Source of the DNA: Bifidobacterium adolescentis ATCC 15703
GTDB lineage: Bacteria; Actinomycetota; Actinomycetes; Actinomycetales; Bifidobacteriaceae
Reading direction: 5' to 3'
Assembly (NCBI RefSeq): GCF_000010425.1
Contig: NC_008618.1
Span: 1,357,946-1,421,945 of the forward strand
Length of the DNA stretch: 64,000 nucleotides
Shown: positions 1 to 64,000 of the stretch, piece after piece
How positions within the stretch are numbered: the stretch's first letter is position 1
Layout of the letters: every line of letters starts with the position of its first letter
Notes under the pieces: model-generated
Seen by the model: the letters and a program-made list of their open reading frames with translations, nothing else
Databases searched by the model: none
Told to the model about the DNA's origin: nothing
Program-made: the position numbers and the translations under genes

Positions 1-1
1 T

Positions 2-1126
2 GGCATCTGCTCACGCGCGCAGATCGCCAAAGCCATCAAGCTCACTCCGGCGGCAATCACCAAAATCACCGCGAAACTGCTGGCGCAGGGCATCATCGAC
101 GAAACCGGCGACATGGACGGAGACAAGAACCGCCGTTCCATCGGCCTGAATCTCAATTGTGCCAAATACCACATCATCGGCGTGAAGTTCGCCCGCAGTC
201 TGGTGCAAATCGCGGTCTTCGACCTCAAGTGCAACCGTATCTTCCTGTCCGACTTGCCTACCGTCAGCGAAGAGCACATCCCCGAAACGGTGGAGCGCAT
301 TCGAGATACCGTACGCCAGCTCATCAAGGACGACCCCAGCATCGTGGCCGTCGGCATGGCGGTTCCGGGGCCCTATTTAAAGGACGAAGGACGCACCGCT
401 TTGGTCTCCTCCATGCAGGGCTGGAGGCAAATCAACTTCATCGACGAATTCAGCAACGCATTCAGCGTCCCCGTGTTCGTCGAACAGGACGCCCGCGCCG
501 GCGCGCTGGCGCAGTTCCTGTTCAATCCGGAACTGTCGGAAGGTTCCCTCGCCTACTATCTGCTTGGCGAAGGCATCGGCCTCGGAGTCATCGACAACGG
601 CACCATCTACTACGGCGAGCACGGCACCGCCACGGAAATCGGACACGTCTCCATCGACGTGAACGGCAAGCCATGCGACTGCGGCAATGTCGGATGCCTG
701 GAACGCTACTGCTCCGCCAACGCCATCCACGAACAACTCAACGCCAACCCGAGCATCGTTCCCGGATGCGAGACGATGACGCATGCGCAGGCTTGCGCAG
801 CACTGTTCGCCAAGGCGAACGCGGGAGACGAGACCGCGACGCTTCTGATGCTCGATGTTGCCCGATACGTTGGGTACGGCGCGGTCACCATCATCAACGC
901 TTTCAATCCGACACACATCGTTCTTGGAGACATCATCGCGCAAGCCGGCCAGCCGTTGCTCGACGAAGTCACACAAGTCGTGCGCGAACGCACGATCCCC
1001 GAAATCGGGCGCAACACCCGAATCACCCTGTCCGCCCTGCCCACCGACGCCACCGTTACCGGTGCCGCCGCCGTGGCCATCACCAATTTTCTGGAACATC
1101 CATCGATGTTCTTCGACGTCGCATAG
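2..1126 (+). CDS. ROK family transcriptional regulator (5' end outside window)
   Basis: This is the C-terminal part of a ROK-family sugar repressor/kinase-like protein. The frame is open from the first bases, and the residues before the first Met read as the recognition half of a winged helix-turn-helix (CSRAQIAKAIKLTPAAITKI), so the gene begins upstream. The ROK body follows, with the zinc-binding signature CDCGNVGCLE and the DNPR-free sugar-binding core of the family. ROK repressors usually sense a sugar or sugar phosphate and control a neighbouring catabolic operon. Here a fructokinase follows after 30 bp on the same strand, so co-transcription and a role in sugar uptake or use is a reasonable inference. 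The effector is unknown. The HTH argues for a regulator rather than a glucokinase. Confidence 0.9.
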   Translation, partial: GICSRAQIAKAIKLTPAAITKITAKLLAQGIIDETGDMDGDKNRRSIGLNLNCAKYHIIGVKFARSLVQIAVFDLKCNRIFLSDLPTVSEEHIPETVERIRDTVRQLIKDDPSIVAVGMAVPGPYLKDEGRTALVSSMQGWRQINFIDEFSNAFSVPVFVEQDARAGALAQFLFNPELSEGSLAYYLLGEGIGLGVIDNGTIYYGEHGTATEIGHVSIDVNGKPCDCGNVGCLERYCSANAIHEQLNANPSIVPGCETMTHAQACAALFAKANAGDETATLLMLDVARYVGYGAVTIINAFNPTHIVLGDIIAQAGQPLLDEVTQVVRERTIPEIGRNTRITLSALPTDATVTGAAAVAITNFLEHPSMFFDVA

Positions 1127-1156
1127 CACGCCGCCCACCAAAGAAAGGAACCACCC

Positions 1157-2056
1157 ATGTCCAAGCCAATCGTCATCGCCCTCGGTGAAATCCTGTGGGA
1201 TATGCTCCCCACCGGCAAGCGCGCCGGCGGCGCTCCCGTCAACTTCGCCTACCACGCGTCCCAGAACGGCGCAGAAAGCTACGCCATCAGCGCCGTCGGT
1301 AACGACGAGCTGGGCGCCGAGCTGCTCAACGATGCGCACAAGGCCGGCATCAACACGCTGGTGCAGACCAACGAATACCCGACCGGCACCGTCGCCGTGG
1401 CACTGACCAACGGCATTCCGGAATACACCATCGTGCAGAACGTGGCTTGGGACCACATCGGCTACACCGACGAACTCGCCGAGGCCGTGTCCAAGGCCGA
1501 CGCCATCTGCTTCGGCACGCTGGGTCTGCGTTCCCAGGAATCGCATGACACCATCATCAAACTGCTCCAGCATGCCAAGGAAGGCGCGCTGAAGTTCTTC
1601 GACATCAACCTGCGCGCCAACTTCTACTCCAAGGAGCTGATCGAGGAGCTGCTGGGATACGCCAACATCTTCAAGATCAACGACGACGAGCTCATCATGA
1701 TGCGTGAGATGTTCTCCATTCCGGAGGGCAACGACGAAGAGGCCTGCAAGTGGTTCATGGATCGCTTCGATCTGGAGTACACCATCCTGACCGGCGGCGC
1801 GACCTTCAGCACCATCATCGCCAAGGACGGCGAGACCTCCACTCTGCTGACCCCGCATGTCGAGGTGGCCGACACCGTCGGAGCCGGCGATTCCTTCTCC
1901 GGCTCCTTCACCGGCAAGATCCTGTCCGGTGCCTCCCTCAAGGAAGCGCATCGCGCGGCCGTGAACACCGCCGCCTACGTGTGCACCAAGGAAGGAGGCT
2001 GGCCGGCCTACCCGACCGAAGGCGTTCCGGATTACCTCGCCGCAGCAGCCAAGTAA
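1157..2056 (+). CDS. Fructokinase (PfkB family)
   Basis: 299-residue PfkB-family sugar kinase, the usual length for fructokinases. The N-terminal substrate-binding signature GGAPVNFAYH lies at about residues 24-33. The C-terminal PfkB signature DTVGAGDSFSGSF lies at about 239-251, with Asp245 as the expected catalytic base next to the anion hole. It should phosphorylate fructose with ATP in the cytoplasm; in bifidobacteria the product enters the fructose-6-phosphate phosphoketolase pathway. The ATG is preceded by AAAGAAAGGAACC, a good ribosome binding site. It lies 30 bp after the ROK regulator and ends in a strong terminator. Fructose specificity is inferred from similarity; another hexose is possible. 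Confidence 0.85.
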   Translation: MSKPIVIALGEILWDMLPTGKRAGGAPVNFAYHASQNGAESYAISAVGNDELGAELLNDAHKAGINTLVQTNEYPTGTVAVALTNGIPEYTIVQNVAWDHIGYTDELAEAVSKADAICFGTLGLRSQESHDTIIKLLQHAKEGALKFFDINLRANFYSKELIEELLGYANIFKINDDELIMMREMFSIPEGNDEEACKWFMDRFDLEYTILTGGATFSTIIAKDGETSTLLTPHVEVADTVGAGDSFSGSFTGKILSGASLKEAHRAAVNTAAYVCTKEGGWPAYPTEGVPDYLAAAAK

Positions 2057-2084
2057 GCGTATCTTCTCCTTTCATCATCACCGA

Positions 2085-2124
2085 TTCCGCATGCCGTCAA
2101 ATAACGGCATGCGGAATTTTTTTT
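2085..2124 (+). terminator. Rho-independent terminator after the fructokinase gene
   Basis: A perfect 13-bp stem (TTCCGCATGCCGT / ACGGCATGCGGAA) with a six-base loop is followed by eight T residues. It closes the ROK regulator-fructokinase unit and isolates it from the tmRNA gene downstream. Confidence 0.95.
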
Positions 2125-2247
2125 ACCGGTTTTGCGAAGTTTCGTCGGTATGATGAATCGCCGATAGCATAATTTGGTTTGTCGGATAAACCGTGGTATC
2201 TTGAAATGTCTGGCTATAAAGCTGGAAGGTTTGATAATTCAATATTT

Positions 2248-2641
2248 GGGGATGATCGGTTTCGACGGTGACCTGTTCGTCGCAGGGAAGCGTGCCGAGA
2301 ACGTAGGGTCCGCTCGTGGATGCCCCCTACAAAAGAATAAGTGCTAAATCTAACCGCACTGAGTTCGCTCTCGCTGCCTGAGCTTCGCGCCAGGATTAAC
2401 CAGTGAGCAGCCGCTCCGTTCACTCCCCCTCGTCTTTGGGGGGATGTTGAGCGTCGTTTAGAAGACTTGCCTTACCGGCTGAGCCACAGGGCCGGCAAGG
2501 GACTTTTACTGTAGATATGCTCGCCATCAGTTGTCTGCGACATCGATGGGGGCAGAAAAACCGCCGCACGGCCAGCAGACTACGCACGTAGAAGACTGAG
2601 GGTTCGGTCATCGGACCGGGGTTCGATTCCCCGCATCTCCA
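2248..2641 (+). ncRNA. ssrA: Transfer-messenger RNA (tmRNA)
   Basis: tmRNA rescues ribosomes stalled on broken mRNAs and adds a degradation tag. The 5' end GGGGATG pairs with the 3' end CATCTCC to form the tRNA-like acceptor stem, and GGTTCGATTCC near the 3' end is the T-loop. The mRNA-like part encodes GCT AAA TCT AAC CGC ACT GAG TTC GCT CTC GCT GCC TGA at 2343-2381, giving the tag AKSNRTEFALAA. Its hydrophobic ALAA end is the standard protease signal. CCA is not encoded after the discriminator base and must be added post-transcriptionally. The length of about 394 nt is typical of actinobacteria. The exact 5' end depends on RNase P processing and was placed by acceptor-stem pairing. Confidence 0.97.
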
Positions 2642-2648
2642 CGGATTG

Positions 2649-2674
2649 AAAGCCGCCAGAAATGGCGGCTTTTC
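2649..2674 (+). terminator. Terminator of ssrA
   Basis: AAAGCCGCCA, a GAAA tetraloop, and TGGCGGCTTT followed by more T residues form a 10-bp stem immediately after the tmRNA 3' end. Confidence 0.9.
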
Positions 2675-2931
2675 CTTTATTTCCAACGGTTTCCGCCACT
2701 TTTGCAATTCGCTGCAATTCACCCTTTATCGCGATATTTCTCAAAAACATGGGCAAAATGTGGGCACGAATCATGTGTCAGCAATGACGGCTTTCTGTAT
2801 TGGTAATCACATTTCTCGTTCGGTGAAACAGCGCATGTCGGCAGCAACGCCTCCGTATCATCGAAATAACCGTCCGGCGCCTTCCAATATTACAAGCCGC
2901 CGGCCAGCCAACCATCGAAAGGGACGATATC
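2675..2931. other. Non-coding stretch between ssrA and the split-barrel gene
   Basis: No convincing gene is seen in these roughly 260 bases. Short frames that run back into ssrA translate the T-arm and are artefacts. The segment contains short direct repeats (TTGCAATTCGCTGCAATTC near 2702; GGGCAAAATGTGGGCA near 2752). tmRNA 3' ends are common integration sites for mobile elements, so this could be an old attachment-site scar, but no integrase is visible. The promoter of the downstream gene is presumably here. Confidence 0.4.
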
Positions 2932-3336
2932 ATGGCGAAGCTTACAGAGGAAATGAAGGATTTCATCAGCAGCAATCTCGCTTGGGTGGCCACCATCGGC
3001 AAGGATGGACACGTCGATTTGGGGCCGAAAATGAGCACGTTCGTCATCGATGACACTCATATCGGCTATCACGAGCGTACCGCCGGTCAAATGTACCGTA
3101 ATCTGCTCGACGGCAGCGAACTGGTCATCGCAGTGGCCAATCTTGAGCAGAAGCGAGGTTATCGTTTCCGTGGCAACGTCACTCTGCATTCCGATGATGC
3201 GATCTACGATGAGCAGGTCGCCGTGGCCGAACATAACGGCACGAAGAAGCCCATGACCATTCCCGTTCTGGAGATCACGGAGATTCAGGACTTGACGCCA
3301 GGGGCGACCGCAGGCAAGACCATCGTCAAGGACTGA
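2932..3336 (+). CDS. Pyridoxamine 5'-phosphate oxidase-family FMN split-barrel protein
   Basis: 134-residue protein with the compact split-barrel pattern of the PNPOx-like superfamily. It opens with a helix (MAKLTEEMKDFISSNLAWVATI), then strands carrying GKDGHVDLGPKMSTFVIDD. It continues with RTAGQMYRNLLDG, the usual segment contacting the flavin phosphate, and KRGYRFRGNVTLHSDD. Family members bind FMN, or sometimes F420 or haem, and reduce or bind small molecules. The substrate cannot be read from the sequence, and it is too short to be a full PdxH. The ATG is preceded by GAAAGGGACG. It stands alone between tmRNA and the convergent dcw operon. Confidence 0.8.
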   Translation: MAKLTEEMKDFISSNLAWVATIGKDGHVDLGPKMSTFVIDDTHIGYHERTAGQMYRNLLDGSELVIAVANLEQKRGYRFRGNVTLHSDDAIYDEQVAVAEHNGTKKPMTIPVLEITEIQDLTPGATAGKTIVKD

Positions 3337-3380
3337 CGCCCGTTCAACGCATACGGCTAATACCATCCATCCAAACGCGG

Positions 3381-3434
3381 AAACGCGCTCTGGCCCTCCC
3401 TTGGAAAGAAGGTCCAGAGCGCGTTTCGTTTTTC
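3381..3434 (+). terminator. Terminator between the split-barrel gene and ftsQ
   Basis: A long hairpin with 13-bp arms (AAACGCGCTCTGG / CCAGAGCGCGTTT) is followed by CGTTTTTCT on the plus strand. It lies between convergent genes and may stop transcription from both sides, although the T-tract is better for the plus strand. Confidence 0.85.
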
Positions 3435-3501
3435 TGTCAAGACAAAAAGAGCTAGATCAAAGTATTTCCGCTCCGTCATGCAGTGACGTTGCGCAATAAC
3501 G

Positions 3502-4491
3502 CTATTTGATGATCGGTCTCAACGGCGCGGACACGTCCACGTTATGCTTGTCTCCAATCACGTTCGGATCATTGACGATCTTGTCCACCACCGCTTTCTT
3601 GAGCTTCAGGTCCGAGGAATCACCCCATACGATCACGCGGTCTCCCCCATTGAGTTCCGTGGTGATGGAATCCTGGGTCGCCGCGGTGACCTTGGTGATG
3701 GAGTTGCGCATCGATTCCGGCAGTGAGCTGAGAATCTTCAACGCTTCCTTGATAGGACGCCTAGACAGGCTCGCATCGACGTTCTGCACTTCGATGACGG
3801 GAATGCCTTCCACGGAAACGCCGCTGACGGAATTGAGCACGCGGCCCTTGCTGTCGACCGCCGTCATATGGTCCTCGCTGGTTTTGAGCATGGCCGCGGG
3901 TTTCTGCGCCTTGATCGTCACTTCAAGCGAGTTCGGCAGCTGTTTCTTCGACTTGGCTGACGTGACTCCCGGAATCGCCTTGATCTGCTTCTCCACGGCT
4001 CCATCCGAAACCAGGAACAACGATTTTCCGGACTGCTGCCTCGCGATGTCAAGCACCTGCGATTCACTCACCCATTCGTTGGCGCCGACCACGCTGATGT
4101 TGCCTGGCTCCAAACGGAACACCGACGAGAAGAGGAACAGCCAGACGACAGCTCCCAAAACCACGGCTACGACAAGACCGATGAGCACGCGCAGGACTAT
4201 GGCTCGCGCGCCGGCCTGACGGCGTTCCTTGAGCCGTTCGCCGAAATCAACCACTTTCGGACGTGTCATGATGCCGATCGTGCCGGTGGTCTCCTGCAGG
4301 GTTTTGGAAACCAGGTCCTCGCTTTGCAAACGTCGCGCGTCTACGAAGCCTTCGGCTTTTGAACGGTCCGCGTACCCTTCAATCGACCGTCCTTCGGCAT
4401 GCTCCGATGAGATGGACCGTCCGGAACGTCGTCCGCCCGACTGGTCCGTCTCCTGCACATCCTTGCCGGAACTGATGACCCGTCGAGCCAT
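3502..4491 (-). CDS. ftsQ: Cell division protein FtsQ
   Basis: Bitopic divisome protein that links FtsL/FtsB to the septal synthase. An N-terminal cytoplasmic region of about 95 residues is rich in charged residues. A single membrane helix follows (around residues 97-124, VLIGLVVAVVLGAVVWLFLF), then a POTRA domain beginning LEPGNISVVGANEWVSESQV and the FtsQ beta domain. The start chosen is the ATG at 4491, which overlaps the murC stop by one base (TGATG) and implies translational coupling. The open frame extends six codons further upstream. It is the last gene of the dcw operon here. In most actinobacteria ftsZ would follow, but here ftsZ is about 45 kb away. Confidence 0.9.
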   Translation of the reverse strand: MARRVISSGKDVQETDQSGGRRSGRSISSEHAEGRSIEGYADRSKAEGFVDARRLQSEDLVSKTLQETTGTIGIMTRPKVVDFGERLKERRQAGARAIVLRVLIGLVVAVVLGAVVWLFLFSSVFRLEPGNISVVGANEWVSESQVLDIARQQSGKSLFLVSDGAVEKQIKAIPGVTSAKSKKQLPNSLEVTIKAQKPAAMLKTSEDHMTAVDSKGRVLNSVSGVSVEGIPVIEVQNVDASLSRRPIKEALKILSSLPESMRNSITKVTAATQDSITTELNGGDRVIVWGDSSDLKLKKAVVDKIVNDPNVIGDKHNVDVSAPLRPIIK

Positions 4492-6056
4492 CAGCCCTCG
4501 CAATCCCAACGATGCGCTTCAAGAGCATGCAGGATGACCTCGTCCATCTGCGTGATGTCGCCGGCGCCTACGGTGAAGATGACGTCGCCATGATGCGCGC
4601 GCATCACCATCATCTGGGCCGCGGTGTGCATGTCTTCGACGCCACGGATCCAGTCCTTTGCCGGTTCATGCTCAAGCTTGAGCGCCTCGTCCACGATGGT
4701 GGCCGGAGTCACGTCGGGGAAATCCTCCTGCTTCTCGCGCGCGGGGAAGATGCCGGTAACGATGACGTCATCGGCCTTGGCAAGCGCCTGCGCGAATTCA
4801 GAGCTGAAGAAACGCGTGCGGGAGAACAGGTGCGGCTGGAAGATCACACGGATCTTGGACTGCGGGTAGCGGCGACGGGCCGCATCCAGCAGCGCAGCGA
4901 TTTCGGTCGGATGATGCGCGTAATCATCGACGACCGTCACTTGGCTGACGGTGCCACGGACCTGGAAGCGGCGTGCGGCACCGAGGAACGAGGTGACCGC
5001 CGCGGAGGCACGTTCGACGTCCATGCCCAACAGCGCGGCCGCGATAATCGCCGCGGAGGCGTTGCGTGCGTTGTGGATGCCGGGAACGGTAAGCGTCACT
5101 GCGATGCGGCGCTCCTCTTCGCCGATCAGTCCGCCCGGAATATGCAGCGTGAAATGTTCGGCTCCGCTTTCGGCGGTTTCGCTTTCCGATTCGATGCGTA
5201 CCAGCGTGGCACCGTTCAGGTCGCCCAATTCGGCGGCGTTCCGTGTTGAATAGACGATCGTGCGTCCGGCCACGGTGGCGTCAAGCGCACGTAGCACGGC
5301 AAGGTTGCCTTCGTCGTCGCCGCACATGATTACGGCTTTGGTGGCGTGTCCGGCATGGTCCACGAATGCGGCCCGATAGTTGTCCTGCGTGCCGTAGTGG
5401 TCAAGGTGGTCGGCTTCGGAATTGGTGATGATGGCGATTTGCGGATGGTATTTGGCGAAGCTGCCGTCCGATTCGTCGGCCTCGGCCACCAGCACGTTGC
5501 CCTTGCCGGCATGGCCGCCGTCCAAAATGGCACCGTCTTTGCCTTGGATGGAACCGCCGATGGCGTAGCTCGGATCGGCGAGCTCGCCTTCTCCGGCGTT
5601 CACGAGAATGTGCGCCAGCATGGAGCTGGTCGTGGTCTTGCCGTGGGCGCCGGCCACGGTCACCGCACGTTTCGCGTTCATCAGCAGGGCGAGGATGTCG
5701 CTGCGGTGCACGATGCGCTCCCCTGCCTCATGCGCGGCGACGATTTCCGGATTGTCCGGCTTGATGGCGCTGGAGAACACGACGGTGTTCTTGCCTTCGA
5801 CGTTCTTCGCCTGCTGGCCGAATTCGACGGTGATGCCGAGGCTTTGCAGACGGTCGGTTTTGGCGCTTGGCTCACGGTCCGAACCATCGACCTCGACACC
5901 CTGCTCATGCAGCATTTCAGCGAGCACACTCATGCCCGCGCCACCGATGCCGATGAAATGCGTGGCACCTAGGTCATGCACCGTCTCTTCAGGTGCGAAC
6001 GACGCATGGGTTGGGTCAAGAATTATGGTACCGGCTTCACGCTGGTTGTCAGACAC
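4491..6056 (-). CDS. murC: UDP-N-acetylmuramate--L-alanine ligase MurC
   Basis: 521-residue Mur ligase that adds the first amino acid of the peptidoglycan stem peptide (ATP + UDP-MurNAc + L-Ala), in the cytoplasm. A Rossmann-type substrate domain (FIGIGGAGMSVLAEML, residues 34-49) is followed by the P-loop GAHGKTT at 136-142. The central domain carries VAEADESDGSF and ITNSEADHLDHYG. The ligase C-terminal domain carries VVDDYAHHPTEIAALL and FQPHLFSRTR. All catalytic motifs are intact. It lies between murG and ftsQ and overlaps ftsQ by one base. Confidence 0.97.
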   Translation of the reverse strand: MSDNQREAGTIILDPTHASFAPEETVHDLGATHFIGIGGAGMSVLAEMLHEQGVEVDGSDREPSAKTDRLQSLGITVEFGQQAKNVEGKNTVVFSSAIKPDNPEIVAAHEAGERIVHRSDILALLMNAKRAVTVAGAHGKTTTSSMLAHILVNAGEGELADPSYAIGGSIQGKDGAILDGGHAGKGNVLVAEADESDGSFAKYHPQIAIITNSEADHLDHYGTQDNYRAAFVDHAGHATKAVIMCGDDEGNLAVLRALDATVAGRTIVYSTRNAAELGDLNGATLVRIESESETAESGAEHFTLHIPGGLIGEEERRIAVTLTVPGIHNARNASAAIIAAALLGMDVERASAAVTSFLGAARRFQVRGTVSQVTVVDDYAHHPTEIAALLDAARRRYPQSKIRVIFQPHLFSRTRFFSSEFAQALAKADDVIVTGIFPAREKQEDFPDVTPATIVDEALKLEHEPAKDWIRGVEDMHTAAQMMVMRAHHGDVIFTVGAGDITQMDEVILHALEAHRWDCEG

Positions 6057-6145
6057 GATTGCTCCTCGTAAATTGTTTTCAAGCTCATTTCATTATGGCC
6101 GCACCCATGGTCTCCCACGGGGTGCGGTCATGATTGTTCGGCCGG

Positions 6146-7327
6146 TTAATCAGCTGGCTGATCGATTAGCGCGAGCACGCGCTTCGCCATGACTTCGGCG
6201 GCGTCGCGGATGCCGTATTTCCACGCGTTGGCACCGTATCGGGACAGCTTGTCCGGATCGGCGAGCAGTTCCGGCACATGGCCACGGACCCAATCCGGGG
6301 TGAAATCGCCATCCGCCACCATCAAGCCCCCTTCCGCGTCGACCACGGGCTGCGCGTTGAAACGCTGCTCGCCATTGCCGATCGGCAGAGGCACGTAAAT
6401 CGCCGGCAGTCCCAAAGCCGTCAGCTCGCTGACCGTGCCGGCTCCGGAACGGCAGATGATCAGATCGGCGCAGGCGAACGCCAGATCGATGCGTTCCAGA
6501 TAGGGAGCCACACGGTAGTCGCCATCCGAAACGTGGTCGGGGCCAAGCTCGCCGAGCACGTCCTCTCCGGCGCTTACCGACACCAAGGAACGCACTTCGT
6601 CGTCTTTGCCCTTACCGGTCAGATGAATCACCTGGGCGTGCGCAAGCAGATCCTTGGCGGAAGCGGCCACAGCCCTGTTCACGTTCACCGCGCCCAAGGA
6701 TCCGCCGGTGATGACCACGAGCGGACGGTCCGGATCGACGCCAAGCTGCGCCGCGGCGGCTTTACGAGTGGCGGTACGGTCATGTTCCAGATCGGACGCC
6801 AATCGTGCGATTGCCGGACGAAGCGGCAGGCCCACGCGTTCGACTTCGACGCCCCTGCGTGGTTTCAGTCCTGGCTGGGCGTATGCGGCACCGATCATGG
6901 ACGCCCAACGCGCGCCCAGCTTGTTGGCCATGCCTGCGCGTGCGTTCTGTTCGTGAATCGCAATCGGAATGCCCATGCTGTGCGCGGCCGCGTATACGGG
7001 TGCGGACGTGTATCCGCCGAAACCGACGACCACTTGGGCCTGATGCCGGGTGAGGATGTCACGTACTTTGGCCTTCTCGGCCTTCCATTTGGCTGGAAAC
7101 TGCAGCGCAGCCTTGTTGGGCCTGCGCGGGAACGGCACTTTTTCGATGGTTTCCAGTTCGAAACCGGCCTGCGGAACCAAATCACGCTCCAGACCGACGG
7201 CGGTGCCCACCACCGCGATATCCGCTTCCGGTTCAAGCTCGCGAATCACATGCGCCACGGCGAGCAGAGGATTGACGTGGCCTGCCGTGCCGCCACCGGC
7301 AAGAACGATATGCTTCTGATTGCTCAT
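6146..7327 (-). CDS. murG: UDP-GlcNAc:lipid I N-acetylglucosaminyltransferase MurG
   Basis: Peripheral membrane glycosyltransferase that converts lipid I to lipid II. The glycine-rich N-terminal loop [10 protein letters not shown] lies at residues 11-20. The acceptor-side motif [14 protein letters not shown] follows, and the UDP-GlcNAc site is visible in [15 protein letters not shown] and [25 protein letters not shown]. The start at [10 protein letters not shown] gives 393 residues and puts the first beta strand at the N-terminus as in the family. The open frame continues 34 codons upstream, but that extension is basic and unlike MurG. It lies between ftsW and murC. Confidence 0.96.
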
Positions 7328-7448
7328 AATCCACGAGCTTAGCCCACCATGCGGCGGCAGGCCACGCGGCATACCGCCGCCGATGCAGATACTTACATTT
7401 CGTCTACGTTTCTTTTGCTTGCTTCGCAACTCGCATGACGGGAACCGA

Positions 7449-8702
7449 TTACAGTATGCGGTTCTCGGCTTTGACCTGCGGCTGCTCCTTCATCAGGCTG
7501 ATGGCCACGCCGGCGGCCCCCAGACACATGATAAGAGACGATCCGCCTGCTGATACGAACGGCATCGGCACGCCCATGACCGGCAGCAGGCTGACGACGA
7601 CGCCGATGTTGACAAACGCCTGGCCGACGATCCATACCGCGATGCACACCAACGCCATGGTGATGTACCGGTCGCGGACCTGCACGGCCACCATCAGCAT
7701 GCACCACGTCATGACGATGAACAGCAGAATCACCATGGCTGCTCCGACGAATCCGGTTTCCTCGCCGATGATGGCGAAGATGAAATCGTTGTGCGCTTCG
7801 GGAAGATAGCCCCATTTCTCGCCGGAATTGCCGATGCCGACGCCCAACAAGCCGCCGGATGCGATCGCGTATTTGCCGTGGACCGCCTGATAGCACACGC
7901 CCTGCAGGTCGGACGGAGAGCAGGTCCGGTAGGCCGCCATGATGCGGCCGAGTCGGTTGGGGCTGGTCAGAATGAATCCGACGATACCGCATATGCCAAG
8001 CAGCGCGGCTCCGGCAAGCCATTTGCCGGGGAATCCGCCAAGCAGCAATGCAATGCCGCCAATTGCGAGAATAATCAAGCCCGTACCAAGATCCTTGCCG
8101 GACATGACCAGGCAGAACGCGCACAGATAGCCGAGAATAAGCTTGGAGTACGCGCGGGGCGCGCCGACCTTCTTCACCTGCTTGCGCGCGTTGATCAGCT
8201 CGTTCGGCATCCAGATGCATAACGCCAGCTTGACGATTTCCGCGGGCTGCATGGTGAACACGCCCGGAATGCCGATCCATCCTTTGTTGCCGTTGACTTC
8301 GACGCCCAATGGCGTCAGTGTGGCGGCCTGCATGACCATGGCGCCAAGCAGGAACCAGAAGCTGATCTTTCGGTAGAAGCTGGCCGGCAGCATCATCGTG
8401 ATGAATGCTATGACCAGGCCGAACACGCAGTACATGCCCTGTTTCAGCGCCTGCGCCCATGGCGACTGCCCGTTGGCGATCATGTTCACCGAAGAGCTGG
8501 AGAACACCATGATCACGCCGAAGATCGTGAGGATGATCACGCATAGGCGGAATCCGTGGAAGCACCATAACGGGTTGGCGAGATTACGCGTTCCGCCGTT
8601 CTTCAACGGTTCTCGTGTCTGTGCCGCGGCGCCGTCCGTCATGTTCGGGCGGCTTGCGGAAGACGTGATGCTACGGCTGGCCTCAGGCTTCCCCATGCTC
8701 AT
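7449..8702 (-). CDS. ftsW: Septal peptidoglycan polymerase FtsW (SEDS family)
   Basis: 417-residue polytopic SEDS protein expected to polymerise lipid II at the septum together with the FtsI transpeptidase. About ten membrane helices are predicted. Recognisable SEDS segments are [49 protein letters not shown] and [22 protein letters not shown]. The C-terminal motif [31 protein letters not shown] is intact. An N-terminal cytoplasmic tail of about 40 residues is typical of actinobacteria. Its start lies inside the 3' end of murD (20-bp overlap), which supports translational coupling. A second start two codons in (MGKPEAS) is possible. Confidence 0.95.
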
Positions 8703-10125
8703 TCACCCAACGCTGAGCCTGCTGCGCGAACTGGTTTCCGCGATCGGCGTACGACTTGAACTGGTCCATGGACGCGCAGGCCGGAGCCATGAGCACCACA
8801 TCGCCGGATTGCGCGTAAGTGCCGGCAGCATCGATGGCGCGGGCCATGACGGTGTCGTTGTCCGTGGGATCGATGATGGACATGGGAATGTCGGGAGCGC
8901 TTGCCTTGAACGCGTCCAGCATTGGCTGCTGGTCCTTGCCGATGATGATGGCCGCCTTGATGGTGCGCGCCTGGTCGGCGACGAGCTGTTCGAAACGGCT
9001 TCCTTTGGCAAGTCCGCCGGCGATCCACACCACGGACTTGTCCGCGAAGCTGTTAAGCGACGCCTTGGCCGCATGCGCGTTGGTGGCTTTGGAGTCATCC
9101 ACGAAACGGATGGTGCCACCGTCGGACGTTTTGGCGACGGCGACGGTCTGGATGCGGTGGCCGCCCGGCGTGAACTGCTTGAGCGCGGCCAACGCCTTGT
9201 CTTTGTCTGCTCCGAGACCCAACACCAGCGCCAACGCGGTCAGGGCGTCGGCGAGCAGATGCGGGTAGACCGTGCCATCCGGCTCGGTCAGATGCGTGAA
9301 ATCGGTGACCTTCGCCACTTGGAACGGCTTTCCCGCTTCTCCGCCGGCAATGCCGGACATGTCGACGATCCAGCCATCTTTCACACCGATCTGCCCGTCC
9401 TTCGGCTCGGCCAACGTGAAGCCGATCCGGCGGCATTCCGGCGCGGTCTGGGCCGCGAACGCCAGTTTGGTGACGCGTTCGTCGTCGGCGTTGTAGACCA
9501 GCGCCTTCTTGACGTTGTGGAACACCTTCGCCTTGTCGGCGGCATAGTTCTCGATGCCGCCATGCCAATCGAGATGGTCGTCGGCGATGTTGGTGATCGC
9601 CGCGCAGTCGAGTTCCAGAGAATAGGTGAAATGCAGCTGGAACGAGCTCAGTTCGACGCAGAGCACGTCGTTCGCGGGGTCGACGGCGGCATGCGACACG
9701 GCTTTGCCGATGTTGCCGACGGCGGGAGCGGCCAGGCCGCATGCGGTCAGCATTTCGGAGGTCATTTCCGTGGTCGAGGTCTTGCCGTTGGTGCCGGTGA
9801 TGCCGATCCACTGCGCCGGCTTGCCGGTGGTGTTGCTGTTCACGCGCAGCTGCCAGGCCAGTTCGACTTCGCTCATGACCGGTATGTTGCGTTTCTGCGC
9901 CTCAAGGATGAATGGCGTGCGCGGGTTGAAGACCGGCGAGGTCATCACCATGTCGGTATTGTCCCAATCGATTTGGTCGAAGGAATGCAGGTCGGCGTCC
10001 GGCTTCTTCTCATCCACGCCCAGCACTCTGCCGGCACGGGAGCCCAGCACTTCCATCATGCTTTGCCCGGAGACACCGAGACCAGCCACGATTACGGTCT
10101 TGCCATCCATATTCATATCCATCAC
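8683..10125 (-). CDS. murD: UDP-N-acetylmuramoylalanine--D-glutamate ligase MurD
   Basis: 480-residue Mur ligase that adds D-Glu to UDP-MurNAc-L-Ala. The N-terminal Rossmann segment is [19 protein letters not shown] (residues 9-27). The P-loop [14 protein letters not shown] is at about 108-121. Central-domain signatures [32 protein letters not shown] and the C-terminal [17 protein letters not shown] are present. Catalysis is intact. The N-terminus holds several Met codons (MMDMNMDG), so the start is uncertain by a few residues. It follows mraY after a 73-bp spacer containing a hairpin, and its 3' end overlaps ftsW. Confidence 0.96.
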
Positions 10126-10166
10126 CCTCCAATCGGAAACGTCATTTGCCGTGATAGCACACTTAT

Positions 10167-10194
10167 ATTGCGGGCGTAAAGCCGCGCCCGCAAT
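10167..10194 (-). terminator. Hairpin in the mraY-murD spacer
   Basis: Inverted repeat ATTGCGGGCG / CGCCCGCAAT with an 8-base loop, 10-bp perfect arms. It lies between mraY and murD, both minus strand. No T-run follows, so it is more likely an RNA processing, stability or partial attenuation element than a full terminator. Confidence 0.5.
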
Positions 10195-10198
10195 CGTG

Positions 10199-11296
10199 TC
10201 ACAGGCCGGAACGGGCCACCCAATCGCCGTAGAACAGCACCAAGGCGATCAGCACGAACAGCATCTCGATCATCCAGAACCGGACCACGACCTTCACTTC
10301 CGGCCAGCCCTTCAATTCGAAATGATGATGGATCGGGGCCATCTTGAAAACGCGCTTGTGGGTCATCTTGAAGTAGCCGACCTGGATGATGTCGCTCATG
10401 GTCTCGATGACGAACAGACCGCCAAGGATGATCGCCAGGAATTCGGTGTGCGTGGCGATGGACATGGCTGCGAACAGACCACCAAGCGCCAAGGAGCCGG
10501 TGTCTCCCATGAAGATGGAGGCCGGATTGGAGTTGTACCACAGGAAGCCGAAGCAGGCTACGGCCGCGCACGCCGCGATGATGGTCAGGTCAAGAGGATC
10601 GGACACCGCATAGGTGAAGCCTGGATGGTCCGAACCCTTGAGGTGGTAGAACTCCCAGAACGCGATGATCGCATAGCCGATGAAGGCGATCATCGAGGAG
10701 CCGGCGGCCAAGCCGTCAAGACCGTCGGTCAGATTGATGGCGTTGGTCCATGCGGTCATCAGGAAATTCACCCAGATCACGAACAGCACGATGGCCACGA
10801 CACGACCGGCGAATTCAAAGCTGAAGAACGGCTTTTCGATGAAGCTCATGCCGGCCTGGGCGCTGGGGAAGCCGGATTTGGTCGGCAGAATCAGCGCCAG
10901 CACCGCGTATATGGTGGCGAGGATGAACTGTCCGATGAACTTGCCCTTGACGGTCAGTCCCTCGCTCTGCTTCTTGCGGACCTTCGCGAAATCGTCGATG
11001 AATCCCAAGAATCCCATCGACAGCATGGCGAACAGCACCAACACCGCGGACCACGACGGCACCTCTCCCCTGGTGAGGAACCGATACAGTGCCGAGGAGC
11101 ACCAGCCGAGCACCACCGCGAGGTTGATGACCACGCCGCCAAGCGTCGGCGTGCCGCGCTTGACGAGATGCGACTTCGGGCCATCCTGACGGATGTACTG
11201 TCCGTAGTTGAGTTTGTGCACCAACTTAATCAGCAGCGGAGTGCCCACAATCGTCACGACGAGCGACACCATAATGCCGATGATGAGTGAAATCAC
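10199..11296 (-). CDS. mraY: Phospho-N-acetylmuramoyl-pentapeptide transferase MraY
   Basis: 365-residue polytopic enzyme that transfers phospho-MurNAc-pentapeptide to undecaprenyl phosphate, making lipid I in the membrane. The family signatures are present: [17 protein letters not shown] near residue 39, the metal-binding pair FIDDFAK (Asp101/Asp102), [13 protein letters not shown] (188-200) and the late cytoplasmic loop [19 protein letters not shown]. About ten membrane helices are predicted. It lies between murF and murD with a 49-bp gap to murF. Confidence 0.97.
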
Positions 11297-11345
11297 CTGA
11301 TCTTCTCCGTTTCAGTCAGCTATGATCGGCACGACGCCGATTCCG

Positions 11346-12830
11346 TCAGTTTTGCGTCCAACGCTCCGCCAGAGCGCTCAATCCGGACGCGTGGGATCCT
11401 TTCAGCAACACCACTGTACCCTCATGGTCGGTCGCAAGCCGGGTGACCATTCGGTCGGCCTGTTCGGCATCATGCGCCCATTGCACCATCGTCGGGTCGG
11501 CGGCAACCGCCTTGCCGCCCTGCGCCATGGCCTCGGCAAGCGCGTCCAACGCCTCGTCGGAAGTACTGCCGACCGTCACAAGCGCGTCCGCACCGCCCTC
11601 GACGGCGTATCTGCCGACGTCCTCATGCAGGCGATGCTCATCCGGTCCGAGCTCCAGCATGGCTCCGAGAACCGCTATTCTGAACGGCTGCTGCTCGGCG
11701 CCGGCATGCCAGCGCGACAGGCCATCGAGTCCGGCCTTCATGGAATCGGGGTTGGCGTTGAACGAATCGTCGATCAGTGTGAACGACGTTTCGGGCTTGG
11801 TGACGGTGGACACCGCCATGCGATGCGGGCTGATGCTCGTCACGTCGGACAGGCCGGAGGCCACAGCGTCAATCGGCATGCCCAACGTCATCGCCACCGT
11901 GGCTGCGGCAAGCGCGTTCATGACGTTGTGCTGTCCGCAGATGCCGAGCGTGACGTTGGCGTGCCGGCCTGTCTTGTCTTCCAGTACGAATGACGGATGG
12001 TCGAGATCGTCGCAGCGCACGTCGAGCGCGGTCGTGTCCAGTTGCGCGTCTTCTTTCTGCGGCAGGCCGAACCACAGCACATCGGCCGGAGCGATGGCGC
12101 TCATCGCGGCCACATGTTCGTCGTTGGCGTTGAGGATGGTCAGGCCGCCCGGCACCAGTCCGCGTACGATTTCCGATTTGGCTTGGGCGATGCGTTCCGC
12201 AGAGCCGAATTCTCCCAGATGCGCCACGCCCACCTTGAGCACCACGGCGATGTCCGGCGGAACCAGGGAGGTGAGGTTGGCGATTTCGCCCACGTGATTG
12301 GCGCCCATTTCCGCCACCAGGAAACGCGTGCCGGCGTTCACCTTGAGCGACGTCAGCGGCAGGCCGATCTCATTGTTGAACGATCCGACCGGAGCGACGG
12401 TGTCGCCCATTTTGGACAGCAGCGATTTGAGCAGATCCTTGGTGGTGGTTTTGCCGACAGAACCGGTGATGCCGATGACGGTGAACGGCGATTCCAGCGC
12501 GCGCCGACGCTCGATATTATGCTTGGCGAGCGCTCCCAACGCCTTGACGGTGTTTTCTACGACGATCTGCGGCACCTGCGCGCCCGCGATTTCGTGGTCG
12601 ACCAGTGCGGCCACAGCCCCCTGCGCGCCGACCTTCGGCACGAAATCATGACCGTCGACGCGTTCGCCGGCAATCGCCACGAAAACGGATCCCGGCACGA
12701 TCTGGCGCGAATCCGTGAAGGCGCTGATGGCCACCGGTTCGTCGGTCGGCACGGTCGTCGGCATCAACCGTCCATCAACCGCCTGCGCGATCTCCGTCAG
12801 GCTCATCGGCATCATGGTCGGGCTGCTCAC
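11346..12830 (-). CDS. murF: UDP-MurNAc-tripeptide--D-alanyl-D-alanine ligase MurF
   Basis: 494-residue Mur ligase that adds D-Ala-D-Ala to complete the pentapeptide. The N-terminal domain reads ISAFTDSRQIVPGSVFVAIAGERVDGHDF. The P-loop GITGSVGKTTTKD lies at about 120-132. The central domain has VAEMGANHVGEI and VLKVGVAHLGEFGS, and the C-terminal domain has LIDDSFNANPDSMKAGLD. All ATP and metal residues are intact, in contrast to the MurE-like gene immediately upstream. It overlaps nothing; a 60-bp spacer with a hairpin separates it from that gene. Confidence 0.96.
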   Translation of the reverse strand: MSSPTMMPMSLTEIAQAVDGRLMPTTVPTDEPVAISAFTDSRQIVPGSVFVAIAGERVDGHDFVPKVGAQGAVAALVDHEIAGAQVPQIVVENTVKALGALAKHNIERRRALESPFTVIGITGSVGKTTTKDLLKSLLSKMGDTVAPVGSFNNEIGLPLTSLKVNAGTRFLVAEMGANHVGEIANLTSLVPPDIAVVLKVGVAHLGEFGSAERIAQAKSEIVRGLVPGGLTILNANDEHVAAMSAIAPADVLWFGLPQKEDAQLDTTALDVRCDDLDHPSFVLEDKTGRHANVTLGICGQHNVMNALAAATVAMTLGMPIDAVASGLSDVTSISPHRMAVSTVTKPETSFTLIDDSFNANPDSMKAGLDGLSRWHAGAEQQPFRIAVLGAMLELGPDEHRLHEDVGRYAVEGGADALVTVGSTSDEALDALAEAMAQGGKAVAADPTMVQWAHDAEQADRMVTRLATDHEGTVVLLKGSHASGLSALAERWTQN

Positions 12831-12865
12831 TGTCGTTACTCCTCTAATGGTTGGGTTTGTGTTTG

Positions 12866-12890
12866 ACGTGGAGAATGTTTCGTTCCACGT
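12866..12890 (-). terminator. Hairpin directly after the MurE-like stop codon
   Basis: ACGTGGA and TCCACGT form a 7-bp stem with an 11-base loop, immediately after the TAA of the MurE-like gene and before murF. No T-tract follows, so it may attenuate or protect the message rather than end it. Confidence 0.4.
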
Positions 12891-13769
12891 TTAGTTCAGG
12901 TCACGCGAGACGCGTAACGCGCTTTTGATGTTGGCTTTCCTCACGCCGGCGGCCAGCACCATGGCGATGGACAGGGACAGCGAACGGCTGTCCGTCTGGC
13001 CGTATGCCGTCGCGGCCTGCGCCGCAAGCAGGTCGGATTCCTGGGTTCGTCCCGCGATGCGGGTCTGTTTGCCGACCGCGCATCCGAATTTTGCGACGAG
13101 TTTCGCAACCTCGGCATCGCTCAAACCATTGTCATCGCAGGCAAGCACATCGACGCTGACCGATTGCAACGCGTCCTCACGCAGGGTCTCTTCATCCAAC
13201 GCGAGGATCACAGCGGCTGCGCCGTCTTCGGCGCACACCGCCATGGTACGTTGCACATCGATGGCCGACAGAGGATATTCCAGATTGAGGAAGCGTTCCA
13301 ATGACTGTGAATCGGACGAGCTGATCACGCCGACGGGGTTGCCCAGCATGTGCAGGAAATCCGCGAGGTTCCTCACTTCGGATTCCACGATCTCCCTGTT
13401 CTTCCCCGTGATGGCGAACACGGCCAATGCGTCGGACGGATTGCCGGCCATGTCGCTCACCAGTTTGCCGAGCTGTCCCATGGTGGGTTCGGCGTAGATG
13501 AGCGGAATCTGGATGTCGTCGGTTTGACCGCGCAGCGCATGGGGCACGATCGCGCCATATGCTCCCTGCTCCTGAGCCTGCGACAACTGGTGCACGTCCA
13601 CATCGGCGGACGGGACGAACAGTGCGCCGGGACGCACCGATTCGACATCATCCGCGATGGAAGTGATCGTCACTTCAGCCGCCGACGTCGGATCAAGATC
13701 GAAACCGTATCGGCTGGCAAGCAGCCCTAAAGTCATTCGTCTGTTCATGGATTCGCTGACCGCGCTCAC
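12891..13769 (-). CDS. Degenerate MurE-like protein in the murE slot of the dcw cluster
   Basis: 292-residue protein encoded between ftsI and murF, exactly where murE lies in other bacteria. The first 120 residues follow the MurE/MurF N-terminal domain: ITSIADDVESVRPGALFVPSADVDVHQ, AYGAIVPHAL, and LGKLVSDMAGNPSDALAVFAITG. Where a Mur ligase has GTNGKTT it reads GKNREIV (about residues 122-128), so the ATP phosphate loop is gone. The remaining 165 residues keep a loose central-domain pattern, but the C-terminal ligase domain with its substrate signature is missing; real MurE enzymes are about 480-520 residues. It probably cannot ligate. It could be a structural or regulatory pseudo-enzyme or a decaying paralogue. 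A catalytic murE would have to be elsewhere in the genome (inference). Confidence 0.75.
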   Translation of the reverse strand: MSAVSESMNRRMTLGLLASRYGFDLDPTSAAEVTITSIADDVESVRPGALFVPSADVDVHQLSQAQEQGAYGAIVPHALRGQTDDIQIPLIYAEPTMGQLGKLVSDMAGNPSDALAVFAITGKNREIVESEVRNLADFLHMLGNPVGVISSSDSQSLERFLNLEYPLSAIDVQRTMAVCAEDGAAAVILALDEETLREDALQSVSVDVLACDDNGLSDAEVAKLVAKFGCAVGKQTRIAGRTQESDLLAAQAATAYGQTDSRSLSLSIAMVLAAGVRKANIKSALRVSRDLN

Positions 13770-13803
13770 CTTTCCGCCCCTCCGTGTCTGAATACGTATT
13801 CGC

Positions 13804-15606
13804 TCACCAATTCACCGGAATAGCATCCGTGCGAGGTGAAGACGCCGGCACTTCATACTTCTGCATAAGGAATTCACCAATCTCCGCGGTGACAGGACCC
13901 GCCGTCAAACCGCCGAAGCTGCCTTGGGGGTCTTTGAGCACCACGGTGATGACGAAGCGTGGATTATCCGCGGGAATGATCGTCGAGTAATCGCTGATGA
14001 TCGAGGTCAGTTGGCCGTTCGCTCCGGCGACTTCTGCTGTGCCTGATTTCGCCGCCATACGATAGCCGTCGACCTTCACGAAAGTGTTGTAGTGTTCAGC
14101 GGACGATTCCATGGCGTTGAGCATCTGGCTCGCCACGGATTCGTCGATGACGCGTGTCGCCTCGCCCTTGGACTGCTGCTCTTCGACATGCCCCGCGGTG
14201 TCGGTGATGGACTTGATGATGCGTTGCGGCTTTTTGACGCCCTTGTTGGCTATCACCGAAATCGCGTTGGTCAGCTGCATGACGTTCACCGTGTACCCTT
14301 GACCGAACAGCACGGTGTTGCGGGTTCGCCTGTCCCAGCTATCCGAGGGGTGCAGCACGCCTTCGGATTCGCCTGGCAGGTTCAGTCCTGTGGCCTGTCC
14401 GATACCGAATTTGCTGATGAAGTTGTACCGCTGCTCGTTGGTCATCTTGTCTCCGGCAATGACCATGCCAACGTTCGACGACTGTTCGAGGATGCCGGCG
14501 AGCGTCCAATGTTCGTTGCCATGGTCCACCGCGTCCTTATAGGTCTGTCCTTCCACGGTCACCGTGTTCGGTACCGTGAATTTGTCATCGATCTTGTGCA
14601 ATCCCAGTTGCAGCATGCCCGACATGGCCAGCACCTTGCCGATGGAGCCAGGTTCGAAGGTCTCGCTCACCGCCCGGGAGGCGCCCATCTTCGCCTGGTC
14701 GCTTCCGGCCTCGGTCGTATCGCTGTCCGCCAAAGCGAGGATGTCGCCCGACTGCACGTCCTGGACCATGGCGATGCCCCAAGCGGAATGGTATTTGTTT
14801 TCGCTGTCGCTCAGCACTTTCTCGGTGTACCATTGCACATCCCGGTCGATGGTGAGGGTGACGTCGGATCCGTTGACCGCGTCTTTAGATTCGGTCATGG
14901 TTCCGGGGATTTCGACGCCGCTGTTGCCCTGTTGGTACACCTGGTAGCCGTCACGGCCCGTCAATGTCTTGTTTTCCATCTGCTCGATGCCGGCCACGCC
15001 CTTGCCGTCGGCGTCGACACCACCCAATAGCGAGCCCATCAAAGTGCCGTTGGAGTACAGACGTTCGTTGCTTAATTCCGCGTAGACGATGCCGCCGAGG
15101 TTCAGCTTGGAGATTTTACGCTTGACCGCAGGCGTCACGTCCTTCTTCAATACCACGTATTGCCCGCTGATCGACAGTTTGGCGCCCAGTTCCGTGGCGT
15201 CCATGCCCAATACGGGGGCCAGCAGACGAGCCACGGCTGCGGCTCCCGTCACGCCGACCGGCTTGCCGTTGATCTGGTGGCAGTTGCTGCCGGTCTGTTT
15301 GGTGCAGGTGGTCGGTATGAACGCCTGCGCCTGTTCGGGGTTGCCGATGATGGTGTAGCGTTCGACGCTTTGCGCGAGAATCGCGCCATTGGTATCCATG
15401 ATCTTGCCGCGTCGAGCCTTCAACGTCACGGTGGTGGTACGGCTTTGCGCCGCGGCCTGCGCCATGCCTTTGCCGTTGACCAGTTGAATATTGGCAAGTT
15501 GGATAAGGCAGGTGGTGCCCATCAGCGCCAGAACGACGCCGATGGCCATGGTTTTCGTCAACAGGTTCTTGTGGAAGAACGTGTAGATCCTGCGGATAGG
15601 GTTCAC
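13804..15606 (-). CDS. ftsI: Septal peptidoglycan transpeptidase FtsI (class B PBP)
   Basis: 600-residue class B penicillin-binding protein that cross-links septal peptidoglycan with FtsW. One membrane anchor (about residues 17-40) is followed by the PBP dimerisation domain starting RRGKIMDTNGAILAQS. The transpeptidase domain has the SxxK motif at Ser321 (FEPGSIGKV), SSN at 376-378 (EQSSNVG) and KSGTAE at 520-525. All three active-site motifs are intact. Its start overlaps the upstream ftsL-like gene by 4 bp (ATGA). No PASTA domain is seen, so it is FtsI-type rather than a PASTA PBP. Confidence 0.95.
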   Translation of the reverse strand: MNPIRRIYTFFHKNLLTKTMAIGVVLALMGTTCLIQLANIQLVNGKGMAQAAAQSRTTTVTLKARRGKIMDTNGAILAQSVERYTIIGNPEQAQAFIPTTCTKQTGSNCHQINGKPVGVTGAAAVARLLAPVLGMDATELGAKLSISGQYVVLKKDVTPAVKRKISKLNLGGIVYAELSNERLYSNGTLMGSLLGGVDADGKGVAGIEQMENKTLTGRDGYQVYQQGNSGVEIPGTMTESKDAVNGSDVTLTIDRDVQWYTEKVLSDSENKYHSAWGIAMVQDVQSGDILALADSDTTEAGSDQAKMGASRAVSETFEPGSIGKVLAMSGMLQLGLHKIDDKFTVPNTVTVEGQTYKDAVDHGNEHWTLAGILEQSSNVGMVIAGDKMTNEQRYNFISKFGIGQATGLNLPGESEGVLHPSDSWDRRTRNTVLFGQGYTVNVMQLTNAISVIANKGVKKPQRIIKSITDTAGHVEEQQSKGEATRVIDESVASQMLNAMESSAEHYNTFVKVDGYRMAAKSGTAEVAGANGQLTSIISDYSTIIPADNPRFVITVVLKDPQGSFGGLTAGPVTAEIGEFLMQKYEVPASSPRTDAIPVNW

Positions 15607-16064
15607 CGGGTCTTGTCTCCACTTGCGTTTGCCTGATAGCCGTTCAGATCGATGGTCAATGCGCCTTTCTGCGGGACCATGCCCATCTCTTCGGCCTTGC
15701 TCGGCAATGAGGCGTCAAGTTCGTCGAGCTTGGCCTGATCGTCCTCGACGTCCTGGGTCAGCTGGGTGATATGCGTTTCGATTTGGCTCGCCTCGAAGGA
15801 ATTCTGCACCATTTGGGTGCGCAGCATCAGCGAGCCCAGCAGGCATACGCCAAGGAACACCGCGGCGATGACCAGGTGCAGCAGCGGCGTGCTGCGGGTC
15901 CGCGTCCATGTGATGAGTTGTTCGAAGCCGTGACGGATGCCGTTGCCTTCGACTCTGGTCCCTTTGATGACGTGCAGTTCGGGACGCGTGGTGCCGATGG
16001 TCTCGGTCTGGCTTTTGCGGCCGGCCGGAGCCGCATTCGAAGCGATCGTTCTTGGTGCCGCCAC
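15603..16064 (-). CDS. FtsL-like bitopic septum protein
   Basis: 153-residue protein between rsmH and ftsI, the usual position of ftsL. A basic cytoplasmic tail of about 60 residues precedes one membrane helix (LLHLVIAAVFLGVCLLGSLML, about 61-81). A short coiled-coil segment follows (MVQNSFEASQIETHITQLTQDVEDDQAKLDEL), then a conserved EEMGMVPQ element characteristic of FtsL/FtsB-like septum proteins. It probably helps FtsQ and FtsB to activate FtsW/FtsI. Sequence conservation of FtsL is low, so the assignment rests on topology and gene order. It overlaps ftsI by 4 bp and starts one base after rsmH ends. Confidence 0.75.
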   Translation of the reverse strand: MAAPRTIASNAAPAGRKSQTETIGTTRPELHVIKGTRVEGNGIRHGFEQLITWTRTRSTPLLHLVIAAVFLGVCLLGSLMLRTQMVQNSFEASQIETHITQLTQDVEDDQAKLDELDASLPSKAEEMGMVPQKGALTIDLNGYQANASGDKTR

Positions 16065-16065
16065 T

Positions 16066-17097
16066 TCAGTCCCTTCTTCCTTGTCTGGTCATGCTTGCGT
16101 AATCCGCGCCTTGGTCGAACCGTTTGCGCCATCGTGCGGGAATCGGTCTGGTCAATTCCACCGCGCGCAATCTGACGGACGCCGATCGTGGATTGTTGGC
16201 GATTTCCTCCGCGTCCGCCTTGATGGCGCCGCGGGTCAGTTCCTTGAAGAACGGCATCATGTCGGGCGGCACCACGGGCATATCCGCCGGAGCGTCGACC
16301 TTAAGCCCTTGGTTCATGAAGGCTTTGACGGTTTTGTCTTCCAACGAGTGGTACGACTCCACCACCAGACGTCCTCCCACGGCAAGGTGGTTGGCGATTT
16401 GCGGCAGCGTGCCGGCAAGCTTGTCCAGTTCGCCGTTGACTTCGATGCGCAGCGCCTGGAAGACGCGTTTCGCGGGGTTGCCGGCGGGACGGTGGGCCTG
16501 CGGCACGACCTCGTCCACCAAACGATTGAGCTGGCCCGACGTGGTCAGCGGCTCGGTTTCACGCCGGCGTACGATTTCCCGTGCGATCTGCTTGGAGAAC
16601 CGCTCCTCGCCGTATGCGCGGAAGATACGCACCAAATCGGCGAACGAATATTCGGCGAGCACCTGCTCCGCGGTCAGGGGCTGCGTCACGTCCATACGCA
16701 TGTCGAGCGGCGCGTCATGGGAATAGGAGAAGCCACGTTCCGTCTCATCGATCTGCAGGCTGGACAATCCGAGGTCCATGAACACCGCGTTGACCTTGTC
16801 GACGCCTTGGTCGGAAAGCACTTGGGAGAAGTCGTCGAATGCCGCGTGCACGGGCGTGAAACGGTCGGCAAGGCCTTCCATTTCCATGCGTTTCGTGGCG
16901 AGCGCGAGCGCCTCGGTGTCCCGGTCGATGCCGATCAGGCGGGCGTTGGGGCTTGCTTTGAGGAACGCTGTGGAATGCCCGGCGAGGCCGAGGGTGCAAT
17001 CCACCGCGATCGAGCCGGGCTTCGCCAATGCCGGTGCCACCAAGTCCACGCAATCGCGGAGCAGCACCGGCTGATGAATCGTCGTCACGTCTGTCAT
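16066..17097 (-). CDS. rsmH: 16S rRNA (cytosine1402-N4)-methyltransferase RsmH
   Basis: 343-residue SAM-dependent methyltransferase modifying 16S rRNA C1402 near the P site. The family start HQPVLLRDCVDLVAP is followed by the SAM loop VDCTLGLAGHSTAFL. Later come LIGIDRDTEALALA, VFMDLGLSSLQIDETERGFSYSHDAPLDMRMD, and the C-terminal VVESYHSLEDKTVK. Length and motifs are standard. Its ATG overlaps the mraZ stop by one base (TAATG), so the two genes are translationally coupled. Confidence 0.97.
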   Translation of the reverse strand: MTDVTTIHQPVLLRDCVDLVAPALAKPGSIAVDCTLGLAGHSTAFLKASPNARLIGIDRDTEALALATKRMEMEGLADRFTPVHAAFDDFSQVLSDQGVDKVNAVFMDLGLSSLQIDETERGFSYSHDAPLDMRMDVTQPLTAEQVLAEYSFADLVRIFRAYGEERFSKQIAREIVRRRETEPLTTSGQLNRLVDEVVPQAHRPAGNPAKRVFQALRIEVNGELDKLAGTLPQIANHLAVGGRLVVESYHSLEDKTVKAFMNQGLKVDAPADMPVVPPDMMPFFKELTRGAIKADAEEIANNPRSASVRLRAVELTRPIPARWRKRFDQGADYASMTRQGRRD

Positions 17098-17612
17098 TAG
17101 AACTCCATCGCCGGCAATACGTCATCGGCAATGTCGGAATATCCTTGTTCCTTGTCGGCCAAGTAATCCTCCCATGCCTGTCTGTTCCAAATCTCGGCCC
17201 GGGTTCCCACGCCGATCACCACAATGTCGCTGCCCAGATTCGCGTAATCGCGGAGCATCTGCGGCACAAGCACGCGTCCCTGCTTGTCTGGTTCCTGGTC
17301 GACCGCGCCGGAAAGGAACACACGCAGGTAGTCGCGTGCCGCCTTGTTTCCCATGGACGTGCGTTGGATCTGCACCGCGATCCGTCTGAATTCCGATTGC
17401 GGCAGCAGGTAGACGCATCGTTCCTGGCCTCTTGCCATCACCATGCCGGAGCCCAGTTGGCTGCGGAACTTCGCAGGCAATGCCATACGTCCTTTGGCGT
17501 CGATTTTCGGAGTGTAGGTGCCCAGCAGCAATGGCGGCAAGCCCGCCATCATGCCGCCGGATTGAGCCGGGTCATCGTCGGAGACGGGTTCTGCTCCAAT
17601 GTCATGGACCAT
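17097..17612 (-). CDS. mraZ: Transcriptional regulator MraZ
   Basis: 171-residue AbrB/SpoVT-like DNA-binding protein, first gene of the dcw operon. Two swapped-hairpin repeats are visible: TPKIDAKGRMALPAKFRSQL (about residues 33-52) and DKQGRVLVPQMLRDYA. MraZ forms a ring that binds repeated G-rich boxes upstream of its own gene and usually represses dcw transcription. A matching box array lies upstream at 17663-17698. AAGGAGGTG lies five bases before the chosen ATG at 17612, supporting this start even though it leaves a 20-residue N-terminal extension. Confidence 0.95.
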   Translation of the reverse strand: MVHDIGAEPVSDDDPAQSGGMMAGLPPLLLGTYTPKIDAKGRMALPAKFRSQLGSGMVMARGQERCVYLLPQSEFRRIAVQIQRTSMGNKAARDYLRVFLSGAVDQEPDKQGRVLVPQMLRDYANLGSDIVVIGVGTRAEIWNRQAWEDYLADKEQGYSDIADDVLPAMEF

Positions 17613-17662
17613 TACCGCACCTCCTTTTTGCCCACACTCGGCCCACCAATCCGAGACACTTT

Positions 17663-17698
17663 CCCCACTCTACCCCACCGCTCACCATTTTTCCCCAC
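17663..17698 (-). promoter_or_regulatory. MraZ-type operator array upstream of mraZ
   Basis: On the minus strand GTGGGG occurs at 17698-17693, 17678-17673 and 17668-17663, with a degenerate copy (ATGGTG) at 17688-17683. The four sites are spaced exactly 10 bp, one helical turn. This matches the known MraZ operator architecture of three or more TGGG boxes with 5-6-bp spacers. Two more GTGGGC copies at 17646-17641 and 17635-17630 lie nearer the start codon. The core promoter itself was not identified with confidence. Confidence 0.8.
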
Positions 17699-17872
17699 GA
17701 AAAAGCAAAAATGCCTCAAAATATTGTCGATTTCTCCCCATATTTGAGATTGCGCGTCCGCACCGTACAGTTCCGGCGTTGTCAGCCCATCGCGATTCGC
17801 CGCGGCCAATCGCCGCTCGTAGAAGCCTTGGGGTACATTAGAGTGCCTTAAGTTTTTGATGAAGGGACAGCA

Positions 17873-20170
17873 ATGTCGAGTTATTCCGCCCAGTTGCGTG
17901 AGGAGCAACAGGCCGTCAGCCGCGCATATGATCGTCTGGACGCGTTGAGGGCGCAGGCTCGGTCGCGTCTCGACACGGTCCGGGCCGCAGGATCGCACGG
18001 TTCGCCCACGCAACGCACCGAACGCGATTCCTTCGCCACCATGTACGAGGACCGTCTCACCCAGCTTCGTGCGGTGGAGGATCGTCTGGTTTTCGGCAGG
18101 CTCGACGACGTGCATGGCGCGCATCGCTACATTGGGCGTATCGGCCTGTCCGATGAGGATCATGAGCCGATTCTCACCGACTGGCGCGCCGACGCGGCAC
18201 GCCCGTTCTATGAGGCGACGCCTTCGAATCATGGCGACATCGTCATGCGCCGGCATATCACGTTGAGTTTCAGGGAAGTGGTCGGCGTCGAGGATGAGGT
18301 GCTCGACGTGCATTCCGATCAGGTCGGCGAGGCGTCCTCCAATGGCACATTGACCGGCGAGGGTGCTCTGCTTGCGTCGCTTAACGCCAAACGCACCGGC
18401 AAGATGACCGATATCGTGGCCACCATCCAGGGCGAGCAGGACCGTATCATCCGTGCGGACCTCAACCAGGCGGTGGTGGTGCAGGGCGGTCCGGGAACCG
18501 GCAAGACCGCGGTCGCGTTGCATCGCGCGGCCTACCTGTTGTATACGCATCGTCGCGCGTTGCAGCGTTCCGGAGTGCTGGTGGTCGGCCCCAGCTCGAC
18601 GTTCCTGCATTACATCGACCAGGTGCTCCCCTCGCTGGGTGAGACAGGTGTGGTCAGCCGTACCATCGCGGATCTGATTCCCGGCATCATCGCCACCGCG
18701 CATGACGACCCGTATGCGGCCAAGCTCAAGGGTGAACGCCGTATGGCCAAGGCGATCGCCAATGCCGTGGCGGCTCGTGAACGCGTGCCTTCGCATCTGC
18801 CGGTCATCCGCATCAACGGTTTCAACGTGCCGATGGTACGTGCGGATATCGAGCAGGCCATCGCCGATGCCAAGCGCACGCGGCAGCCGCATAACAAGGC
18901 GCGCGAGACCTTCGTGCGCGACATGCTGTCGGCCATGCGCAACCGGTACGTCGAACGGCTTGACTACGAGCCGGAGCAGGCCGAGCTTAACGATGTGATG
19001 CAGCAGTTGCGTATGAACGACGATTTGCGCAAGACGCTGAACCTCGCATGGCTGCCGATGACCGGCGAATGGTTGGTCGACCAGCTGTTCGCGAAACCGC
19101 AGCAATTGCGCCGTTTCGCCCCCTGGCTCGAAGAGCGTGACATCGAGACGCTGACGCGTCCGAAGGGCTCGCCCTTCACCGTCAGCGACGTACCTCTGCT
19201 GGATGAGGCCATGGAATTGCTTGGACCGGATCCGAAGGCCGTGGCCAGGCAGAAGGCGTTGGATGCCAAGCGCGCCGAGGAAGAGCAGTTCGCCAAGGAC
19301 ACGCTGGCGCAGGCCGGTATCGGTTCCGGCATCGTCACTTCGCAGATGCTGGTGGACAATATCAATGGTATGGACGCCGAATTAACCGCGCAGCGCGCCG
19401 CGGCCGACCGCGAGTGGACGTATGGCCATATCGTGGTGGATGAGGCGCAGGAGCTGACCGCGATGGATTGGCGCATGCTGATCCGTCGTTGTCCGTCGCG
19501 CTCGTTCACGATTGTGGGCGACGTGGCGCAGACCTCCGCGTTGGGCGGTACCCGGTCCTGGCGTCGCATGATGGACCCGCTGTTCGGCGAACGCAACTGG
19601 CAGCTCAACGAGTTGACGATCAACTACCGCAATCCGAAGGAGGTGTCGCAGCTCGCCAGCGATTTCGCCTCGTCCGAAGGCCTGTACATCTCCACGGTGA
19701 ACGCCGTGCGTGGCGTCCCGGATTCAGTCAAGCGTCTCACCTTGCGTGACGATAGCCTGATCGGCGACGCCGTCGCGCAGCAGACCGTCGAGTTGGTGCG
19801 CGCCTACGTTTCCTCCGACGGTACCGGTCGTGTGGCGATCATCGCGCCGGACGATATGCTCAAGCCGTTGCGCGCACGCGTATACGCACAACTTCAGGAT
19901 GAGCTCGACCCGAAGGAATTCGACAGGCTCGATGCCCAGAGTTCCTGGGACGAGCAGGTCACCGTATGTTCCACACAGACCGTGAAGGGTCTGGAGTATG
20001 ATGCCGTGATGGTGGTCCAGCCCGGACGAATCGAGGAGAACGCGCCGTCGCGTATCGTAGCGGCCTCCGATTTGTATGTCGCCATGACGAGGCCCACGCA
20101 GCGTCTGCTTATACTGCGGACAAAAGACGACGAAAAGCTGCTCAAGCTATATGGTAGGAACCATGCCTAA
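17873..20170 (+). CDS. HelD/HelR-like superfamily I ATPase acting on RNA polymerase
   Basis: 765-residue UvrD/Rep-like ATPase of the HelD type. A coiled N-terminal arm of about 180 residues (EEQQAVSRAYDRLDALRAQA) precedes Walker A GGPGTGKT at 205-212. Walker B follows as VVDEAQELTAMDW, then motif III (FTIVGDVAQTS), motif IV region (NYRNPKEVSQLA), motif V (TVKGLEYDAVMVV) and motif VI (YVAMTRPTQRL). HelD proteins insert arms into RNA polymerase and release stalled or rifampicin-bound enzyme; true DNA unwinding is doubtful. It is divergent from mraZ and overlaps serA by 8 bp, so the two are likely co-transcribed. The HelD versus HelR subgroup was not resolved. Confidence 0.85.
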   Translation: MSSYSAQLREEQQAVSRAYDRLDALRAQARSRLDTVRAAGSHGSPTQRTERDSFATMYEDRLTQLRAVEDRLVFGRLDDVHGAHRYIGRIGLSDEDHEPILTDWRADAARPFYEATPSNHGDIVMRRHITLSFREVVGVEDEVLDVHSDQVGEASSNGTLTGEGALLASLNAKRTGKMTDIVATIQGEQDRIIRADLNQAVVVQGGPGTGKTAVALHRAAYLLYTHRRALQRSGVLVVGPSSTFLHYIDQVLPSLGETGVVSRTIADLIPGIIATAHDDPYAAKLKGERRMAKAIANAVAARERVPSHLPVIRINGFNVPMVRADIEQAIADAKRTRQPHNKARETFVRDMLSAMRNRYVERLDYEPEQAELNDVMQQLRMNDDLRKTLNLAWLPMTGEWLVDQLFAKPQQLRRFAPWLEERDIETLTRPKGSPFTVSDVPLLDEAMELLGPDPKAVARQKALDAKRAEEEQFAKDTLAQAGIGSGIVTSQMLVDNINGMDAELTAQRAAADREWTYGHIVVDEAQELTAMDWRMLIRRCPSRSFTIVGDVAQTSALGGTRSWRRMMDPLFGERNWQLNELTINYRNPKEVSQLASDFASSEGLYISTVNAVRGVPDSVKRLTLRDDSLIGDAVAQQTVELVRAYVSSDGTGRVAIIAPDDMLKPLRARVYAQLQDELDPKEFDRLDAQSSWDEQVTVCSTQTVKGLEYDAVMVVQPGRIEENAPSRIVAASDLYVAMTRPTQRLLILRTKDDEKLLKLYGRNHA

Positions 20171-21362
20171 AGCATTGTTACTTGAAAACATCCATCCCGA
20201 CGCGGCGCAGTCGCTGCGCGACCATGGCTTCGAGGTCGAGTGCCTCAAGGGAGCCCTGAGCGAGGACGAGCTGATTGATGCGTTGGAAGGTGTCGACCTG
20301 CTCGGCATCCGTTCCAAGACCAGTGTGACCCGCAAGGTCATCGACGCGCGTCCGACGCTCACCGCGGTCGGCTGCTTCTGCATTGGCACCAACCAGGTGG
20401 ATCTCGAATACGCGGGCAAGAACGGCATCGCCGTCTTCAACGCGCCGTATTCGAATACCCGTTCCGTGGTGGAGCTGGTGATCGGCGACATCATCTGCCT
20501 GATGCGCCGCATTCCCGCGCACACCCATCATATGAAGCACGGCATGTGGGATAAGTCCGCCTCCGGCTCCCATGAGGTCCGAGGCAAGACGCTCGGCATC
20601 ATCGGCTACGGCAACATCGGCTCCCAGCTTTCCGTCGTCGCCGAGGCGCTTGGCATGCGCGTGCTGTTCTACGACATTGAAGAGAAGCTCGCCATGGGCA
20701 ACGCCCACCGTTGCGACACGCTCAACGAATTGCTGGAACAGTCCGATGTGGTCACGCTTCATGTGGATGGACGCAAGTCGAACACGGGATTCTTCGGCGA
20801 AGACCAGTTCGAGCATATGAAGCAGGATGCCATCTTCATCAACCTGTCCCGTGGTTTCGTGGCGGATTTGGATGCGTTGAAGAAGCATCTGGATTCCGGC
20901 CATCTGTCCGGCGCGGCGGTGGACGTGTTCCCAATCGAACCGAAGAAGACCGGCGACGAGTTCCTGACCGACCTTGCGGACGAGGACAACATGATCCTCA
21001 CCCCGCATATCGGCGGCTCCACGCTTGAGGCGCAGAAGTCCATCGGACAGTTCGTCTCCCAGCGTCTTGAGGATTATTGGTTCAAGGGTTCCACCATGTT
21101 GTCGGTGAATCTGCCGCAGATCACCCTGTCCGACATCAAGTCGAATTTCCGCATCGCCCACCTGCATGCGAATCTTCCGGGTGTGCTGGCACGCGTCAAC
21201 CGTGTGCTGGGCGAGGACGGCATCAACATCGCCGCCCAGGCCTTGGGCACGGAAGGCGAGATCGGCTATGTGGTCACCGATGTGGCGCAGCGCCCGGACC
21301 AGAGGGCTCTCGACCAGCTCGCCTCCATCGAGGGTACGATCCGCATGCGCGTGATCAGCTGA
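20163..21362 (+). CDS. serA: D-3-phosphoglycerate dehydrogenase SerA
   Basis: 399-residue NAD-dependent dehydrogenase for the first step of serine synthesis. The NAD loop is LGIIGYGNIGSQLSVVAEALGM. Catalytic positions appear as NLSRGFVADLDAL (Arg), the VFPIEPKK segment (Glu) and LTPHIGGSTLEAQ (His). A C-terminal ACT domain (about 325-399, RIAHLHANLPGVLARVNRVLGEDGINI) suggests serine feedback. This is the short ACT-only form rather than the approximately 530-residue mycobacterial form. The start MPKALLL at 20163 follows GGTAGGAACC and overlaps the helicase stop; an in-frame start four codons upstream is less likely. Confidence 0.93.
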   Translation: MPKALLLENIHPDAAQSLRDHGFEVECLKGALSEDELIDALEGVDLLGIRSKTSVTRKVIDARPTLTAVGCFCIGTNQVDLEYAGKNGIAVFNAPYSNTRSVVELVIGDIICLMRRIPAHTHHMKHGMWDKSASGSHEVRGKTLGIIGYGNIGSQLSVVAEALGMRVLFYDIEEKLAMGNAHRCDTLNELLEQSDVVTLHVDGRKSNTGFFGEDQFEHMKQDAIFINLSRGFVADLDALKKHLDSGHLSGAAVDVFPIEPKKTGDEFLTDLADEDNMILTPHIGGSTLEAQKSIGQFVSQRLEDYWFKGSTMLSVNLPQITLSDIKSNFRIAHLHANLPGVLARVNRVLGEDGINIAAQALGTEGEIGYVVTDVAQRPDQRALDQLASIEGTIRMRVIS

Positions 21363-21384
21363 GCACGCAATACGAAACGTTACG

Positions 21385-21435
21385 ATAATGCGGGCGGGGT
21401 TCCAACCATCAGGATTGGAACCCCGCCCGCATTAT
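21385..21435. terminator. Bidirectional terminator between serA and nrdR
   Basis: A 21-bp perfect stem (ATAATGCGGGCGGGG… / …CCCCGCCCGCATTAT) with a 9-base loop sits between the convergent genes serA and nrdR. The A/T-rich ends of the arms can supply the U-tract for either direction. Confidence 0.9.
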
Positions 21436-21478
21436 ATATGCTGTATTTGCTTACAGATGCGGCACCCGTCTCACGCCA

Positions 21479-21931
21479 TCATTCGGAACTTGCGCCCTTC
21501 AGCTCGTCGATGGCCCTTTGGAAGTCCTCCAGATTCTCGAAATTCTGGTAGACGCTGGCGAAGCGCATGTACGCCACCATGTCCAAGTCACGCAGCGGCT
21601 TGAGAATCGCCTTGCCGACCTCATCAGATTTGACTTGGGCCAATCCTCGTGAACGAAGATCCTCCTCGACCTTCTGCCCCAGCATCTTCAGATCGTCCTC
21701 GTTGATGGGACGGCCCTGGCATGCCTTGCGCACGCCGGAAATCACCTTATTGCGGTCGAATTGCTCGACGTTTCCGGAACGCTTCACAACCAATAGCATG
21801 GTCGTCTCCAATGTGGTGAATCGCTTGGAGCATTTCGGGCATTCGCGCCTGCGACGGATGGAGTGACCATCGTCGCTAATACGGGTATCGACCACCTTGG
21901 TGTCTGGATTCTGGCAAAACGGGCAATGCAT
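21479..21931 (-). CDS. nrdR: Ribonucleotide reductase regulator NrdR
   Basis: 150-residue repressor of ribonucleotide reductase genes that senses ATP/dATP. A zinc ribbon is formed by Cys3, Cys6, Cys31 and Cys34 (MHCPFC… ECPKC), followed by an ATP-cone domain from about residue 49 ([23 protein letters not shown]). The start MHCPFC fits the family; the open frame extends 35 codons upstream without conservation. It lies next to the LysM protein and lexA, an order known in other actinobacteria (for example Corynebacterium divS-lexA-nrdR). This links dNTP supply with the SOS response. Confidence 0.97.
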
Positions 21932-21980
21932 GTTGTCCAGAATAGACTGAGCCCTTGAAATAAGCCACGCTTGGCGGCCC

Positions 21981-22286
21981 CTACGCCTCATGGGGAACAA
22001 TGAGGCGCTGCCCCGCATGCAAAGACACCGTATCAAGGTTGTTCAGCCGCATCAGTTCATCCACCGTATCTCCGACATTGCCACCCTCCGGAGTGATGCT
22101 CGCCGCATACCTCCACAAGGTGTCGCCGGGTTGCACCGTATACACGACGACAGCGGTGGAATCCGGCGCGGACTGCGCACTTCCGGGCGCGATGAATCCA
22201 AAAAGACACCAGGCAAAACCGGCCGCCATGATCGCCATGGCGATTCGATTTGCCACATTTCCGATATTCGCCGCACCGTTCACCAC
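21981..22286 (-). CDS. LysM-domain membrane protein, probable SOS-induced division inhibitor
   Basis: 101-residue protein with one N-terminal membrane segment (about residues 15-35, [20 protein letters not shown]). An extracellular LysM domain follows (about 48-97, [16 protein letters not shown] … [18 protein letters not shown]). LysM binds peptidoglycan. The layout resembles YneA of Bacillus and DivS-type genes of actinobacteria, which lie next to lexA and halt division after DNA damage. The GTG start at 22286 has AAAAGGAG seven bases upstream. LexA boxes lie immediately upstream and are shared with divergent lexA, so SOS control is well supported; the division-arrest function is inferred. 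Confidence 0.8.
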
Positions 22287-22297
22287 GCCACTCCTTT

Positions 22298-22381
22298 TCG
22301 AACAGCTGTTCTATCGAACGCTTGTTCCAAGTATGGCACATATGTTCGATAAACGCAAACACACCTCGAACAGATGTTTGA
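22298..22381. promoter_or_regulatory. Cluster of LexA boxes between the LysM gene and lexA
   Basis: Four sites match the actinobacterial LexA consensus TCGAAC-N4-GTTCGA. TCGAACAGCTGTTCTA is at 22298-22313 and TCGAACGCTTGTTCCA at 22314-22329, immediately adjacent. TGGCACATATGTTCGA at 22334-22349 is weaker in the left half. TCGAACAGATGTTTGA is at 22366-22381. The first abuts the ribosome binding site of the LysM gene and the last lies about 50 bp before the lexA start, so both divergent genes should be repressed by LexA. Confidence 0.88.
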
Positions 22382-22433
22382 TTTTATCGGCGTTTCGCGT
22401 TATGCTTCTAAGGAACTACGAAAGGAGCCCATC

Positions 22434-23147
22434 GTGAGCACCATCCCCTTCACGCCCAAGAAGAGCGACGAGCGTCCGGATGAAAGCACGTTGACCGACC
22501 GCCAGCGCAAGGTGCTTGACGCCATCAAAACGCATTTGGCCAAGCAGGGATTCGCTCCTTCGTTCCGTGAGATTGGTGAGGCCGCAGGGCTTAAAAGCCC
22601 GTCATCCGTCAAACACCAGCTTCAGGTTCTTGACGAAAAAGGCTTCATCCGCATGAACGCGAACAAGGGGAGGGCCATCGAAGTGGTGAACCTCAATGAC
22701 GAGGAGCCGAATGGAAAAGTCGCCCAGGTCATCCCGTTCCCCAGTCAGGACGATGCATGCGGCTCCATCATGGCCTCGCATGACGTTCCACTGGTCGGGC
22801 GCATCGCCGCCGGCGTGCCGATCACGGCCGAGCAGCATGTCGATGATGTGATGAGGCTTCCCGAACGGCTTACCGGCACCGGCAATCTGTTCATGCTTGA
22901 AGTGCACGGTGATTCCATGATCGACGCCGCCATTTGCGATGGTGATTTCGTGGTGGTCCGCGAGCAGAACAGCGCGGAGAATGGCGATATCGTCGCCGCA
23001 TTGCTGGATGACGAGGCCACGGTCAAGACGTTCCGCAAGGATCACGGCCATGTCTGGCTGATTCCGCACAATCCGGCCTACTCCCCCATCGACGGCACGC
23101 ATGCCGAGATCATGGGCAAGGTCGTCACCGTGCTGCGCAAGATCTGA
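22434..23147 (+). CDS. lexA: SOS repressor LexA
   Basis: 237-residue self-cleaving repressor. The N-terminal winged helix reads LTDRQRKVLDAIKTHLAKQGFAPSFREIGEAAGLKSPSSVKHQLQVLDEKGFI. The cleavage site is Ala126-Gly127 in VGRIAAGVP. The catalytic dyad is Ser161 (EVHGDSM) and Lys198 (EATVKTF). The GTG start at 22434 is preceded by AAAGGAGCCC; an in-frame ATG 20 codons upstream overlaps a LexA box and is unlikely. It should repress itself and the divergent LysM gene. Confidence 0.97.
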   Translation: MSTIPFTPKKSDERPDESTLTDRQRKVLDAIKTHLAKQGFAPSFREIGEAAGLKSPSSVKHQLQVLDEKGFIRMNANKGRAIEVVNLNDEEPNGKVAQVIPFPSQDDACGSIMASHDVPLVGRIAAGVPITAEQHVDDVMRLPERLTGTGNLFMLEVHGDSMIDAAICDGDFVVVREQNSAENGDIVAALLDDEATVKTFRKDHGHVWLIPHNPAYSPIDGTHAEIMGKVVTVLRKI

Positions 23148-23166
23148 TTGCTTTCACACGTTAAAC

Positions 23167-23217
23167 GGCAAAGGGCGTCGAACATACCATTTTGAGGCAT
23201 GTCCGACGCCCTTTGCC
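23167..23217 (+). terminator. Terminator after lexA
   Basis: Long stem GGCAAAGGGCGTCGAACATACC / GGCATGTCCGACGCCCTTTGCC with one mismatch region and a 7-base loop. It lies between convergent lexA and the cation-efflux gene and can serve both directions. A second CCCTTTGCCATACC copy follows directly at about 23219. Confidence 0.8.
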
Positions 23218-23326
23218 ATACCCTTTGCCATACCGCGCGGTTGTGCATTCACCTTGCGAATCCATCAAGAATGAACGCGAGGGCATTTCAAAATGTCGTC
23301 GCATTCTTGAAGTTCGGGAGCACGGT

Positions 23327-24268
23327 TCAGAAATGCAGTTCCTTGCGGCTGTCCGAATCGTATCCTTCAGGTTCAAGCTGGAAGGTGGTGTGCGGCACGG
23401 ATACGGGGAAGTGCTCACGCAGGCAGTTCTGCAATTGGGAGAGGACGTCGGCGGCATCATCCATGGTCAGCCCGCGCTCCACTACCACATGGGCCATGAC
23501 GACGGGCATGCCGGTAGAGACGGTGCTGGCGTGCAGGTCGTGCACGGCCACCACGTGCGGCACCTGCTCAAGATGTTCGCGCACCTCGTCCAGATCGAGT
23601 TCCTGTGGGGTTTCCTCCAGCAGCACGCGCACGGCGTTGCGCAGCAGCACGAACGCCCGGGGGATCATCATCAATGCGATGATGCCGCCCGCGACGGCAT
23701 CGAAGCCGGCCCAGCCCGTTGAGATCAGCACGATGGCTGAAACGATCACGGCCACGGACCCCAATGCGTCGTTCATGACTTCGAGGAACGCGGCTTTCAT
23801 GTTCATGTTGTCCTCGCTTTGCCCCGCGAGGATGAAGATCGAACCGACGTTGGCGGCAAGGCCGAGTATGCCCATGAACAGCAGCAACCGCACGTCATGC
23901 ACTTCGTCGGCGGCTCCGCCGAACAGCCTCATGCCGGCTTCGACGAGCGCGTAGATGCCGACGATCAGGAGCACGAGCGCGCCGACCGCGGCGGTGAGCA
24001 CTTCGAGTCGCGCCCATCCCCAGGTGCGTTTGTTGCTGGGTTTGCGTTGCATGAGCACCGCGGTGACGGTGGAGGCGATCAGCACCGACATGTCGGTGAG
24101 CATGTGGCCGGCGTCGACCAGCAGCGCCAGCGATCCGGTGACGATGGCGCTGACCACTTCGGCGATGAACACCGTGGAAGTCAGCCCCAATGACATCATG
24201 AGTCTTTTCTGGTGTTCGGCCCCGCTTGCGGCGGTCGTGGCGTCCACACCCGCATGGTTGTGTGCCAT
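23327..24268 (-). CDS. Cation diffusion facilitator (zinc/cobalt-type efflux)
   Basis: 313-residue CDF-family proton/metal antiporter in the cytoplasmic membrane. Six helices are predicted, with the metal site SLALLVDAGHMLTDMSVL in helix 2 (His and Asp) and the matching EVMNDALGSVAVIVSA (Asn-Asp) in helix 5. The C-terminal cytoplasmic domain has HVVAVHDLHASTVSTGMPVVMAHVVVE. The residues suggest Zn2+, Co2+ or Cd2+ export, as in CzcD/ZitB; the ion is not certain. An N-terminal MAHNHAG segment holds two His. It is a single gene flanked by terminators. Confidence 0.92.
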   Translation of the reverse strand: MAHNHAGVDATTAASGAEHQKRLMMSLGLTSTVFIAEVVSAIVTGSLALLVDAGHMLTDMSVLIASTVTAVLMQRKPSNKRTWGWARLEVLTAAVGALVLLIVGIYALVEAGMRLFGGAADEVHDVRLLLFMGILGLAANVGSIFILAGQSEDNMNMKAAFLEVMNDALGSVAVIVSAIVLISTGWAGFDAVAGGIIALMMIPRAFVLLRNAVRVLLEETPQELDLDEVREHLEQVPHVVAVHDLHASTVSTGMPVVMAHVVVERGLTMDDAADVLSQLQNCLREHFPVSVPHTTFQLEPEGYDSDSRKELHF

Positions 24269-24353
24269 GATGGGTTTCCTTTCGTCGTCTTTGGTTCGAT
24301 CCGCGGCTATTGAAACCGCTTCTCAATACCATTTTCATTCGTCTCAAAACGCA

Positions 24354-24383
24354 GGAAACCCCAGCCCGAAGGCTGGGGTTTCC
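24354..24383 (-). terminator. Terminator after ldh
   Basis: A 13-bp perfect stem, GGAAACCCCAGCC / GGCTGGGGTTTCC, with a tetraloop, downstream of ldh on the minus strand and followed there by TGCGTTTTG. Confidence 0.9.
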
Positions 24384-24442
24384 AAGTTCTGCTGACAGCC
24401 TAGCGGCTCACCGCTCCCCTGTCAATAAAGTCAAACCGTCAA

Positions 24443-25572
<1,130 letters not shown>

Positions 25573-25667
25573 TACACTGCACCCGTTGAAATGCAGCTGT
25601 TGCAATCCGTTGCAGCGTTTGCACGGCCGCTCCGGCAAACGTCATCGGGAACGGCTTGCACGGAAGC

Positions 25668-27164
25668 TCAGTCGATGGCCTGCTCCACGATCTGCGCGGC
25701 CAGCTGGTCGTCGACCTCCGCTTCGAGCATCATGCCGTCGTCGCGGTATTCGACGTTGACCACCCTGCCGTACTCGCGCACACGGGACATGAGCGAGCCG
25801 GCGGCGTACGGCAGCAACGCCTCGACATGCACGTTTGGCGTCGGCAGCATCGATTCCACCTTCTCGCGCAGCGCCTCGACACCTTCTCCCGAGAACGCGG
25901 AGACAATATACGCGTCCGGCATCAACGCCTCGACCCGCTCACGCGCGGCCTCATCCATACGATCGGCCTTGTTGAATGCCACAATCGTGGGAATCGTTTC
26001 CACACCATCAATGTCGGAAAGCACGTCATTGACCGCGTCGATCTGTGAGAACGGATCAGGATGCGATCCATCGACCACGTGCACGATCAAATCCGCGTCG
26101 GCGACCTCCTCCAACGTGGATTTGAACGCCTCAATCAGCTGCGTGGGCAGGCGGCGCACGAAACCGACGGTGTCCACATACGCGTACAGTCGCCCGTCCT
26201 TGGCTTTCGCACGGCGTACGGCGGTGTCCAAAGTGGCGAATAGCGCGTTCTCCACCAGTTCCGCGGAACCGGTCAGCCGGTTGGTCAACGACGATTTGCC
26301 GGCGTTCGTATAGCCGACCACGGCGACGGTCGGCAGGCCGAAGCGACGGCGCGCGCCACGTTTGACGTCACGGGCGGGCGCCATCTGTGCGATCTGCCGG
26401 CGTAGTTTGGCGATTCTGCTGCGGATCACGCGACGGTCCATTTCGATTTTCGTCTCGCCCGGACCACGGGAGCCGATGCCGGCGTCGCCTGCCGCACGGC
26501 CGCCCGCCTGACGCGACAGCGACCCGCCCCAGCCGCGCAGTCGCGGCAGCATGTATTCGAGCTGTGCCAGCTCGACCTGCGCCTTGCCTTCGCGCGACGT
26601 CGCATGCTGTGCGAAGATGTCGAGGATGACGGCGGTGCGGTCGACCACCTTCACTTTGGTGGCGTCTTCCAATGCGCGTCGTTGGCTCGGCGGCAGGTCA
26701 TCGTCGACGACGATGGTGTCCGCCTCGTCCTGCGCCACGATGCCAGCCAGTTCGCGCGCCTTGCCGGAACCCACGTATGTGGCCGCGTCCGGCTTGATGC
26801 GGTGCTGCAGCAGGCCGTCGCACACCACGGCGCCCGCGGTTTCGGCGAGCGCGGCGAGTTCTCGGAGCGATTCCTCGGCCGCGGCCTGCGTGGTCTCGCG
26901 GCTGGACCATACGCCTACGAGCACGACGCGTTCGAGCCTGACTTTACGGTATTCGACTTCGGTGACGTCCTGGATCTCGCCCAGACCCGCCACATGCTTC
27001 AATGCGTTGCGGGATTCGCGTTCCTGCCACTGTTCGTCGTGGGTTTCGCGAAGGTGTTCCCCGCCGTTGGTATCAAGCAGCACGTCGGATTGGTCAGCGA
27101 GCACGCCCGTGACGTCGCCTGCGGTCATGCTCTGCTCGATATCGTTGTCTTGGCTCAATGGCAC
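25668..27164 (-). CDS. hflX: Ribosome-associated GTPase HflX
   Basis: 498-residue GTPase that splits stalled 70S/100S ribosomes. An N-terminal HflX nucleotide-binding domain (VLVGVW … ETAGAVVCDGLLQHRIKPDAATYVGSGKARELAGIV) is followed by the coiled linker RVIRSRIAKLRRQIAQMAPARDVKR. The G domain has G1 GYTNAGKSS, G2/G3 ENALFATLDTAVRRA and DTVGFVRRLPTQLIEAF, and G4 NKAD. An extra N-terminal extension of about 70 residues is typical of actinobacteria. The first start is a GTG at 27164; an ATG 12 codons later is also possible. Confidence 0.95.
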   Translation of the reverse strand: MPLSQDNDIEQSMTAGDVTGVLADQSDVLLDTNGGEHLRETHDEQWQERESRNALKHVAGLGEIQDVTEVEYRKVRLERVVLVGVWSSRETTQAAAEESLRELAALAETAGAVVCDGLLQHRIKPDAATYVGSGKARELAGIVAQDEADTIVVDDDLPPSQRRALEDATKVKVVDRTAVILDIFAQHATSREGKAQVELAQLEYMLPRLRGWGGSLSRQAGGRAAGDAGIGSRGPGETKIEMDRRVIRSRIAKLRRQIAQMAPARDVKRGARRRFGLPTVAVVGYTNAGKSSLTNRLTGSAELVENALFATLDTAVRRAKAKDGRLYAYVDTVGFVRRLPTQLIEAFKSTLEEVADADLIVHVVDGSHPDPFSQIDAVNDVLSDIDGVETIPTIVAFNKADRMDEAARERVEALMPDAYIVSAFSGEGVEALREKVESMLPTPNVHVEALLPYAAGSLMSRVREYGRVVNVEYRDDGMMLEAEVDDQLAAQIVEQAID

Positions 27165-27300
27165 CTCTCACGGTTGAACTATGGTGTCTTTATTATCATC
27201 ATTGTCTAGAGACATGGGCATCCATGCTTTCGCCACGTGGACGGGCGCGGCGAAAAACACCATGGATTGCCGCAGACGAGCGTTTGCAAGGAGATCGGAC

Positions 27301-27912
27301 ATGGCACAGGCCGAACAGTATTTCGCGGCGGAGCCGCAGTCAAAGGACGTGCGCAAAACACTGCACGTCACGTTGCGCGGCAACGAGGCGGACGTGGAGG
27401 TGTCAAACGGCGTGTTCTCCGGCAACCGCGTGGATTTGGGCACGTCGGTGCTGCTGCGTCAGGCGCCGGAACCTCCCGAGGAGGGCACGTTCCTCGACCT
27501 GGGCTGCGGTTGGGGGCCAATCGCGTTGGCGTTGGGCTTCGCTTCGCCGAAGGCGGACATCTGGGCGTTGGACGTCAATGAGCGCGCGCTCGAACTGACC
27601 CGGCGCAACGCCGAGCTCAACGGCATGGGCAACATCCACGCGGCCACGGCCGACGGCATTCCCGCGGAGACGACGTTCGACCTGATCTGGTCGAATCCGC
27701 CGATTCGCGTCGGCAAGGAAGTCCTGCACACGCTGCTCATGACATGGCTTCCGCGGCTGAACGCGGGAGGCGCAGCATATCTGGTGGTGCAGAAGAATCT
27801 GGGTTCCGATTCGCTGATCCCGTGGCTCGCCACGCAGCTCGGCGACGGATATGAGGTAAGCAAGTACGCGAGTTCGAAAGGCTTCCGCGTCATCGAGGTT
27901 ATGAAGGCATGA
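27301..27912 (+). CDS. RsmC-like class I SAM-dependent methyltransferase
   Basis: 203-residue methyltransferase of the MTS (small) domain type. The SAM-binding motif LDLGCGWGPIALAL is followed by IWALDVNERALELTRRNAELNG. The N-methyltransferase signature SNPPIRVGKEV marks enzymes methylating exocyclic amines of nucleotides, as in RsmC (16S rRNA G1207). It has only the catalytic half of E. coli RsmC, the common actinobacterial form. The start at 27301 follows AAGGAGATCGGAC; an open frame extends 40 codons upstream without a good start. It overlaps hrpA by 4 bp (ATGA). Confidence 0.85.
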   Translation: MAQAEQYFAAEPQSKDVRKTLHVTLRGNEADVEVSNGVFSGNRVDLGTSVLLRQAPEPPEEGTFLDLGCGWGPIALALGFASPKADIWALDVNERALELTRRNAELNGMGNIHAATADGIPAETTFDLIWSNPPIRVGKEVLHTLLMTWLPRLNAGGAAYLVVQKNLGSDSLIPWLATQLGDGYEVSKYASSKGFRVIEVMKA

Positions 27913-30900
27913 GATTCGAATATCCCTCCCAACTGCCGGTTTCCACGGCGCGCGACGACATCGCCGAAGCGGTCAGAGCAAGCCAGGTGGTGATCATTTC
28001 CGGACAGACGGGTTCCGGTAAGACCACGCAGCTACCGAAGATCCTGCTTGAGCTGGGCCGCGGCTCGCATGGCAGGCAGATCGTGCACACGCAGCCGCGC
28101 AGGCTCGCCGCACGTACCGTCGCCGAGCGAATCGCCAGCGAAATGGGCGTGAAGCTGGGCGAGGAAGTCGGCTATCAGGTGCGGTTCACCGACGAAAGCT
28201 CGCCGAAGACACGGCTGCGCGTCGTGACCGACGGTATCCTGCTGGCGCAGATCCAACGCGATCCCAAGCTCATGCAGTACGACACGATCGTCATCGACGA
28301 GGCGCATGAGCGCAGCCTGAACATCGATTTCCTGCTCGGCTATCTGACCGCGTTGCTGCCGAAACGACGCGATCTGAAGCTCGTCATCACGTCCGCCACC
28401 ATCGATTCGGTGAAGTTCCAGGAGCATTTCGAACACGCGCTGCATACGAAAGTGCCGGTGATCGAAGTGTCGGGACGCACCTACCCCGTGCAGATCGTGT
28501 ACGAGCCGTTGGGTACCGCGCCGGCGCTGATGCGCTCCGTGCCGGGCTTCGAAACCGGCGCGATGCCGGGAGACGCTGACTACGAGAGCCTGTCCGCAGC
28601 GCCGGATGGTAGGGATGGCCGCGATTCACGCGATACGAACGTGGACATGCCCACCGCCGTGGCACGCGCCTGCGCCGAACTGGTCATCCATTCAAGCCAC
28701 GACCGCGGGCCACGCGACATCCTCGTGTTCGCCTCCGGCGAGCGCGACATCCACGAATTCGAAAACGCGCTGCGCCGCCATTACGGACCGCGCGCGGTGG
28801 ACATGCGCCGCCCCGACGCGATCGAGATCGTGCCCCTGTTCGCCAGGCTCTCCTCGAAGGAGCAGCATAAGGTGTTCGAGCCGCACGAGCATCAGCGCAT
28901 CGTGATCGCCACGAACGTGGCCGAAACGTCGTTGACGGTGCCGGGCATCCGCTATGTGGTCGATCCGGGCACGGCGCGCATCTCCCGTTATTCGAAGACG
29001 GCGAAGGTGCAGCGACTGCCGATCGAACCAATCAGCCAGGCGAGCGCGAACCAACGTTCGGGCCGCTGCGGCCGTATCGCCGACGGCATCGCGATCCGCC
29101 TGTACTCACGTGAGGATTTCGAGACGCGTCCCGAATTCACGGAGCCGGAGATCCTACGCACGTCCTTGGGCGCGGTCGCCCTGCACATGCTGTCGGTGGG
29201 CGTGGCGCGCACCGCGCGGGATGTGACGGATTTCGGTTTCATCGACCCGCCGGATATGAAGGCCGTATCCGATGGTTTCAACGAGCTGACCGAACTGAAG
29301 GCCATCGCCCGCAAGCATGGCGAAGTGGTGTTGACGCATACGGGCCGCATGCTGGCGCGCATCCCGATCGACGTGCGTTTGGGCCGCATGATCATCGAGG
29401 CCGCGAAGTCAACCACGCCGAACACACTGGCCGCCGTATTGGTGGTCGTGGCGTTCCTCAGCCTGCAGGATCCGCGCGAACGTCCCGATGAGAACCGTGA
29501 GGAGGCGGACCGCATCCACAACCGGTATGCGGACCCGACCAGTGACTTCCTGACCGCGTTGAACCTGTGGGACCGCGTGTTCCAAGCTGATGGCGAACCA
29601 AGCAATTCCGCACTGCGCCGCATCTGCAAGACCGAGTACTTGAGTTGGCTGCGCATGCGCCAATGGAAGGATCTGGTCGCCCAGCTGCGCGAAATGTGCC
29701 GGGAGTTCAAATTCAAGCTCGGCGAGCCAATCCCCGTGTCCCGCCCACCGTTGGAAATCCGCCAGCTACCGCTCAACCAGCAGGCAGCGCATTCGCTGTG
29801 CTGCTCATGGGACGCGCAGGGCATCCACACGTCCATGCTTTCCGGCCTGCTGTCCATGATGGGCATGCAGATCGTGCGCGAGCCGAAGGCTTCCGATTTC
29901 GCCGGGCTCAAGGGAGCGGCACGGGCACGCGCGATGAAACGTGCGCAGAAGATGGCGAAGAACGACTATCAGGGCGCGCGCGGCACGCATTTCGCCCTGT
30001 TCCCCGCCTCCGCCGTAGCCAAGTCGACCCCGCAATGGGTGATGAGCACCGAACTGGTGGAGACAAGCCGGCTGTGGGCGCGGTACTCCGCCGAAATCGA
30101 CCCAGCGTGGGCCGAACCGCTCGCCGGAGCGTTGACGCGCACCACCTACGCCGATCCGCACTGGTCCGGTTCGCGTGGCTCGGCCGTGGCGAGCGCGAAG
30201 GTGCTCCTGTACGGCCTGCCGATCGTGCAGGACCGCACCGTGCAATGGGGGCGCATCAACCCGCTCGAGGCACGCGACTTCCTCATCCGCCAAGGCCTGG
30301 TGGAAGGCGACATCCAGCAACGGTTCTCCTACGACGATTTCGTCATGCGGAACCGCGACATCCTCGAAGACGCGGCCGACGACGCGAGCCGCACCCGCCA
30401 GGTGGCGCAGACCGTCGGCGACGAGGACCTGTTCGACTTCTACAACGCCATCATCCCCAACACCGTCACCAGCGTGGCCGACCTGGCGAAATGGTGGAAG
30501 ACAAGGCACGACGAGCAGCCCGACCTGCTGGATTTCGACCCGGACAAGGTGGAACGCCTCGCCGACTCCGATTCGGTGTCCTTGGACGACTATCCCGACC
30601 ATTGGCATACGCTCGGCACCGACGGCTCCCCCATCGACCTAAGGTTGAGCTACATCTACGATCCGCACGACCCGAACGACGGCGTCACCGTGCACGTGCC
30701 GTTGAAGGCGCTGTCGCGGCTGACCCCGGAACAGTTCACATGGAACGTGCCGGGACTGCTGGACGGGCTCATCGTCGGCATGATCAAATCATTGCCGAAA
30801 ACCCTGCGCGTACAGTTCGTACCCGCCCCGGACACGGCACGCAGGATCCGCGCCTGGATCGACGAACGCTACCCCGACCTACCCGGCTCCGGAAGCCAGC

Positions 30901-32018
30901 AAAAACCAAACCTGGCCCCCGAAAACGAGGATGGCGTCGCCGCATGGCCCGACCTGCCACACGCGTTCACCCAAGCGGCCATCAGCATCGTCGGCGCGCA
31001 AATCCACCCGGAAGTCCTCACTGGCGAACTGTGGAACAAGCTCGCACCATACCTGCGCATGACCTTCGCCGTGGAACAGCAGCTGCCACCCAACCGCAAG
31101 AACCAGCACGGCAGACGGCACGCGCGAGGCCCCGTCAAAACACTCGGCACCGGCAAATCACTCGTCGATCTGCAACGCAAATTCGCCGAGCAGGCCAAAG
31201 CGTCCGCACGCCACATGGTCGAGAAACAAGCCCGAAACGCCGGAGACCAAGGCAAAATCGTCGAAAAAGCCAACCTGCTCAACAAAGCGGGAGCAACCAC
31301 CGAAGCACGCGCCACCATGCTCTGGCAAGGTGCACTCGACACGCTGCGCCTGCCCGGTGAACGCATCTCCTCACGCTGGCTCGGCACGGAAGCGCTCATG
31401 CTCGCCTCCGCCCCCTACAAGTCCACGAAGGAACTCACCGAAGACCTGCAATTGGCCGCCGTCAAACGACTCCTGCCGAACGTGGACCAGCTGCCCGACG
31501 ACGAAGCGCTCGCCAACGCAGTGCTCGACGTGCGCGAAGTGTACGAGGACACCGTGTATGCGGTGGCGCATGACGTGATCGCCATACTGAAACGGTATGC
31601 GGAAGTCGACAAAGCCGTGTCCGGCAAAGCCGACCTGCCCCTGCTGAGCGTGCTGCAGTCGATCCGCGAGCACATCGCCACGCTCGTCTTCCCCGGTTTC
31701 ATCGGCAAGACGCCACCGGACGCATTGCCGTCCATCGAACGATACCTGCACGCCGACCTGCTGCGCCTCGCCAAGGCGAAAAACGACAAGAACCGCGATG
31801 TGCGCTGGGCATGGGAAGCCGACGAAGCCAAACAACTCGCCGACAACACCATGGCGAAAGCACAACGCGAACCAGCCGGCCCACGCCATGAAACACTCAT
31901 GAAACAGGCCGAGACCTTGCGCTGGATGCTCGAGGAATTCTACGTATCCCTTTGGGCGCAGGAACTCGGCACGCCGAAACCGATCAGCCTGCAACGCATC
32001 AAAAAGGCCATCGCCTAG
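27909..32018 (+). CDS. hrpA: DEAH-box ATP-dependent RNA helicase HrpA
   Basis: 1369-residue DEAH/RHA helicase. Motif I GQTGSGKTT lies at residues 32-40 and the DEAH box at 130-133 (VIDEAHERSL). Other motifs visible are SATI (VITSATIDSVKF), VATNVAETSLTVPGI and QRSGRCGRIADG. The HA2/OB region and a long C-terminal DUF3418-type domain follow (SYIYDPHDPNDGVTVHVPLKAL), as in bacterial HrpA. HrpA helps mRNA processing and ribosome rescue in other bacteria. The 4-bp overlap with the methyltransferase suggests one RNA-modifying transcript. Its 3' end abuts the convergent MFS gene after 46 bp. Confidence 0.95.
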   Translation: MRFEYPSQLPVSTARDDIAEAVRASQVVIISGQTGSGKTTQLPKILLELGRGSHGRQIVHTQPRRLAARTVAERIASEMGVKLGEEVGYQVRFTDESSPKTRLRVVTDGILLAQIQRDPKLMQYDTIVIDEAHERSLNIDFLLGYLTALLPKRRDLKLVITSATIDSVKFQEHFEHALHTKVPVIEVSGRTYPVQIVYEPLGTAPALMRSVPGFETGAMPGDADYESLSAAPDGRDGRDSRDTNVDMPTAVARACAELVIHSSHDRGPRDILVFASGERDIHEFENALRRHYGPRAVDMRRPDAIEIVPLFARLSSKEQHKVFEPHEHQRIVIATNVAETSLTVPGIRYVVDPGTARISRYSKTAKVQRLPIEPISQASANQRSGRCGRIADGIAIRLYSREDFETRPEFTEPEILRTSLGAVALHMLSVGVARTARDVTDFGFIDPPDMKAVSDGFNELTELKAIARKHGEVVLTHTGRMLARIPIDVRLGRMIIEAAKSTTPNTLAAVLVVVAFLSLQDPRERPDENREEADRIHNRYADPTSDFLTALNLWDRVFQADGEPSNSALRRICKTEYLSWLRMRQWKDLVAQLREMCREFKFKLGEPIPVSRPPLEIRQLPLNQQAAHSLCCSWDAQGIHTSMLSGLLSMMGMQIVREPKASDFAGLKGAARARAMKRAQKMAKNDYQGARGTHFALFPASAVAKSTPQWVMSTELVETSRLWARYSAEIDPAWAEPLAGALTRTTYADPHWSGSRGSAVASAKVLLYGLPIVQDRTVQWGRINPLEARDFLIRQGLVEGDIQQRFSYDDFVMRNRDILEDAADDASRTRQVAQTVGDEDLFDFYNAIIPNTVTSVADLAKWWKTRHDEQPDLLDFDPDKVERLADSDSVSLDDYPDHWHTLGTDGSPIDLRLSYIYDPHDPNDGVTVHVPLKALSRLTPEQFTWNVPGLLDGLIVGMIKSLPKTLRVQFVPAPDTARRIRAWIDERYPDLPGSGSQQKPNLAPENEDGVAAWPDLPHAFTQAAISIVGAQIHPEVLTGELWNKLAPYLRMTFAVEQQLPPNRKNQHGRRHARGPVKTLGTGKSLVDLQRKFAEQAKASARHMVEKQARNAGDQGKIVEKANLLNKAGATTEARATMLWQGALDTLRLPGERISSRWLGTEALMLASAPYKSTKELTEDLQLAAVKRLLPNVDQLPDDEALANAVLDVREVYEDTVYAVAHDVIAILKRYAEVDKAVSGKADLPLLSVLQSIREHIATLVFPGFIGKTPPDALPSIERYLHADLLRLAKAKNDKNRDVRWAWEADEAKQLADNTMAKAQREPAGPRHETLMKQAETLRWMLEEFYVSLWAQELGTPKPISLQRIKKAIA

Positions 32019-32043
32019 CCACCGACCAAACAACCCAACGGAT

Positions 32044-32091
32044 TGTTCCGTTTCCTCAAACCAGTCAACGCTTCTTGAAGAAACGGAACAA
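32044..32091 (+). terminator. Hairpin terminator of hrpA overlapping the convergent MFS 3' end
   Basis: TTGTTCCGTTTC pairs with GAAACGGAACAA around a 25-base loop. The right arm lies inside the last codons of the convergent MFS gene, so the two genes share this 3' structure. The loop is long and no T-run follows. Confidence 0.5.
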
Positions 32092-33078
32092 CTGCGATTC
32101 CCGAATCAACAACCCTGCAAACAGGCTCGCCACCATCACACCGGCGAACACAGCCAACGGCGTACGCACCGCAGCCGCCAACACCGCCACCCAATGCGCC
32201 ACGATGAGCGATGCCATGAGCACCGCGTGCGCGCAGTAGATCGGACGGATGTGCGTCAGCGGCTCCACTCCCCTGCCCCGGTCCGCGAGCTTGCCGCCAT
32301 ACAGGTTGCTCCACAGGCAGGCCGCGCCGAAGATCACCAGTCCGACACTCAGATATTGCTCCGGCACATGCACTTCATCGCGCATGATCGGAGTCAGGTA
32401 CGTGTAGAACACGTAGCTTGCGGCCGCGCCGCACACCACGTCGAGCACGCCCAGCTGGATGCAGCGGTCGAAGAACAGGCGAAACTGGGACAGGAAGCCG
32501 ATTTTTGCCGCATGGCTGTTGCGCGGCAGCACGGCGACCATGCCGATGATGAGCACGACGGTAAGCGCGTTGACCAGATGGAACGCCCAACGCCAGCCGA
32601 ACGCGTTGGCCACCCAAGTGCCGACCGGCACACCCACCACGGAGGCGATGGAGAAGCCGGAGAACACCCATGCGATGAATTTCGTGCGGAAGGTGTCGGT
32701 GGCCACATCGGGCGCGTAGGTCATGGCGATGGCCACCAGTGTGCCGGACACCAGCGCGATCAGGATGCGTCCGGCCATCAGCACCGCGTAGTTGGGAGCG
32801 AAGGCGCACAGCAGGTTGCCCGCCAGGAACACGCCAATCAGCGTCATATGCGTGGCGAACCGCGGGAAGCGCGCGGACAGGGCCGAACCGAGCGGCGTGA
32901 CCGGCGCGTACACGAACGCGAACAGCGACACCAGATTGCCGACCGTCACCTCCGACACCTTCAATCCGACGGCGATGTCCGGCAGGATGCCGACCATGAT
33001 GAATTCGCTCATGCCGAGCATGAAGCTCGAGGCGATCAGGATAAGCACCGGAAGATTGAAGAACCGTTCCTTTGCCAT
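32065..33078 (-). CDS. MFS transporter, apparently short by two helices
   Basis: 337-residue carrier of the DHA1/AraJ type. The helix 2-3 loop and the LSARFPRF segment, plus MAGRILIALVSGTLVAIAM and SGFSIASVVGVPVGTWVA in helices 4-5, match sugar/drug efflux members. Ten hydrophobic segments can be counted, ending with PLAVFAGVMVASLFAGLLI and then ESQLFRFFKKR. Normal members have 12 helices and about 390-410 residues, so the last two seem missing. The stop lies next to the convergent hrpA end, and the terminator arm overlaps the tail. It may be a functional shortened form or a decayed gene. The start MAKERF is preferred over one six codons upstream. Confidence 0.75.
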   Translation of the reverse strand: MAKERFFNLPVLILIASSFMLGMSEFIMVGILPDIAVGLKVSEVTVGNLVSLFAFVYAPVTPLGSALSARFPRFATHMTLIGVFLAGNLLCAFAPNYAVLMAGRILIALVSGTLVAIAMTYAPDVATDTFRTKFIAWVFSGFSIASVVGVPVGTWVANAFGWRWAFHLVNALTVVLIIGMVAVLPRNSHAAKIGFLSQFRLFFDRCIQLGVLDVVCGAAASYVFYTYLTPIMRDEVHVPEQYLSVGLVIFGAACLWSNLYGGKLADRGRGVEPLTHIRPIYCAHAVLMASLIVAHWVAVLAAAVRTPLAVFAGVMVASLFAGLLIRESQLFRFFKKR

Positions 33079-33169
33079 GCCGCATTTCCCTTCCACACCG
33101 GGACATCAATCGATTGACGTAACCAATCCGAGGCGACACTATGCCATGCGCGATACAATATGACGCACG

Positions 33170-34096
33170 ATGACACGCAAGACGAACAGCACGCGCAAAG
33201 CACGGAAAACCCGCAATCGCAAGCCCCTCAATCTCAAGAATCTCCGCACCATGTGGCGGAAGGCGAATCCCGTCGCACGCATCGGCATGGTCGCCACCGC
33301 GACCGTGGCAGCGATCGCGGCGATCGCCATCATCGTGGGGGCGGTGCGCTTCATCGGCTGGCGCGTGCAGGTGAACGAGGCGCTCACCGCGCAAAGCCAG
33401 TCGCAGTCGCAATACGACTTCAATCCCGGCAACATCATTTCCGACGGCACGTTCTTCAACGGCAATGCGTTGAGCGAGCAGCAGGTCAGCACCATCATCG
33501 AACAGCAGGGCGTGGCCTGCAGTGGCGAACGATGCCTGAAGTCCATGACGTTCAGCACCGAATCGCAGTCCGCGGACGAATATTGCCAGGCTTATGATGG
33601 TGGCCCGAACGAAAGCGCGGCGGCGATTGTCTACAAGGCGGGCAAGGCATGCGGCATCAGCCAGAAGGTGCTGCTCACCGTGTTGCAAAAGGAGCAGCAT
33701 CTGCTCACGGCCACCAATCCAAACGATTTCCAATTCAAAGCGGCGATGGGCCTGAGCTGCCCGGATGATGCGAACTGCGACCCCACCTATGCCGGCTTCT
33801 TCAAACAGGTGTACGGCGCGGCCAAACGGTACCAGTACTATCTTCGGCACGAGGGACGCTACGGCTACCATGCCGGACGGCTCAATTACATCCAGTACAA
33901 TCCAAATGCCGGCTGCGGCGGCAGCAACGTGTACATCGAGAACCGGGCGACCGCGCTGCTGTACATATACACCCCGTATCAGCCGAATGCCGCGGCGCTC
34001 GAAGCGGGGGCCGGTGAAGGCGATTCCTGCTCGTCATACGGCAACCGCAATTTCGCGATTATCTACCATTCGATGTTCGGCAGCCCGCGAGGCTGA
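33170..34096 (+). CDS. Membrane-anchored exported protein with conserved actinobacterial surface domain
   Basis: 308-residue protein. A very basic N-terminus (TRKTNSTRKARKTRNRK) precedes one membrane helix (about residues 40-62), then an extracellular domain of about 230 residues. It contains DFNPGNIISDGTFFNGNALSEQQVSTIIEQQG, CGISQKVLLTVLQKEQHLL, MGLSCPDDANCDPTYAGFF and YIQYNPNAGCGGSNVYIENRATALLYIYTPYQPNAAAL. These phrases recur in secreted actinobacterial proteins, often beside cell-wall hydrolase or hemagglutinin-type modules. The KEQ and paired Cys resemble a lysozyme-like fold, but no catalytic assignment is made. It diverges from the MFS gene with only about 90 bp between start codons. 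Confidence 0.65.
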   Translation: MTRKTNSTRKARKTRNRKPLNLKNLRTMWRKANPVARIGMVATATVAAIAAIAIIVGAVRFIGWRVQVNEALTAQSQSQSQYDFNPGNIISDGTFFNGNALSEQQVSTIIEQQGVACSGERCLKSMTFSTESQSADEYCQAYDGGPNESAAAIVYKAGKACGISQKVLLTVLQKEQHLLTATNPNDFQFKAAMGLSCPDDANCDPTYAGFFKQVYGAAKRYQYYLRHEGRYGYHAGRLNYIQYNPNAGCGGSNVYIENRATALLYIYTPYQPNAAALEAGAGEGDSCSSYGNRNFAIIYHSMFGSPRG

Positions 34097-34107
34097 TGCA
34101 TCCCAAT

Positions 34108-34134
34108 GAGGATATGCCGTTCGAGCATATCCTC
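34108..34134 (+). terminator. Hairpin after the exported-protein gene
   Basis: GAGGATATGC and GCATATCCTC pair around a 7-base loop just after the stop of the exported-protein gene. No T-tract follows, so terminator strength is uncertain. Confidence 0.55.
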
Positions 34135-34197
34135 GACCAGTCCGACACCGATTCCCCGTGGCCTTTCCGCCATAGACGTGTGCGAAACGCACGAGCA

Positions 34198-34233
34198 AGG
34201 CCGCCGCCCGGTTTATGTTCCGGACGGCGGCCT
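34198..34233 (-). terminator. Terminator after glnA2
   Basis: AGGCCGCCGCCCGG / CCGGACGGCGGCCT form a GC-rich stem with an 8-base loop. It lies downstream of the glutamine synthetase gene on the minus strand, followed there by TTGC; it can also act on the opposite strand. Confidence 0.75.
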
Positions 34234-34267
34234 CGTGTATGACGTTTTGTCTATCGATGGTCCGCGA

Positions 34268-35605
34268 TCACAGCTTCGGCAGATACTTCTTCAGCTCGAA
34301 CGGGGTGACCTGCTTGCGGTACTCATCCCATTCCTGATGCTTGTTGCGCAGGAAGTATTCGAACGCATGCTCGCCGAGCACATCCGCCACGAAGTCGGAC
34401 TTCTCCATGATCTTCAGAGCCTCGTCAAGCGATTCCGGCAGCGGCTGGATGCCCATGGCCTGGCGTTCGGCGTCGGTGAGCTCCCACACGTCGTCACTGG
34501 TCGGCTCCCCCAGCTGCATCTGCTTGTCGATGCCATCGAGTCCGGCGGCCAGCAGCACGGAGTATGCGAGGTACGGATTGGCGACCGGGTCCAACGCGCG
34601 GAATTCCATACGGGCGGAGTTGCCCTTACCTGGCTTGTACTGCGGGATGCGCAGCAACGCGGAACGGTTGTTATGGCCCCAGCAGATGTAGCTCGGCGCT
34701 TCGGCACCGCCCCACAGCCTCTTGTAGGAGTTGACGTACTGGTCGGTGACCGCGCAGATCTCGGCCGCGTGGTACAGGATGCCGGCGGCAAACTGACGTG
34801 CGGTGACGGACATATTGAATTCCTGGCCGGCCTCGTAGAACGCGTTGGCATCGCCTTCGAACAGGCTCAGATGCGTGTGCATGCCGGATCCCGGAGCGTC
34901 GACAAGCGGCTTCGGCATGAAGCTGGCATGGATGCCACGCTCCAGAGAGATCTCCTTGACGACGGTGCGGAAGGTCATGATGTTGTCGGCCGTGGTGAGT
35001 GCGTCCGCATATCGCAGATCGATCTCGTTCTGGCCTGGCCCCGCCTCATGATGCGAGTATTCCACCGAAATGCCCATCTGTTCGAGCATATTGACGGTGG
35101 CGCGGCGGAAGTCCATGCCAGGGCTACGCGGCACGTGATCGAAGTAACCGCCCTCGTCGATTGGTTTCGGTGTACGGGACCAATCATCCTGCTTCTCGAA
35201 CAGGTAGAACTCGATTTCCGGATGCACGTAGAACGTGAATCCCTTTTCCTTGGCTTTGGCCAGCGCCTGCTTGAGCACATGGCGTGGATCGCCCAACGAT
35301 GGCTCGCCATCGGGGGTGAGCACGTCGCAGAACATACGTGCGGTGCCCTGCGGGCCTCCGCGCCACGGAAGAATCTGGAACGTCGACGGATCGGGCTTGA
35401 CGATCATATCGTCTTCGGACACGCGGGTGAGGCCTTCCACGGCGGAACCGTCGAATCCGAGCCCTTCCTCGAATGCGGCTTCCAGTTCCGCCGGCGCGAT
35501 GGCCACGGACTTCAGTGTTCCCAACACATCCGTGAACCATAGACGAATGAAGCGCACGTCGCGTTCCTCGACCGTGCGCAAAGCAAACTCTTGCTGTTTA
35601 TCCAT
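34268..35605 (-). CDS. Glutamine synthetase, GlnA2 type
   Basis: 445-residue type I-like glutamine synthetase. The beta-Grasp N-terminus reads RFIRLWFTDVLGTLKSVAIAP, with LGFDGSAVEGLTRVSEDDM. Metal and ATP residues are in YVHPEIEFYLFE, NEIDLRYADAL, GSGMHTHLSLFEG and NSYKRL, and RMEFRALDPVANPYLAYSVLLAAGL follows. It resembles mycobacterial GlnA2 rather than the housekeeping GlnA1; no NLYDLPP-type adenylylation motif is seen near the C-terminus. It lies 62 bp after hisA/priA on the same strand. It might supply glutamine to HisH, or, as reported for some GlnA2-like enzymes, act on another amine. The start MDKQQEF matches the family; a longer start eight codons upstream is possible. Confidence 0.9.
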   Translation of the reverse strand: MDKQQEFALRTVEERDVRFIRLWFTDVLGTLKSVAIAPAELEAAFEEGLGFDGSAVEGLTRVSEDDMIVKPDPSTFQILPWRGGPQGTARMFCDVLTPDGEPSLGDPRHVLKQALAKAKEKGFTFYVHPEIEFYLFEKQDDWSRTPKPIDEGGYFDHVPRSPGMDFRRATVNMLEQMGISVEYSHHEAGPGQNEIDLRYADALTTADNIMTFRTVVKEISLERGIHASFMPKPLVDAPGSGMHTHLSLFEGDANAFYEAGQEFNMSVTARQFAAGILYHAAEICAVTDQYVNSYKRLWGGAEAPSYICWGHNNRSALLRIPQYKPGKGNSARMEFRALDPVANPYLAYSVLLAAGLDGIDKQMQLGEPTSDDVWELTDAERQAMGIQPLPESLDEALKIMEKSDFVADVLGEHAFEYFLRNKHQEWDEYRKQVTPFELKKYLPKL

Positions 35606-35667
35606 AGTGTCCAATCGTTCCATGCGCATGTTACGAACGTCGTTAACACATGCCGTGTCGCGACATG

Positions 35668-36393
35668 TCAGCGTGCGACTTCGAGGGCTTCCTCCAGCGT
35701 GAAGGCGCGCGCGTACAGCGATTTGCCGAGAATCGCGGCGTCCACGCCCAGTTCGGCGAGCTCCTTGATGTTGCGCAGGTCGTCGAGCTTGGAGATGCCA
35801 CCGGATGCGGTGACCTTCGCGTCGGTGCGGGACGCCACTTCGCGCAGCAGCTCGATGTTCGGGCCGCTCATCATGCCGTCGCGTGCCACGTCGGTGACCA
35901 CGTAACGGGAGCAGCCGACGGAGTCGAGGAACTTCATGGTCTCGAACAGGTCGCCACCTTCCTTCACCCAGCCGCGGGCCGCGAGGGTGTGGCCGCGCAC
36001 GTCAAGGCCGACGGCCACACGGTCGCCGTACTTCTTGATGACGGAAGCGGTCCAGTCGGGGTTCTCCAGAGCCGCGGTGCCGATGTTCACGCGGGCCGCG
36101 CCGGCTTCGAGCGCCGCGTCGAGCGAGGCGTCGTCGCGCACGCCGCCGGACATTTCGATGTTGACCTTGTCGCCCAGTTCCTTGACGATGGCGCGCAGCT
36201 GGTCACGGTTGTTGCCGGTGCCGAATGCGGCGTCGAGATCGACGAGGTGGATCCATTCCGCACCCGATTCCACCCACGTGCGGGCGGCTTCCAGCGGGGA
36301 GCCGTAGTCGGTTTCGGAGCCGGATTCGCCTTGGCGCAGGCGCACGGCCTTGCCATCACGGACGTCGACGGCGGGAAGCAGCGTCAAAGACAT
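35668..36393 (-). CDS. priA: Phosphoribosyl isomerase A (HisA, PriA type)
   Basis: 241-residue TIM-barrel isomerase. It opens the ribose of ProFAR in histidine synthesis (HisA reaction), and in actinobacteria often also isomerises PRA in tryptophan synthesis (TrpF reaction). The catalytic Asp10 ([14 protein letters not shown]) and Asp168 (VVTDVARDG) are present, with phosphate-binding strands at [12 protein letters not shown] and [12 protein letters not shown]. The segment [12 protein letters not shown] holds Arg140 and Trp142, the pair associated with dual specificity in PriA. A short spacer rich in TTGCGATT separates it from hisH. Whether a separate trpF exists elsewhere cannot be seen. Confidence 0.9.
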
Positions 36394-36440
36394 GTCATAC
36401 CTTTCGTTGCGTTGAACGGTTTTCGGCCGTTCAACGGATC

Positions 36441-36485
36441 TTGCGATTACCGATTTGAATTTACGATTTTGCGATTGTTGCGATT
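36441..36485. repeat. TTGCGATT repeats in the hisH-priA spacer
   Basis: TTGCGATT occurs at 36441-36448, 36469-36476 and 36478-36485, with TTACGATT at 36461-36468, all in a 111-bp spacer. Similar words occur in the hisC-hisB spacer. Confidence 0.65.
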
Positions 36486-36504
36486 GCCTTGCACGAATCC
36501 GCGT

Positions 36505-37152
36505 TCAGAACGTCGCAACCCAGTTACGCAGCAGCTGCGCGCCGGCTTCGGCGGATTTCTCCGGATGGAACTGCGTGGCGAACAACGGTCCACGTTCGTA
36601 GGCGGCCACGAATCGGCTGCGCCCGTAGGTGCACCACGTCACATGCTCTTCCGCATCGCCGAAGTCCAGCTGGTCGGCGGAGGTGTCGGCAGGCGAAGCG
36701 CTCATCGCGGCAAAGGAGTGCACGAAATAGAATCGTTCGTTCTCCACGCCCTTGAGCAACACGGAACCTTCCGGCGCTTCGACGGTGTCCCAACCCATGT
36801 GCGGCACCACGTCGGCGTCGAGCAGCTCGACATCGCCCTTGATCAGACCGAGACCGGGCGTGCCGTCGCCATGTTCCATGCCACGTTCGAACATGATCTG
36901 CTCGCCCACGCAGACGCCGAGCACCGGGCGGCCGGCGCGCAGACGGTCTTTGATGACCCTGTCTCCGCCGACGCTTTTCAGTCCTTCCATGCATGCGCCG
37001 AACGCGCCCACACCCGGCACCACCAGTCCGTCGGCTTCCAGAGCCTGACGATGGTCGGACGTGAGGGTCACGTCGAGGTCGAGATTGGCCAGCGCGCGCA
37101 CCATGGAACGCACGTTGCCGAAACCGTAATCGAACACCACCACGGAAGTCAT
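36505..37152 (-). CDS. hisH: Imidazole glycerol phosphate synthase subunit HisH
   Basis: 215-residue class I glutamine amidotransferase that hydrolyses glutamine and channels ammonia to HisF. VVFDYGFGNVRSMVRAL opens the domain. The nucleophile is in PVLGVCVGEQIMFE (Cys), and the His-Glu dyad is in LFATQFHPEKSAEAGAQLL. The start MTSVVVFDYG is preceded by AAGAAGGAGAGC; the frame extends 12 codons further. hisF is not in this window. It sits between the orphan gene and priA. Confidence 0.95.
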   Translation of the reverse strand: MTSVVVFDYGFGNVRSMVRALANLDLDVTLTSDHRQALEADGLVVPGVGAFGACMEGLKSVGGDRVIKDRLRAGRPVLGVCVGEQIMFERGMEHGDGTPGLGLIKGDVELLDADVVPHMGWDTVEAPEGSVLLKGVENERFYFVHSFAAMSASPADTSADQLDFGDAEEHVTWCTYGRSRFVAAYERGPLFATQFHPEKSAEAGAQLLRNWVATF

Positions 37153-37203
37153 GGGCGCTCTCCTTCTTTTGCTTGCCGAAGAATCCATCCTTCGGGGAAA
37201 AAC

Positions 37204-37974
37204 TTATTCGATGCTTGACGAACCACGACCGAATCGCGTGTGCTCGGCGAGGATCTTCATGGCGTCATCACGGGTCAGGCTTGCGGAATCGACGGTTTCC
37301 ACGCCGGAATCACGCACCCCCTGAACGTCGGTGATGCCCAGCAGCAGGTCTTCGACGAACGGCGCGGTGGAGGTGAGCAGCACCGGTGGCGCGAACGTCT
37401 GGCCGACCTTGCCTTGCAGGTACATCGTCGCCTCGAGCTTGTCCGCACGGTTGATCGCGAGGACGGCAGGCATGCCGGAGACCACGGTGGTCAGATCTTT
37501 GATGGCCGCTTCCGGGCCATCGCCGTCGAGATTGCGTAATACAGCGACCGCGCCTTGCGGTGAGGCGAGGCATTGCGCGGAGATGTCGGACAGTTGGCAG
37601 AACGCGGCGAACAGGCGTGCGGAGGCAAGTCGGGTGATGATCACCGCGACTTTCGCACGGTTGCCCAGCAGCCCCTGCAACTCGTCGTCGAATGACAGCG
37701 AGTTCTCGGCTTCGGACAGTACCGCGTCGGCTTCCTTCGATTGCAGGCCGTCCTGCGATTCGTCGGAAGACGCATCGGAATTAACCGTCTCATCCGGCTG
37801 ATCGAATGGCACCTGCGCGGGAGCATCGTTCTGTTGGGCAGCTTCCTCGTCCTGGAATTCCTTTTCGAAGCCGGCCATGGCCGCTTCCAGCTCCTCTTCG
37901 CTGAAATGCATGCCGTCGTCGTTGGTCTTCCCCAAGCCGTCGAAACCGTTCAAATCGTCCTTGTCGTCGGACAT
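37204..37974 (-). CDS. Uncharacterised protein encoded inside the his operon
   Basis: 256-residue soluble protein of unknown function. The first 100 residues are acidic and low in complexity (EEELEAAMAGFEKEFQDEEAAQQND). The rest is a compact alpha/beta-like region: LGNRAKVAVIITRLASARLFAAFCQLSDIS, GAVAVLRNLDGDG, VVSGMPAVLAINRADKLEATMYLQGKVGQTFAPPVLLTS. The start at 37974 overlaps the hisB stop by one base (TGATG), so it is translationally coupled to hisB; the open frame extends 83 codons further over hisB but in the wrong context. Conserved position in bifidobacterial his operons is recalled, not checked. It may bind or stabilise a histidine enzyme, or be unrelated. Confidence 0.7.
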   Translation of the reverse strand: MSDDKDDLNGFDGLGKTNDDGMHFSEEELEAAMAGFEKEFQDEEAAQQNDAPAQVPFDQPDETVNSDASSDESQDGLQSKEADAVLSEAENSLSFDDELQGLLGNRAKVAVIITRLASARLFAAFCQLSDISAQCLASPQGAVAVLRNLDGDGPEAAIKDLTTVVSGMPAVLAINRADKLEATMYLQGKVGQTFAPPVLLTSTAPFVEDLLLGITDVQGVRDSGVETVDSASLTRDDAMKILAEHTRFGRGSSSIE

Positions 37975-38573
37975 CACAGCGCGCCCTTCGTGCTGGGAAT
38001 GCCGTCGACGCGCGGATCGGGTTCGATGGCGAAACGCAATGCGCGGGCCAAAGCCTTGAATTCGACTTCGGCGATGTGGTGCGGGTCGCGGCCGGAAATC
38101 ACGTGCAGGTGCAGGCAGATGCCGGCATGCATGGCGATGGATTCCATGACATGGCGAACGAGCGAACCGGTAAAATGCCCGCCAATCATGCAGTATTCGA
38201 AGCCTTCCGGCTCTCCGGTGCACACGCAGTACGGGCGGCCGGAAATGTCGACGACGGCTTTGGCGAGTGCCTCGTCGAGCGGCACGGTGGCGTCGGCGAA
38301 ACGGCGGATGCCACGCTTGTCTCCGAGGGCCTGCTTCAGAGCCTCGCCGAATACGATGGCGATGTCTTCGACGGTGTGGTGCGCGTCGATGTCGGTGTCC
38401 CCGGTGGCTTTGATTTTCAGGTCGATCAGCGAATGCTTGCCGAGCGCCGTCATCATGTGATTGTAGAACGGCACGGATGTGTCGATGTCGGTTTTGCCGG
38501 TTCCGTCGAGGTTGAGACTCAGCTCCACCTTGGATTCGCTGGTTTCACGAACGATGGTTGCAGTACGTGCCAT
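37974..38573 (-). CDS. hisB: Imidazoleglycerol-phosphate dehydratase HisB
   Basis: 199-residue dehydratase with the repeated metal-binding motifs of the family: [19 protein letters not shown], and the second copy [43 protein letters not shown] and [21 protein letters not shown] are also present. It is the monofunctional form without the phosphatase domain. The start [15 protein letters not shown] matches the family; the frame extends 42 codons upstream through a repeat-rich spacer. It lies between hisC and the orphan gene. Confidence 0.96.
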
Positions 38574-38586
38574 GTTGCGACTCCTT

Positions 38587-38628
38587 TTGCGATGTTGCAG
38601 TTGCGATATTACAGCTACGATATTGCGA
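38587..38628. repeat. Degenerate 14-bp tandem repeat in the hisC-hisB spacer
   Basis: Three consecutive 14-mers, TTGCGATGTTGCAG, TTGCGATATTACAG and CTACGATATTGCGA, lie in the 170-bp spacer between hisC and hisB. A further TTGCGA flanks on the left (38575-38580). The pattern resembles the TTGCGATT copies in the hisH-priA spacer. Confidence 0.75.
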
Positions 38629-38743
38629 TTGCGGTGGTTGCGTCTTCCGCAGCCACCGCGATTCTGTTCTGTTTCAAGCTTATTGCCGAATACTGTCACG
38701 AACTTCCGTTCCGGACAGTATCCCAGCTTGCGTTCCGGCTTGT

Positions 38744-39919
38744 TCAGCCCTGTTCCACGATGCGCAGCACTTCGACCAACGCCTCACGGAACCGTGCCAT
38801 TTCCTCGTCGGTGCCCATGCACACTCGCATCCAGCCTTCCGGACCGACGACGCGGATGAGCACGCCGCGCTTCAACAGTTCGTCGAAGATGCGGTCGCGG
38901 TCGTCGAAATGGCCGCCGAAGAGAATGAAGTTCGACTGGGTTTCGGCCACTTCGAGCGGCTGGCCCTTGTAGGTCTGCTCCTTGAGCCATGCGGAGGTGG
39001 CGTTGCGGGTTTCGCGCAGGTGCGCCACGCGGCTCAGCTGTTCGTCGGTGTGTTCGAACGCGGCGAGGGCGGCGGCCTGGGTGACGGCGGACAGGTGGTA
39101 CGGCATGCGCACGATGCGCACGCAGTCGATGATGCCCTTGTTGGCGGCCAGGTAGCCGACGCGTGCGCCGGCGAAGGCGAACGCCTTGCTCATGGTGCGG
39201 CTGACGGCGAGGTTTTCGTATTCGCCGATGAGTTCCAGCGCGGTGGGCGTGCCCGGATCTCGGAATTCGATGTACGCCTCGTCCACCACGACCACCGGAT
39301 GCACGCCTTCGGCGGCGCCTGCCACTTCGGCGGTACGGGCGGCTTCGAGCACGCGCTTCAGATCTTCCGGCTTGAGCGGGGTGCCGGTCGGATTGTTCGG
39401 GCTGGTGAGCACGATCATGGCCGGCTTGACGTCTTCGATCGCCTTGATGGTGGCGTCCACGTCAAGCGTGAAGTCGGCGTTGCGGTGCGCAAGCTTCCAC
39501 GTGGTGAACGTGTCGCGCGCGTATTCCGGATACATGGAGTACGTCGGATCGCAGCCGAGCGCGATGCGGCCGGGGCCACCGAACGCCTGGAACAGCTGCA
39601 GCATGATCTCGTTGGAGCCGTTGGCGCCCCACAACTGGTCGACGCTGAGCTTCACGCCCGATTCGCGTTCCAGATATGTGGAGAAAGCCTTGCGCAGTTC
39701 GATATGCTCGCGGTCCGGATAGCGGTTGAGCGTCGGGGCGATCTCCTTGACACGCTGGGCGATGGTTTCCACCACGGCCGGTTCGGGCGCGTACGGATTC
39801 TCGTTGACGTTGAGGCACACCGGCACGTCGAGCTGCGGCGCGCCGTACGGTTCTTCGCCGATCAGGTCGTTGCGCAGCGGCAGATATGCCGGAATCGCGT
39901 TGCTGGAAGTCTCGCTCAT
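38744..39919 (-). CDS. hisC: Histidinol-phosphate aminotransferase HisC
   Basis: 391-residue class I/II PLP aminotransferase. [21 protein letters not shown] opens the domain. PLP contacts are in [18 protein letters not shown], the [13 protein letters not shown] segment (Asn) and [10 protein letters not shown] (Asp, Tyr). The Schiff-base lysine lies in [20 protein letters not shown]. The start overlaps the hisD stop by 4 bp (ATGA). Length and motifs fit HisC rather than an aromatic aminotransferase, and the operon context confirms it. Confidence 0.96.
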
Positions 39920-41316
39920 CGGAGGCCGGCCTGCTCTTCCTGTTCCTTGATGGTCGCCTTGTTGTACGGGTCGTCGATGAAGCGGCTCAGCACGCATTCG
40001 CCGTGTGCCGGCAGATCTTCGGAGACGGCGAAGGCGTTCACACGGGCGGCGAGGGTCTTCAGTCCCTGCTCGTCGTATTCGATGACTTCGACCGGCTTCA
40101 TGAAGGTGTGCACGCCGAGGCCGGCGGCGAAGCGCGCGGTGCCGGAGGTCGGCAGCACGTGGTTGGAACCGGACATGTAGTCGCCCAGCGGAACCGGGGA
40201 GTACGGGCCACGGAAGATGGCGCCGGCGTTGCGGATCTTGGCGATCACGGCATCCGGATCAGCGGTCTGCACTTCAAGGTGTTCGGCCGCGTACGCGTTG
40301 GCCGCGTCGATGGACTGTTCGATGCCGTCTGTGAGGATGATGCCGGACTGGCGGCCGCGCAGCGACGTGTTGACGCGCTCGGCGTGTTCGGTGCGAGGCA
40401 CGCGGTACTTGAGGCTTTCCTGCACCTTGTCGGCGATGTCTTCGCTGTCGGTGATAAGCACGGAGCCGGCGAGCTCGTCATGTTCGGCCTGGCCGATCAG
40501 ATCGGCGGCGAGCCAGCTTGGGTTGGCGCCCTTGTCGGCGATGATGGCGATTTCGGTCGGACCGGCGACGGCGTCGATGCCGACGATGCCGGAGACCATG
40601 CGCTTGGCGGTGGCGACGAAGATGTTGCCCGGGCCGGTGATCTTGTCCACCGGATCGCACAGGATCTCGCCGTCCTGCGGTTCGGAGCCCTTGGCGCCGT
40701 AAGCGAACATGGCGATGGCCTGAGCGCCGCCGACCGCGTACACCTCGTCCACGCCGAGGATGGCGCAGGTGGCGAGGATGGTCTTGTCCGGCAGACCGTC
40801 GGAGCTGCTGCGGCTCGGCGGGGTGGCGATGGCCAGCGATTCGACGCCTGCGGCCTGCGCCGGCACCACGTTCATGATGACGGAGCTCGGGTAGACGGCC
40901 TTGCCTCCCGGCACGTACAGGCCGACGCGCTGCACCGGAATCCAACGTTCGGCGACGCGCGCGCCTTCGGCCAGGTCGGTGTGGAACGGGGCCGGCACCT
41001 GGGATGCGGATACGGCGCGGCAGCGGCGCACGGATTCCTCGATGGCGGCGCGCACTTCCGGATCGAGCTCGTCGACGGCGGCCTTCATGGCCTCGACCGG
41101 CACACGCAGATGCTCGGGACGGATATGGTCGAACTTCTCCGCGAAGTCGCGCAGGGCCGCAGCGCCGCGGGCCTTCACATCATCGAGAATCGGCTGTACG
41201 AGCTCAGTGGCCTCGTTGGTGCCCATCTCGGCGCGGGGCATGGCTTCCAGCATTTCAGCTCGGGTCAGCTTCTTGCCGCGCAGGTCAATGATTCGCATAT
41301 AGTTTTCTTCGCTCAT
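39916..41316 (-). CDS. hisD: Histidinol dehydrogenase HisD
   Basis: 466-residue zinc- and NAD-dependent enzyme for the last two steps of histidine synthesis; first gene of the operon. The NAD and zinc regions are visible as ITGPGNIFVATAKRMVSGIVGIDAVAGPTEIAI, LIGQAEHDELAGSVLIT and the NAYAAEHLEVQT segment with HxE. FRGPYSPVPLGDYMSGSNHVLPTSGTARF is the standard C-terminal signature. The start at 41316 (MSEENYMRIID) is adopted; MRIIDLRG six codons later is an alternative. The 190-bp leader contains an inverted repeat. Confidence 0.96.
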   Translation of the reverse strand: MSEENYMRIIDLRGKKLTRAEMLEAMPRAEMGTNEATELVQPILDDVKARGAAALRDFAEKFDHIRPEHLRVPVEAMKAAVDELDPEVRAAIEESVRRCRAVSASQVPAPFHTDLAEGARVAERWIPVQRVGLYVPGGKAVYPSSVIMNVVPAQAAGVESLAIATPPSRSSSDGLPDKTILATCAILGVDEVYAVGGAQAIAMFAYGAKGSEPQDGEILCDPVDKITGPGNIFVATAKRMVSGIVGIDAVAGPTEIAIIADKGANPSWLAADLIGQAEHDELAGSVLITDSEDIADKVQESLKYRVPRTEHAERVNTSLRGRQSGIILTDGIEQSIDAANAYAAEHLEVQTADPDAVIAKIRNAGAIFRGPYSPVPLGDYMSGSNHVLPTSGTARFAAGLGVHTFMKPVEVIEYDEQGLKTLAARVNAFAVSEDLPAHGECVLSRFIDDPYNKATIKEQEEQAGLR

Positions 41317-41359
41317 AACGCCCCATGGTAACAACGCCAAGTCACGAGAACGTCCCGTC

Positions 41360-41386
41360 GTCTCACATTCAGCCGCATTGTGAGAC
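41360..41386. promoter_or_regulatory. Inverted repeat in the hisD leader
   Basis: GTCTCACA-N11-TGTGAGAC, perfect 8-bp arms, 44 bp upstream of the hisD start. It may be an operator or an RNA hairpin in the his leader. No T-box or His-rich leader peptide was seen. Confidence 0.5.
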
Positions 41387-41478
41387 ACGCAGATCCGCCG
41401 TTTTCCATGCCATGCCGATTTCCGCGAAAAATATATGCCGGTCGACGCCATTCAGCATCGGCCGGCAATCAAAAACCT

Positions 41479-41520
41479 GTTCAGGTCAAACCGTTCAAGT
41501 CAAACCGCTCAGGCCAACGG
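41479..41520. repeat. 14-bp tandem repeat across the dnaE stop codon
   Basis: GTTCAGGTCAAACC, GTTCAAGTCAAACC and GCTCAGGCCAACGG follow one another head to tail. The last copy includes the dnaE stop codon at 41509-41511. Confidence 0.7.
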
Positions 41521-44500
41521 AAGCGAGCTCGGTCCGAAGAGAATCTTGATTTCGGCGAACAGCGACGTGTCGCGTTTGACGCGGAACCGGTCTCCGAACG
41601 TCAGCACCTTGGCGTTGCCTTTGTCGTCCATCAACGCCAGTTTCACCTCGCATGGGCCGGGATGGCTGGTCAGAATCTGCCCGAGCCGCCGCACATGCGA
41701 CTGGTCGAGCGCGATCGGCGGCAGCACAATCGTCAGCGGACGTTCATCCTGCGCCTCCAACGTCGGCACGGTGAATTCGGTGGCGCGCATGCTCACTGTC
41801 TCATCGCGCTTCTCCACCTGGCCGCGGATCTGTACCACGGTGTCGACGGCGAGCTCGGGCGCGGCGGCCTCGTACACCTTGCCGAAGAACATGCATTGGA
41901 TGGAACTTTCCAAATCCTCGACGGTTACGATGGCCCACGGATTGCCCTTTTTCGACACGCGGCGGTCCACATTCGTGATCAGGCCCGCGATCGTCACCTG
42001 CTGGCCGTCCGGCATGCTTCCCGCGCGGTCGATCAGGTGCGCTATCGACATTTCGCGCAACGACACCAGAATCGACTGCATGCCGCTCAACGGATGGTCG
42101 GACACGTACAGGCCAAGCATCTCACGTTCGAAGTTGAGCTTGGTTTTCTTGTCCCACTCCTCCACGTCGGGCACCTGCACCATGGCGTCTCCCATGGCGG
42201 AATCGTTCTCTTTGGAATCGTCCAGGTCGGCGAACAGGTCGAACTGGCCTTCCGCCTGCTTGCGTTTCAGGCCGACGACCGAATTGATGGCCGTTTCGTG
42301 GATGGTGAACAGCGCACGACGGTTCGGGTCGATCGAGTCGAACGCGCCGGCCTTGATCAGCGATTCCACCAATCGCCTGTTCAGCGCCTCCAACGGCACG
42401 CGTTTGATGAAATCGGTGAAGTTCACGTACTTGCCGTGGCCGTTCTCACGTTCCGCGATGATCGCATCGACCGCGTTCTTGCCGACGTTGCGGATGGCGC
42501 CGAGGCCGAATCGCACGACGTCGCCGACTGCCGAATACTCGTACACCGACTCGTTCACGTCCGGAGAAAGCACCTGGATGCCCATGCGTCGCGCCTCGCC
42601 CAGGTACAGCGCGGTCTTGTCTTTGTTCGTGCTGGCGCCTTGCAGCAGGGCGGCCATGAACTCCACCGGATAATGCGTTTTCAGATACGCGGTCCAGTAG
42701 GAGATCAAACCGTATGCGGCCGAATGCGCCTTGTTGAACGCGTAGCCGGAGAACGGCACGAGGATGTCCCACACGGCCTGCGCGGCCTCTTCGGAATATC
42801 CATGCTCCTTCATGCCGGCGAAGAACGGAATCTTCTCCTTGGCCAGCACTTCCGGCTTCTTCTTGCCCATCGCTCGACGCAGCACGTCTGCCTTGCCCAG
42901 CGAATAGCCGGCGAGGATTCGCGCCGCGGACTGCACCTGCTCCTGGTAGACGATCAGACCGTAGGTCTCGTCGAGCACTTCCTTAAGCGGTTCGGCCACT
43001 TCGGGGTGGATTGGCGTGATCTTCTGCAGACCGTTCTTGCGCTTCGCATAGTTGGTGTGCGAATCCATATCCATCGGACCTGGACGGTACAGCGCGATCA
43101 GTGCGGAAATATCGTTGAAGTTGTTCGGCTTCAACGTTTTCAGCAGCGAGCGCATGCCGTCGGAATCGAGCTGGAACACGCCGAGCGTGTCGCCACGGGA
43201 CAGCAGGTCGTAGGTGGGGCGGTCGTCCAGCGGAATCTTCGTATGGTCGATGCGTTCCTTGCCGTTCGCCTCGATGTTGTTCAGGGTGTCTCGAATCACC
43301 GTCAAGTTGGAAAGTCCGAGGAAGTCCATCTTGACCAGACCGAGCGTTTCGCACGTATGGTATTCGAGCGTGGTGGTGACGGTGCCGTCGGTACGTTCCA
43401 GCAGCGGCGACGTGTTGGTGATCGGCTCGCTGCCCATGATGGTGGCGCAGGCGTGCACACCGGTCTGACGAATCAGACCTTCGATGCCCATCGCCTCGTC
43501 CGTGATGCGTTTCGTGTCCGGGTCGGAATCGTACAGTTCGCGGAATTCGCGTGCTTCCGCGTATCGTTTCGCGCTTGGGTCGAAGATGTCGTGCAGCGGA
43601 ATGTCCTTGCCGCCGGTCTGTGCGGGAGGCAGGGCTTTGGTGATCTTGTCTCCGACGGAGAAGTCGTATCCCATGATGCGGGCGGAGTCCTTCAGCGCCT
43701 GCTTGGTTTTGATGGTGCCGTAGATCACGCACTGCGCCACTTTGTCACGTCCGTATTTCTCACCCACGTAGTCGAGCACGCGTCCACGACCGTCCGGGTC
43801 GAAGTCGACGTCGATATCAGGCAGTGAGACACGTTCCGGATTGAGGAATCGTTCGAAGATCAGACCATGTTCAAGCGGATCAAGTTCGGTGATGCCCATC
43901 GCATACGCGACCATGGCGCCTGCGGCGGAGCCACGGCCCGGCCCCACCATCACGCCGTGGGCCTTCGCCCAGTTGATGTAGTCGGCCACGACGAGGAAGT
44001 AGCCGCAGAACTGCATCTGGCAGATCACGCCGCATTCGTAGTCGGCCTGCCGCAGCACTTCGAGCGACGGCTTGCCGTTGTACCGGCGTTCCAGGCCTTC
44101 CTCGACCTTCTTCAGGAACAGCGACGTCTCGTCCCAGCCTTCCGGACAGTCGAATTGCGGCATGAACGCGCCGTCTTCATGATCGTCAAACATGACGTTG
44201 CAGCGTTCGGCGATCTCCAACGTGTTGTCGCACGCTTCGGGAAGGTCTTTGAACAGTTCGCGCATTTCCTCGGCGGATTTGATGTAGTAGCCGGTGCCGT
44301 CGAATTTGAATCGGCCCGGCTCGTCCAGCGTGGAGCCGGAGTTGATGCACAGCATGGCGTCCTGCGCGCCGGCGTCTTCGGCACGCGTGTAATGGGAATC
44401 GTTGGTGGCCAGCAGCGGCGCGTTGAGCTTTTTTGCGATGTCGAGCAGCCCGTCGGTCACTTGCTTTTCGATTTTCAGGCCGTGGTCCATGAATTCGATG

Positions 44501-45099
44501 TAGAAATTATCGCGGCCGAAAATGTCTTGGAATTCGCCGGCGGCACGCAACGCGTCATCGAACTGGCCCAGGCGCAGACGAGTCTGGATGATGCCCGACG
44601 GGCAGCCGGACGAGGCGATGATGCCTTTCGAATATTTGGCGAGGATTTCCTTATCCATACGCGGATAGCGCATGACTCGGCCTTCAAGGTTCGCGTCGGT
44701 GGAGGCTTTCATGAGGTTGACGAGGCCTTCGTCGTTTTCTGCCCACATGGTCAGGTGGGTGATGACACCGCCGCCGGACACATCATCCGGGTTACGGCGG
44801 CGATGCAGCGGATCCAGATCCGGATTCCAGTTGGTGTCCCAGCTCACACGGGTGGGGTCCTGACGTGCGGTTTCCGGCGTCACATAGGCTTCGATGCCGA
44901 TGATCGGCTTGATGCCGGCGTTGACCGCGGCGCTCCACATCTCATACGCGCCATGCATGTTGCCGTGGTCGGTGATGCCGACGGCCGGCATGCCCAGTTC
45001 CTTGGCGCGCTTGACCAGATCCGGTATTTTCGATGCGCCGTCGAGCAGCGAATAATGCGTGTGATTATGCAGTTGCACGAAATTTGCGGAAGTAGCCAT
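41509..45099 (-). CDS. dnaE: DNA polymerase III alpha subunit DnaE
   Basis: 1196-residue replicative polymerase, DnaE1 type. An N-terminal PHP domain (QLHNHTHYSLLDGASK, GITDHGNMHG) is followed by the C-family palm. PGRGSAAGAMVAY lies at about 387-399, and the catalytic acidic motif PDIDVDFDPDGRGRVLDY at about 427-444. Fingers, helix-hairpin-helix and an OB-fold region (VTIAGLITNVDRRVSKKGNPWAIVTVEDLE) follow. The start MATSANF at 45099 has GGAACGC upstream; a TTG three codons earlier is possible. It is downstream of rluD and upstream of hisD on the same strand. Confidence 0.96.
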   Translation of the reverse strand: MATSANFVQLHNHTHYSLLDGASKIPDLVKRAKELGMPAVGITDHGNMHGAYEMWSAAVNAGIKPIIGIEAYVTPETARQDPTRVSWDTNWNPDLDPLHRRRNPDDVSGGGVITHLTMWAENDEGLVNLMKASTDANLEGRVMRYPRMDKEILAKYSKGIIASSGCPSGIIQTRLRLGQFDDALRAAGEFQDIFGRDNFYIEFMDHGLKIEKQVTDGLLDIAKKLNAPLLATNDSHYTRAEDAGAQDAMLCINSGSTLDEPGRFKFDGTGYYIKSAEEMRELFKDLPEACDNTLEIAERCNVMFDDHEDGAFMPQFDCPEGWDETSLFLKKVEEGLERRYNGKPSLEVLRQADYECGVICQMQFCGYFLVVADYINWAKAHGVMVGPGRGSAAGAMVAYAMGITELDPLEHGLIFERFLNPERVSLPDIDVDFDPDGRGRVLDYVGEKYGRDKVAQCVIYGTIKTKQALKDSARIMGYDFSVGDKITKALPPAQTGGKDIPLHDIFDPSAKRYAEAREFRELYDSDPDTKRITDEAMGIEGLIRQTGVHACATIMGSEPITNTSPLLERTDGTVTTTLEYHTCETLGLVKMDFLGLSNLTVIRDTLNNIEANGKERIDHTKIPLDDRPTYDLLSRGDTLGVFQLDSDGMRSLLKTLKPNNFNDISALIALYRPGPMDMDSHTNYAKRKNGLQKITPIHPEVAEPLKEVLDETYGLIVYQEQVQSAARILAGYSLGKADVLRRAMGKKKPEVLAKEKIPFFAGMKEHGYSEEAAQAVWDILVPFSGYAFNKAHSAAYGLISYWTAYLKTHYPVEFMAALLQGASTNKDKTALYLGEARRMGIQVLSPDVNESVYEYSAVGDVVRFGLGAIRNVGKNAVDAIIAERENGHGKYVNFTDFIKRVPLEALNRRLVESLIKAGAFDSIDPNRRALFTIHETAINSVVGLKRKQAEGQFDLFADLDDSKENDSAMGDAMVQVPDVEEWDKKTKLNFEREMLGLYVSDHPLSGMQSILVSLREMSIAHLIDRAGSMPDGQQVTIAGLITNVDRRVSKKGNPWAIVTVEDLESSIQCMFFGKVYEAAAPELAVDTVVQIRGQVEKRDETVSMRATEFTVPTLEAQDERPLTIVLPPIALDQSHVRRLGQILTSHPGPCEVKLALMDDKGNAKVLTFGDRFRVKRDTSLFAEIKILFGPSSLPLA

Positions 45100-45162
45100 G
45101 CGTTCCAATTTAGCTGGGCTTCATGACGGCGTGGAGTCGTTTCTGGCCGTCCGGCCACACTT

Positions 45163-46092
45163 TTATAGGGACTGGTCGGCGTGCCGTGCGCGCATCACGT
45201 CAAGCGCATGCTGCAGGTCGGCGGGATAGTGCGATTTCACCGTGGTCCACACGTGCGTACGCGGATGGCGGAATTCCAATTGCATGGCGTGCAGCCATTG
45301 CCGTTCAAGGCCAAGCGCCTCGCTCAGCTGCGGATTCGCGCCGTACATGGCGTCCCCCGCCAACGGATGCCCGATGGATGAGAAATGCACGCGGATCTGA
45401 TGGGTGCGGCCGGTTTCCAGGTTCACGGATACGAGCGTGGCTTCGCCGAAACGTTCCATCACGTCCCAATGCGTGATGGCCTCTTTGCCGGCCGGTGTCA
45501 CGCAGAAGCGGAAGTCGGAGACTTTGGCGCGTCCGATCGGCGCTTCGATGGTGGCTTTGTCTTCTTTGAGATTGCCCTGCACGAGTGCGTGATATGTTTT
45601 GACGACCTCATGTTCGGCGAACTGCCGGCGCATCTCCACGTACGCAAGATCGGACTTGCATACGAGCATCAGTCCCGATGTGCCCACGTCGAGTCGTGAC
45701 ACGATGCCTTGACGGCCTGCCGCGCCATATGACGTGATGTGCACTCCCCTGTCGATCAGGCTGCCAAGCACCGTCGGACCGGTCCATCCGACGGATGCGT
45801 GCGCGGCGACGCCGACCGGCTTGTCCACCACGACCACATCGTCGTCCTCATAGACGACGGCCATGTCATGGGCGATCGGTTCCGGTTCGGACCGTTCCTC
45901 GACGATGTCGAATTCTACGGTTTCGCCTGCCTGCAGGGTCGACGATTTGGAAATGTCCCTGCCGAGCACGCGCGCCTGTCCGCTTTCGATGAGGTCGGCC
46001 GCCTTGGCCCGGGAAATGCCAAGCATTTTGGCGACCGCGACGTCGAATCGTTTGCCGACGAGCGCGTCGGGAGCGGGTACGAGACGGCTCAT
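45163..46092 (-). CDS. rluD: RluD-type ribosomal pseudouridine synthase
   Basis: 309-residue RluA-family synthase. An N-terminal S4 domain (RFDVAVAKMLGISRAKAADLIESGQARVLG) is followed by the catalytic domain VVVDKPVGVAAHAS. The catalytic Asp135 is in GIVSRLDVGTSGLML; the usual HRLD is SRLD here, which occurs in actinobacterial members. The C-terminal signature is TGRTHQIRVHFSSIGHPLAGD. It probably modifies 23S rRNA helix 69; the exact site is inferred. It overlaps lspA by 4 bp (ATGA), the gene pair common in Gram-positive bacteria. Confidence 0.92.
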   Translation of the reverse strand: MSRLVPAPDALVGKRFDVAVAKMLGISRAKAADLIESGQARVLGRDISKSSTLQAGETVEFDIVEERSEPEPIAHDMAVVYEDDDVVVVDKPVGVAAHASVGWTGPTVLGSLIDRGVHITSYGAAGRQGIVSRLDVGTSGLMLVCKSDLAYVEMRRQFAEHEVVKTYHALVQGNLKEDKATIEAPIGRAKVSDFRFCVTPAGKEAITHWDVMERFGEATLVSVNLETGRTHQIRVHFSSIGHPLAGDAMYGANPQLSEALGLERQWLHAMQLEFRHPRTHVWTTVKSHYPADLQHALDVMRARHADQSL

Positions 46093-46664
46093 GCTGCTTT
46101 CGCCCCGTCGTCGGTTGCGTTCGCATCATCACCAAGCGTCTTGCCGTTGGCCTCGTCAAGGTCCTTTTGGCTGAACGGTTCCCCGAGGAACAGCAGCAAC
46201 ACCGCCGCAACGCCCGCGAGCATGAGGAAGATGTCCGCCACGTTGCCGATGGACCATCCGTAGTTCAGGAAATCCACGACCTTGCCGTTGAGGAACCCTT
46301 CCGCATAGATGACGCGGTCGATGAGGTTGCCGAACGCTCCTGCGAAGGCGAAGGCGAACAGCACCGTCCATTTCATGGAAATGGTGCGGACGGCAAGTAC
46401 GACCAACGCCACGCAGGCCGCCATCGCCAGCAGGGAAATCAGCCACGTCATGCCGGAGCCCATGCCGAGCGAGGCGCCTGGATTACGCACCAATGTCAAC
46501 GAAAGCAGGCCGGGAATCACGCGTATGGTACGGCCATCGGCCAATGCGGACAAAGCCCACATCTTGGTGAGCTGGTCAATTGCGATCGCCGCGATCGCAA
46601 TACACGCAAAGACGGCCACGCGGTCGCGCAGCCGTCTTTGATCATTCTTCATGATGTCAGACAC
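46089..46664 (-). CDS. lspA: Lipoprotein signal peptidase LspA
   Basis: 191-residue membrane aspartyl protease (signal peptidase II) that removes lipoprotein signal peptides. Four helices are predicted. IDQLTKMWAL opens the family pattern, and the catalytic aspartates are Asp116 (FGNLIDRV) and Asp144 (IGNVADIF). VRNPGASLGMG is the beta-cradle motif. A hydrophilic C-terminal tail of about 30 residues follows the last helix. It lies nine bases after divIVA and overlaps rluD. Confidence 0.95.
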   Translation of the reverse strand: MSDIMKNDQRRLRDRVAVFACIAIAAIAIDQLTKMWALSALADGRTIRVIPGLLSLTLVRNPGASLGMGSGMTWLISLLAMAACVALVVLAVRTISMKWTVLFAFAFAGAFGNLIDRVIYAEGFLNGKVVDFLNYGWSIGNVADIFLMLAGVAAVLLLFLGEPFSQKDLDEANGKTLGDDANATDDGAKAA

Positions 46665-46673
46665 AGGCTAATC

Positions 46674-48272
46674 TCAGTCGTTGTTGTCCTGAGGGTCCTG
46701 GTCGTAGTTGTTCGTATCGGACACCTGGTTGACGAGCTGGCCGAGGAAGTCGGTGAGTCGTGCACGGTATTCGGTTTCGAACTGCTTGAGGCCCTTGATG
46801 TTGCCTTCGATGACCTTGGTCTGGGTCTCGAGGTTGTCGCGGACCTGCTGGGCGTAGTCGTCGGCAGCGGTACGGGTCTTCGAATCGTAGTCGAAGGCGC
46901 GCTTCTGCACTTCGGCTTCGTAGTTGTCGGCCTCGGTGTGCTTGTCGGAGAAGTACGTGTCGGCGTCCTGGGTCTTCTGAGCCAGGTAGCCGTCGCCCTC
47001 TTCCTGCTTCTGCGCGAAGTAGGCGTCGCCTTCCTGCTGCTTCTGCTCCAGATAAGCGTCGCCATCCTGCTGCTTGCCGGCCAGATAGGCATTGCCTTCC
47101 TCGGTCTTCTGCGCAAGGTAGGCGTCGCCCTCCTCGGTCTTCTGGTTCAGGTACGCATCGCCATCCTGCTGCTTCTGTGCCAGATAGGCATCGCCATCCT
47201 GGGTCTTGCCGGACAGGTAGTTGTCGGCGTTGGCGCGGGTGTCGGTGGAGTACTGGTCAGCCTCGGAACGAGTGCGGTTGGAGTAGTCGTTGGCGCTGCC
47301 GATGATCTCTTCGTACTTGCGCTGGCTTTCCTCGGTGATCTCCTTGGCCTTGGCCTTGCCCTTGTCGACGTACTGGTCGTGCAGCTGCATGGCCAGCGTC
47401 AGCATGGCGGTGGCGCGCTCCGGCTCGGTATTGGCGCTTGCCGCGGCACCTGCGATCTTCTGCAGGCTGCCGGTTTCGGTGCTCGGCTCGGACTTGGCGA
47501 CCTGTTCGCGCAGCTGTGCCTCGCGAATCTGGGAATCCTTCAGCTGCTGGGCAAGCTGCTGAATCTGCATGGCCTGCTGCTTCACCTGGGCATCCTGCTG
47601 CTGGGACTGGGCAGCATGCTCCTGAGTGAGCTGCTGGGCCTGAGCGACCTGGTCCTGCGCTTCCTGAAGCTTTGCGGTGAGCTGATCGATCTGCTCCTTC
47701 TGACGCTGAGCCACGACCACCTGCTCCTGGGCCGATGCCAGCTGACGGGACAGGTCCTCGGTCTGTGCGCGGAACGTGTCACGCTCGTGCTGCACGGCGG
47801 TAAGCTGCTCGCCAAGGTCGGCCTGACCGGCCGCTTCGGCTGCCTGGGCGGTGAGCTGATCGACCTGCGCGGACAGACGATCGATCTGCCCCTTGAGCTG
47901 CTCGTTCTGGGAAGACAGCGCACGATTGCTTTCCTCTGCCTCGGAAAGCTTGGCGGCCGCGGCCTGAGCGGCCTGAGCGGCCTGGTCTCCCGCACCAGCT
48001 GCCTGCTCGGAGGCGGACTTCAGCGTCGCGTTCTCCTGCTGCAGGGACTGGATCTGAGCATTCAACTCGGAAATCTTGGAATTGAGTCCTGCGACATCTG
48101 GGCCAAGAGACTGCGTGGCCTGTCCGCCGGCAACTGCCTGCTTGCCAAGGGCTTCCACCGTCTCGGTTACCTGATCGAGGAAGTCATCGACTTCATCGAC
48201 GTCATAGCCTTCCTTGAACCTTACGGTCTGGAAAGTATGCTCCCTAATATCTTTCGGCGTCAACAGAGCCAT
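46674..48272 (-). CDS. divIVA: DivIVA-domain polar growth protein with tandem 11-residue repeats
   Basis: 532-residue DivIVA/Wag31-type scaffold that marks poles and septa and directs cell-wall growth. The conserved N-terminal membrane-binding domain reads LTPKDIREHTFQTVRFKEGYDVDEVDDFLDQV (residues 4-35). A long Gln/Ala-rich coiled coil covers about 60-255. Residues 357-455 hold nine tandem 11-residue units related to QDGDAYLAQKT, an hendecad pattern suited to right-handed coiled coils. A conserved coiled C-terminal part with NLETQTKVIEGNIKGLKQFETEYRARLTDFLGQLV follows. Typical actinobacterial DivIVA is about 260-400 residues, so this one is long. It lies between yggT and lspA. Confidence 0.92.
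   Translation of the reverse strand: MALLTPKDIREHTFQTVRFKEGYDVDEVDDFLDQVTETVEALGKQAVAGGQATQSLGPDVAGLNSKISELNAQIQSLQQENATLKSASEQAAGAGDQAAQAAQAAAAKLSEAEESNRALSSQNEQLKGQIDRLSAQVDQLTAQAAEAAGQADLGEQLTAVQHERDTFRAQTEDLSRQLASAQEQVVVAQRQKEQIDQLTAKLQEAQDQVAQAQQLTQEHAAQSQQQDAQVKQQAMQIQQLAQQLKDSQIREAQLREQVAKSEPSTETGSLQKIAGAAASANTEPERATAMLTLAMQLHDQYVDKGKAKAKEITEESQRKYEEIIGSANDYSNRTRSEADQYSTDTRANADNYLSGKTQDGDAYLAQKQQDGDAYLNQKTEEGDAYLAQKTEEGNAYLAGKQQDGDAYLEQKQQEGDAYFAQKQEEGDGYLAQKTQDADTYFSDKHTEADNYEAEVQKRAFDYDSKTRTAADDYAQQVRDNLETQTKVIEGNIKGLKQFETEYRARLTDFLGQLVNQVSDTNNYDQDPQDNND
46941..47204. repeat. 33-bp tandem repeats inside divIVA
   Basis: About eight consecutive 33-bp units encode TQDGDAYLAQK, QQDGDAYLNQK, TEEGDAYLAQK, TEEGNAYLAGK, QQDGDAYLEQK, QQEGDAYFAQK, QEEGDGYLAQK and TQDADTYFSDK. 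Their near identity suggests recent expansion by slippage or recombination. Confidence 0.9.
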
Positions 48273-48381
48273 AAATCCTTACACCTCGCTTTGGGCTTGA
48301 TGCCTTACTGTTGTTGCTTTCAGTGTTCGACTCTAGCACGAAACCATAGATATTTTGCGGAAAAACGGTTTTTTAGAGGTG

Positions 48382-48663
48382 CTAAATAAGGAAATCAATG
48401 ACCACAAGAACGAAATAAAGCACAAGATACGCGACGTCAAAATAGATCGGTCCGAGCGGAACGGGACGAATATACTGCCGCAACCACCTTAACGGCGGCT
48501 CCGTCAGCTGGTAGATGGCGTCGAACAACGAGGCCACGATTCCGCTTGGCCGCCACGTCGGCGACAATGCCAACACCCAGTCGAGAATCATGCGGACGAA
48601 CAGCACCAGGATATAGGCGTTGACCAGAAAATGGACGACGCTACCAATTATCGAGAGAATCAC
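48382..48663 (-). CDS. YggT family membrane protein
   Basis: 93-residue protein with two membrane helices (about residues 5-25 and 72-92) around an amphipathic loop (PSGIVASLFDAIYQLTEPPLRWLRQYIRPV). YggT proteins sit between sepF and divIVA in most Gram-positive bacteria and have been linked to division-site and osmotic functions; a molecular role is not established. The start is GTG. A terminator separates it from sepF upstream. Confidence 0.88.
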   Translation of the reverse strand: MILSIIGSVVHFLVNAYILVLFVRMILDWVLALSPTWRPSGIVASLFDAIYQLTEPPLRWLRQYIRPVPLGPIYFDVAYLVLYFVLVVIDFLI

Positions 48664-48690
48664 GTTGCCACTGTATCAAGCGCGCATAAC

Positions 48691-48722
48691 AAAATGCCCC
48701 CGCTTTCAGTGGGGGCATAATC
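48691..48722 (-). terminator. Terminator between sepF and yggT
   Basis: ATGCCCCC / GGGGGCAT stem with a 9-base loop; on the minus strand it is followed by TTTTGTT. It lies in the 91-bp gap after sepF. Confidence 0.8.
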
Positions 48723-48754
48723 GTCTGATTTGTGCTTGCTCTGTGCTACACGGC

Positions 48755-49237
48755 TCAGTCGGCGAACAGGTCGTGGGCCGGACCCTTGTCTTCAGGCTCC
48801 TCGACCTTGATGTTCACTTGGGCCGGGCTCAGCAGGAACACGCGCGGAGTGACGCGTTCGATGGAGCCGCGCACGCCGAACACCACACCGGCGGAGAAGT
48901 CGACGATGCGGTATGCCACGGCTTCGGCCACACCTGTCAGGTTCAGCACCACCGGAATGCCGTCACGAATGGCGCGACCGACCATCTGCGCATCGTCATA
49001 GGTCTTCGGATGGATGGTGGTGATGCGACTCACTCTACCCCCCTGGAACGGGTTGGACTGCTCACGCGGAGCGGACGGCGTGGAAGCGGAAGCCGAAGAG
49101 GAAGGCATCGGGGTGACGGAATGATCCGAATCGAACGAGGTCTCGCCGGTGTCGACGTCATCCTCGAAATCATCCTCACCCTCGGCGACGTCGGACATTC
49201 CCAAGTACGACATCGCGTTCTTCATGAAACCTGCCAT
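48755..49237 (-). CDS. sepF: Cell division protein SepF
   Basis: 160-residue FtsZ-membrane tether. An amphipathic N-terminus (MAGFMKNAMSYLGMSD) for membrane binding is followed by an acidic linker (EGEDDFEDDVD), then the SepF core (about 75-150): ITTIHPKTYDDAQMVGRAIRDGIPVVLNLTGVAEAVAYRIVDFSAGVVFGVRGSIERVTPRVFLLSP. The core should bind the FtsZ C-terminal peptide encoded immediately upstream. It lies 30 bp after ftsZ. Confidence 0.95.
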   Translation of the reverse strand: MAGFMKNAMSYLGMSDVAEGEDDFEDDVDTGETSFDSDHSVTPMPSSSASASTPSAPREQSNPFQGGRVSRITTIHPKTYDDAQMVGRAIRDGIPVVLNLTGVAEAVAYRIVDFSAGVVFGVRGSIERVTPRVFLLSPAQVNIKVEEPEDKGPAHDLFAD

Positions 49238-49267
49238 GTATGTTCCTTTCGCGTCTACGCGTTGACT

Positions 49268-50500
49268 TTAGCGCAGGAAATCCGGAATATCGAGGTCGCC
49301 CGGATCGTTAGCCGAAACCACTTCATGCTCGGTGGTCTGGTCGAACGAGGCGACGTTCTGGTCCGGAGTGGACGGAATGTAGCTGGACAGCGGCTGCACC
49401 TGCGGCACCGCCGGAGTCTGCACCGGCTGCGGCTGCTGGGCGGGAGCCTGCACGCCGGCGGACAACGCGGACAGCGGTACCGTGTTTCCCTTGGCCGCGG
49501 CCGGCTTTTCTTCGGCCGGCTGGTCGGGCTTCTTAGAATTGGCATCGAAACCTGCCGCGATGACGGTGACACGCACCTCGTCGCCGTAGGCGTCGTCCAG
49601 GGACAGGCCCCAGATGATCTGCGCTTCCGGATGGATGGCCTTCTGCACCAGCGCGACCGCGGCTGCGGCTTCCTGCAGCTTCAGGTCGGTCGGACCGGCG
49701 ATGTTGATCAGTGCGCCATGCGCACCCTCGATGCTTTCCTCCAGCAGCGGCGAGCTGATGGCGATTTCCGCGGCCTGCGTGGCGCGGTCCTCTCCCCGAG
49801 CGGAACCGATGCCGAACAGCGCGGTGCCGGCACCACGCAGAATCGCGTTGACATCGTTGAAATCAACGTGGATGTACGAATTCGAGGTAATCAGGTCGGT
49901 GATGCCCTGCACGCCGGCCAGCAGTGCGGTGTCGGCGGTCTTGAACGCGTCGACGATGCCAATGGTGCGGTCGGACAGTTCCAGCAGTCGGTCGTTCGGA
50001 ATGACGATCAGCGCGTCGACTTCCTTGCGCAGGTTCTCGATGCCGAGCGCGGCGGAAGCGGAACGCTGCGGACCTTCGAAGCTGAACGGACGGGTCACCA
50101 CGGCGATGGTCAGCGCGCCCTGCTGGTGGGCCGCACGTGCCACGATCGGGCTGGCGCCGGTTCCGGTGCCACCGCCCTCACCGCAGGTGACGAACACCAT
50201 GTCGGAGCCCTTAAGCGCCTCTTCGATGTCGGACTGGTGATCCTGCGCCGCCTTGGCACCCTTTTCCGGGTCGGCGCCAGCGCCCAGACCACGGCTGGAG
50301 GCATCGTTCAGCGAGATCTTGACATCGGCGTCGGATCGCAGCAGATCCTTTGCATCAGTGTTGATCGCAATAAATTCGACGCTTTGAAGACCCTCCGCAA
50401 TCATGCGATTGACAGCGTTGCCTCCGGCTCCACCGACACCGACGACCTTGATGTTGGTCTTGTCGTTGAAATTGTCAGTCTGGGCAATCTCGCTCACCAT
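49268..50500 (-). CDS. ftsZ: Cell division GTPase FtsZ
   Basis: 410-residue tubulin homologue forming the Z-ring. NIKVVGVGGAGGNAVNRM opens the GTPase domain. The tubulin signature GGGTGTG is at residues 109-115. The T7 loop region reads NSYIHVDFNDVNAIL, giving the catalytic aspartates. A linker rich in Pro/Gln (about 320-395) precedes the C-terminal partner-binding peptide DPGDLDIPDFLR. The start MVSEIAQ has AGGAGACA upstream; an open frame extends 27 codons further. In this chromosome ftsZ is detached from ftsQ. Confidence 0.97.
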   Translation of the reverse strand: MVSEIAQTDNFNDKTNIKVVGVGGAGGNAVNRMIAEGLQSVEFIAINTDAKDLLRSDADVKISLNDASSRGLGAGADPEKGAKAAQDHQSDIEEALKGSDMVFVTCGEGGGTGTGASPIVARAAHQQGALTIAVVTRPFSFEGPQRSASAALGIENLRKEVDALIVIPNDRLLELSDRTIGIVDAFKTADTALLAGVQGITDLITSNSYIHVDFNDVNAILRGAGTALFGIGSARGEDRATQAAEIAISSPLLEESIEGAHGALINIAGPTDLKLQEAAAAVALVQKAIHPEAQIIWGLSLDDAYGDEVRVTVIAAGFDANSKKPDQPAEEKPAAAKGNTVPLSALSAGVQAPAQQPQPVQTPAVPQVQPLSSYIPSTPDQNVASFDQTTEHEVVSANDPGDLDIPDFLR

Positions 50501-50676
50501 TGTCTCCTGTTCACTCACGTATATGAACAACTCTATCGCAATCGCGCCGATGATACGCGCACTTTTCCAGGCGTGTACCACCGTTTTTTCACTTTTTTGC
50601 TGTCAGCATGTTCATTCTGCCTGCGTTGACCCCTTCAGTCATTTGTACACGGCTCTTCGAACATGCGTGACGGGCT

Positions 50677-51906
50677 TTAGTAGCTGGCATCCATCGGGTC
50701 ATCCCCGAACAGCGCCTCACGCTCCTCGTGCGTGGTTTCCCGGGATTCCAACCATCCGTAAGGCAGATGCACCTTTTTGGCGAAGCGCACGCGCCCCCTT
50801 GGCTTGTCGGCGATGCGTTCTGGGAACCGAATGTTCGGGTCGAGTCTGCCTATCTCGCGCCGGACATCCTCAAGATTTTCACATTCCATGAACGCACGGC
50901 GTGTGGAACCGCCCACGGGGAAGCCCTTCAGATACCACGCGACGTGCTTGCGCAGGTCATGCACGGCCATCCGCTCGTCACCATCATAGAATTCGGTCAG
51001 CAGTTCGGCATGCCGTTCGATCACGCGGCACACGTCGCCCAGCGTGGGGTCGACGCGCTCGTCACTGCCGGCGAACGCGTTCTTGATGTCGGCGAACAAC
51101 CATGGACGGCCTTGGCAGCCGCGGCCGATCGCAACACCCGCGCAACCGGTTTCGGCGACCATCGCCAACGCGTCGTTGGCACCCCAAATATCCCCGTTGC
51201 CGAAGACGGGAATATCAAGCTCGGAAACCAGCTCGCCAATGCGGGACCAATCGGAATGCCCACCGTAATATTCGGCGGTGGTGCGCGCGTGCAGGGTGAC
51301 GGCCTTGCAGCCTTCCTCCTGCGCGATGTGCCCGGCTTCGAGGAACGTCTCGTGTTCATGGTCGATGCCGACGCGGATTTTGGCCGTGACTGGTACGTTG
51401 GCCGCGTCGCACACCTTGACCACGCGTTGGATGATCTCACGGAACAGGTCCGTCTTCCATGGCAGCGCGGATCCGCCGCCACGACGCGTCACCTTGGGCA
51501 CCGGGCAGCCGAAGTTGAGGTCGACATGGTCGGCCATGTTCTCGTCGATGACGATTTTCGCGGCCTGCTCCACAATCGAGGGATTGACGCCGTACAGCTG
51601 CAGCGAACGAATCTTCTCGCTGGGTGCGAAACGGCATAGGCGCAGGGCTTTCGGATTGCGGGCCACCAATGCGCGCGCGGTGATCATTTCCGCCACGTAC
51701 AGACCGTCGGGACCGTAGCTTTCGCAGATCACGCGGAACGGCCAGTTGGTGACGCCCGCCATAGGCGAAAGCACCACCGGCGTTTCGACGTGCACCGGAC
51801 CCAGATCAACGGGCTTTATAACGGGAGGAACCGACGGCCGTTCCGCGTCGGTACGCGGGTCGAGCACGTCGGATTCCTCGTAGGCATTCACAATGCTATC
51901 TGGCAT
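50677..51906 (-). CDS. tRNA-dihydrouridine synthase (DusB type)
   Basis: 409-residue FMN-dependent tRNA-modifying enzyme. The flavin-binding start is ETPVVLSPMAGVTNWPFRVIC. The catalytic Cys lies in DHVDLNFGCPVPKVTRRGGGSALPWK. Phosphate and substrate strands follow as VTLHARTTAEYYGGHSDW, IPVFGNGDIWGANDAL and GVAIGRGCQGRPWLF. The helical C-terminal tRNA-recognition part carries RKHVAWYLKGFPVGG. An N-terminal extension of about 40 residues is present. It lies between glyS and ftsZ on the same strand. Confidence 0.93.
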   Translation of the reverse strand: MPDSIVNAYEESDVLDPRTDAERPSVPPVIKPVDLGPVHVETPVVLSPMAGVTNWPFRVICESYGPDGLYVAEMITARALVARNPKALRLCRFAPSEKIRSLQLYGVNPSIVEQAAKIVIDENMADHVDLNFGCPVPKVTRRGGGSALPWKTDLFREIIQRVVKVCDAANVPVTAKIRVGIDHEHETFLEAGHIAQEEGCKAVTLHARTTAEYYGGHSDWSRIGELVSELDIPVFGNGDIWGANDALAMVAETGCAGVAIGRGCQGRPWLFADIKNAFAGSDERVDPTLGDVCRVIERHAELLTEFYDGDERMAVHDLRKHVAWYLKGFPVGGSTRRAFMECENLEDVRREIGRLDPNIRFPERIADKPRGRVRFAKKVHLPYGWLESRETTHEEREALFGDDPMDASY

Positions 51907-51947
51907 AGGTCAGACTTGTTCCGTTCGATATGACCGATTCGGGGCGA

Positions 51948-53423
51948 TCAGTACAGGCCACCGGCTTCGGCGATCTTGACGGACTCAGGCCAAGCCTCGC
52001 CGCCCATTTCGACCGGCATCTGCGGCACGCTGACGCGCTTCTCGCCGATGCGCTCGGCGATGTAGTCGGCCACCTTGTCGAGGCTGACGCGCTCCTGCTG
52101 CATGGTGTCGCGTTCACGGATGGTGACGGCCTGGTCGTCGAGGGTGTCGAAGTCGACGGTGACGCACAGCGGGGTGCCGATCTCGTCCTCACGGCGGTAG
52201 CGACGGCCAATCGCGCCGGCCTCGTCGTAGTCGATCATCCACTCGTTCTGGCGCAGGTCGGCGGCGAGCTTCTGGGCCACGGACTGCAGGTCCGGCTTCT
52301 TGCTCAGCGGCAGCACGGCGGCCTTGACCGGAGCCAGACGCGGGTCGAGATGCAGCACGGTGCGCTTGTCCACACCGCCCTTGGTGTTCGGAGCCTCGTC
52401 CACGTCATAGGCGTCGACGAGGAAGCACATGAGGGAGCGGGTCAGGCCGGCGGCCGGCTCAATGACATACGGCACGTACTTTTCACCGGTGGCCTGGTTG
52501 AAGTAGCTCAGGTCCTCGCCGGAGTGCTCCGCGTGCGCGGACAGGTCGAAGTCGGTACGGTTGGCGATGCCTTCGAGCTCGCCCCAATCGGAGCCCTGGA
52601 AGCCGAACTTGTATTCGATGTCGACAGTGCGCTTCGAATAGTGGGCCAGCTTCTCCTTCGGATGCTCGTAGTGGCGCAGGTTCTCCGGCTTGACGCCGAG
52701 GTCGAGGTACCACTGGGTGCGGGCGTCGATCCAGTACTGGTGCCAGGCTTCGTCCTCGCCGGGCTTGACGAAGAACTCCATCTCCATCTGCTCGAACTCA
52801 CGGGTACGGAAGATGAAGTTGCCTGGCGTGATCTCGTTACGGAAGGACTTGCCCATGTTGGCGATGCCGAACGGCGGCTTCTTGCGGGAAGAGGTCATCA
52901 CGTTCTTGAAGTCCACGAAGATGCCCTGCGCGGTTTCCGGACGCAGATAGTGCAGGGAGTTCTCGTCCTCGACCGGGCCGAGGTGGGTGCGCAGCATCAT
53001 GTTGAAGTCGCGCGGTTCGGTCCACTTGCCGCGGGTTCCGCAATCCGGGCACACGATGTCGGCCATGCCGTTCTCCGGCAGCTTGTCTCCATGCTTCTCG
53101 GCATAGGATTCCTCAAGCTTGTCGGAACGCTGGCGCTTGTGGCAGTTAAGGCATTCCACCAGCGGATCGTTGAAGACGGCCACGTGGCCAGAAGCCACCC
53201 ACACGGGGGTCGGCAGGATGATGGAGGTGTCCACGCCCACCACGTCGCCACGGGTGACGACCATGGAGCGCCACCATTCGCGCTTGATATTGTCCTTCAA
53301 CGCCACGCCGAGCGGACCGTAATCCCATGCGGAACGGGTTCCGCCGTAGATTTCACCGGCGGGAAAAACAAAGCCACGACGCTTGGCGAGGGATACGACT
53401 TCATCGAGTTTGGATACAGCCAC
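51948..53423 (-). CDS. glyS: Glycyl-tRNA synthetase, dimeric class II
   Basis: 491-residue alpha2-type Gly[46 protein letters not shown] is the conserved start. Motif 2 reads [25 protein letters not shown], and motif 3 [14 protein letters not shown]. The anticodon-binding domain at the C-terminus begins around [14 protein letters not shown]. Zinc-type Cys pairs are visible in [10 protein letters not shown] and [10 protein letters not shown]. The start is GTG with AGAAGGTG upstream. It is the first gene of the long minus-strand block and diverges from the HELSH protein gene. Confidence 0.96.
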
Positions 53424-53582
53424 AATGCACCTTCTGGATTGAATGGTTTGGGGTCTTTACAACCGCACAGCCTACCGTCACATGCTGACAGCCCAGCCGC
53501 CGTCCCGCATGCGCACGGGAGACCATGCGGCAAGCGATCGGAACGGCGGCAGACGATGCATTACACAAAGTAGGCTGGAGAT

Positions 53583-54734
53583 ATGCTGTACCACAACCCG
53601 AATTCGCGCGGCCGGCGAAATGTCTTGCGCATCGTGGGCGTGCTTGTCGTGCTTGCGGTCATCGCCAGCGTCGCCAATTTCCTCCGCACCACCACCAGCG
53701 ACGCGGTCAGTAACGTCAAGCCGCAGATCGAAACGATGCAGGACATCCGGCAGACCGCGCAGGACAGCATCACGTTCGCGCAGAGCCTGGATGATCCGGA
53801 TCAATTCGCCGCACACATCGAAACCGTGCAACAGTATATGGACGATTACGACCGGCTTGCCGACACCAAGCAGATCAAGTATCTGCTGTCGGACAATCCG
53901 CAGGAACGCATCATCGGGCTGTTGTACCGCGACCAGCAGCGCACCATCATCGACAGCATGCGTGTGGCGGCCCATAATCTCGACGCACAGACCAAGGAGC
54001 TGCTCAGCGCGGTCGACGCGGCCATGGCGGACGATTTCAGCCAGCATGCGGCGCAATGGCTGCTGCAGGTGGACGATCCGACGCAGGTGAACGAGCTCAT
54101 CGACCGATACGGCAAACAGCGTGAGTATTCGTCGATGCGGGAAATGCTCACCGGACTGGAATCATTGCACAAGCTGCGCTCGGACGTGAAGCAGCAGGTC
54201 TCGTCCGCGGTCAGCAATCTGCACAGCGAGGAAGCCTCGGCGGCTGCGATCGCCGTACCTGAGCGCAACGGCGATCTCGATCCGGCCGGATGGTACACGC
54301 TCGCCACGAACGTGGTATCAACGATGGGCGTGCAGATCGAGCAGACCATGGAATTCAACTGCGGCGGCCAGTCAGGTGAGAATCCGAACGGATTCGTGGC
54401 GGCCTATTACTGCCAGATGCCCGACCGCACGCAGCGGGATGTCGTGCATATCCTCACCACGCACCCAGGTTGGACGCAGACCGCGCGAAGCCCTTGGCTG
54501 GTGGACATGGTCAAGCACGAGCTCTCGCACCGTTCGATCATGGTCTCCTGCGGCACCACCCAACCGACGATCGCGGCCGACCGCACCGAGGCGGTGACGA
54601 ATTCCTATTCGGTGCTGTTTTTCGGGGCCGATCGCAACCGCATCGCCGACCAGCAGCAGGGCGTCGCCGAATACGCGATGGATGCGCACAGCGACCAGCT
54701 GGCCACAGCCATCCACGATGGCAATTGCGGGTGA
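53583..54734 (+). CDS. Membrane-anchored protein with HELSH zinc-metallopeptidase motif
   Basis: 383-residue protein of no recognised named family. One membrane helix lies near the N-terminus (about 14-33, LRIVGVLVVLAVIASVANFL), then a mostly helical extracytoplasmic region (about 40-220). A C-terminal domain contains LVDMVKHELSHRSIMVSC with HELSH at 312-316. A possible third ligand is Glu336 in RTEAVTNSYSVLFFGADRN, the spacing seen in small gluzincin-like domains. Four Cys (260, 277, 323, 382) could form disulfides outside the cell. Protease activity is an inference from HExxH plus Glu. It stands alone, divergent from glyS, with GGAGAT before the ATG. Confidence 0.7.
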   Translation: MLYHNPNSRGRRNVLRIVGVLVVLAVIASVANFLRTTTSDAVSNVKPQIETMQDIRQTAQDSITFAQSLDDPDQFAAHIETVQQYMDDYDRLADTKQIKYLLSDNPQERIIGLLYRDQQRTIIDSMRVAAHNLDAQTKELLSAVDAAMADDFSQHAAQWLLQVDDPTQVNELIDRYGKQREYSSMREMLTGLESLHKLRSDVKQQVSSAVSNLHSEEASAAAIAVPERNGDLDPAGWYTLATNVVSTMGVQIEQTMEFNCGGQSGENPNGFVAAYYCQMPDRTQRDVVHILTTHPGWTQTARSPWLVDMVKHELSHRSIMVSCGTTQPTIAADRTEAVTNSYSVLFFGADRNRIADQQQGVAEYAMDAHSDQLATAIHDGNCG

Positions 54735-54758
54735 TGTGAGTCGGTTTCCGCTTGGCGA

Positions 54759-55352
54759 CTATTGCACATCCTTGAATTCGATAGTCCAGTTCTTCGCGTC
54801 GTCGCCAAGCACATTGCGCACATACTGCTCTAGAATAGTCCACGCGCGAGCTTCGGCTTGGGCAAGCAACGCCGAATCGGTTTTCGCCTGCTTCAGCATG
54901 CTTTGCTGGGCCTTATCAAACATTTCCGTTTTCTCTTCGGCGGTAATCGAAGTGGCGAAACCAGTGCTCACCAGCGGTTTGCTGAACGACTTCTCATTTA
55001 CGTCCGGATCATCCAACACGTGAGCTGGAGGCACGGTAATGATTACTTTATGACCGTTGGCATCTGGACTAATTGTTACTTTATCGGCATCAATACCGTA
55101 CTTCACGATGCCACTGTATTCCATCCACATACGTTTGTAGCCATTATTGAAAAACCACGATCCCTCATGACTGAGCTTGGCCGTGTTGTGGTAATAACAT
55201 TTTAATGTGGCCATCTGTGCGATATACGTGGCATTCGAGAAAGTTGGGATAGCTTCTTTCTTTTCCTCGCCGCACCCTACAGCAGAACATGCAAGCGTAG
55301 CAACACATAATGCGGCAATCGCACGTTTCATGGAACGATTATTCGTCAGCAT
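54759..55352 (-). CDS. DUF4230 domain lipoprotein
   Basis: 197-residue predicted lipoprotein. The signal is MKRAIAALCVATLACSAVGC with lipobox SAVG-Cys, preceded by a short MLTNNRS. The body reads LATLKCYYHNTAKL-type (ATLKCYYHNTAKLSHEGSWFF), KRMWMEYSGIVKYGIDADKVTISP and VIITVPPAHVLDDPDV, the pattern of DUF4230 proteins whose function is unknown. AAGGAGA lies six bases before the chosen ATG at 55352, which overlaps the upstream DUF4230 gene by 14 bp. Base composition is lower in GC than its neighbours, hinting at later acquisition. Confidence 0.75.
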   Translation of the reverse strand: MLTNNRSMKRAIAALCVATLACSAVGCGEEKKEAIPTFSNATYIAQMATLKCYYHNTAKLSHEGSWFFNNGYKRMWMEYSGIVKYGIDADKVTISPDANGHKVIITVPPAHVLDDPDVNEKSFSKPLVSTGFATSITAEEKTEMFDKAQQSMLKQAKTDSALLAQAEARAWTILEQYVRNVLGDDAKNWTIEFKDVQ

Positions 55353-56016
55353 GCGCGGTCTCCTTAGTGAGCTTTACGGTCTCGGCCTTCTGCAATTTGT
55401 ATCCTTTTGCTTCCACGAGATCCTTGGTCAACGCATCCACAGTTTGTTCAAGATTGCTGGCAGCAATAGAAATAATGTCTCCGTTTGTCTTGGTTTCCTG
55501 TTGCGCATCCTGCTTGCAAAGCTTGATCACCTCATCAATTTCAACGGACGGATTGTTCTCGAAAAAGTCGAGGCTGCCGCTATCAACCACGACGTCCCCA
55601 ATAGTCGGCTTCGGCAGAATCGGAGTGACGGTCTTCGCGGTATCGTCCACTTCGAACGTGATATCGCTCATCTTGACGCCAGCAGTCACCGTCGCCTCAT
55701 ATGCAACATGCCACTTGTCCTTACCAGCATTGTCTTTCTTTACAGCAACACCGCCATAATGGAATTTCGCGGTCGATAGATCGTCGATATTCACAGCCGC
55801 CTGCAACTGGCTTTCCACACTGATGGTAGATTCGGTCCTTGCATTGTCAAAAACAGGTTTAACGACACCGTTCCACACAAACAGGACAACTGCAACAGTG
55901 ACAATTGCCGCAACAGCGCCAAACAACACCTTACGCAACTTTTTTGCACTGAGATCGCCGAACAACCTATCGCAAAGACCGCCCCGCCTCCTTCGACTCC
56001 CGTCATTTCTCGCCAA
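55339..56016 (-). CDS. DUF4230-type membrane protein
   Basis: 225-residue protein with a basic cytoplasmic head (ARNDGSRRRRGG), one membrane helix (about 30-50, LFGAVAAIVTVAVVLFVWNGV) and an extracytoplasmic domain. The domain carries STISVESQLQAAVNIDDLSTAKFHYGGVAV, WHVAYEATVTAGVKMSDITFEVDDTAKTVTPILPKP and an acidic tail. It resembles the adjacent DUF4230 lipoprotein. The start is a TTG at 56016 with AAAGGA seven bases upstream. The pair overlaps by 14 bp and is likely one operon; two dyads upstream may control it. Confidence 0.7.
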   Translation of the reverse strand: MARNDGSRRRRGGLCDRLFGDLSAKKLRKVLFGAVAAIVTVAVVLFVWNGVVKPVFDNARTESTISVESQLQAAVNIDDLSTAKFHYGGVAVKKDNAGKDKWHVAYEATVTAGVKMSDITFEVDDTAKTVTPILPKPTIGDVVVDSGSLDFFENNPSVEIDEVIKLCKQDAQQETKTNGDIISIAASNLEQTVDALTKDLVEAKGYKLQKAETVKLTKETAHADE

Positions 56017-56369
56017 CGCACATTCCTTTCACGGTTCTCTTCCGTCAACAATTCTATCCCCGCACGCAAATACATAGGGACGTCACAAACGTCTCAGGAA
56101 ATAATACGGGGAAGCCCATCTCGTGGAATGATTATCGGAAATAATCCGATATTTGATGACGTTTCATCATAATGAAAATGCCCGCCATGTCTTCCTGCAA
56201 GGCAGGACAGCACACATACCACTTACTACTTCCACGCCGGCTTAAACATTCGGATGGGATACTCAAAAGAGCGTGGAAGAGGCGACCTGCTATTCAGCAC
56301 ACGAAATGCTGCAGCCGAACGTACAATGGTCGCCCCATGTCTTCGCTATTCGGCGATACCGTTTTTGGA
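56017..56369. other. Spacer with two dyads upstream of the DUF4230 operon
   Basis: This 353-bp non-coding stretch lies between the flavodoxin remnant and the DUF4230 pair. Palindromes TATCGGA-N5-TCCGATA (56133-56151) and TGATGA-N4-TCATCA (56154-56169) lie together, in A/T-rich DNA suited to a regulated promoter for the leftward DUF4230 genes. Nothing recognisable is seen from 56170 to 56369. Confidence 0.5.
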
Positions 56370-56642
56370 CTAAATCAGCCAATCGGTCACGTCCTTCTCG
56401 GAAACAGATTCCGAGAAACGGTGCCCGGTAAGCCATGTACCGCTGCCTGCCATTTTCTGGAGCGTGGATGCACTGTTGCCGATATCGGAGCTGGCGGAAG
56501 TGCAGAACGGAATGATCGTCTTACCTGCGAAATCGTTGGATTTGACGGAATCGTTCACCAGCCAAACAGGTGCCATCCACCAAATCGGGAAGCCCAGATA
56601 CACAGTGCTGCCGGCACCGACCATGTCATGGACCGGAATCAT
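56370..56642 (-). pseudogene. N-terminally truncated flavodoxin
   Basis: A 90-residue frame matches the C-terminal half of a flavodoxin: TVYLGFPIWWMAPVWLVNDSVKSNDFAGKTIIPFCTSASSDIGNSASTLQKM … TWLTGHRFSESVSEKDVTDWL. The N-terminal half with the FMN phosphate loop (S-x-T-G-x-T) is absent. The frame begins at an ATG overlapping the aldo/keto reductase stop by 4 bp, so the missing part would lie inside that gene; a deletion or fusion joint is likely. It cannot bind FMN as a normal flavodoxin. Confidence 0.8.
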
Positions 56643-57514
56643 TCGCGGCCGGCACGTTCCTTGACATAACCGACGAAGCGGTCGACCGCCTCAGGGGTGT
56701 CGTGGCGAAAGAACATGCTGGTCTTGGTGTCAAGGCCCGCGATGGTTGCCATCTCGCTGTCGGAGAGCCGGAAATCGAAAATGTTCAGGTTTTCTTCCAT
56801 GCGCTCCTTGTGCGTGGACTTGGGCAGAGCAACGATGTCGCGCTGGGTGAGCCAACGCAGGATCACCTGCGCGACGGACTTGCCATGCGCCTCGCCGATC
56901 CTGGCCAGGGTGGGATTGGAGAACATGTTCTGCATGCCCTCCCCGAACGGAGCCCATGCTTCCTGAGCCACGCCCCGCTTGACCATGTTCTTGCGAGCTT
57001 CGATCTGCTGGTTGAGCGGATTAGTCTCGACCTGATCGACCATCGGGGCGATCTCATTGAAGGCGACCATATCGGCCAGACGATCCGGATAGAAGTTACT
57101 CACGCCGATGGCGCGGATCACGCCGTCCTTGTAGAGCTTTTCGAGTGCACGCCACGCGCCGTAGGTATCGGAAAACGGCTGGTGCAGTAACACCAGATCG
57201 AGATAGTCGGTGCCAAGCTTCTTCAAGGACACATCGACGGACCTCAGCGTGTTCTCATAGCCGTAATTGCTGATCCAGATCTTGGTAGTGAGGAACAGAT
57301 CCTTACGATCGATACCGGAATCCTTGATTCCTTGGCCGACTTCGGCCTCGTTGAAGTACGACTGTGCGGTGTCGATATGGCGGTACCCGGTCTCGATGGC
57401 CTCGCGCACGCAGCGAGGAGCATCGTCCTTGCTGATCTGGAAGACGCCGTATCCGATCTTCGGAATCTCAATACCGTTGGCAAGTTTCACGTATTCCACT
57501 GTTTTTCCTTCCAT
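56639..57514 (-). CDS. Aldo/keto reductase
   Basis: 291-residue NADPH-dependent oxidoreductase with a TIM barrel. The catalytic residues are in GYRHIDTAQSYFNEAEVG (Asp, Tyr), LTTKIWISNYGYENTL (Lys) and LDLVLLHQPFSDTYGAW (His). The NADPH site carries LPKSTHKERMEENLNIFDFRLS. The substrate is unknown; such enzymes commonly detoxify reactive carbonyls. The divergent MerR regulator and a 19-bp-spaced promoter suggest induction by a small stress molecule. The start MEGKTVEY fits the promoter position; earlier in-frame starts lie at or before the predicted transcription start. Confidence 0.88.
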   Translation of the reverse strand: MEGKTVEYVKLANGIEIPKIGYGVFQISKDDAPRCVREAIETGYRHIDTAQSYFNEAEVGQGIKDSGIDRKDLFLTTKIWISNYGYENTLRSVDVSLKKLGTDYLDLVLLHQPFSDTYGAWRALEKLYKDGVIRAIGVSNFYPDRLADMVAFNEIAPMVDQVETNPLNQQIEARKNMVKRGVAQEAWAPFGEGMQNMFSNPTLARIGEAHGKSVAQVILRWLTQRDIVALPKSTHKERMEENLNIFDFRLSDSEMATIAGLDTKTSMFFRHDTPEAVDRFVGYVKERAGRE

Positions 57515-57560
57515 AAATTCGTCGGTATTCAGTGCCGGCATGTATGCCGTTCTGACCCCC

Positions 57561-57591
57561 ACGATAAAATCCGGTAGCTGCTACCGGTCAA
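57561..57591 (-). promoter_or_regulatory. MerR-type promoter of the aldo/keto reductase gene
   Basis: On the minus strand TTGACC (-35) and TATCGT (-10) are separated by 19 bp. The spacer holds the palindrome CCGGTAG-CAG-CTACCGG, centred as MerR-family activators require to twist an over-long spacer. Confidence 0.8.
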
Positions 57592-57602
57592 ATTACGGCA
57601 CG

Positions 57603-57632
57603 CCGGTACTATCTACCGGTATTAATAACCGG
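57603..57632. promoter_or_regulatory. Additional CCGGTA palindromes in front of the merR-like gene
   Basis: CCGGTA-N5-TACCGG (57603-57619) and CCGGT-N7-ACCGG (57616-57632) overlap each other and repeat the half-site of the reductase operator. They lie about 110-140 bp before the regulator start, so autoregulation is likely. Confidence 0.6.
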
Positions 57633-57741
57633 AAATGTGACATGATAGGTACAAACAAAAAGAACAATGCGCCTCAAGCCCGACCCCATCCGGCGGCACC
57701 CGCCGAACGTCCTGCCGCGCAGCGTCCGAAAGGAGCCACGT

Positions 57742-58185
57742 ATGGCAATCACGGCAGTGCCACTCCATAAGAACATGAAAACCTATACGATGAAGCAGGC
57801 CTGCAAACTAACCGGCATGAATTACGAAGCATTGAAGTTCTATTGCAATTCAGGACTCGTGCCCGGTCTCAAACGAGACCAGAACAACCGACGCGTCTTC
57901 GACGAGCGATGCATCGCATGGATCAACGGCCTGACATGCCTCAAACGCTGCGGTCTGGGCATCAAGGAGATGCGGCACTACACGCAACTCTGTCTTAAAG
58001 GTGAGTCATCGATACCGGAACGTCAGGAAATCCTTGCCGAAAAACGCGAGCATCTGGAGACGCAACTGGAGGAACTGCGTAAAGCCATCGCATACATCGA
58101 TGAAAAACAGCGCTTCTACGCCGACGTGACTGCCGGCAGGACGGCATACTGCAGCAACGTCATCGACACGACGCAAAGCGACTGA
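57742..58185 (+). CDS. MerR family transcriptional regulator
   Basis: 147-residue regulator. The winged-helix motif YTMKQACKLTGMNYEALKFYCNSGLVPGLKRDQNNRRVFDE (about 15-55) is followed by IAWINGLTCLKRCGLGIKEMRHYTQLCLKGESSIPERQEILAEKREHLETQLEELRKAIAYIDEKQRFY, the dimerisation helix. Several Cys residues occur, and the C-terminus ends YCSNVI. No metal-binding loop is present, so a small molecule or thiol stress signal is more likely. The ATG follows GAAAGGAGCC. It is divergent from the aldo/keto reductase it probably controls. Confidence 0.9.
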   Translation: MAITAVPLHKNMKTYTMKQACKLTGMNYEALKFYCNSGLVPGLKRDQNNRRVFDERCIAWINGLTCLKRCGLGIKEMRHYTQLCLKGESSIPERQEILAEKREHLETQLEELRKAIAYIDEKQRFYADVTAGRTAYCSNVIDTTQSD

Positions 58186-58187
58186 CT

Positions 58188-58327
58188 GCGTTCCGTAGGT
58201 GATTTTTGCGTTCCGTAGGCGGTCAGCTTCGAATCCGGACACGAGCAAACGCCTAATTCCAGGCATCTCGCCGATGCTTATCCGGCAGCAACCACCTACG
58301 GAAGCCCAAAATCACCTACGGAATCGC
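58188..58327. repeat. REP/MITE-like inverted repeat element
   Basis: A 140-bp segment begins with two head-to-tail copies of GCGTTCCGTAGGTGATTTT-like sequence (58188-58224) and ends with their inverted counterpart, ACCACCTACGGAAGCCCAAAATCACCTACGGAATCGC (58290-58327). Each arm has two TTCCGTAGG words spaced about 20 bp. It has no coding capacity and sits between the merR-like stop (3 bp away) and the TPP riboswitch. Confidence 0.75.
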
Positions 58328-58371
58328 GCCTGTCAAGGGACGCAGATAGATTAACCACTGTTGTAAACATG

Positions 58372-58458
58372 CGGGGGTGCTTGATGTCCAAGTCCATCAA
58401 GCTGAGATAGGCATGAACGCCTGACCCTTTGAACCTGTTGGTTAGGACCAACGTAGGG
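58372..58458 (+). promoter_or_regulatory. TPP (THI-box) riboswitch
   Basis: The leader of thiM contains the thiamine pyrophosphate aptamer: GGGGGTGCTTGAT, the core CTGAGATAGGCATGAACGCCTGACCC and the THI-box TTTGAACCTG. The aptamer 3' side runs into GTAGGGAGC, the ribosome binding site of thiM, only eight bases before the ATG. This suggests control by blocking translation when TPP is bound. Confidence 0.93.
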
Positions 58459-58466
58459 AGCAGATC

Positions 58467-59351
58467 ATGAGCGATGACCCATCCACCAATGACGCACTCG
58501 GCACATTGCGTGCCGCCATCAAACAAGCCGTCACGGACGTGCGCGGGCAGACACCATTGGCGCAGTCGTTCACCAATTTCGTAACCATCAATCTGGTGGC
58601 CAACGCGCAGCTCGCCGCGGGCGGCACCGCGGCCATGAGCTATCTGCCGGATGACGTGATCGCCACCGCCGAAATCGCAGGATCCAATTACATCAACGTG
58701 GGAACGTTGCTGCCGTTCTTCAAGAACGCGCTGCCCGAGATCGCGCGCAAGCTACATGAGAACGGCAAAACCTGGGTGCTCGATCCGGTCGCGGCCGGCA
58801 TCGGCGAGACACGCACCGCCATCCTCGAATCGTTCCGTGACGTTCCGCCGACCATCGTGCGCGGCAACGCCAGCGAGATCATCGCGCTCGACGCGATGTG
58901 GGGACTCGCCGACGCCGACAGCACCACGCCCGCGACCCGTCCCGCCGGCGTGGAAGCCGTCGATGAGGTCGATGCCGCGGTCGACGCGGCCAAGCGTCTC
59001 GCCCGCCATCTGGCGAAGCGCTCCCCCGTTGGAGCAGGCGCGGTCGCGGTGTCCGGCGCGGTTGATCTGGTGACCGACGGCGAGCGCACGTTCCGCCTGC
59101 CCGGAGGCAGCGCGATGATGACGAAGATCACCGGCGCCGGCTGTTCGCTCGGCGGCGTGACCGCAACGTATCTTGCCGTGGCCGAGCCGCTGGTCGCCGC
59201 CCTTGCCGCGTCGCTGCTGTATGATCGTGCGTCCGAAATCGCCGAAGTCAAATCCGATGGCCCCGGTTCGTTCCAGGTGGCGCTGCTCGACGCGCTGTGG
59301 AACGTCACCGCCGACCAGGTGGCCGCGTCCGACATCATCGAAACCAACTGA
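58467..59351 (+). CDS. thiM: Hydroxyethylthiazole kinase ThiM
   Basis: 294-residue kinase phosphorylating 4-methyl-5-(2-hydroxyethyl)thiazole for thiamine salvage. TPLAQSFTNFVTINLVANAQLAAGGTAAMSY is the substrate region; GNYINVGTLL-type (SNYINVGTLLPFF), WVLDPVAAGIGETRT and VRGNASEIIAL follow. The ATP site holds MMTKITGAGCSLGGVTATYLA (catalytic Cys in GAGCSLG). Slightly longer than the usual 260-270 residues because of an insertion near 160. It is under the TPP riboswitch. Confidence 0.95.
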   Translation: MSDDPSTNDALGTLRAAIKQAVTDVRGQTPLAQSFTNFVTINLVANAQLAAGGTAAMSYLPDDVIATAEIAGSNYINVGTLLPFFKNALPEIARKLHENGKTWVLDPVAAGIGETRTAILESFRDVPPTIVRGNASEIIALDAMWGLADADSTTPATRPAGVEAVDEVDAAVDAAKRLARHLAKRSPVGAGAVAVSGAVDLVTDGERTFRLPGGSAMMTKITGAGCSLGGVTATYLAVAEPLVAALAASLLYDRASEIAEVKSDGPGSFQVALLDALWNVTADQVAASDIIETN

Positions 59352-59388
59352 CCGCAACGTTCCGTGGATGGTTTCGCACCATCGCAAT

Positions 59389-59409
59389 CGTATATACGGA
59401 ATATATACG
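59389..59409. promoter_or_regulatory. A/T-rich dyad in the thiM-thiE spacer
   Basis: CGTATATA-N5-TATATACG, 8-bp arms, lies in the 143-bp spacer between thiM and thiE. It could be an operator, a promoter element or a weak hairpin. No second riboswitch is visible before thiE. Confidence 0.4.
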
Positions 59410-59494
59410 TTCAGTGCGGTGCGACGGAAAATAAACGGAAAATAACAAGACTTCTTCTGGAGCACTTACCCAAAGAACAACAAAGGGGAGACCA

Positions 59495-60250
59495 ATGAAT
59501 AATTATCCATTCGCCTCGATGCGCGACTGCTTTGATATGAGCGCGTATTTCGTGGTCGGTCCGCAGGATTGCAAGGGCCGGCCGGTGACGGATGTGGTGG
59601 ATGACGCGTTGCGTGGGGGCGCGACGTTCATCCAATTGCGCGCCAAGAACGCGGATGCGAAGGATATCACCGAAATGGCCCGCGATATCGCGCAGGTCAT
59701 CAAGAACAGCGGCAAGTCCGATTCCGTGGCGTTTGTGATCGACGACCGCGTGGATGTGGTGTGGCAGGCGCGCGACAAGGGCATCAAGGTGGATGGCGTG
59801 CATATCGGCCAGACCGATATGGAACCGCAGGAGGCTCGCGCGCTGCTCGGCGAGGATGCCATCGTGGGCCTGTCCGCCGAGACCGAAAGTCTGGTGAAGC
59901 TTATCAACGAGCTGCCGAGCGGCTGCATCGACTACATCGGCGCCGGCCCGCTACATGTGTCCACCACCAAGCCGGAGGCTTCCGTGGGCGGCAACGACGG
60001 TTCCGGGCACACGCTTGACGAGGAACAGATCAACGCGATTTGCGCGGCGAGCGAGTTCCCGGTAGTGGTCGGCGGCGGCGTACATGCCGACGATATGGAG
60101 ATGCTGGCCCGTTCGAAGGCGGCCGGCTGGTTCGTGGTGTCCGCGATCGCCGGTGCCGACGATCCGGAAGCGGCCACCCGCGAAATGGTGACGCGCTGGA
60201 AGGCGGTGCGCGGCGACGCGAAGCACGGCTATGCGCCGCGTGTGAAGTAG
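59495..60250 (+). CDS. thiE: Thiamine-phosphate synthase ThiE
   Basis: 251-residue TIM-barrel enzyme that joins HMP pyrophosphate and thiazole phosphate. AYFVVGPQDCKG and GGATFIQLRAKNADAKDITE contain the diphosphate-binding region, followed by VAFVIDDRVDVVWQA, GVHIGQTDMEPQEAR, IDYIGAGPLHVSTTKPEAS and PVVVGGGVHADDM. Residue count is above the usual 210-220. The start at 59495 follows AAAGGGGAG. It lies between thiM and thiD. Confidence 0.95.
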   Translation: MNNYPFASMRDCFDMSAYFVVGPQDCKGRPVTDVVDDALRGGATFIQLRAKNADAKDITEMARDIAQVIKNSGKSDSVAFVIDDRVDVVWQARDKGIKVDGVHIGQTDMEPQEARALLGEDAIVGLSAETESLVKLINELPSGCIDYIGAGPLHVSTTKPEASVGGNDGSGHTLDEEQINAICAASEFPVVVGGGVHADDMEMLARSKAAGWFVVSAIAGADDPEAATREMVTRWKAVRGDAKHGYAPRVK

Positions 60251-60378
60251 TCCGTCGTACAGGAAATCGACAAGCCCGCTGAGATGAGCGAGAAGTTCCG
60301 CAAAGGTGGTTCTACACTGTATCAGTGAGCTCAGTGAAGATAATCAATGAATCAGTGAGCCTAATAAGGAGAGTTACC

Positions 60379-61221
60379 ATGACCAGCACATTGCCACCGG
60401 TATTGAGCATCGCAGGATCGGATTCGTCCGGCGGTGCCGGCATTCAGGCGGATTTGAAGACCATGCTCGCCAACGGCGTGTTCGGCATGACCGCGATCGC
60501 GGCGCTGACCGCGCAGAACACCACCGGCGTGACGATGGTCACCAACACTCCCCCGGAAATGCTTGCGGCGCAGATCGACGCGGTGTTCGAAGACATTCCG
60601 CCGGTGGCGGTGAAGATTGGCATGGTGTCCAGCGCCGAGCTCATCACCGTGATCGCCGACCGTCTGACCGCGCACAACGCGAAGAACGTGGTGCTCGACC
60701 CGGTGATGGTGGCCACGTCCGGCGCGAAGCTCATCGAGGATGATGCCATCGCGGCGCTGACGTCCAAACTGTTCCCGCTGGCCACTGTGATCACGCCGAA
60801 CATGCCGGAGACCCAGGTACTGTGCGACTTGGCCGTAGAGCAGGGTGCGGGCGCAATCGACTATGAGAACGGCGAATCCATCTCCACCGAGAACGACATG
60901 GTGACCGCAGGTCATCTGCTCGCCGGCCATTTCGGCTGCGCGGTGCTCGTCAAGGGCGGCCACGGCACGCATGACGCGAGTGACGTGCTTGTCGAGCCGG
61001 ATGGCAAGATCACCTGGTTCCGTTCCCGTCGCATCAACAACCCGAACACGCACGGCACCGGCTGCACACTGTCTTCCGCCATCGCCAGCCATTTGGCTCT
61101 TGGCGAGGCGCTGCCGACGGCCGTCGACCATGCCAAGCTGTACCTGACCGGCGCTTTGGAAGCGCAGCTCGATCTTGGACATGGTTCCGGTCCGATGGAC
61201 CACGCGTGGAAGTGGCGTTGA
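60379..61221 (+). CDS. thiD: Hydroxymethylpyrimidine/phosphomethylpyrimidine kinase ThiD
   Basis: 280-residue ribokinase-fold enzyme that phosphorylates HMP and HMP-P. PPVLSIAGSDSSGGAGIQADLKTMLANGVFGMTAIAALTAQNTTGV is the signature start. The substrate site reads KIGMVSSAELI and VLDPVMVATSGAKLIED. The C-terminal ATP signature is NTHGTGCTLSSAIASHLALG. The start at 60379 follows AATAAGGAGAG. With thiM and thiE it forms a salvage set; no thiC or thiG is visible here. Confidence 0.96.
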   Translation: MTSTLPPVLSIAGSDSSGGAGIQADLKTMLANGVFGMTAIAALTAQNTTGVTMVTNTPPEMLAAQIDAVFEDIPPVAVKIGMVSSAELITVIADRLTAHNAKNVVLDPVMVATSGAKLIEDDAIAALTSKLFPLATVITPNMPETQVLCDLAVEQGAGAIDYENGESISTENDMVTAGHLLAGHFGCAVLVKGGHGTHDASDVLVEPDGKITWFRSRRINNPNTHGTGCTLSSAIASHLALGEALPTAVDHAKLYLTGALEAQLDLGHGSGPMDHAWKWR

Positions 61222-61309
61222 GCCAAGCCACGCGAACCACGGCAACCGTTGGAACAGTACAACAAGTAATCGCACGAAAACACACGAGACAACGCTGAGA
61301 AAGGTAATC

Positions 61310-61675
61310 ATGACGCTCGATCGCAACGCAGAAAAGCAGGAAGTGCCCGTCAATCCGGAAACCGGCAAACCGTATATCAACACGCTTGCCGCAGTAGCCA
61401 TCTCCCCCGCCGGCGCCAGCCCGGAGAAGTCCACGTACGTGGCGCAGGCCGTGGATGTGATCCGTGAATCCGGCCTGCCGAACGAGACGAACGCCATGTT
61501 CACCAACATCGAAGGAGACATCGACGATGTGCTCAAGGTGATCCGCGACGCTACCATGAAGCTCGCCGGCCAGGGATACCGCACCGACGTGGTGATCCGT
61601 CTCGACATCCGCCCCGGTTTCGAAGGACAGATCCACGCCAAGCAGGAACTGGTAAACGAGATTCTGTCGAAATAA
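61310..61675 (+). CDS. Thiamine-binding protein (MTH1187/YkoF-like family)
   Basis: 121-residue small protein of the MTH1187 (PF01910 thiamine-binding) family. INTLAAVAISPAGASPEKSTYVAQAVDVIRESGLPNETNAMFTNIEGDIDDVLKVIRDATMKLAGQGYRTDVVIRLDIRPGF forms the ferredoxin-like fold. Members bind thiamine or its HMP part. Placement at the end of thiM-thiE-thiD supports a thiamine-related role, perhaps storage or transport accessory. The start at 61310 follows GAGAAAGG. A terminator follows. Confidence 0.85.
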   Translation: MTLDRNAEKQEVPVNPETGKPYINTLAAVAISPAGASPEKSTYVAQAVDVIRESGLPNETNAMFTNIEGDIDDVLKVIRDATMKLAGQGYRTDVVIRLDIRPGFEGQIHAKQELVNEILSK

Positions 61676-61711
61676 CCCCCTTTACAGTGGTGAAACGAAA
61701 CCATTCCATGT

Positions 61712-61749
61712 AAAAAAGCGCGCTTTTTCTTGGCAAAAGCGCGCTTTTC
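61712..61749 (+). terminator. Terminator of the thiamine gene cluster
   Basis: Two copies of the self-complementary AAAAGCGCGCTTTT (61714-61727 and 61735-61748) pair around TCTTGGC. The second arm is followed by CG and a T-rich tail. It closes the thi cluster just before the lacI-like gene. Confidence 0.85.
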
Positions 61750-61762
61750 GCGTTTATTTGGG

Positions 61763-61768
61763 TATAGT
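61763..61768 (+). promoter_or_regulatory. Possible -10 element of the lacI-like gene
   Basis: GGGTATAGT gives TATAGT only 10 bp before the ATG, and no ribosome binding site is visible. The transcript may therefore be leaderless. No convincing -35 was found. Confidence 0.4.
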
Positions 61769-61777
61769 GTTGCGATT

Positions 61778-62821
61778 ATGACGACAATGAAGGAAATCGC
61801 CGAACAAACGGGGGTATCCATCTCCACTGTATCCCTGGTGCTCAACGGACGCGACGAAGGCAGGGTAAATCCCGCGCTCGCCAAACTCGTACGCAACAAA
61901 GCGACCGAGCTCGGGTACAAGATCAATCCGTTGGCGCGAAGCCTGCGTACCAACAAAACCCGAATCCTCGGCTTCATCAGCGAGGAAGTTGCCACCACAC
62001 CATACGCAGGCGGCATCATTCTGGGCGCGCAGGATGCGGCCAGTGCCTACGGCTACATGCTGTTCACAGTCAGCACCGACGGCAAGGCGAGCGAGGAGAA
62101 CGAAATCGCCACGTTGAAACGATACGGCGTGGATGGATTCTTCTATTCGAAGATGTCGAACCGCATCGCGCATGTGCCTGAATCGTTGAGCGATTATCCC
62201 GTGGTGATGGTGGACGCCACCGATTATGAGAACAAGGTTCCCAGCGTCGAGCCCGACGAGTTCATGATCGGCTATGACGCCACGATACGGTTGCTGCAGG
62301 CCGATTGCAAACGTATCGCGTACGTGGGTTGCGCGGAAAACATGATCGCGCAGGACGGTCGTCTTGCCGGCTACTGCACCGCGTTGCAGGAGGCCGGACG
62401 TGCGTTCAACCCATCGCTGGTATGCAACGTAATGAACGACGGTCCAGCTTTACGCGCCGTGAACAAGTTGTTCGACGACGAGCATCCGGACGGCTTCTTC
62501 TGCTTCAATGATGCGCGCGCCTGGTATGTGTACGAATGCGCGGCAAGAAGAGGGCTTACGGTAGGCAAGGATATTTCCGTGGTCGGCGTGGACAACCACC
62601 GCGTGTTCGCAGAGACACTTGAACCGCAGCTGACCACCGTCGAACTGCCACATTACGAAATGGGCTATTGGTCAGCCTGCAAGCTGATTTCCATGATTGA
62701 AGGCAAGGATGTGGATACCAGTTCATGTCCATCCGCCAGAGCTTCCCTGCCGCCGCTTGATGCGCCGATTCCGGCGAAGATCCACTGCGCATTGTTGGAA
62801 AAAGATTCCGTCATATCCTGA
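61778..62821 (+). CDS. LacI family transcriptional regulator
   Basis: 347-residue sugar-responsive repressor. The HTH and hinge read MKEIAEQTGVSISTVSLVLNGRDEGRVNPALAKLVRNKATELGYKINPLARSLRTNKTRILGFI. The periplasmic-binding-like core follows (YAGGIILGAQDAASAYGY, VDGFFYSKMSN, DGFFCFNDARAWYVYECAARRGLTVGKDISVVGVDN). The inducer is unknown; the neighbouring permease points to sucrose or a related oligosaccharide. The start MTTMKEIA is chosen; a longer frame has 16 extra codons. It is followed by a putative terminator and the operator array of the permease. Confidence 0.92.
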   Translation: MTTMKEIAEQTGVSISTVSLVLNGRDEGRVNPALAKLVRNKATELGYKINPLARSLRTNKTRILGFISEEVATTPYAGGIILGAQDAASAYGYMLFTVSTDGKASEENEIATLKRYGVDGFFYSKMSNRIAHVPESLSDYPVVMVDATDYENKVPSVEPDEFMIGYDATIRLLQADCKRIAYVGCAENMIAQDGRLAGYCTALQEAGRAFNPSLVCNVMNDGPALRAVNKLFDDEHPDGFFCFNDARAWYVYECAARRGLTVGKDISVVGVDNHRVFAETLEPQLTTVELPHYEMGYWSACKLISMIEGKDVDTSSCPSARASLPPLDAPIPAKIHCALLEKDSVIS

Positions 62822-62861
62822 TTTTTCTGTTTTTACAACGATTCAAATGCTTACGATTGTT

Positions 62862-62900
62862 CGCACAGCCATTTTCTATACATGAAAATTGTGCGTTTGT
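62862..62900 (+). terminator. Possible terminator of the lacI-like gene
   Basis: CGCACA-GCC-ATTTTC pairs with GAAAAT-TGTGCG around TATACAT, with a three-base bulge, then TTTGTT. An imperfect but plausible terminator 40 bp after the stop. The rest of 62822-62988 holds nothing else recognised. Confidence 0.5.
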
Positions 62901-62988
62901 TCACGACACGCCGAATAAAGCAATCGTGCCAACAGTCCGCCAGCAGTTGATTCAGGCTTAATTTCAACTATCCGCAAATCCTTACAAA

Positions 62989-63025
62989 CGTTTGACGTCA
63001 AACGATTGACGTCAAACGATTGACG
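62989..63025. promoter_or_regulatory. Tandem LacI-type operators upstream of the permease
   Basis: A perfect palindrome CGTTTGACGTCAAACG (62989-63004), then CGATTGACGTCAAACG (63003-63018) with one mismatch, then a half CGATTGACG (63017-63025). Spacing is 14 bp. The last half overlaps the -35 of the permease promoter, as expected for repression by the adjacent LacI-type regulator. Confidence 0.85.
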
Positions 63026-63048
63026 AAGCAGTTGCAACATGCTATCTT
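63020..63048 (+). promoter_or_regulatory. Promoter of the permease gene
   Basis: TTGACG (63020-63025), a 17-bp spacer and TATCTT (63043-63048). The -35 lies inside the last operator half-site. The start codon is 120 bp downstream. Confidence 0.75.
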
Positions 63049-63167
63049 GAAGCCATGTTCGCTTTTCGGCACGGCAGCTGAAATCAGAGCAGGCGCAAGC
63101 CAAAACAACATCGGAAGCGATCGCTGCCGCGCGGCAGCGGCAGCGCGAAGAGAAAAAGAGAATCAAA

Positions 63168-64000
63168 ATGGCAAGCAAAACACGTTCTGTATGGAAGAAT
63201 CCTTCCTATCTGCAGAGCTCCTTCGGCATTTTCATGTTCTTCTGTTCCTGGGGCATCTGGTGGTCCTTCTTCTCCCGCTGGCTCACTGACCCGACCCACG
63301 GTCTGGGCATGAGCTCCGCGGAACAGGGCCAGATCTACTCCATCAACTCCTTGGCCACCCTGGTCATCATGTTCGTTTACGGCACCATTCAGGACCAGCT
63401 GGGCATTAAGCGTAAGCTCGTGATCTTCATCTCTGCGGTCGCTGCATGCGTTGGCCCGTTCGTGCAGTTCGTGTACCAGCCGATGCTGACCGCCGGCGGC
63501 ACCACCCGATTCATCGGCGTGCTTCTCGGCTCCATCGTGCTGTCCGCAGGCTTCATGGCCGGCTGCTCCCTGTTCGAAGCCATCACCGAACGTTACTCCC
63601 GTAAGTTCGGCTTCGAATACGGCCAGTCCCGCGCTTGGGGCTCCTTCGGCTACGCTGTCGTGGCACTGTGCGCAGGCTTCCTGTTCAACATCAACCCGCT
63701 GCTGAACTTCTGGGTTGGTTCCATCTGCGGCCTCAGCATGCTGTGCGTCTATGCTTTCTGGGTTCCGGCCGAGCAGAAGGAAGAACTCAAGAAGGAAGCT
63801 GATCCGAACGCAACTCCGACCAACCCGTCCTTCAAGGAAATGGTCTCCGTCCTGAAGATGCCGACCCTGTGGGTGCTCATCGTCTTCATGCTGTTCACCA
63901 ACACCTTCTACACCGTGTTCGATCAGCAGATGTTCCCGAACTACTACGCCTCCCTCTTCCCGACCACCGAAATCGGCAACGCCACCTACGGCACCCTGAA
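63168..64000 (+). CDS. Oligosaccharide:proton symporter, LacY/sucrose permease type (3' end outside window)
   Basis: The first 277 codons of an MFS carrier of the LacY/CscB/RafB family. The N-terminal segment KNPSYLQSSFGIFMFFCSWGIWWSFFSRWL and the helix 1-2 loop with LGMSSAEQGQIYSINSLATLVIMFVYGTIQDQLGIKRKL match the family. SLFEAITERYSRKFGFEYGQSRAWGSFGYAV follows, with the Glu-Arg ion pair region and Arg-Ala-Trp-Gly-Ser of helix 5. Six helices then a long cytoplasmic loop and the start of the second half are visible. Sucrose or a fructo-oligosaccharide is likely, in line with the fructokinase and LacI regulator, but specificity is inferred. No stop is reached. Confidence 0.85.
   Translation, partial: MASKTRSVWKNPSYLQSSFGIFMFFCSWGIWWSFFSRWLTDPTHGLGMSSAEQGQIYSINSLATLVIMFVYGTIQDQLGIKRKLVIFISAVAACVGPFVQFVYQPMLTAGGTTRFIGVLLGSIVLSAGFMAGCSLFEAITERYSRKFGFEYGQSRAWGSFGYAVVALCAGFLFNINPLLNFWVGSICGLSMLCVYAFWVPAEQKEELKKEADPNATPTNPSFKEMVSVLKMPTLWVLIVFMLFTNTFYTVFDQQMFPNYYASLFPTTEIGNATYGTL

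Follow-up and report, generated by a model that had tools for sequence, protein, structure and literature searches.

Contacts between the divisome and the Mur ligases of the dcw operon have long been suspected from the conserved order of the genes. As described in the text of PMC3605390, a protein-fragment-complementation assay on M. tuberculosis proteins detected signals of Mur ligases with FtsZ, FtsW, FtsQ, Wag31, SepF and PknA/B, but not of Mur ligases with one another; a 2024 correction of that paper concerns images of its Fig 5 (PMC10965061). A precedent for contact between two Mur ligases is provided by MurE-MurF fusions (8F5D; the Bordetella protein of PMC6420597), in which a MurE unit is joined to MurF. 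The short protein described here matches both halves of 8F5D weakly in sequence but, unlike pseudo-MurE, both units of the Bordetella protein are catalytically active, according to the text of PMC6420597.

The gene that we call pseudo-MurE occupies the operon position of actinobacterial dcw MurE (2XJA), is predicted to share its N-terminal and middle-domain fold, and has in these proteins its best HMM relatives of those compared. It differs from them in having neither the P-loop nor the C-terminal domain, and in its degenerate TTP, EVSSH and DHLD loops. With MurE2 (NF001129) it has a distant Mur-ligase kinship in common; however, MurE2 is full-length, has an intact GTKGKTT and is encoded outside the dcw operon, and the short proteins score a median of 2.4 bits with its HMM. 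The MurE fold is also shared with PAP11 (8R6S chain Q; Z 22.4), the MurE-like subunit of the plastid RNA polymerase, but PAP11 is a plant protein with a longer chain and forms part of an RNA polymerase complex. Our literature searches found no description of the pseudo-MurE gene. Term look-ups in the texts of PMC5514069, PMC3605390, PMC6420597, PMC5746004 and PMC11707648 did not find it named, and the main text of the first of these, a TraDIS paper, names neither murE nor ftsI.

The gene in its operon and its predicted fold

The window is a stretch of 64,000 nucleotides from Bifidobacterium adolescentis ATCC 15703 (NC_008618.1, positions 1,357,946 to 1,421,945). An earlier note, made from its letters, had described an open, inactive-looking MurE paralogue between ftsI and murF; the coordinates and the open frame were borne out (12891-13769, minus strand, GTG start, 292 aa). 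The features to which we refer are as follows.

12891..13769, minus: pseudo-MurE gene between ftsI and murF, encoding 292 aa from a GTG start
13434..13739, minus: predicted MurE N-terminal-domain part, residues about 11-112 (AlphaFold2 model against MurE 2xja; G48, G69, P89)
12894..13433, minus: predicted remodelled, shortened MurE middle-domain part, residues about 113-292, followed by no C-terminal domain (model alignment)
13386..13406, minus: former P-loop GKNREIV, residues 122-128 (GKT/GKS in 0/101 relatives)
13335..13355, minus: new conserved motif LHMLGNP, residues 139-145, consensus LHxLGNP (residue counts in relatives)
13221..13229, minus: EDG, residues 181-183, conserved at the sheet edge that also bears LHxLGNP (residue counts in relatives)
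13804..15606, minus: ftsI, upstream neighbour (Pfam Transpeptidase, E 1.3e-51)
11346..12830, minus: murF, downstream neighbour (TIGR01143, 390 bits; cut-off 288.6)

A Shine-Dalgarno-like stretch, GGAGGGG, lies 7 nt upstream of the GTG. Around pseudo-MurE the dcw genes run mraZ, mraW, ftsL, ftsI, then murF, mraY, murD and ftsW, with ftsI and murF named by profile match and the remainder by their reading frames. Only 34 bp separate the gene from ftsI and 60 bp separate it from murF, too little for a lost ligase domain. No promoter-like sites were found on the pseudo-MurE strand between 11200 and 17800. Terminator-like hits numbered 10, against 5.9 (sd 2.2) in shuffles, and on this strand fell only at 17339-17320 and at 13892-13874, the latter inside ftsI.

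Comparisons were made with 101 relatives, the window genome included, of the 139 genomes with a match (38 were left out); their start codons were chosen by nearness to the aligned start. Gene neighbours were named at the best 80 of 103 loci, which come from Bifidobacterium, three Gardnerella and one Bifidobacteriaceae bacterium. Full MurE proteins of the taxonomic order (hereafter order MurE) were taken from 30 loci, the best-scoring of 147 matching genomes, and MurE2 and other family MurE from 30 family loci plus L001; one 402-aa pick (L059) was excluded from the MurE2 HMM and alignment.

With the NCBIfam MurE model TIGR01085, pseudo-MurE scored 33.1 bits (E 2.9e-8; cut-off 257.3) over profile positions 2-181 of 472. 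Models NF001123, NF001124, NF001126, NF008896 and NF010628 also matched, each far below its own cut-off, and MurE models in general covered the protein only over roughly their first 180-200 positions, again far below cut-off. A Pfam scan of the protein found no Mur domain, Mur_ligase_C included. Profile searching, proposed as a check in the earlier note, thus recovers MurE kinship at a sub-cut-off score, and we take this kinship to be real but remote.

An AlphaFold2 model built with 81 sequences was confident (pLDDT 90.0, pTM 0.87). It aligned best with 2xja chain A, the MurE of M. tuberculosis (Z 22.7 over 280 aligned residues, rmsd 4.2), followed by plant PAP11 (Z 22.4) and by entries named MurF (Z 13.1-13.9). 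Structural prediction, also suggested beforehand, hence gives a confident match to the N-terminal and middle fold of MurE. The 2xja chain has 502 residues, of which the alignment takes in entry residues 26-373; the middle domain would hence be largely retained, though altered, and the C-terminal domain alone lost. The earlier claim that the protein keeps the MurE N-terminal domain is correct as far as it goes, but this alignment shows the protein to hold most of the middle domain as well. The claimed absence of the C-terminal ligase domain agrees with an alignment that stops at 2xja residue 373, with the lack of Mur_ligase_C in Pfam and with the 60-bp gap. The model therefore indicates an intact N-terminal fold, an altered middle domain and no C-terminal domain. 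Residues G48, G69 and P89 are present in 101/101 short proteins and in 30/30 order MurE.

Loss of the catalytic sites

The P-loop, TTP, SSH and DHLD residues of MurE are catalytic. GKNREIV does stand at the P-loop position, as first noted, and GKT or GKS occurs there in none of the 101 relatives; it is likewise absent there from all 80 named loci, while GKT is found in 30/30 order MurE and 22/22 MurE2. A GKT/GKS triplet does occur off the P-loop in 6/101 relatives, by chance, and the first G of the P-loop is retained in 89 of the 101. In a joint alignment, the short proteins have mixed letters or gaps at the columns that read GTNGKTT, TTP, EVSSH and DHLD in order MurE, apart from the first G of the P-loop and the P of TTP. 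In the 30 order MurE, the second T of TTP, the E and H of EVSSH and the H of DHLD are invariant or nearly so. Among these 101 proteins, the TTP letters are kept in 14 (first T), 5 (second T) and 100 (P) cases; those of EVSSH in 1 (E), 8 (first S), 15 (second S) and 1 (H); and those of DHLD in 21 (D), 2 (H) and 1 (last D). A frameshift was considered and rejected, since neither another frame nor the 60-bp gap before murF hides a GKT loop or a ligase domain, and 101/101 relatives are short (280-414 aa).

Losses extend to the N-terminal domain. In the numbering of the window protein, S at position 42 is found in 28/30 order MurE and 2/101 short proteins, D at 49 in 29/30 and 0/101, G at 58 in 30/30 and 2/101, and F at 61 in 28/30 and 0/101; presumably these letters serve UDP-sugar binding in MurE. 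Such counts bear on a possible role as a sensor or carrier, in which the N-terminal domain would still bind the UDP-MurNAc-peptide precursor. In the model the fold of this domain is indeed intact, with G48, G69 and P89 invariant, but the loss of near-invariant letters at 42, 49, 58 and 61, together with most of the TT of TTP and of the SSH loop, makes precursor binding improbable in our estimate. Judged by sequence, the description "inactive-looking" was apt, since the P-loop, TTP, E-SSH and DHLD letters are mostly lost across the relatives, and the catalytic residues appear to be lost family-wide, as for a pseudoenzyme.

Distribution, selection and descent

Relatives of pseudo-MurE were found in 139 of 151 genomes of the family, and in 130/130 of those of high quality (completeness 90% or more, contamination 5% or less). 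All 101 relatives read consist of a single open frame of 280-414 aa, and the order ftsI-short gene-murF holds at 80/80 named loci. Even the small genomes (0.6-0.9 Mb) of genus code g13 have a match in 7/7 cases. In the one of these whose neighbourhood was inspected (L083 of G012, about 0.8 Mb), ftsL and ftsI are unrecognised between mraW and pseudo-MurE; murF still adjoins.

The 12 family genomes with no match are all below 90% completeness. In six of them (G004, G009, G019, G020, G032 and G044) ftsI directly abuts murF, so that the absence of the gene is real there and the operon can work without it. In G031 and G043 about 1.4 kb before murF holds neither the short gene nor a recognised ftsI; in G003, G008 and G014 murF alone is recognised at the locus; and G040 has no murF match either, so that the stretch may be missing from its assembly. 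In a MraY tree, from which G003, G008, G014, G019 and G040 were left out, the seven gene-less genomes form one sister group (84/84) of 18 carriers (100/100), and no losses within the carrier clade are shown. A separate tree recovered 23 short proteins as monophyletic (100/100). This monophyly, taken with the carrier clade, fits a single origin in that clade. The survey of conservation thus has two sides: the gene is present throughout the carrier clade, but it is not universal, since a sister clade of the same family is without it. Decay, which the earlier note would have recognised by absence or frameshift in most relatives, is not what was found, with 139/151 family genomes carrying the gene and 101/101 of those read being open.

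We also compared rates of substitution. Over 20 disjoint close pairs (short-protein identity at least 80%; Nei-Gojobori), pooled dN/dS was 0.127 for pseudo-MurE, 0.178 for murF, 0.109 for ftsI and 0.057 for mraY, on a basis that was picked after the all-pairs values were seen and that favours a "constrained" reading. By segment of pseudo-MurE, the pooled values were 0.135 (residues 1-113), 0.084 (114-209), 0.188 (210-262) and 0.078 (263-292). Over 1022 pairs with short-gene dS of 0.05-1.2, mostly distant, the medians were 0.50 for the short gene, 0.41 for ftsI, 0.35 for murF, 0.28 for murD, 0.25 for mraW and 0.18 for mraY; here the short gene is the least constrained of the six, and its order relative to murF is opposite to that in the close pairs. 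We set this second result aside because many of the pairs are distant and G+C-rich with compressed dS. Every value, from close or distant pairs, is below 1. The median pairwise identity of the short protein is 48%, against 60% for murF and ftsI, and 20 columns are invariant across 47 diverse members.

Pseudo-MurE is kept under purifying selection, and the dN/dS check envisaged for the short gene gave a pooled value (0.127 over the 20 close pairs) below that of murF (0.178). If the gene were only a relic in decay, or a spacer that couples the translation of murF, this would suit a tight operon, a gene shorter than MurE, a divergence faster than that of the neighbours and an all-pairs dN/dS that is the highest of six genes. 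However, the close-pair value, the 101/101 open frames and the 20 invariant columns in 47 members speak against decay, a spacer would conserve no residues, and six family genomes do without the gene; of the alternatives considered we find this one the hardest to credit.

As to descent, the full MurE of the order lies between ftsI and murF at 22/30 loci, between ftsI and mraY at 5/30 and before murF at a contig start at 1/30, with no neighbour recognised at 2/30. At the five loci with mraY as the next recognised gene after murE (L165, L171, L175, L177 and L178), no murF was recognised in between; it may lie elsewhere or be very divergent. An HMM of the short family gave 33-64 bits with order MurE and 1-33 bits with MurE2, ranges that touch at 33.2 and 33.3. 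In reverse, the order-MurE HMM outscored the MurE2 HMM for 101/101 short proteins (median 42 vs 2.4 bits). Of the 3333 positions that 33 discriminating columns give in the short proteins, 767 have the letter of order MurE and 286 that of MurE2; order-MurE letters outnumber MurE2 letters in 89/101 proteins and do not in 12/101. A tree of 199 columns, made from 23 of the 101 short proteins, 30 order MurE, 12 MurE2 and 8 other family MurE, placed the short proteins with order MurE weakly (90/71), and their grouping with MurE2 was not rejected (p-AU 0.275). Descent from the native dcw MurE is thus favoured by position, HMM scores and signature residues, while the tree alone leaves it unsettled. 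"Paralogue", the earlier term, is imprecise, because the gene sits where most of the order relatives checked carry a full murE, and it is the full MurE of the genome that belongs to a different lineage.

The conserved face, the full MurE and a proposed role

The short proteins have acquired a conserved motif of their own. Within LHxLGNP, the first L and the H, G, N and P are present in 101/101 and the second L in 100/101, and in the window protein plus the 80 named loci all are invariant except H (80/81). In EDG, the E and G are found in 101/101 and the D in 94/101. The new invariants across the 101 are L139, H140, G143, N144, P145, E181, G183, D207, T34, T36, Y71 and F118; in the window plus the 80 named loci, H140 and T36 have one exception each.

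ATP and substrate bind at the strand C-ends in the Mur-ligase middle-domain fold. In the short proteins, conservation of the middle-domain sheet is higher at the strand N-ends (3.16 bits) than at the C-ends (1.75 bits; p 1.4e-5), whereas the 30 order MurE show the reverse (2.61 vs 3.77 bits; p 5e-7) and MurE2 runs in the same direction as order MurE (3.48 vs 4.17 bits). The two windows, of 28 positions each on strands taken from the model, were hand-picked after the conserved residues had been seen, so that the p-values are descriptive. Such a switch of face suggests that the substrate side has been released from selection and that the opposite edge is now the constrained one. On the predicted structure, this is what would be expected of a partner-binding protein without chemistry, although the conserved edge may instead serve self-association or folding. 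A new enzymatic activity that does without the P-loop could draw on the polar residues H140, N144, E181, D182 and D207, which are invariant or nearly so; but these are placed at strand N-ends, which is not where this fold usually takes its ligands, and no family match points to other chemistry, so that we give this idea very little weight.

The earlier note had inferred that the true MurE would be encoded elsewhere. Indeed, the sole MurE of the genome above the TIGR01085 cut-off lies at C1:1344217-1345632, 12.3 kb before the first base of the window. This full MurE, the MurE2 of the genome, reaches 935 bits with NF001129 (cut-off 762), which bears out the prediction.

These results are consistent with a model in which another MurE, encoded elsewhere, would have taken over catalysis; the operon MurE, stripped of its ATP site, catalytic loops and ligase domain, would then have been retained as a non-catalytic protein module. 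The conserved edge of the middle-domain sheet, opposite the dead active site, would dock a partner; candidates are other proteins encoded in the operon, for example FtsI, FtsL, FtsW or MurF, and a regulatory kinase. In this way the protein would keep contacts that the former operon MurE had made, without its chemistry. That the gene encodes a retained non-catalytic protein, as had been proposed, is very probable, given purifying selection and a new set of invariant residues. For the whole proposal, in which pseudo-MurE arose from the operon MurE after the takeover and most likely docks a cell-wall or division partner, we estimate a probability of roughly 0.6. By analogy, the mycobacterial contacts of Mur ligases with division proteins may be regarded as the closest precedent for a binding role.

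If the proposal is correct, pseudo-MurE would separate the role of an operon Mur ligase as an enzyme from its role as a protein. Should the dead copy prove to be needed, contacts of dcw Mur ligases with the divisome would be under selection in their own right, and their study would not be confounded by a loss of peptidoglycan precursor. There is also a warning for annotation and for the choice of drug targets, in that the gene at the bifidobacterial murE position is not the enzyme.

Inactive paralogues tune active enzymes in other enzyme families. The main rival to docking of a division partner is accordingly a regulatory subunit that acts by direct binding to MurE2 or MurF, tuning the activity of that ligase. 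It would suit the adjacency of murF and pseudo-MurE at 80/80 named loci, and the finding that, by score alone, the gene is present in 135/136 genomes whose best MurE scores <290 bits and in 1/9 with a MurE of >350 bits. This co-occurrence is, however, confounded by kinship, as the gene-less genomes are one sister group in the MraY tree. Moreover, one genome, G034 (L039 / L077), keeps pseudo-MurE together with a full MurE of 441 bits that is unlike the usual MurE2, so that the short gene appears to outlive a change of working MurE. Precedents point both ways: MurE and MurF form an active fusion in Bordetella (text of PMC6420597), but the mycobacterial Mur ligases lacked mutual interaction in one assay (text of PMC3605390). 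We consider a regulatory subunit rather unlikely, though the most serious of the alternatives.

Returning to the docking model, a fuller version is that in the ancestor of the core Bifidobacteriaceae stem-peptide synthesis passed to another MurE, one probably of foreign origin and of the lysine or ornithine type, and that release of the substrate side of the old MurE, with the opposite face becoming invariant, made it a fixed adaptor of the division and cell-wall complex throughout the carrier clade. Pseudo-MurE would then be a Mur-ligase pseudoenzyme of bacteria whose contacts have outlasted its chemistry. We hold this version tentatively, at somewhat less than an even chance.

Bifidobacterial peptidoglycan contains lysine or ornithine, and the arginine of DNPR is an indicator of the amino-acid type of a MurE. 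This arginine is found in 0/22 MurE2, which carry an intact GTKGKTT P-loop, and in 29/30 order MurE. In addition, a lysine-ligase model gives the MurE2 of the window genome 369 bits, more than the 261 bits of the general MurE model. From these two observations and the known peptidoglycan we infer that MurE2 is probably of the lysine or ornithine type; it is probably foreign as well. A point against the assignment is that its best model, NF001129, carries the name 2,6-diaminopimelate ligase. Finally, nine genomes of the genus of the window (G079, G106, G110, G119, G121, G135, G138, G142 and G144) contain two full-length MurE-type matches in tandem, 206-282 bp apart, for example G138:C1:1699097-1702152, which perhaps represent two amino-acid specificities.
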